A stretch of 21,504 nucleotides of DNA from the IMG/VR virus record IMGVR_UViG_3300025128_000405, positions 1 through 21,504 of that record; one strand, written 5' to 3'. Every line of letters begins with the position of its first letter. Within the stretch, counting starts at the first letter, position 1. This document shows positions 1 through 21,504 of this stretch, piece after piece. The position numbers and the translations under genes are program-made. Source of the DNA: a virus. Below the pieces are notes generated by a model. It saw only the letters and a list, made by a program, of their open reading frames with translations, did no database searches and had not been told where the DNA came from.

Positions 1-30
1 CCTAAAATTTATTATCCGGGTATTGGTTAA
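1..30 (+). CDS. C-terminal end of an upstream phage gene (partial)
   Basis: Reading in frame from base 1 gives PKIYYPGIG followed by TAA at 28-30. The stop overlaps the ATG of the next gene by one base (TAATG), the same junction used repeatedly further along this window, which supports it being a genuine gene end. Only nine residues are visible, so no function can be given. By position it should be another virion or head gene. Confidence 0.55.
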   Translation, partial: PKIYYPGIG

Positions 31-845
31 TGACTACTTTTTCGCAAGGTAAATATGCTTTAGCTATTTCAGATAGATCAGGCATGGCTTTTCCATATAA
101 CGAAATGGTTAGAGAATGGAACGGTGCATTTGTGCACATATCAGAGTACGAGCCTAAACAACCACAATTAGATCCTAAACCAACAAGTGCAGACCCACAA
201 GCTTTACAAAGAGCAAGAACTGCTAGAACAGAATTTCCAACAGAAGATTTTTTAATAAATAATCCAATTACAACTGCAGCTGCTGATGCAACTGTTTCTA
301 TAGCTTTTGAGAATGGTGCCATGCAGGTAAATGATTTTGTTAGATTAAGAGATGTTAAATCTCCAGTAGGTGGTGTTGCAATAACTACTTTACAATTATC
401 TACAACTTTAAATGGTGCAATTACAGCTTCAGCTACTACAATTACTTTAGCTGATGCATCAGCATTTCCAACATCGGGTTTTGTTGTAGTAGAAAAAGTA
501 AATAGCACAACAGGATTTTATGAAAATGAAGTCATTGAGTACACTGGAAAATCTTCAAACGATTTAACTGGATGCACGAGAGGGACAAGTGCTCCTTATA
601 GAGGGATTAGTCCTGTAAATACAACAGCAAGTAAACATGCAACAGGAGCAAAAGTATTTGGTGCATACAAAATAGCTACACTTAATGAAATATCTTCACC
701 AGCAGGATACAATGATAGCACAGGTAGTCCAGCGACTACCACTACACAAACAGGTTTTACATTTGAGCTAGTTAGTAATGCTAGTAGCACAGAAACAGGA
801 GGCGGTTTTCAGTGTACAATTGGACCGATAAATGATAGGGCTTAA
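30..845 (+). CDS. Conserved marine-phage virion protein with a C-terminal beta domain
   Basis: This 271-residue protein has two parts. Residues 1-75 contain a segment I recognise from many marine phages: SDRSG at 15-18, EMVREWNGAFVHISEYEPKQ around 25-44, and DPQAL plus an Arg-rich stretch near 55-68. Residues 130-210 form a beta-rich module with the pattern FPxSG, ENEVIEYTGK, LTGCTRG and HATGAKV; the same pattern recurs in the large tail protein at 10201-12381. The C-terminus is Thr/Ser-rich. It starts at an ATG overlapping the upstream stop and ends 2 bases before the adaptor gene, so it is probably translationally linked to both. A head-tail joining or virion structural role fits the position, but the exact function is unknown. 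Confidence 0.75.
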   Translation: MTTFSQGKYALAISDRSGMAFPYNEMVREWNGAFVHISEYEPKQPQLDPKPTSADPQALQRARTARTEFPTEDFLINNPITTAAADATVSIAFENGAMQVNDFVRLRDVKSPVGGVAITTLQLSTTLNGAITASATTITLADASAFPTSGFVVVEKVNSTTGFYENEVIEYTGKSSNDLTGCTRGTSAPYRGISPVNTTASKHATGAKVFGAYKIATLNEISSPAGYNDSTGSPATTTTQTGFTFELVSNASSTETGGGFQCTIGPINDRA

Positions 846-847
846 TT

Positions 848-1612
848 ATGTCAGGAGTTAAAAATTATACTTATACTACATTAAAACAAGCTATCTTAGA
901 TTATGCTGAAGTAGATGATACTGTTTTTACTACAGCTATTTTAGATGGTTTTATAATGGCTGCTCAACTTAGAATATATCAAGAGCTTCCTATGGATTCT
1001 GAAAGATTTGTTCAAGAAGGTACATTAGTTACAAACGATAATACAATTAATGCACCGGCTGGATGTTTATTTGTAAGAGGAATTGAAGTTTTTGAATCTG
1101 TTGCTAATACAGAAGGAAACGGTAAATGGTTAGAGAAAAAAGATCAAACATATCTATCAGAGTTTGTTGATAGAAAATTTGGACCATCTGGAGACATACA
1201 ATCTCCTACAGATACTACTAATTCTGTAACAGGTTTTCCCAAATACTATGCGATGTTTGGTGGTGCTGACAATATTACAGATACTACTTCTGGAGGAATG
1301 TATTTAGCTCCTACACCTGATGCTAATTACAAATTTAGAGTTTATTATAACAAGTATCCAAATGGTCTTGGATCTGGAACTGATTTTAATGCTAATACAT
1401 ACTTAAGTACAAACTTCTCACAAGGCCTTTTATATGCATGTTTAGTAGAAGCTTTTGGGTATTTAAAAGGTCCAATGGATATGTTGACATATTATGAAAA
1501 TAGATATAAAAATGCAATACAACAGTTTGCAGGAATGCAACTAGGAAGACGAAGAAGAGACGATTACACTGATGGTACAGTTAGAATACAAGTTAAATCT
1601 CCGTCCCCGTAA
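848..1612 (+). CDS. Head-tail adaptor protein, SU10-adaptor type
   Basis: The protein has 254 residues. It begins with a helical segment (TYTTLKQAILDYAE, 8-21), then a helix ending in LRIYQELP (41-48), followed by a beta region. Residues 130-172 show the FPKYYAMFG and MYLAPTPDANYKFRVYYNKYP pattern, and 189-225 the NFSQGLLYACLVEAFGYLK and YYENRYKNAIQQF helices. This arrangement matches my memory of the phage adaptor family typified by phage SU10, which forms the ring below the portal to which the tail nozzle attaches. The C-terminus is basic (RRRR at 234-237). The gene begins 2 bases after the previous stop. Family assignment is by pattern recognition only; a profile search would settle it. 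Confidence 0.75.
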   Translation: MSGVKNYTYTTLKQAILDYAEVDDTVFTTAILDGFIMAAQLRIYQELPMDSERFVQEGTLVTNDNTINAPAGCLFVRGIEVFESVANTEGNGKWLEKKDQTYLSEFVDRKFGPSGDIQSPTDTTNSVTGFPKYYAMFGGADNITDTTSGGMYLAPTPDANYKFRVYYNKYPNGLGSGTDFNANTYLSTNFSQGLLYACLVEAFGYLKGPMDMLTYYENRYKNAIQQFAGMQLGRRRRDDYTDGTVRIQVKSPSP

Positions 1613-1628
1613 ATTGAGGTAAAAAATT

Positions 1629-2147
1629 ATGACAATAACATCGGCAATAGCAAACTCATTTAAGGTAGAAATTCTACAAGGTGGACATAACTTTAACGAC
1701 GCAAGTGGTGCTCCTACAGGTAACACATTTAAAATAGCTTTATATGCTAGTGACTCAGCTTCACTTAGTAAATCAACAACTGCTTACGCAGCGCCTACGG
1801 ACGCAAACGCAAAACCAACTTCAACACATGAAGTTAGTCAAAAAACTACTGACGGTGGTGCTACTGCAACAGGTTACGATGCAGGTGGAAAAGCTTTAAC
1901 TGCAAGTGCAGATCCAGTTTTATCTACAGACACAGCGTGCGTAAAATTTAATGATATAAGTTGGACATCAGCTTCTTTTACAGCAAGAGGATGTTTAATT
2001 TATAATAATACAAACGTCACTGGTTTTACTAACGACAGAGCAGTCTGTGCAGTTAATTTTGGTGCAGATAAAACTGTAACAAGTGGAACATTCACAGTTC
2101 AATTCCCAGCTCAAACTGCAGGTAACGCAATCGTTCAGATAGCATAA
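1629..2147 (+). CDS. Small beta-rich virion structural protein
   Basis: This 172-residue protein has an N-terminal helix (residues 3-16, ending in SFKVEIL), GGHNF at 18-22, then a mainly beta body. It contains NTFKIALYAS (32-41), the loop EVS...TGYDAGGKALT (68-91), ISWTSASFTARGCLIYN (110-126) and FGADKTVTSGTFTVQFP (144-160). I recognise this layout from a widespread family of uncharacterised structural proteins in environmental phages and prophages. It lies between the adaptor and the repeat-rich protein, with a GAGG ribosome binding site (about 1616-1619) upstream. A tail or capsid accessory protein is likely; nothing seen points to an enzyme. Confidence 0.7.
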   Translation: MTITSAIANSFKVEILQGGHNFNDASGAPTGNTFKIALYASDSASLSKSTTAYAAPTDANAKPTSTHEVSQKTTDGGATATGYDAGGKALTASADPVLSTDTACVKFNDISWTSASFTARGCLIYNNTNVTGFTNDRAVCAVNFGADKTVTSGTFTVQFPAQTAGNAIVQIA

Positions 2148-2160
2148 GGAGTAAATCCTT

Positions 2161-3204
2161 ATGGCTAACACTTGGAACCAAGCCGGAACCACCTGGGGTC
2201 AAAATAGTTACGGTCTTCAAACTGAAATTCTAGTCCCTATAACTGGTTTATCAACTACATCAACAGTCGGAAGTGTTTTAGCTTTTAATGAAAGTGGATG
2301 GGGCCAAGATAGTTGGGGTATTGAAACCTGGGGTGAATCCGGTAATGTTGCTGCATTAACAGGTTTATCAGCTACATCTAGTGTAGGTGAATTAAGTGCA
2401 TTTCCTCTACAAGGTTGGGGTAGAACAACATGGGGTGAAGAGCCTTGGGGTGAAAGTAATAACCCTGTCGTCTCGTTACCTGGTTTTACATTAACAACAT
2501 CTTTAAACGTACCTACTGAGTTTGTAGAAATAAGACCTGGTTGGGGTACACTTGACTGGGGTGAAAATGGTTGGGGTACTGTTGAGTCAGCAGTATTTAA
2601 TTTAACAGGATTATCTGCAACATCTTCTGTTGGAGCTTTAACTCCTGACGACATGGCTTTTGGAATAACTGGTTTAAGTTCTTCAACAGCTGTAGGTTCT
2701 TTAATTGCTAAATCAGATTTTAGCACAGTCCTTCCCGCATTTAGTTTACAAAGCACTGTAGGACTTTTATCCGCAGATGATCATTCAGTAGGTTTACCTG
2801 GTTTTTCCGCTACAAGTGCAGTAGGAAGTATATCGCCTGCAGATGTAATGGGTATAACTGCTCCGTCTGCTGCTCAAACTGCTTTAGGAAGTATTACTAT
2901 TACATCTAATCCTGTTGTAGATTTAGTAGGTGTTTCTGCTACAAGCTCTATAGGTTCTTTAACAATAGATAATATAACCCTTGCATTGTTAGCAGGTCAA
3001 TCAGCCACAACAGCTGTAGGATCGTTTACTACTGTACAGGTTACAATTGCTACCTTAAATGGATTAGGTTTAACAGCTGTAACTGCTGTTGGAGAACTTA
3101 CAACTACGGGATATGCTGACATTGACATTACAGGAAATACTACTTATAATGATGTTGACGTTACGGGAAATACATCGTATACAGACGTAACACACGTAGT
3201 TTAG
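2161..3204 (+). CDS. Repeat-rich virion structural protein with Trp-Gly triplets
   Basis: This 347-residue protein is built almost entirely of repeats. About ten to eleven copies of a unit resembling GLSATSSVGxL occur, for example at residues 29-39, 68-78, 150-160, 171-181, 214-224, 257-267 and 280-289. Between the first four units lie three Trp-Gly blocks of the form GWGxxxWGxxxWG (near 46-58, 85-97 and 127-139), with a degenerate start at 5-18. The C-terminus carries two near-identical repeats, DITGNTTYNDV and DVTGNTSYTDV (322-343). A GGAG ribosome binding site precedes the ATG. Short beta repeats of this kind are common in cyanophage and other marine phage virion proteins. A fibrous tail or head-decoration role is likely but not shown. 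Confidence 0.7.
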   Translation: MANTWNQAGTTWGQNSYGLQTEILVPITGLSTTSTVGSVLAFNESGWGQDSWGIETWGESGNVAALTGLSATSSVGELSAFPLQGWGRTTWGEEPWGESNNPVVSLPGFTLTTSLNVPTEFVEIRPGWGTLDWGENGWGTVESAVFNLTGLSATSSVGALTPDDMAFGITGLSSSTAVGSLIAKSDFSTVLPAFSLQSTVGLLSADDHSVGLPGFSATSAVGSISPADVMGITAPSAAQTALGSITITSNPVVDLVGVSATSSIGSLTIDNITLALLAGQSATTAVGSFTTVQVTIATLNGLGLTAVTAVGELTTTGYADIDITGNTTYNDVDVTGNTSYTDVTHVV

Positions 3205-3216
3205 GAGAAAAAAATT

Positions 3217-4638
3217 ATGGCATCAACATATACTGATCTTGGTATAGAACTAATGGCAACCGGTGAAAATGCTGGTACATGGGGAACAAAAACTAATAAC
3301 AATTTATCTTTATTTGAACAATTAACTGGTGGATTTAATTCACAAGCTGTAACTGATTCAGGAACACCAACAGCTTTAACAATTGTAGATGGAGAGACTA
3401 CTGGAACAGCTCAACATAGAATGATTGAACTTACAGGAACTATTTCTGGAGCCAGAGTTGTAACAATTCCTTTAGATGTAGAAACCTTTTATTATTTAAG
3501 AAATTCAACATCCGGTGCATATACAGTACAATTTAAATATGTGTCAGGTTCAGGAGATTCACATACTTTTTCAGCTACAGATAAAGGTGATGCTATTTTA
3601 TTTGCAACAGCAAATGATGGAACAAATCCAGATATATATAAAATAGCAACTGGAGATGTAACTCTTACAGGTACACAAACTTTAACAAACAAAACTTTAA
3701 CTAGTCCTAAAATTGGAACTTCAATTTTAGATACAAGCGGAAACGAATTAGCTTTATTAACAGCTACAGGTTCTGCAGTAAACGAATTTACAATAGCAAA
3801 TGCAGCTACAGGTGCAGGACCAACTCTTTCATCTACAGGTGGTGACTCAAACATAGATATTAACATTACTCCAAAAGGAACTGGAGATGTAGTTCTTGCA
3901 GGTGACACTGTAAAAGTTGGAGACTCTGGAGCGGCAGCGGTCTTAACCTCAAATGGTGCTGGAACACTAACCGTAACAACTGGTGGTGCATCAGACTTAG
4001 TTTTAAGCACAAACTCTGGAACAGATTCTGGAACTATCACAATTACAGATGCAGCAGATGGAAACATTAACATTGCACCAAATGGAAATGGTGTTGTTCA
4101 AGCTGGTGGTTCAGCGGTAAAAGTAGCAGGAAAAGAAACTATTTGGGTTCCAGCAATTGCAATGTATCCAACAACTACAAATGGTGCAGAAGCTGCACAA
4201 ACAGAATTAACAGCTGGACAACCTGAACTTAAATCTTTAGATTTTGATAAAGATAGTGATGAGTTTGCTCAATTTGCAATAGCATTTCCTAAATCATGGA
4301 ATGAAGGCACAGTAACTTTTCAACCTTTTTTTACAGCAAATACAACAAACACGGGTTCAACTAAATTTCTTTTAGCGGGTGTTGCAGTAGCTGATGATGG
4401 TCCTATCGATGCAGCGTTTGGAACAGCACAAGGAACAGCAATAGGATTTAGTGGCACAGCTAATGATTTAATGGTTGGAAATGAATCAGCTGCAATTACA
4501 ATTGCAGGTTCACCTGCGGCAGGTGAACAAGTATTTTTTAATATCTTTAGAGATGTTTCAGCAGATAATTTAACAGCAGATGCAAAACTATTAGGTATAA
4601 AATTATTCTTTACTACTGATGCTGCTAACGACGCATAA
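3217..4638 (+). CDS. Tail fibre protein
   Basis: The protein has 473 residues. The N-terminal GENAGTWGTKTNNNLSLFEQL (16-36) is a conserved start of many marine phage tail fibres. A beta stem follows with LTGTQTLTNKTLTSPKIG (150-167) and two imperfect repeats, NIDINITPKGTGDVVLAG (212-229) and NINIAPNGNGVVQAGG (283-298). The C-terminal part from residue 309 (IWVPAIAMYPTT) to the end resembles a globular module seen on many unrelated marine phage fibres, with FAIAFPKSWNEGTVTFQPFF (353-372) and DAKLLGIKLFFTTDAAND near the end. It probably projects from the tail and contacts the host, with the C-terminal module as the receptor-facing part. It is followed directly by a Gly-rich adhesin-like gene, which supports this role. 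Confidence 0.8.
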   Translation: MASTYTDLGIELMATGENAGTWGTKTNNNLSLFEQLTGGFNSQAVTDSGTPTALTIVDGETTGTAQHRMIELTGTISGARVVTIPLDVETFYYLRNSTSGAYTVQFKYVSGSGDSHTFSATDKGDAILFATANDGTNPDIYKIATGDVTLTGTQTLTNKTLTSPKIGTSILDTSGNELALLTATGSAVNEFTIANAATGAGPTLSSTGGDSNIDINITPKGTGDVVLAGDTVKVGDSGAAAVLTSNGAGTLTVTTGGASDLVLSTNSGTDSGTITITDAADGNINIAPNGNGVVQAGGSAVKVAGKETIWVPAIAMYPTTTNGAEAAQTELTAGQPELKSLDFDKDSDEFAQFAIAFPKSWNEGTVTFQPFFTANTTNTGSTKFLLAGVAVADDGPIDAAFGTAQGTAIGFSGTANDLMVGNESAAITIAGSPAAGEQVFFNIFRDVSADNLTADAKLLGIKLFFTTDAANDA

Positions 4639-4654
4639 TAGATAGGAGTTAAAA

Positions 4655-5608
4655 GTGACAGGATTTGGAAGTAACATATTAGGTTTTGGAACTGGTGGTG
4701 GAGTAATCATCAGAGATCCTTTTACGGCCTCTCACGTACTATTAGTAGGCGGAGCAGGAGGCGGAGGCGGTGACCGTGGAGGCGGTGGAGGTGCAGGAGG
4801 CTATAGACTTCTTACATGTCAACCTTTTCCAGGAGCACCAGTTGTTGTAACAGTTGGAGCAGGATTAGCAGGTTCTTTTGGTGGATCAACTAACCAACCA
4901 GCAGGAAACACTTCAGTAGCATTAGAAGCAGGAACTATAACTGCAAATGGTGGCGGTGGAGGAGCTTCAGGTTTCTCTAATCCAGGTGATGGCGGTGGAT
5001 CAGGTTATGGTGCACCGGGTGGATCTGGCGGTGGAGCAGGTTCTCCTCCTCCAGGAGCAACAGCACCAGGAGGTTCAGGAAACTCTCCTCCAGTAAGTCC
5101 TTCACAAGGAAACCCAGGAGGTTCAGCATCAACAAACGGTACTTTTCAAGACTCAGGTGGTGGTGGTGGAGCTAGTGGCAGCGGATCAGGTTCACCAGCT
5201 GGTCCAGGAGGCGGTGGATCTACAAGTCACGTGCCTCATTTTGGACCTGCACCACAACCTTTTTACGCAACATCACCAGGGGCATATGCCGGTGGCGGTG
5301 GTGGAGGTCAAGATAATAGAGAAGGCCCTCCTCCAGGTTCAGGTGGTTCAGGCGGAGGCGGACCTGGTGGTTCAGGAACAGGAACTGCAGGAGCAGCTGG
5401 TACAGCAAATTCCGGTGGCGGAGGAGGAGGATCCTCACGTTGTAACGGAGGCGGTGGAACAGGTGGATCAGGAACTGTTTTAATTAAAGTTCCATCACCA
5501 CAAGCACCAACAGTTTCAGTAAGTCCTCCAGGATCAGGATCAGTGACAAATTTTCCAGGATATACAGTTGTGGCTTTCACTGCTAGTGGGGAGTTAAAAA
5601 GAGTTTAA
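4655..5608 (+). CDS. Glycine-rich adhesin-like tail protein
   Basis: The start is GTG at 4655, chosen because AGGAG lies six bases upstream (4644-4648). By my count about 107 of 317 residues are Gly, in runs of up to six, mixed with Pro, Ser and Ala. VLLVGGAGGGGG and GGGAGGYR (28-51), TVTVGAG-like strands (around 65-71), and the ending GGSGTVLIKVP then GYTVVAFTASGELKRV match glycine-rich phage tail proteins. Poly-Gly segments in phage adhesins such as the S16 gp38 type fold as packed polyglycine helices that present variable loops to the host receptor; a similar fold here is inference. Placement right after the tail fibre supports a tip adhesin. Collagen-like PPG segments (SPPPGA, EGPPPGSGG) are worth noting beside the downstream hydroxylase-like genes. 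Confidence 0.72.
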   Translation: MTGFGSNILGFGTGGGVIIRDPFTASHVLLVGGAGGGGGDRGGGGGAGGYRLLTCQPFPGAPVVVTVGAGLAGSFGGSTNQPAGNTSVALEAGTITANGGGGGASGFSNPGDGGGSGYGAPGGSGGGAGSPPPGATAPGGSGNSPPVSPSQGNPGGSASTNGTFQDSGGGGGASGSGSGSPAGPGGGGSTSHVPHFGPAPQPFYATSPGAYAGGGGGGQDNREGPPPGSGGSGGGGPGGSGTGTAGAAGTANSGGGGGGSSRCNGGGGTGGSGTVLIKVPSPQAPTVSVSPPGSGSVTNFPGYTVVAFTASGELKRV

Positions 5609-5610
5609 TT

Positions 5611-6096
5611 ATGGCACACTTTGCTAGATTAGATGAAAATAATAAAGTCCTTTACGTAGTGGTTGTGGCTAATGATGTGTCTACTTCAAACGGACCATTA
5701 GGTGAAAATGATATGCATCCTGATGGAGAATCATGGTGCACTAAATTTTTTAAAAAATCTAATTGGAAACAAACTTCATACAATAATAATTTTAGAAAAC
5801 AATATGCAGGTCCTGGTATGACCTATGATGAAAATGCTGATTTATTTATAGCGGTTAAACCTTTTGAATCTTGGATATTAGATAATAATTTTGATTGGCA
5901 ACCACCAGTCGCTAAACCAGACATCTTAGAACATAATGGTACACCCATGTATCCAGAATGGGACGAAGAAAATTTAAGATGGAAAGGTAATAATGGTGAA
6001 GAGGTTGATGGTGTTGTAACTTGGTATGAGTATCTCTGGAATACAGATACTTTTTCGTGGGAAAACAAAACTGTAAAACCTATTTTTAATTCCTAA
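5611..6096 (+). CDS. Conserved marine-phage protein of unknown function
   Basis: This 161-residue protein starts with MAHFARLDENNKVLYVVVVAN. It contains WKQTSYNNNFRKQYAGPGMTYD (52-73), followed by FIAVKPFESWILDNNFDWQPP (79-99) and a Trp-rich C-terminus (TWYEYLWNTDTFSW, 137-150). I recognise this pattern from short proteins that accompany tail genes in cyanophages and other marine phages; I know of no established function. Hydrophobic and aromatic content without signal peptide or membrane segment suggests a compact soluble or virion-associated protein. It starts 2 bases after the adhesin stop and is the last gene before the AT-rich oxygenase cassette. Confidence 0.7.
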   Translation: MAHFARLDENNKVLYVVVVANDVSTSNGPLGENDMHPDGESWCTKFFKKSNWKQTSYNNNFRKQYAGPGMTYDENADLFIAVKPFESWILDNNFDWQPPVAKPDILEHNGTPMYPEWDEENLRWKGNNGEEVDGVVTWYEYLWNTDTFSWENKTVKPIFNS

Positions 6097-6102
6097 TAAT
6101 AC

Positions 6103-6130
6103 TTGATTTAAAATACAAACTCTGTATAAC
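6103..6130 (+). promoter_or_regulatory. Candidate sigma70-type promoter before the oxygenase cassette
   Basis: In the 53-base gap, TTGATT (6103-6108) and TATAAC (6125-6130) are separated by 16 bases. Transcription would start about 12-20 bases before the ATG at 6150. The match is moderate and the region is AT-rich, so chance is possible. The gap is one of only two longer than about 25 bases in the window, which adds some weight. Confidence 0.4.
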
Positions 6131-6149
6131 TAGTTTAAAAGATATACAG

Positions 6150-6776
6150 ATGTTACTAAATTATTATTATTGGTATTTTACTAGTGCTTTGTCACCTAAA
6201 GTGTGTCAAAGAATAATTTCCTTATCTAAACGACATAAAAAATTAAAAGCCATAACAGGCCATTCTACAGAAAAAGTTACTTATCAAAAACTTACTAAAC
6301 AACAAAAATTAAATTTAAGTAAAACAAGAAACTCTAATATTGTATGGCTAAATGAACCTTGGTTGTTTGAATTATTACAATCATATGTAAGAACCGCTAA
6401 TCAAAACTCTGGTTGGAATTTTCAATGGGAGAGAACAGAGTCTATACAATTTACTCAATATAAAAAGAATCAATTTTATGATTGGCATCAAGATACTTTT
6501 CCACATCCTCATACTGAAGGTCCTTTAAAAGGATTAATTAGAAAACTATCTGTAATTGTTTCTTTAACAGATGAAAATAAATATGTTGGAGGTGATCTTG
6601 AATTTAATCTTAGAAATCTAACTAATAAATCAGATAATATAATAACTTGTAAGGAGATAAAACCACAAGGATCTATAGTGGTTTTTCCTTCGCATGTTTG
6701 GCATAGAGTAAAACCAGTAACGAAAGGCACTAGACAATCTTTAGTGATGTGGAATGATGGCAAACCGTTTGTCTAA
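6150..6776 (+). CDS. 2OG-Fe(II) oxygenase, PKHD/PiuC-like prolyl hydroxylase fold (1st of 7)
   Basis: Of the seven tandem oxygenases this 208-residue protein is the easiest to recognise. The N-terminus NYYYWYFTSALSPKVCQRII is typical of PKHD-type (PiuC-like) hydroxylases. Iron ligands are H113 and D115 in YDWHQD, and H185 in FPSHVWHRV. R195 in KGTRQSLVMW is the expected 2-oxoglutarate-binding arginine. KLSVIVSLT and GGDLEFNL strands fill the double-stranded beta-helix in between. Such enzymes use O2 and 2-oxoglutarate to hydroxylate a substrate; the substrate here is unknown. All key residues are present, so activity is expected. It has no strong ribosome binding site and is probably led by the candidate promoter just upstream. 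It overlaps the next gene by 23 bases. Confidence 0.88.
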   Translation: MLLNYYYWYFTSALSPKVCQRIISLSKRHKKLKAITGHSTEKVTYQKLTKQQKLNLSKTRNSNIVWLNEPWLFELLQSYVRTANQNSGWNFQWERTESIQFTQYKKNQFYDWHQDTFPHPHTEGPLKGLIRKLSVIVSLTDENKYVGGDLEFNLRNLTNKSDNIITCKEIKPQGSIVVFPSHVWHRVKPVTKGTRQSLVMWNDGKPFV

Positions 6777-7287
6777 AATACCTTATTTAATTCAACAAGA
6801 TAATTTTTTTACAGAAAAAGAATGTAAATCGTTAATTAGAAAATATAAAAAACTTTGTACATCAGATAGTTTAAAAACATACTTAAATTATAATTATTAT
6901 GATATTAAAATGAATGATGATTGGGGTAAAAAACTATTAGAAATAGTAAACAAATACATAAAGAAATATAAGGGTCTTGATATAATTGAACAATGGGCAA
7001 TTGATAATATTAGATTCAAGCATTTTCCTAAAAATTATTCTTTTGACAAATGGCACTGTGAACAAACAACTAATTATCCATATAGAGTTTTTAGTATTTT
7101 AATTTATTTATCTGATCATAATGTTGGAACAGAATTTTATCACGAAGGTAAAACGATAAAATCAAAAGCAGGTAGAGCTATTATATTTCCTGCTTCTTGG
7201 ACACATATACATAGAGGACAAAAAACAAATAAAGATAGGTACATGTTATCTTGTTATGCATTTTTAAGGAAACCAAATGAGTTTTAA
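6754..7287 (+). CDS. 2OG-Fe(II) oxygenase, prolyl-4-hydroxylase-like with an H-x-E iron motif (2nd of 7)
   Basis: This 177-residue protein follows the prolyl-4-hydroxylase-like plan: YLIQQDNFFTEKECKSLI at the start, then WHCEQ (H101, E103), RVFSILIYLSDHNVGTEFY (111-129), GRAIIFPASWTHIHRG (140-155) with H151 or H153 as the distal ligand, and R162 for 2-oxoglutarate. The acidic ligand appears to be Glu rather than Asp; I recall the WHCE form from other marine phages, so it is probably a subfamily trait. The assigned start is ATG at 6754, with a second ATG codon directly after it; a TTG at 6769 would reduce the 23-base overlap with the previous gene. Substrate unknown. It overlaps the next gene by 11 bases. 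Confidence 0.82.
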   Translation: MMANRLSKIPYLIQQDNFFTEKECKSLIRKYKKLCTSDSLKTYLNYNYYDIKMNDDWGKKLLEIVNKYIKKYKGLDIIEQWAIDNIRFKHFPKNYSFDKWHCEQTTNYPYRVFSILIYLSDHNVGTEFYHEGKTIKSKAGRAIIFPASWTHIHRGQKTNKDRYMLSCYAFLRKPNEF

Positions 7288-7954
7288 AACTAAAGGATAT
7301 GGAGTTATAAAAAAAGCTATTTCAAAAGAATTAGCTGATTTTTGTTATAATTATTTTTTAATTAAAAGGTCTGTGGCAGATACATTTTTTACTCACAACT
7401 ATTTGAAGGGCGATAAAAATTCAGAATGGGGGACTTGGAATGACCCACAAGTTCCGAACGTTTATTCACATTATGCAGACACTTGCATGGAAACTTTATT
7501 ATTAAAATTAAAAAATAAAATGGAAAAATACACAGGTTTAAAATTAGTTCCTACTTATTCTTATGCAAGACTTTATGAAAAAGGTGCTGTTCTGTTTAGA
7601 CACAAAGATAGACCTAGTTGTGAAATATCTACCACACTTAATTTAGGAGGTGAATTATGGCCTATCTATATTGATCCTACAGGAGAGGATAATATTTTAG
7701 CTCATGAATATACTAATAAAGGAGAAGAGGTTAAATTAAAAAGGGGAGCACATAAGGGTGTAAAAGTAGATTTATCCGTAGGAGACATGTTAGTTTATAG
7801 AGGTTGTAATTTAGAACATTGGAGAAAACCTTTTAAAGGTAAAACATGTGGACAAGTATTTTTACACTACAATAATTTTTTAACTCAAGGTAATACTAAT
7901 TTATTTGATGGTAGAATACATGTGGGTTTGCCTAAAGAATTTCAAAGAAAATGA
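7277..7954 (+). CDS. 2OG-Fe(II) oxygenase of a marine-phage type (3rd of 7)
   Basis: This 225-residue protein carries SYARLYEKGAVLFRHKDRPSC in two adjoining motifs (95-115), giving H109 and D111 as iron ligands, then ISTTLNLGGELWPIYID (117-133) and VGDMLVYRGCNLEHWR (168-183) with H181 as the distal ligand. GQVFLHYNNF follows, where many relatives also have Gln rather than a clear arginine, so the 2-oxoglutarate contact is less obvious; K187 or K189 could serve. I recognise this family from cyanophage and other marine phage genomes. The ATG has AAGGA six bases upstream, inside the previous gene. Function beyond the fold is unknown. It overlaps the next gene by ATGA. Confidence 0.82.
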   Translation: MSFKTKGYGVIKKAISKELADFCYNYFLIKRSVADTFFTHNYLKGDKNSEWGTWNDPQVPNVYSHYADTCMETLLLKLKNKMEKYTGLKLVPTYSYARLYEKGAVLFRHKDRPSCEISTTLNLGGELWPIYIDPTGEDNILAHEYTNKGEEVKLKRGAHKGVKVDLSVGDMLVYRGCNLEHWRKPFKGKTCGQVFLHYNNFLTQGNTNLFDGRIHVGLPKEFQRK

Positions 7955-8574
7955 AAGTAGAAAATTATTTTCAAACTCCAATTTATATTTTTGAAAAACC
8001 TGAATGGGTTAAAGAAAGTATTAAAGCTACAAACCCTTATATTAAAGAGGCTATAAAATTAAACAAGCCAAAGTTCTATAATAATAAAGATTTTGGTTTA
8101 GTGCATCATTCAAAACCCATAGTAAAAGAACTAAAATTAAAAAAGCTTATAGATTTTATAGGTAACACAGCTATGAATATTTTAGATAATCAAGGATATA
8201 ATATGTCTTTATATAATTTATTTCTTAATGAAATGTGGGTTCAAGAATTTCCTAAAAATGGTGGAGGCCACCATTCTCCACATAATCATTGGAATGGACA
8301 TATTTCTGGTTTTTATTTTTTAAAATGTTCTAATGAAACTTCTTATCCTGTATTTTACGATCCAAGATCTAGTAAATCAATGAACATGCTAAAACAGAAA
8401 GATGATTCTAAATTAACTTATTCTACGGAACAAGTTCATTTTAAAATAAAACCAGGTACATTATTATTTTTTAATTCATACCTTACACATGAATTTATTG
8501 TTGATAAAGGTATAGAACCTTTTAGATTCATACATTTTAATATTCAAGCTACAGATAAAAACCATGCAATTTGA
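7951..8574 (+). CDS. 2OG-Fe(II) oxygenase superfamily protein, TIGR02466-like with H-x-H (4th of 7)
   Basis: This 207-residue protein begins ENYFQTPIYIF, as expected for the TIGR02466/2OG-FeII_Oxy_5 type. The metal-binding segment is SPHNHWNGHISGFYFL (109-124), with H111 and H113, followed by the distal H180 in YLTHEF and R192 in PFRFIHFNI. There is no Asp or Glu at the usual position two residues after the first ligand. This appears normal for the family, whose signature as I recall it is H-x-H-x-N-S followed by SGxYY, but the exact ligand set is uncertain. GTLLFFNSYLTH is the typical last strands. Substrate unknown. It overlaps its neighbours by 4 and 11 bases. Confidence 0.75.
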   Translation: MKVENYFQTPIYIFEKPEWVKESIKATNPYIKEAIKLNKPKFYNNKDFGLVHHSKPIVKELKLKKLIDFIGNTAMNILDNQGYNMSLYNLFLNEMWVQEFPKNGGGHHSPHNHWNGHISGFYFLKCSNETSYPVFYDPRSSKSMNMLKQKDDSKLTYSTEQVHFKIKPGTLLFFNSYLTHEFIVDKGIEPFRFIHFNIQATDKNHAI

Positions 8575-9145
8575 TCACTGGTTTCCTACAATCATAGGTA
8601 TTAAAAATAATCCTAAACATAAGCAAGTAGAAACTAAACTAGTAAAATTTTGTTTAGATAAAAAGAAAAAAATTAAATCAGGTGGATCGCATTGGTTATC
8701 TCATGAAACATATAATACTTCTACTACCTATAATTTAACGTATGAGCCTTTGTTTTTAAATTTAAACAAATGGGTGTATGATCAAATAGTTAAGTATTGT
8801 CATCATATGGAATATGAAGTTGAACTACTTTGTAGTGGAGTTTGGTTTAACATATACAACAAAGGTGATTATCAAGAATATCACAGACATGCAAAAGATT
8901 GTATTTCAGCAATTTATATTTTAAGCGGTCATAAAAAAGCAGCTAAGATTTATTTTAGATCTCCTATTTTAGAAACAGCACAAGAACCTAAAATTAAAAT
9001 AAATGATAAGAATGCTTATAGGGCTCACTATGAAGCTTTGCCTGGTAACTTATTAATATTTAGATCTAATACAGAACATGCAGTTGAGAAACATTTGATT
9101 GCTGACAAAAGAATAACACTAGCTTATAATTTTAGATTAAAATGA
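8564..9145 (+). CDS. 2OG-Fe(II) oxygenase superfamily protein, TIGR02466-like (5th of 7)
   Basis: This 193-residue protein starts FDHWFPTIIGIKNN, the common opening of the TIGR02466-like group. Key motifs are VWFNIYNKGDYQEYHRHA (93-110) with H107 and H109, then ISAIYIL, then PGNLLIFRSNTEHAVEKH (160-177) with distal H172 and R183 in KRITLAYNF. As in the preceding gene, no acidic residue follows the first histidine. The two share general layout but little identity, so a recent duplication is unlikely. A Lys-rich segment (KKKKIKSGG, 33-41) lies before the core. Substrate unknown. It begins inside the previous gene (11-base overlap) and ends with ATGA shared with the next. Confidence 0.75.
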   Translation: MQFDHWFPTIIGIKNNPKHKQVETKLVKFCLDKKKKIKSGGSHWLSHETYNTSTTYNLTYEPLFLNLNKWVYDQIVKYCHHMEYEVELLCSGVWFNIYNKGDYQEYHRHAKDCISAIYILSGHKKAAKIYFRSPILETAQEPKIKINDKNAYRAHYEALPGNLLIFRSNTEHAVEKHLIADKRITLAYNFRLK

Positions 9146-9660
9146 AATTCTACCAATTAGATAATTTTTTTACTGAGGAAGAAAACAAAACAATAGACTC
9201 AATATTATACGATGCACACTTTCCTGTTTTTTATTATAAAGAACAAGTGATAGGTGATGGTCTTCCTTTCTTTTCTCATGTTTTAATTAACAAAGATACA
9301 CATGAAATTAATTCAAGTTATACTAATTTCTTTTTAATGATCGCCTATAAATTTGTTGCTAAAGTATCTAAGATAGAACCAAAGAATTTTTTAAGAGGTA
9401 ACATAAATTTAACATTGCCTTTTAAAGGTAAACCTAAGTTACATGTAGATCACGAAGAACCTCATTACCAAATAATTATGTATTTAAATGATGCTTCAGG
9501 AACAACTGATATATACAAAGGTAAAAAATTATTTAAAAAAGTTAATCCTAAAAAAGGAAGAATTATTATGTTTAATAAACAACCTCACTTAGCTAATTCT
9601 CCTATTGGAAAAGATGAATTAAGAGCTGTTTGTGTAATGACTTTTAATACTAATGACTAG
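9142..9660 (+). CDS. 2OG-Fe(II) oxygenase-like protein with H-x-D motif (6th of 7)
   Basis: This 172-residue protein opens FYQLDNFFTEEENKTIDSIL and has KLHVDHEEPHYQIIMYLND (99-117). H101 and D103 are likely iron ligands. GRIIMFNKQPHLANSP (139-154) supplies distal H149, and R161 in ELRAVCVMTFN is the probable 2-oxoglutarate contact. The pattern PHxD, YLND and a late H...R pair is seen in other marine phage oxygenases of this size. It shares its order of motifs with the following gene, suggesting an old tandem duplication. All expected catalytic residues are present. Substrate unknown. Confidence 0.75.
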   Translation: MKFYQLDNFFTEEENKTIDSILYDAHFPVFYYKEQVIGDGLPFFSHVLINKDTHEINSSYTNFFLMIAYKFVAKVSKIEPKNFLRGNINLTLPFKGKPKLHVDHEEPHYQIIMYLNDASGTTDIYKGKKLFKKVNPKKGRIIMFNKQPHLANSPIGKDELRAVCVMTFNTND

Positions 9661-10138
9661 AGTTATAGATAATTATTTAAATCAAGAAGATTTTTTGAGA
9701 ATAAAAAACACATTAGGATCTTCGGATTTTCCGTGGTATTATCAAAAAAATATAAATGATAGTCATTCAGAAAAAGATTTAGATTGTTATTTTACTCATT
9801 ATCTTTTTAATCAAAAAAATGGTCAAAGTTCCTTTTACTATATTATCAAACCTATTTTAAATAAATTAAATGTTAAAGCTCTAATAAGAATTAAATCTAA
9901 TCTTTATCCAAGAACTGAAAAATTAGAAATACATAAACCACATTCTGATTATACTTATAAACATAAAGGAGCTATATTTTATATAAATACAAACGATGGA
10001 AAAACTATATTAAATAAAAACAAAGAAATAGATTCTGTAGAAAATAGATTATTGCTCTTTGAACCACATCTTTCTCACAGCAGCACTTCTACTACAAATG
10101 TAAAATCTAGGATAAATATTAATTTTAACTATTTTTAG
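9653..10138 (+). CDS. 2OG-Fe(II) oxygenase-like protein, diverged relative of the preceding gene (7th of 7)
   Basis: This 161-residue protein begins RVIDNYLNQEDFLRIKNTL. It then has EIHKPHSDYTYKHKGAIFYI (92-111), with H97 and D99 as likely iron ligands, NRLLLFEPHLSHSS (131-144) with H139 or H142, and R153 in KSRININFNYF. The order and spacing of these motifs mirror those of the gene just upstream (YLND/YINT, EPHL/QPHL, RAVCVMTFN/RININFNYF). The gene overlaps its neighbour by 8 bases and ends the cassette. It is very AT-rich and Lys/Asn/Ile-rich. Catalytic residues look intact, but conservation to textbook oxygenases is weak, so the assignment leans on the motif series and context. Confidence 0.68.
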   Translation: MTRVIDNYLNQEDFLRIKNTLGSSDFPWYYQKNINDSHSEKDLDCYFTHYLFNQKNGQSSFYYIIKPILNKLNVKALIRIKSNLYPRTEKLEIHKPHSDYTYKHKGAIFYINTNDGKTILNKNKEIDSVENRLLLFEPHLSHSSTSTTNVKSRININFNYF

Positions 10139-10143
10139 CCTGT

Positions 10144-10180
10144 TTGCGTTTTGATATTTATATAGTATAATCAATATAAT
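10144..10180 (+). promoter_or_regulatory. Two overlapping candidate sigma70-type promoters before the large tail gene
   Basis: TTGCGT (10144-10149) and TATAAT (10166-10171) are 16 bases apart, and TTGATA (10151-10156) and TATAAT (10175-10180) are 18 bases apart. Both -10 boxes are exact consensus. The gap is only 62 bases, and the ATG at 10201 follows without a clear ribosome binding site, so a transcript from here would have a leader of only about 10-25 bases. High AT content makes chance TATAAT matches more likely than usual. Confidence 0.45.
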
Positions 10181-10186
10181 ATTGAT
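10170..10186. repeat. 17-base inverted repeat overlapping the -10 region
   Basis: ATCAATAT-A-ATATTGAT is a perfect inverted repeat with 8-base arms around a single central base. It covers the downstream TATAAT box of the candidate promoters, so it could be an operator for a dimeric regulator. An arm this short and AT-rich could also arise by chance, and the symmetry is too short of G/C pairs to be a convincing terminator. Confidence 0.45.
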
Positions 10187-10200
10187 ATAAAGCTTTTACT

Positions 10201-12381
10201 ATGCTACAAAAATTAGGTTTTGCTCCAGGTTTTAACAAACAGGTCACAGAAACAGGTGCTGAAGGGCAATGGTTTGATGGTGATAATGTTAGATTTAGAT
10301 ATGGTACACCTGAAAAAATAGGTGGTTGGACACAATTAGGACAGGACAAATTAACTGGTGCTGCCAGAGCTCTTCATCATTTTGATGATAATGCAGGTAT
10401 TAAATACGCAGCTATAGGAACTAACAGAATTTTATATGTATATTCAGGTGGAACTTATTACGATATACACCCAATTAGAACTACTTTAACAGGTGTTAGT
10501 TTTACAAGCACATCGTCTTCAACTACAGTTACTGTAACCTGTGGCACTAGCCATGGTTTGAACGACAATGATATTGTTATGTTTGATTCTGTCAGCGGTG
10601 TGACAGCAGTAGGTTCTACTTTTACAGATGCAACATTTGAAGACCAAAAATTTATGGTTACTTCAGCACCTACATCAACCACTTTTACAATTACAATGGA
10701 TACTCAAGAAGCAGGAACTCCTTTGTCAACTAGTGGGTCTGCTTCGGTTTTATGTTATTATACAGTGGGTCCATCTCAACAACTTGGTGGTTTTGGTTGG
10801 GGTACGGGTTTATGGTCTGGTGATGCTCCAGGAGCGGTGACGACAACTTTGGCCTCTACTATTAATGACACTGTAACTGATATTCCTTTAACTAGTACAG
10901 CAGCGTTTCCATCATTTGGAGAAATTAGAATTGGATCAGAAGATATAAGTTTTGCTGCTAATAATACTACAACAAATATTTTAAGTGGTGGTGCAAGAGA
11001 AGTTAACGGTACCACTAAGGCAGGACACAGTGCCGGTGCAACTGTAACTAACATTTCTGATTTTTTTGGTTGGGGTGATGCATCTTCTTCTGACTTTACA
11101 ATTGATCCTGGTCTATGGGTTCTTGATAACTTTGGTACAAAATTAATTGCACTTATTTATAATGGTCCATGTTTTGAATGGGACGCAGCTGGTGCTGGTT
11201 CTACTTCTACAAGAGCAACGTTATTAGCGAATGCTCCTACTGCATCACGTCATGTGTTAGTATCTACACCTGACAGACACTTAGTATTTTTTGGAACAGA
11301 AACAACCGTAGGCTCGGCATCGACTCAAGATGATATGTTTATTAGATTCTCAGATCAAGAAAATATTGATGGAACAGATGCGTATACAGTTAAAGCTGAA
11401 AACACTTCCGGCACTCAAAGACTTGCAGATGGTTCTAAAATCATGGGTGCTATAAAAGGTAGAGATGCTATCTATGTATGGACCGATACTGCATTGTTTT
11501 TAATGAAGTTTGTTGGTGGAGATTTTGTATTTGCTTTTGAACAAGTGGGTACTAACTGTGGATTGTTTGGTAAGAATGCTTGTATTGAGGTTGATGGTAC
11601 AGCTTATTGGATGTCTGAGAATGGTTTCTTTACATACGATGGTCAGTTAAGATCACTACCTTGTCTTGTTGAAGACCACGTTTACGATGATATAAATGCT
11701 ACATCTAGAGATCTTATTAATGCAGGATTAAATAATTTGTTTGGTGAGATAAACTGGTTTTATTGTACAGCAGGGTCCAATCAAATTAATAGAGTAGTTA
11801 CATATAATTATTTAGATTCATCACCTAAACGTCCTATATGGACAACAGGAACTTTACCTAGAGCAGCGTGGCAGGATTCAGCTGTATTTGATAGACCACA
11901 TGCAACATTTTATAATCCATCTGATAACGCATCAACCGATTGTACTGGAAACACTGATGGTAGCACTATATACTATAATCAGGAAACAGGGACCGATCAA
12001 ATTAATGCTGGTGGTGTAACAACTGCTGTAATAGGTACTATTACTTCTGGTGATTTTGATATTACCCAACGTAGAAATACTACAGGACAGACTGTAGGAA
12101 TGCCGGACATTAGAGGAGACGGTGAATATATTATGAGAATCAGTAGATTTATACCAGATTTTATTAGTCAGACAGGAAACACTTCTATTAAATTTAAAAC
12201 AAGATTATATCCAAACAGTAGTGAAACCACTACTACGTTTACATGTAGCTCTTCTACGACTAAAAAAGATATAAGAGTAAGAGCTAGACAAATAGCATTA
12301 GAAGTCGCTAACACAACTACAAATGAAGATTGGAAACTAGGAACATTTAGATTAGATATACATCCAGGAGGGAGAAGATAA
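10201..12381 (+). CDS. Large beta-rich tail protein, probable tail nozzle/tube component
   Basis: This 726-residue protein begins MLQKLGFAPGFNKQVTETGA and then WFDGDNVRFRYGTPEKIGGW (24-43). That signature (Trp-Asp-Gly, Val-Arg-Phe-Arg, Pro-Glu-Lys-Ile-Gly-Gly-Trp) opens many podovirus tail proteins of this size. Residues about 90-185 hold a Ser/Thr-rich beta insert with SHGLNDNDIVMF, and about 213-286 a second insert (AFPSFGEIRIG, then HSAGATV) that resembles the module in the gene at 30-845. The remainder has propeller-like strands (DRHLVFFG, IYVWTDTALFLMKFVGGDF, AYWMSENGFFTYDGQ). A tail nozzle binding below the adaptor is the best guess from size, context and the opening motif. It is separated from the adaptor by fibres and the oxygenase cassette. 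The final TAA overlaps the next ATG. Confidence 0.65.
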   Translation: MLQKLGFAPGFNKQVTETGAEGQWFDGDNVRFRYGTPEKIGGWTQLGQDKLTGAARALHHFDDNAGIKYAAIGTNRILYVYSGGTYYDIHPIRTTLTGVSFTSTSSSTTVTVTCGTSHGLNDNDIVMFDSVSGVTAVGSTFTDATFEDQKFMVTSAPTSTTFTITMDTQEAGTPLSTSGSASVLCYYTVGPSQQLGGFGWGTGLWSGDAPGAVTTTLASTINDTVTDIPLTSTAAFPSFGEIRIGSEDISFAANNTTTNILSGGAREVNGTTKAGHSAGATVTNISDFFGWGDASSSDFTIDPGLWVLDNFGTKLIALIYNGPCFEWDAAGAGSTSTRATLLANAPTASRHVLVSTPDRHLVFFGTETTVGSASTQDDMFIRFSDQENIDGTDAYTVKAENTSGTQRLADGSKIMGAIKGRDAIYVWTDTALFLMKFVGGDFVFAFEQVGTNCGLFGKNACIEVDGTAYWMSENGFFTYDGQLRSLPCLVEDHVYDDINATSRDLINAGLNNLFGEINWFYCTAGSNQINRVVTYNYLDSSPKRPIWTTGTLPRAAWQDSAVFDRPHATFYNPSDNASTDCTGNTDGSTIYYNQETGTDQINAGGVTTAVIGTITSGDFDITQRRNTTGQTVGMPDIRGDGEYIMRISRFIPDFISQTGNTSIKFKTRLYPNSSETTTTFTCSSSTTKKDIRVRARQIALEVANTTTNEDWKLGTFRLDIHPGGRR

Positions 12382-13454
12382 TGGCTACAGACCAAGAGAT
12401 AAGAGACGCTGGTTTTAAATATATCCCTGAACAAAAATATTTACAGAGTCCTTTTCAGCTACCTACGGACGATCCGGTGACTGACCAAGGTATTGTTGCA
12501 ACCAATGCTTTTGCTGGAAGTGGTGGAGACGGTTTTAGTGTTTATAATGCAGACCCAAATACCATAACAAACATGAATCCTAACATGAAAGCTTTGCAAG
12601 ATGCAAGATACGATAATGAACTATCTTATGTTGGAAAAACTTTACCTGGCGATTTAAGTCCTCTTTACAACACTAGCACTGCAGCAATGAAAAGTATGGA
12701 AATAAATCCAGATTACTATGGCATGGATACTATAGGTGATAGATTTGAACTTGATGAAAAAGGTCAACTTGTTATGGACAGTGAGGGTAATTATATAAGA
12801 AAAAATCAACCATCAAAAATATCAGAGCTTATTGGTAAAGGAATAGGTTTTATACCTGGTATAGGCACACTTTCAAAATTTGCAGATTTTGCATCAGGTT
12901 TATTGCCTGTAAACAGAAGAGCAATAATGGAGAACCAATTAGGTACTCAAGGTGTTATGGTAAATGATATTGGTCAAATTGTGGTAGGACCAGGTGGTAG
13001 CTATAATACACCTGAAGGAATTATGGCTGGATACAATGTAAGTAAAATGGACGATGAAACTTTTACTGATAGAATTGGTACAATAGAAAATACATTAAAA
13101 GATAAATATAACATGACTGATGCTGAGATAGCAGATGTAAAAGCAGGCAAATACAAAGGTGATGTAGATACTAATTTATTTGAAACAATTAGAAACATAG
13201 AAATAGCTAGACAAAATTTTGGTAATGCTACCGGTGCAACGGACACAATTTTTAATATTAAGACAGATACTAAAACTAATAACCAAAATGATGGCAGTGG
13301 TAGCACTAATAACAATAAAGATAACGGTGGAAAAACTGGATCTGGTAATTTTTCTAATATAGATAACAGCGGAAAAGATTATGGTCCATATAGTGGTGGA
13401 GCTGGTGGTATACATAGTAATTATATGAATGGAGGACTAGCAAGTATTTTATAA
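12381..13454 (+). CDS. Putative internal/minor virion protein
   Basis: The start codon overlaps the upstream stop (TAATG). The 357-residue protein has an N-terminal soluble part, a hydrophobic, Gly-rich segment SELIGKGIGFIPGIGTLSK (148-166) running into FADFASGLLPVNRR, then GVMVNDIGQIVVGPGGSYN (191-209). A low-complexity Asn/Asp/Gly/Ser linker (299-345) leads to the terminal YMNGGLASIL. I recognise this overall style from uncultured marine phages, where it sits among internal virion proteins, but no function is established. The short amphipathic or membrane-interacting segment would fit a protein delivered with the DNA. The C-terminal Gly-Gly motif echoes motifs in the genes at 14176 and 16409. 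Confidence 0.65.
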   Translation: MATDQEIRDAGFKYIPEQKYLQSPFQLPTDDPVTDQGIVATNAFAGSGGDGFSVYNADPNTITNMNPNMKALQDARYDNELSYVGKTLPGDLSPLYNTSTAAMKSMEINPDYYGMDTIGDRFELDEKGQLVMDSEGNYIRKNQPSKISELIGKGIGFIPGIGTLSKFADFASGLLPVNRRAIMENQLGTQGVMVNDIGQIVVGPGGSYNTPEGIMAGYNVSKMDDETFTDRIGTIENTLKDKYNMTDAEIADVKAGKYKGDVDTNLFETIRNIEIARQNFGNATGATDTIFNIKTDTKTNNQNDGSGSTNNNKDNGGKTGSGNFSNIDNSGKDYGPYSGGAGGIHSNYMNGGLASIL

Positions 13455-13618
13455 TGGCAAAAATTGTACAATCATTAACTAGAGCTGAACCAGAATACAA
13501 TCAAACTAACTTACAATCGTTGATTAGGGATTTGGATGCAGTAATTACAAAATTAAATACTTCTTTTCAACAAGAAGTAAAACAGGAGATAGAAGCTAAA
13601 AGTTTCTTTTTAGAATAA
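13454..13618 (+). CDS. 54-residue conserved phage protein
   Basis: The frame from ATG 13454 to TAA 13616-13618 encodes 54 residues, MAKIVQSLTRAEPEYN... to ...EAKSFFLE. Both ends overlap neighbouring genes by a single base (TAATG), the junction type used throughout this operon, so it is almost certainly translated. It is predicted helical: NLQSLIRDLDAVITKLNTSFQQEV (19-42) can form an amphipathic or coiled-coil helix, ending in aromatic FFLE. I recall similar short proteins in other marine phages at this place. Function unknown; a chaperone or minor virion component is possible. Confidence 0.78.
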   Translation: MAKIVQSLTRAEPEYNQTNLQSLIRDLDAVITKLNTSFQQEVKQEIEAKSFFLE

Positions 13619-13953
13619 TGGCAGTAGTAAACCAATATAAATTTGTCGGTAAAGATAATGATACTACAGGTGGTGCATTAACTGTTTTTGCAGCAGGTGA
13701 TCCTGGTGTAAACGAAACTATAATTATTAAATCTATTTTGGTGACTTCTGCTGGCACGCCAGTAGTGACGGTAACAAACAAAAGTATTACAGCTATCAAA
13801 TCTAAAGCTTTAACAGCTAATGAAACTACAGAGCTTTTAACCCAACCTTTAATAGTAGAGGGTGGGTCATCTTTTACCATACAATCAAGCACTGCAGATT
13901 CATTTGATTTTGCAGTTAGTTATTTAAACATTAAAAAGGAGAAAATAGACTAA
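13618..13953 (+). CDS. Small beta-sandwich-like virion protein
   Basis: This 111-residue protein shows alternating beta strands: VNQYKFVGKD (4-13), ALTVFAAG (20-27), ETIIIKSILVTS (33-44), PVVTVTNK (48-55), FTIQSSTADSFDFAVSYLNI (86-105). No catalytic motif, signal or membrane segment is seen. The size and all-beta pattern fit a small capsid decoration or tail accessory protein, but this is inference. It is joined to both neighbours by one-base TAATG overlaps. A GGAG lies at 13938-13941, inside its 3' end, and can serve the following start. Confidence 0.65.
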   Translation: MAVVNQYKFVGKDNDTTGGALTVFAAGDPGVNETIIIKSILVTSAGTPVVTVTNKSITAIKSKALTANETTELLTQPLIVEGGSSFTIQSSTADSFDFAVSYLNIKKEKID

Positions 13954-14153
13954 TGAAAACAATAGTAGTAGATGATCATGAAATACCTGAATTAGATGCA
14001 GCCTCTGTAGAGACTACATATAGACATTTAAAGACAGGTGAGGTTTTTAAGGAAAGAAAAGACTGGGAAGCAAGGGGTTTTAAAAACGAAGAGATGGCAC
14101 AGGACGTAAAAGTTATTATGCCTACACTTGATTTGTTCTCGAAAACCAAGTAA
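13953..14153 (+). CDS. Small phage protein of unknown function
   Basis: The 66-residue protein reads MKTIVVDDHEIPELDAASV, then TTYRHLKTGEVFKERKDWEARGF (22-44) and VKVIMPTLDLFSKTK at the end. It is charged and soluble with no membrane segment. The start is supported by a GGAG site at 13938-13941 and by the TAATG overlap. I recall similar short proteins in uncultured marine phages but know no function. Its position between a small beta protein and internal virion proteins suggests a minor structural or assembly role. Confidence 0.65.
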   Translation: MKTIVVDDHEIPELDAASVETTYRHLKTGEVFKERKDWEARGFKNEEMAQDVKVIMPTLDLFSKTK

Positions 14154-14175
14154 ACATAGGAATTAAGGTAAAATT

Positions 14176-15456
14176 ATGGCAATATCTAGAATGCAAGAAC
14201 CTCAACAAATACAATCAGGAATAGGTTCCTTACAAGAACCTAGACAAGGTTATTTTGTAGGTAAACTTGTAAAGAAAGCTGGTCGTGCCTTAAAGAAAGT
14301 TGTTAAAAGTCCTTTAGGTAAAGCTGCACTAATTGGTGGATTAGGTATGTATGCTGGAGGTTTAGGTCCTTTCTCAGGTTTAAAAGGTGCAGGATTTTTA
14401 AGGGGCACTGGCGGTAGTTTACTAGGAAAACTTAGAGGTGGTGAAGGATTTTTAGGTGGACTTGGAAACATGTTTAGACATGATCCTAGTTTAGGAATTA
14501 AATCTAAGTTTAGTATGGGTAAAATGTTGATGGGTGGCCTAGGTGCTACAGCTCTTGCAGCTCCATTCTTAATGGGTGGCGATGATGAAGAAGAAATTGA
14601 AGAAGAAGTTTTTGATCCAAGATATCAAGTTCAAAGAGCTAAAAATTATTACAGCGGTGCAGGTGATGCAGGTGCTGGTTTAGATTTTATGCCACAGAAA
14701 AAATATGTTATGCAAAATTTTTACGCAGCTGACGGTGGTAGAGCCGGTTATGCAAATGGCATGATGGTCGAAGAAGATGACGAAGAAGAATACATTAGAT
14801 CAGGTGCGGGCATGTCTAGAAGACAACCCCAAACATTTTTAAATATGGGTGGTGGCGCAGGTCAAGCTCAAGCAGAACAAATGCTTATGATGGAATATGT
14901 AAAATATAAAAACAAAGGTGGCACATTATCTTTTGAACAATTTGTAAAAGCAGTAATGCAAGAAGCTGCACCCGAAGGAGCAGGTATGGAACAACCAGTA
15001 GCCATGGCAGCTGATGGTGGATTAATGACTCAAGTGCCGGGTTATACAACTCCAGAAGGTTACAATAAATTTGACTACCCTAGTGGTGGAAAAGAAGTTA
15101 GAGTAGGTAAGCAAGAAGGTGGAATCATGGAAACTGAAGTATCAGAAGAAATAATGCCTTTACTTGATATGGATGGCAAAGAAAAAGATTATAGAAATAC
15201 AGGTGGTTTTGTAGAGCTTGGTAGAAAAGAAAAAGCTGACGATGTGCCTGCTAGATTATCTAAAAATGAGTTTGTATTTACAGCAGATGCTGTTAGAAAC
15301 GCTGGAGGTGGGGATATTGACAAAGGCGCAGAAGTTATGGAAAATTTAATGAACAACTTAGAACAGGGCGGTGAGATTTCTGAAGAGTCACAAGGTTTAG
15401 AAGGAGCACAAGCAATGTATGAACAACAACAAATGTTACAGTCGAGGATAGTATAA
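14176..15456 (+). CDS. Putative internal virion protein with DDVPARLS motif
   Basis: This 426-residue protein has a basic, Gly-rich N-terminal region (VGKLVKKAGRALKKVVKSPLG, 28-48) and hydrophobic stretches at 49-66 and 116-134 (MGKMLMGGLGATALAAPFL). These are followed by an acidic cluster (DDEEEIEEEVFD, 136-147) and another near 198-206. ADDVPARLSKNEFVFTADAV (354-373) is a motif I recognise from many marine phage structural proteins; it is followed by DIDKGAEVMENLMNNLEQGG. Gly-Gly motifs ADGGRAGYANG (185-195) and ADGGLMTQVPGY (279-290) recur. The hydrophobic helices suggest membrane interaction during DNA ejection, but that is inference. It ends in a TAATG overlap. Confidence 0.65.
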   Translation: MAISRMQEPQQIQSGIGSLQEPRQGYFVGKLVKKAGRALKKVVKSPLGKAALIGGLGMYAGGLGPFSGLKGAGFLRGTGGSLLGKLRGGEGFLGGLGNMFRHDPSLGIKSKFSMGKMLMGGLGATALAAPFLMGGDDEEEIEEEVFDPRYQVQRAKNYYSGAGDAGAGLDFMPQKKYVMQNFYAADGGRAGYANGMMVEEDDEEEYIRSGAGMSRRQPQTFLNMGGGAGQAQAEQMLMMEYVKYKNKGGTLSFEQFVKAVMQEAAPEGAGMEQPVAMAADGGLMTQVPGYTTPEGYNKFDYPSGGKEVRVGKQEGGIMETEVSEEIMPLLDMDGKEKDYRNTGGFVELGRKEKADDVPARLSKNEFVFTADAVRNAGGGDIDKGAEVMENLMNNLEQGGEISEESQGLEGAQAMYEQQQMLQSRIV

Positions 15457-16400
15457 TGGCAATAGCAGATTTTTTAGAACCAGCAGTAAAAGATTACGCT
15501 GGACAGGCGAAAGCCACTTACTCCGCACCAATTAATACAGCTACGTTTACAGGTAGACAATTTGTTGCTGGTGAAGATCCTTTACAAACACAAGCTATTA
15601 ACATGGCACAACAAGGTGTCGGATCTTATGCACCCTATTTACAAGCAGCTACCGGAGCACAAGCTTTAGGAGCAGGGCAGTTAGGTCAAGCAGCACAGAC
15701 TGTAGGTGGGTTAGGTTCTTATCAAACTGCAGCAGCAGGTTTAACAGGTCCACAAGCTTACCAACCTTTCATGTCTCCGTATCAATCACAAGTTATTGAT
15801 GCAACTTTAACAGAGTATGACAAACAAGGTAGAGCTGGAGAACGAGCTATTAAAGATCAAGCAGTAGCTTTAGGTGGTTTTGGTGGTGGTAGAGAAGGTG
15901 CAATGTTAGGTCAATATCAATCAGATAGACTTGCTGACAGAGCAGCACTACAAGCTTCAATGTTACAACAAGGATTTGGACAAGCACAACAAGCAGCACA
16001 ACAGGCATTTCAAAATCAAGGACAATTGTTCGGGCAACAGGGAGCTATATCAGCAGCTCAACAAGGTTTAGCTGGAGCTTATGGTAATCAAATGAATCAA
16101 GTATTTGGTTTATCTAATTTTGGTAGAACTGGTATGGGTCAAGATGTTTCTGCACTAGGATCTCTTGGTGCATTAAGACAAGGTTTATCACAAGCACAAT
16201 TAACAGCTGATCAACAAGCAGCACAGACTGCGGCGTACGAACCTTACGGAAGACTATCGCAATACGGTAATACATTAACTGGTTTAGCTGGTGGTGTATC
16301 AGGAGCACAGTATGCAGAGCCTCAAGCTGCTAGTCCATTCCAATCAGCACTTAGCACAGCGTTAGGTATTGGTGGATTGTACGGAAAAATATTTAAATAG
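15456..16400 (+). CDS. Gln/Ala-rich internal virion protein
   Basis: This 314-residue protein is strongly enriched in Gln, Ala and Gly. The central region 106-175 (SPYQSQVIDATLTEYDKQ, then GGFGGGREGAMLGQYQSDR, then AALQASMLQQGFGQAQQAA) matches a family I know from cyanophages and uncultured marine phages. It should be largely helical and repetitive, with further Gln-rich segments to residue 262. No enzyme motif or clear membrane segment is seen. Context among internal virion proteins suggests it is packaged in the particle or forms part of the ejection machinery. It overlaps the previous gene by one base and is followed after 8 bases by the next gene. Confidence 0.65.
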   Translation: MAIADFLEPAVKDYAGQAKATYSAPINTATFTGRQFVAGEDPLQTQAINMAQQGVGSYAPYLQAATGAQALGAGQLGQAAQTVGGLGSYQTAAAGLTGPQAYQPFMSPYQSQVIDATLTEYDKQGRAGERAIKDQAVALGGFGGGREGAMLGQYQSDRLADRAALQASMLQQGFGQAQQAAQQAFQNQGQLFGQQGAISAAQQGLAGAYGNQMNQVFGLSNFGRTGMGQDVSALGSLGALRQGLSQAQLTADQQAAQTAAYEPYGRLSQYGNTLTGLAGGVSGAQYAEPQAASPFQSALSTALGIGGLYGKIFK

Positions 16401-16408
16401 GAAAAATT

Positions 16409-17716
16409 ATGAGACCATTAAATAGACCAATGTTTAGATACGGCGGCCCTATTAAAGAGGGTATCATGGATGGTATTCGAGAGCCAAAAAAGAATGGCGG
16501 ATCTATGATGGCCAATAATGAAGGACCAAGAAGAGCAGCGCTTGTAGGTAACCCAATTTATCCTAAAGGACCTGATGGTAGAACAAATCACGTGCTTCCT
16601 TTTATAATAGGACAAGGATTAAGAATGGCAGCTAGACCGTTTGGTAAATTTGTTATGAGACAAATGGCAGGTCCGGTTAAAAAAAGTTTACCTATTAAAA
16701 ATTTAAATTTAAATTTAAAGGGAACACCAATTAAAGGTGGTTTACAAGCAGAAAGGTTTGATCCAAATTTTATTGGAAAAGCTTTTATAAATGATCCGTT
16801 AGCTAAATCAGTAATGACAGGATCTAATTTTGTAGGTAAAGGAATTAAAGCTGGTGGTAAAGGTATCTATAATGTTGGTAAGTATGCAACTACGACTCCT
16901 TCAGGGTTAGCTTTTTTAGGAGCACCTGTTGTATATCAAGCTGGTAAATATTTTTTATCTGATGGTACAGAAATTAAAGGTGATGATATAAATAAAATAA
17001 CGCAAACAGGTAGAACGGGTACTTCTGGAGCACCAGGAGGCGGGGACCCGGGAATGTTCTTAACTCCTCAAGCTAAAGGTGGTGAAGGTGCAACATTATC
17101 TAAAGAAGAATTACGTAAGAAAAGAGTTGATAGATATAGAGACATTATGGATATCAAAGGCATGAATAAAAAAGCTGCTTATAATTCTTTAATTGAAGCA
17201 AGCAGATTAATTAATGAGTCTGGTGATTTTAAAGGCGATCTTAAGTCTGGTAGTTTAATTAATAAAATAATACAATCAACTAGCAAAGCATTTGATAAAC
17301 CATCTCAAACTAAAGATGCAATTGATACGCTTATACTTAAAGGTGAAATTGAAAAAGATATTAAAGCATCTGATCCACAAGCTCGGAAAAAAGCTGACTT
17401 ATTAGACAAACAAATACAAATTGCTGATAAGACATTAGCAGGAGAAAGTTTTGGTGATATTATTTCTGAGAGATATAAAAAAGGTAAAGTACCAAGAGGT
17501 AACGAATTAGCTGGCATACTTCGTGCAACAGAAAAAGTTGATGTTACAACAATTGAGTCAACTAACATACCACAAGGTGTAGATGCACAAACATTCTTTG
17601 AGTCACAAGTTAACGAAGCTAAAACAGCAGGAACACCAGTAGCTCCAGGTTACTATGTTATAAGTGATAGAGTGCTTATCGTAGATGAACAGGGTAACGT
17701 AACTCCATTTTTATAG
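16409..17716 (+). CDS. Basic internal virion protein
   Basis: This 435-residue protein opens MRPLNRPMFRYGGPIKEGIM, an N-terminal pattern I recall from marine phages. Residues 60-185 are basic and Gly-rich with hydrophobic stretches (HVLPFIIGQGLRMA, 61-74; LAFLGAPVVYQAGKYFL, 167-183). A short Gly/Pro linker (GTSGAPGGGDPG, 204-215) separates them from a helical, highly charged part (229-375, SKEELRKKRVDRYRDIMDIKG onward). The end, PGYYVISDRVLIVDEQGNVTPFL, is a small beta unit. It probably sits inside the capsid or at the tail, next to the giant ejection-type protein that follows. Exact role unknown. Confidence 0.62.
   Translation: MRPLNRPMFRYGGPIKEGIMDGIREPKKNGGSMMANNEGPRRAALVGNPIYPKGPDGRTNHVLPFIIGQGLRMAARPFGKFVMRQMAGPVKKSLPIKNLNLNLKGTPIKGGLQAERFDPNFIGKAFINDPLAKSVMTGSNFVGKGIKAGGKGIYNVGKYATTTPSGLAFLGAPVVYQAGKYFLSDGTEIKGDDINKITQTGRTGTSGAPGGGDPGMFLTPQAKGGEGATLSKEELRKKRVDRYRDIMDIKGMNKKAAYNSLIEASRLINESGDFKGDLKSGSLINKIIQSTSKAFDKPSQTKDAIDTLILKGEIEKDIKASDPQARKKADLLDKQIQIADKTLAGESFGDIISERYKKGKVPRGNELAGILRATEKVDVTTIESTNIPQGVDAQTFFESQVNEAKTAGTPVAPGYYVISDRVLIVDEQGNVTPFL
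16699..16719. repeat. AAATTT microsatellite inside a coding sequence
   Basis: Three and a half tandem copies of AAATTT lie in frame in the gene at 16409 and encode a Lys-Asn-Leu-Asn-Leu-Asn-Leu-Lys segment. A copy-number change would alter the protein by two residues without a frameshift. Likely a product of the AT-rich composition. Confidence 0.6.
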
Positions 17717-17720
17717 GAGG
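17715..17720 (+). promoter_or_regulatory. Consensus ribosome binding site AGGAGG
   Basis: AGGAGG overlaps the stop of the preceding gene and lies four bases before the ATG at 17725. It is the strongest Shine-Dalgarno match noticed in the window and fixes the start of the large gene that follows. A strong site here may reflect a need for high expression of the large internal protein. Confidence 0.8.
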
Positions 17721-17724
17721 GTAG

Positions 17725-20700
17725 ATGGCTACCATTTTTGATACCAGCGCATACGGACCAAAAAATAAAGTAGGCACATTTGAATCTATGTTATCAGGTG
17801 TAGCGTCAGGTTTAATTGCTATACCAAAAGGTTTCTTTTCTTTAGGTGCAAGTCTCATGGACCTTGGAGTCAACAGCGGTAAAGCTGCACAAGTAGAGGC
17901 ATTCTTTGATGACCTTACAGAGTTTGATGAAAAAGCAGAAGCAACAGCTGCTGGTAAAATCACAGAAGCATTAGTCAACATTGGTGTACCTGGTGGTATT
18001 GCATTTAAAAGTGCATCAGGTTTATCTAAAGCTGCTATGCTTGCAGCTAAAAATAATAAATACGTTAGATTAGGAAATAAAAATTTACAGAATGCAGCAG
18101 ACGAAGCATTAGAACTTACAGCTGCAGGTAAAGGCAGACAGTTTGTTGCCGGTGCATTAGGCGGTGGTGTAGCAGAAGGTGTGTTTGTAGGTGATGCAGA
18201 AGCTATTGGTACGTTTGGAGATCTTATTGGTGGCCCAACTAAAATAGATAGAAGTGACACAGACCCAGATGCAACAAGAGAAATATTAAACAGAATTAAA
18301 TTTGGTACAGAGGGTGCATTATTTACAGGTATTCTTGGTGGTACAGGTGCAGTTATTAAAAAAATAACAAACAGGAACAAGGGATTAGACACAGCTAACT
18401 CTGAGTTAGATCGATGGATTGATAAAGTTGCATCTAAATTTAGAGCACGTAGTGGTAAGACTCAAGAATTTTTTGATATAGAAAGACAATCTATTGGAGC
18501 ACAAGCAGCTGATGCAAACGTTGCAAGAAATTTATCAAGAGAATTAGATGTAGATATAGATAAATTATTTCCACCTATGCGTACTGTATTTAACAAACAG
18601 TCTGCAAAAGAAAGAACAAAATTTTTAGGTGACGTAAACGATGCGTTGTTATCAGGAGAAGCAAGACTTGGTGATGATGGTATTGCAACTTTTGGAGAAA
18701 TAGATGCAGCAGCTAAACAAAGAGTTACTGAAGGTATTAGAAAATTTGCACCTAACGCACAAGCTGCAGAAGAATTAGAAAAATCTATTCTTGGTGGTTT
18801 GTCTGTTATGAGAAGTAAATGGTCTGAGTTATTTTCTAAACTTGGTGGATCATTAGACGCACAAGACATACAATCTTTTAAATCATTATTTGGTGGTAAG
18901 TTTAAAAACTATCTTGGTTCCACATACGACATATTTCAAGACAAAAGTATTCTACCATGGATGAGATACAAACCTTCAGCAGAAGCAATAACTAATGCTA
19001 AAGATTTATTTAAAGCAAGTGCAAGAGAAGCGGGTAAAGATATTACAGATCTAGAAGCAGAGCAAATTGTAAACAATGTGTTAAAAACTTCTGGACTACC
19101 TAAAGGTATTAGAATGGATAAACCTTCTGATGCATTATTTAACATACCAGATTTTTTTGTAAACAGAACAGCGTTAGATGATGCTGTTAAGCGTGGGGGT
19201 ATTGCTAGAATATCTATTAGAGATTTAGATTCCGCAGCCGATAGAAAAGTATTTGATGATTTATTTGGTAAACAAAAAAACCCTATGCAAACAATGATAG
19301 GTGGTATGGCTAAACTATCTTTAATTACAAGACGTAATTTATTTTACGATGATCTTATAAAAAAGAATGACGAAGTTGTTGCTAATTGGACAGCGGCTGC
19401 TGATAAACAATCAGTACCACAACCTATGTTTGCTAGATCAGAACAAGAAGCTAGAGCTTTCTTTGGTGATGACTTTACTAGAATAGAAGTTATTGATCCT
19501 GCTCAAACTTTAAACGTAAACATTGCGTCAGGTGCAAGTAACCCTTTTGGTGATATTGCAAAACCTTTCTTTGCAAGACCAGGTGTTGCCGAAGCTATGA
19601 AGAACACATCTTTAAATACACAAAGCTCAGGTATATTAGGTAGACTATATGAAAGTCTGGTGTTGTATCCTAAAGCTACATCACAAATTGCTAAAACAAT
19701 TTTATCACCAGTAACACACTTAAGAAATTTTGTTAGTGCTGGAGCTTTTGCTGCAGCAAATGGTATTGTACCTGCAGCTGACACAGCAGCAATCAAACAA
19801 GCTTATCAAGCATTACAAACACCGCTTAAAGGTACGAGACAACAAAATGATTTATACCAAGAACTATTAGAATTAGGTGTTGTAAACTCTAACGTAAGAC
19901 TTGGAGATCTATCAAGACTGTTACAAGATGTAAACTTTGGTGAGACTATGACATCTGACAAAGGTATGAGATTGTTATTAAAACCGTTATCAAAATTAAA
20001 ATCTGTATCACAAGATTTGTACACTGCTGAAGATGACTTTTGGAAGATATATTCTTGGGCTGTAGAGAAATCTAGATTAGAAAAAGCATATGAAAAAATT
20101 GGTGTAACAAGAGGACAGTTTTTTAAACGTAATGGTGTTGACGTAAGACTCGATGAAAAATTTTTAAAAGAAGAAGCAGCTGATATTGTAAGAAATAATA
20201 TACCTAACTATGATTATGTATCTGACTTTGTAAAAGGTTTAAGAAAATTACCGATTGGTAACTTCGTATCTTTCCCAGCAGAGATAGCTAGAACAGGCAC
20301 AAATATTGTAAGACGAGCATTAAGAGAGATAAACGAAACTATAACTTTACCTGATGGTAGAGTAGTTAAACCTATGGAAGGCATTGGTTATACTAGATTA
20401 TTAGGTTTTACGACTACAGTTGCAGCTGTACCAGTAGCTACAACAGCAGCATTCCAGGCCCTATACGACGTCACAGACGAGGAAAGAGAGGCTATTCGTA
20501 GGTTTGCAGCTCAATGGTCAAAAAACTCTACATTGCTACCTATTAAACAAGAAGATGGTAGTTTTAAATACATAGATTTTAGTCATGCTAATGCATACGA
20601 TACATTACTTAGACCACTACAATCAGTAGTTAACGCTGTTCAAGATGGTAGAACAGATCAAGATGGTATTATGGATGACTTCGCAAAAGGTGTGTTCACA

Positions 20701-21504
20701 GCCATGTCAGAATTTGGTCAACCATTTATTTCAGAATCTATTTGGACAGAAGCAGTATTAGATATTATTGCAAGAGGTGGTAGAACAAGAGAAGGTTTTC
20801 AAATCTACAGTGAAAAAGATACTGATGGTGACAAGATGAGTAAGATAATGTCACATTTAGTAAAAGCACAAATGCCTTTTTCATTAGATCAATTAAAAAG
20901 ATTAGATCAATCTATAGAGTCTGTTGATGTAATTACTAAAGGTAAGTTTGATGAATATGGTCAAGATTTTGAATTTGGTGATGAGTTTGGTGGATTGTTT
21001 GGTTTTAGAGCTGTTAATGTAAATCCTGATAGAGCAATGAATTTTAAAGTTGCAAACTTTCAAAGAGGTGTAAGGGATTCAAGAAGTTTATTTACTAGAG
21101 TTGTATTAAAAGGTGGACCTATTGAACCAACTGAAGTTGTAGATGCATACATCAACGCTAACCGTGCATTGTTTGATACTAAAAAAACTTTAAAAGGTGA
21201 CTTAGATGCTGCAAGACTTTTAAATATTTCTGATACAGGTTTAACAAATGCACTAGATAGAATTTCTGACGTTGAAGTAAGCAACATCGATCAAAATATA
21301 TTTACACCTTACTCTCTATCGGCAGAAGTTATTTCTGCAATATCAGACAACGCTGCAAAAATTGGAGCAAGAGATCCGTTAGAAGCTGCAGGTGAAACTA
21401 TAGCTAATTTAGAAGCACAATTTAGTAATGTAAGTTTAACACTACCTGAGTTTCCTGTATTTGAAAACCCATTACGACCTATCATGCAGGACACACCACT
21501 AGGT
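17725..21504 (+). CDS. Giant internal (ejection-type) virion protein, partial at 3' end
   Basis: From ATG 17725 the frame stays open for 1260 codons to the last base, so the protein is longer than the window shows. It opens ATIFDTSAYGPKNKVGTFES and continues with a hydrophobic segment MLSGVASGLIAIPKGFFSLG (22-41), then DDLTEFDEKAEATAAGKITE (57-76). I recognise this start from large structural proteins of uncultured marine phages. Further hydrophobic segments lie at 193-211 (ALFTGILGGTGAVI), 670-690 (SAGAFAAANGIV) and 893-912 (LGFTTTVAAVPVATTAAFQA), in a mostly helical, charged background. By size, place and layout it resembles the large internal core proteins of podoviruses that form a channel through the cell envelope during DNA entry. 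No lysozyme or transglycosylase motif was recognised in the visible part. Confidence 0.78.
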   Translation, partial: MATIFDTSAYGPKNKVGTFESMLSGVASGLIAIPKGFFSLGASLMDLGVNSGKAAQVEAFFDDLTEFDEKAEATAAGKITEALVNIGVPGGIAFKSASGLSKAAMLAAKNNKYVRLGNKNLQNAADEALELTAAGKGRQFVAGALGGGVAEGVFVGDAEAIGTFGDLIGGPTKIDRSDTDPDATREILNRIKFGTEGALFTGILGGTGAVIKKITNRNKGLDTANSELDRWIDKVASKFRARSGKTQEFFDIERQSIGAQAADANVARNLSRELDVDIDKLFPPMRTVFNKQSAKERTKFLGDVNDALLSGEARLGDDGIATFGEIDAAAKQRVTEGIRKFAPNAQAAEELEKSILGGLSVMRSKWSELFSKLGGSLDAQDIQSFKSLFGGKFKNYLGSTYDIFQDKSILPWMRYKPSAEAITNAKDLFKASAREAGKDITDLEAEQIVNNVLKTSGLPKGIRMDKPSDALFNIPDFFVNRTALDDAVKRGGIARISIRDLDSAADRKVFDDLFGKQKNPMQTMIGGMAKLSLITRRNLFYDDLIKKNDEVVANWTAAADKQSVPQPMFARSEQEARAFFGDDFTRIEVIDPAQTLNVNIASGASNPFGDIAKPFFARPGVAEAMKNTSLNTQSSGILGRLYESLVLYPKATSQIAKTILSPVTHLRNFVSAGAFAAANGIVPAADTAAIKQAYQALQTPLKGTRQQNDLYQELLELGVVNSNVRLGDLSRLLQDVNFGETMTSDKGMRLLLKPLSKLKSVSQDLYTAEDDFWKIYSWAVEKSRLEKAYEKIGVTRGQFFKRNGVDVRLDEKFLKEEAADIVRNNIPNYDYVSDFVKGLRKLPIGNFVSFPAEIARTGTNIVRRALREINETITLPDGRVVKPMEGIGYTRLLGFTTTVAAVPVATTAAFQALYDVTDEEREAIRRFAAQWSKNSTLLPIKQEDGSFKYIDFSHANAYDTLLRPLQSVVNAVQDGRTDQDGIMDDFAKGVFTAMSEFGQPFISESIWTEAVLDIIARGGRTREGFQIYSEKDTDGDKMSKIMSHLVKAQMPFSLDQLKRLDQSIESVDVITKGKFDEYGQDFEFGDEFGGLFGFRAVNVNPDRAMNFKVANFQRGVRDSRSLFTRVVLKGGPIEPTEVVDAYINANRALFDTKKTLKGDLDAARLLNISDTGLTNALDRISDVEVSNIDQNIFTPYSLSAEVISAISDNAAKIGARDPLEAAGETIANLEAQFSNVSLTLPEFPVFENPLRPIMQDTPLG

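Follow-up and report, generated by a model that had tools for sequence, protein, structure and literature searches.

Groups of 2-oxoglutarate (2OG)-Fe(II) oxygenase genes occur in phages of both Pelagibacter and cyanobacteria. The passages of Wittmers et al. 2022 (PMC9599517) on pelagiphages describe eight non-orthologous oxygenases, located nearby rather than adjacent, with neighbouring 'ferrochelatases'. The same passages, where they deal with the oxygenases of HTVC023P-type pelagiphages, describe no link to fibre exchange. In Pelagibacter phage HTVC008M, five or six oxygenase-like genes follow one another, and a relative of the gene called g3 below is among them. This phage differs in having a 147-kb Kyanoviridae genome, and its run, close to neck genes, is encoded on the other strand from its neighbours. 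Finally, cyanophages S-SM1 and S-RSM4 each carry nine oxygenase-like genes, of the same families as those considered here, in a short stretch downstream of a tail-fibre gene. In S-SM1, these correspond to clusters T4-GC 240, 412, 1432, 100, 611, 54, 1435, and 615. The cyanophage genomes differ in being T4-like, and one or two other genes interrupt each array. Note that annotation of the S-SM1 and S-RSM4 arrays is piecemeal; individual genes are called oxygenase, leprecan, DNA endonuclease V, ferrochelatase, or hypothetical.

Our analysis concerns a window comprising the complete 21,504-base viral record IMGVR_UViG_3300025128_000405. Seven co-oriented and overlapping ORFs, all 2OG-Fe(II) oxygenase-like, are found between positions 6150 and 10138 (g1 to g7, Table 1). 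A preliminary description of this DNA had listed the same ORFs; all were recovered. The overlaps given for consecutive genes (23, 11, 4, 11, 4, and 8 bases) are exact. A scan for promoters and terminators returned no more sites than were obtained with shuffled sequence.

Table 1. Coordinates and assignments of the oxygenase array and flanking genes in the window.
Feature	Coordinates	Strand	Matches and active-site residues
Gly-rich fibre/adhesin-like protein (Gly_rich_2), 317 aa	4655..5608	+	PF21722 3e-9
u161, small protein between fibre gene and array	5611..6096	+	phrog_7759, 8.7e-35
g1, 2OG-Fe(II) oxygenase	6150..6776	+	PF13640, phrog_61; H113xD115, H185, R195
g2, 2OG-Fe(II) oxygenase	6754..7287	+	PF13640, phrog_61; H101xE103, H153, R162
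g3, divergent 2OG oxygenase fold	7277..7954	+	phrog_2954 ('ferrochelatase'); H109-K-D111, H181, Q193
g4, PF13759-type 2OG oxygenase, HxH	7951..8574	+	phrog_81; H111xH113, H180, R192
g5, PF13759-type 2OG oxygenase, HxH	8564..9145	+	phrog_81; H107xH109, H172, R183
g6, 2OG oxygenase-like	9142..9660	+	phrog_274 ('DNA endonuclease V'); PF13640 weak
g7, 2OG oxygenase, prolyl-hydroxylase-like fold	9653..10138	+	phrog_274 ('DNA endonuclease V'); H97xD99, H142, R153
stab726, tail stabilisation-like protein, right-hand array and exchange boundary	10201..12381	+	

The window has the gene order typical of HTVC023P-type phages: fibre genes, oxygenase genes, then the stabilisation gene. The array occupies the same slot, ahead of the same stabilisation gene, as in HTVC023P and 023Pt_psg01 (PMC9599517). 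Genes of the g1, g4, and g3 types are consecutive in those phages, but the pelagiphages have fewer oxygenases (4-5, compared to seven). The stab726 product is 44-48% identical to proteins of cultured pelagiphages, and a gammaproteobacterial-phage gene that aligns with stab726 is annotated 'stabilization protein'. The window derives from a phage related to the HTVC023P type, and we infer its host from these relatives.

By sequence and predicted fold, the seven genes form an array of putative 2OG-Fe(II) oxygenases. Scores above the curated Pfam cut-off were obtained for g1 and g2 (PF13640), and for g4 and g5 (PF13759). Matches of g6 and g7 to PF13640 are weak (18 bits, where the cut-off is 27), although 32 of the 56 members of the g6/g7 family do match this model, and g3 has no useful Pfam match. 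PHROG pairs g1 with g2, g4 with g5, and g6 with g7, with g3 separate. This gives four types, rather than the 'at least five' proposed previously. Structure prediction covered g3 and g7, the two least certain types, using alignments of 79 g3-family and 56 g6/g7-family sequences as input for AlphaFold. The resulting models (pLDDT 95.3 and pTM 0.91 for g3; pLDDT 94.2 and pTM 0.90 for g7, which is mainly beta) both show the oxygenase fold, contrary to the lack of a double-stranded beta-helix in several proteins that the preliminary description had set as a ground for refutation. For g6, the double-stranded beta-helix is assigned only via membership of the g7 family. When the models were compared with the PDB, using Foldseek, nearly all the matches listed were 2OG oxygenases (best E 9.7e-9 for g3 and 1.7e-7 for g7). 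These include the Pseudomonas putida prolyl hydroxylase and PHD2, and the nearest folds are mostly peptide or protein hydroxylases, one of them solved with EF-Tu. Fold and metal-ligand order are the same in g3, g7, the P. putida P4H (PDB 4j25 and 4iw3), and PHD-type protein hydroxylases, but identity is only about 9-18%. PDB sequence searches with the g3 and g7 profiles returned nothing informative. Comparing the g3 profile with those of the other array families likewise gave nothing significant (at most 21% probability). Hence, the placement of g3 rests on its fold.

Two of the PHROG labels in Table 1 require comment. None of the 79 g3-family members matches a ferrochelatase Pfam model, and no ferrochelatase is among the 50 PDB fold matches listed for g3. 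Likewise, DenV has an all-helical fold, so the mainly beta model of g7, with its prolyl-hydroxylase matches, is not that of DNA endonuclease V. Since g3 and g7 are both predicted to fold as 2OG oxygenases, we consider the labels 'ferrochelatase' and 'DNA endonuclease V' to be wrong or misleading. With g3 as another oxygenase, the haem interpretation of such genes is removed.

The preliminary description read an H-x-D/E/H motif and a distal His in all seven proteins, and a late Arg in six, and this is borne out. Every family tested keeps the H-x-D/E/H motif and the distal His without, or almost without, exception, and metal-site residues are kept in nearly all members examined (67-238 per family). 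Specifically, the HxD/E...H iron-binding triad is found at this level of conservation in the g1, g2, g3, and g7 families. For g4 and g5, HxH replaces HxD/E, and this is conserved across all PF13759-type members examined. The late Arg is present in g1, g2, g4, g5, g6, and g7; in relatives of g2, R162 is replaced by Lys. The exception, g3, has an invariant Gln193 at the position of the usual 2OG-binding Arg, with Arg98 and Arg183 invariant elsewhere. For this reason, use of the cofactor is least certain for g3.

To describe the locus in relatives, we anchored a survey on the 726-aa stabilisation gene, rather than on oxygenases. This identified 80 loci and reached relatives at least 72% identical in the stabilisation gene. 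In all 22 loci with a complete upstream side, between three and nine oxygenases (median five) separate the fibre genes from the stabilisation gene. We conclude that the array sits in a fixed slot, extending from the Gly-rich fibre genes to the tail stabilisation gene. Upstream of the array, u161 is present in 59 of the 77 stabilisation-gene loci with tail context. The number and order of array genes differ between phages, around a recurrent core of g1-type (21 of the 22 complete loci) and g3-type (19 of 22) genes, often with a g4-type gene in addition. Counts based on HMMs are probably low, because at least one oxygenase-like ORF was missed (L057:8106-8660). The longest runs in close relatives are of nine (L016 and L077) and eight (L045) genes. 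Together with the nine genes of S-SM1 and S-RSM4, these overturn the suggestion that a run of seven is without precedent. Other types of enzyme share the slot. Flavin halogenases (PF04820) occur in 11 loci and sulfotransferases (PF13469/PF00685) in seven; some relatives also have a carbamoyltransferase (PF16861) or methyltransferase-like genes, and one has a haem oxygenase. Judged by its gene content, the slot appears to house a changing set of chemical tailoring enzymes, among which oxygenases predominate.

An identical seven-gene array, with the same gene order and lengths, is present at five loci (L003, L164, L165, L166, and L167), and further contigs have partial copies. Purifying selection acts on each of the seven genes; dN/dS is mostly 0.04-0.32 for comparisons with enough divergence. 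No broken copies of array genes were found in the relatives, where the array is intact and conserved. Conservation of order and composition, raised as a question in the preliminary description, holds for these five loci; more widely, number (3-9) and order differ between phages. This variation also bears on the proposal of a multi-step pathway or an array acting at multiple sites. The diversity of the seven oxygenases is supported. A fixed seven-step pathway is weakened. With number and order varying around a core, an optional set of modifications fits better than an obligatory pathway.

Comparison of closely related loci reveals what is inherited with the array. Between the window and both L165 and L167, positions ~3500-10200 are shared. 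DNA identity reaches 94-99% for u161 plus the array but is 79-90% for the fibre region. Conversely, stab726 is only 57-58% identical as protein, even though the gene starts 62 bases past g7. Similarly, L166 shares the array but has a stab726 that is 59% identical, and L164 has both the Gly-rich fibre and the array in common with the window. The reverse case is L004, in which stab726 is 96% identical while fibre and array are unrelated. The right-hand breakpoint for exchange is near positions 10150-10484. Across loci, arrays that are more alike tend to accompany fibres that are more alike (Mantel r 0.30-0.34, p <= 0.001), and the correlation of array similarity with the physically closer stab726 gene is not significant. 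Note that the fibre-array correlation leans on few informative pairs, with clearly related fibres in just 14 of 2,278. Hence, the breakpoints are the stronger evidence. We conclude that the Gly-rich fibre gene, u161, and the array behave as one exchange module, which is new relative to the open-access literature covered.

If array and fibre are exchanged together, the substrate is most likely to be the fibre itself or another tail protein close to it. The halogenases, sulfotransferases, and other enzymes of the slot, alongside protein-hydroxylase folds, point to chemical tailoring of a macromolecule. Our tentative reading, which falls somewhat short of an even call, is that the array is a swappable cassette of tailoring enzymes, with the linked tail fibre, or a tail protein beside it, as the most likely target of decoration. 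Briefly, residues of the linked fibre/adhesin, or of that neighbouring protein, would undergo hydroxylation or some other oxidation by these enzymes. This would occur inside the infected cell, ahead of assembly, and alter the receptor-binding surface beyond the reach of the 20 amino acids. We propose that, with the receptor-binding surface modified in this way, each fibre would be passed on together with the enzymes that modify it. Known receptor binders include gp38 tail-fibre tips with glycine-rich motifs (PMC12892980). Like T2-type gp38 (PMC12892980), the window's Gly-rich protein is encoded in a fibre gene block, a likeness without demonstrated homology; it has no PDB sequence match. Together, the tailoring enzymes of other chemistries in the slot, the prolyl-hydroxylase folds, and the gp38 receptor binders provide suggestive support, by analogy, for fibre tailoring. 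As a possible clue to substrate, fibre amino-acid composition was compared with array size and with halogenase/sulfotransferase presence; the trends, uncorrected and from small groups, were weak and unconvincing. Two further observations temper fibre tailoring. Since array and fibre adjoin, and recombination tracts span both, linkage alone could explain their co-exchange. Furthermore, the HTVC008M array adjoins neck genes and is not directly behind a fibre gene, which counts against fibre tailoring. More broadly, and with greater doubt, abundant ocean phages might carry interchangeable oxidising, halogenating, and sulfating cassettes, inherited with fibres and chemically diversifying them, so generating post-translational host-range variation. 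With the array moving alongside the fibre gene, the purpose of many phage 2OG oxygenases becomes directly testable on virion fibres.

The main rival to fibre tailoring, which we rate as unlikely but worth serious attention, is that the enzymes act on the host surface, with a lipid, a polysaccharide, or a protein of the outer membrane as target; this might, for instance, keep competing phages from adsorbing. Array and fibre would then travel together because both concern the same receptor, and the co-exchange described above also fits this reading. Lipids and sugars are likewise suitable targets for PhyH-like, sulfotransferase, and carbamoyltransferase chemistry, and HTVC023P has a glycosyltransferase gene further downstream. 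However, the nearest folds to g3 and g7 are mostly those of enzymes acting on peptides or proteins, and an array in the tail block would presumably be expressed late, when blocking adsorption is less useful. A metabolic role is improbable. In this scenario, auxiliary metabolic genes would act on host 2OG, nitrogen, or iron metabolism or, with the 'ferrochelatase', on haem. Modulation of 2OG was proposed for cyanophages by Sullivan et al. 2010 (PMC3037559), the relevant passages of Wittmers et al. 2022 (PMC9599517) pair 2OG oxygenases with 'ferrochelatase' in pelagiphages, and host iron transporter expression rises under HTVC027P infection (PMC12753301). The haem oxygenase in one relative's slot is in keeping with this. 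Yet the 'ferrochelatase' has the fold of a 2OG oxygenase, and draining 2OG needs neither three to nine diverse, conserved enzymes nor linkage to a fibre.

We give the same low standing to the idea that the slot is a recombination hotspot gathering small genes, with the oxygenases as loosely useful cargo lacking a common substrate. The wide variation in array order and number would be expected in this case, and seven relatives have PF02945 recombination-endonuclease-VII-like genes interspersed among the array genes. Set against this, the genes in the slot are tightly limited to those for tailoring enzymes, oxygenases included, most loci retain the g1/g3-type core, and selection maintains all seven genes. 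Least probable of all, and by our estimate very improbable, is a role in the synthesis or alteration of a small molecule, a peptide natural product, or nucleic acid. Tailoring of natural products typically involves halogenases, 2OG oxygenases, and methyltransferase-like genes, and g3 has several antibiotic-tailoring oxygenases among its Foldseek neighbours. Conversely, synthase, precursor-peptide, and carrier-protein genes were not recognised within the window, and the matches listed for g7 are, almost without exception, prolyl hydroxylases.

In each of two published cyanophages, S-SM1 and S-RSM4, a tail fibre gene is followed by nine oxygenase-like genes, whose annotation is piecemeal. For the window genes and their relatives, the PHROG labels 'ferrochelatase' (phrog_2954, the family of g3, window 7277-7954) and 'DNA endonuclease V' (phrog_274, that of g6 and g7, window 9142-10138) appear to be wrong. 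Note that the former label is the basis of published seasonal/partner ferrochelatase claims in pelagiphages.

Genes of other types accompany the arrays of related viral contigs (L-numbers in the table). Flavin-dependent halogenase genes (Trp_halogenase-type) lie within or adjoin the oxygenase arrays. Sulfotransferase-like genes also occupy the slot between the Gly-rich fibre genes and the tail stabilisation gene, as do carbamoyltransferase-like genes. One of the latter, in L108, is split into two overlapping ORFs, possibly by a frameshift or assembly error. Recombination endonuclease VII-like genes (PF02945), found between array genes, are possibly connected with how modules move. A fibre-like protein of the window, with repeated W-G motifs (WGxxxWG), recurs upstream of relatives' arrays.

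Genes in the window and related loci
Feature	Location	Remark
Nine oxygenase-like genes, S-SM1	L265:8393-14646	
Nine oxygenase-like genes, S-RSM4	L266:6814-13086	
Halogenase	L098:2403-3920	
Halogenase	L108, L132, L139, L140, L057, L081, L089, L182, L230	
Halogenase	L076	more divergent
Sulfotransferase-like	L113:4572-5321	
Sulfotransferase-like	L137:5790-6566	
Sulfotransferase-like	L118:3850-5118	
Sulfotransferase-like	L155, L009, L157, L091, L097	
Carbamoyltransferase-like	L108:4325-5780	
Carbamoyltransferase-like	L081:3974-5305	
Endonuclease VII-like	L214:482-898	six more loci
Haem oxygenase	L152:4590-5150	flanked by oxygenase genes; one relative
Fibre-like protein	window 2161-3204	
Internal-virion-protein-like long open frame	window 17725-21504	at least 1260 aa; continues past record end
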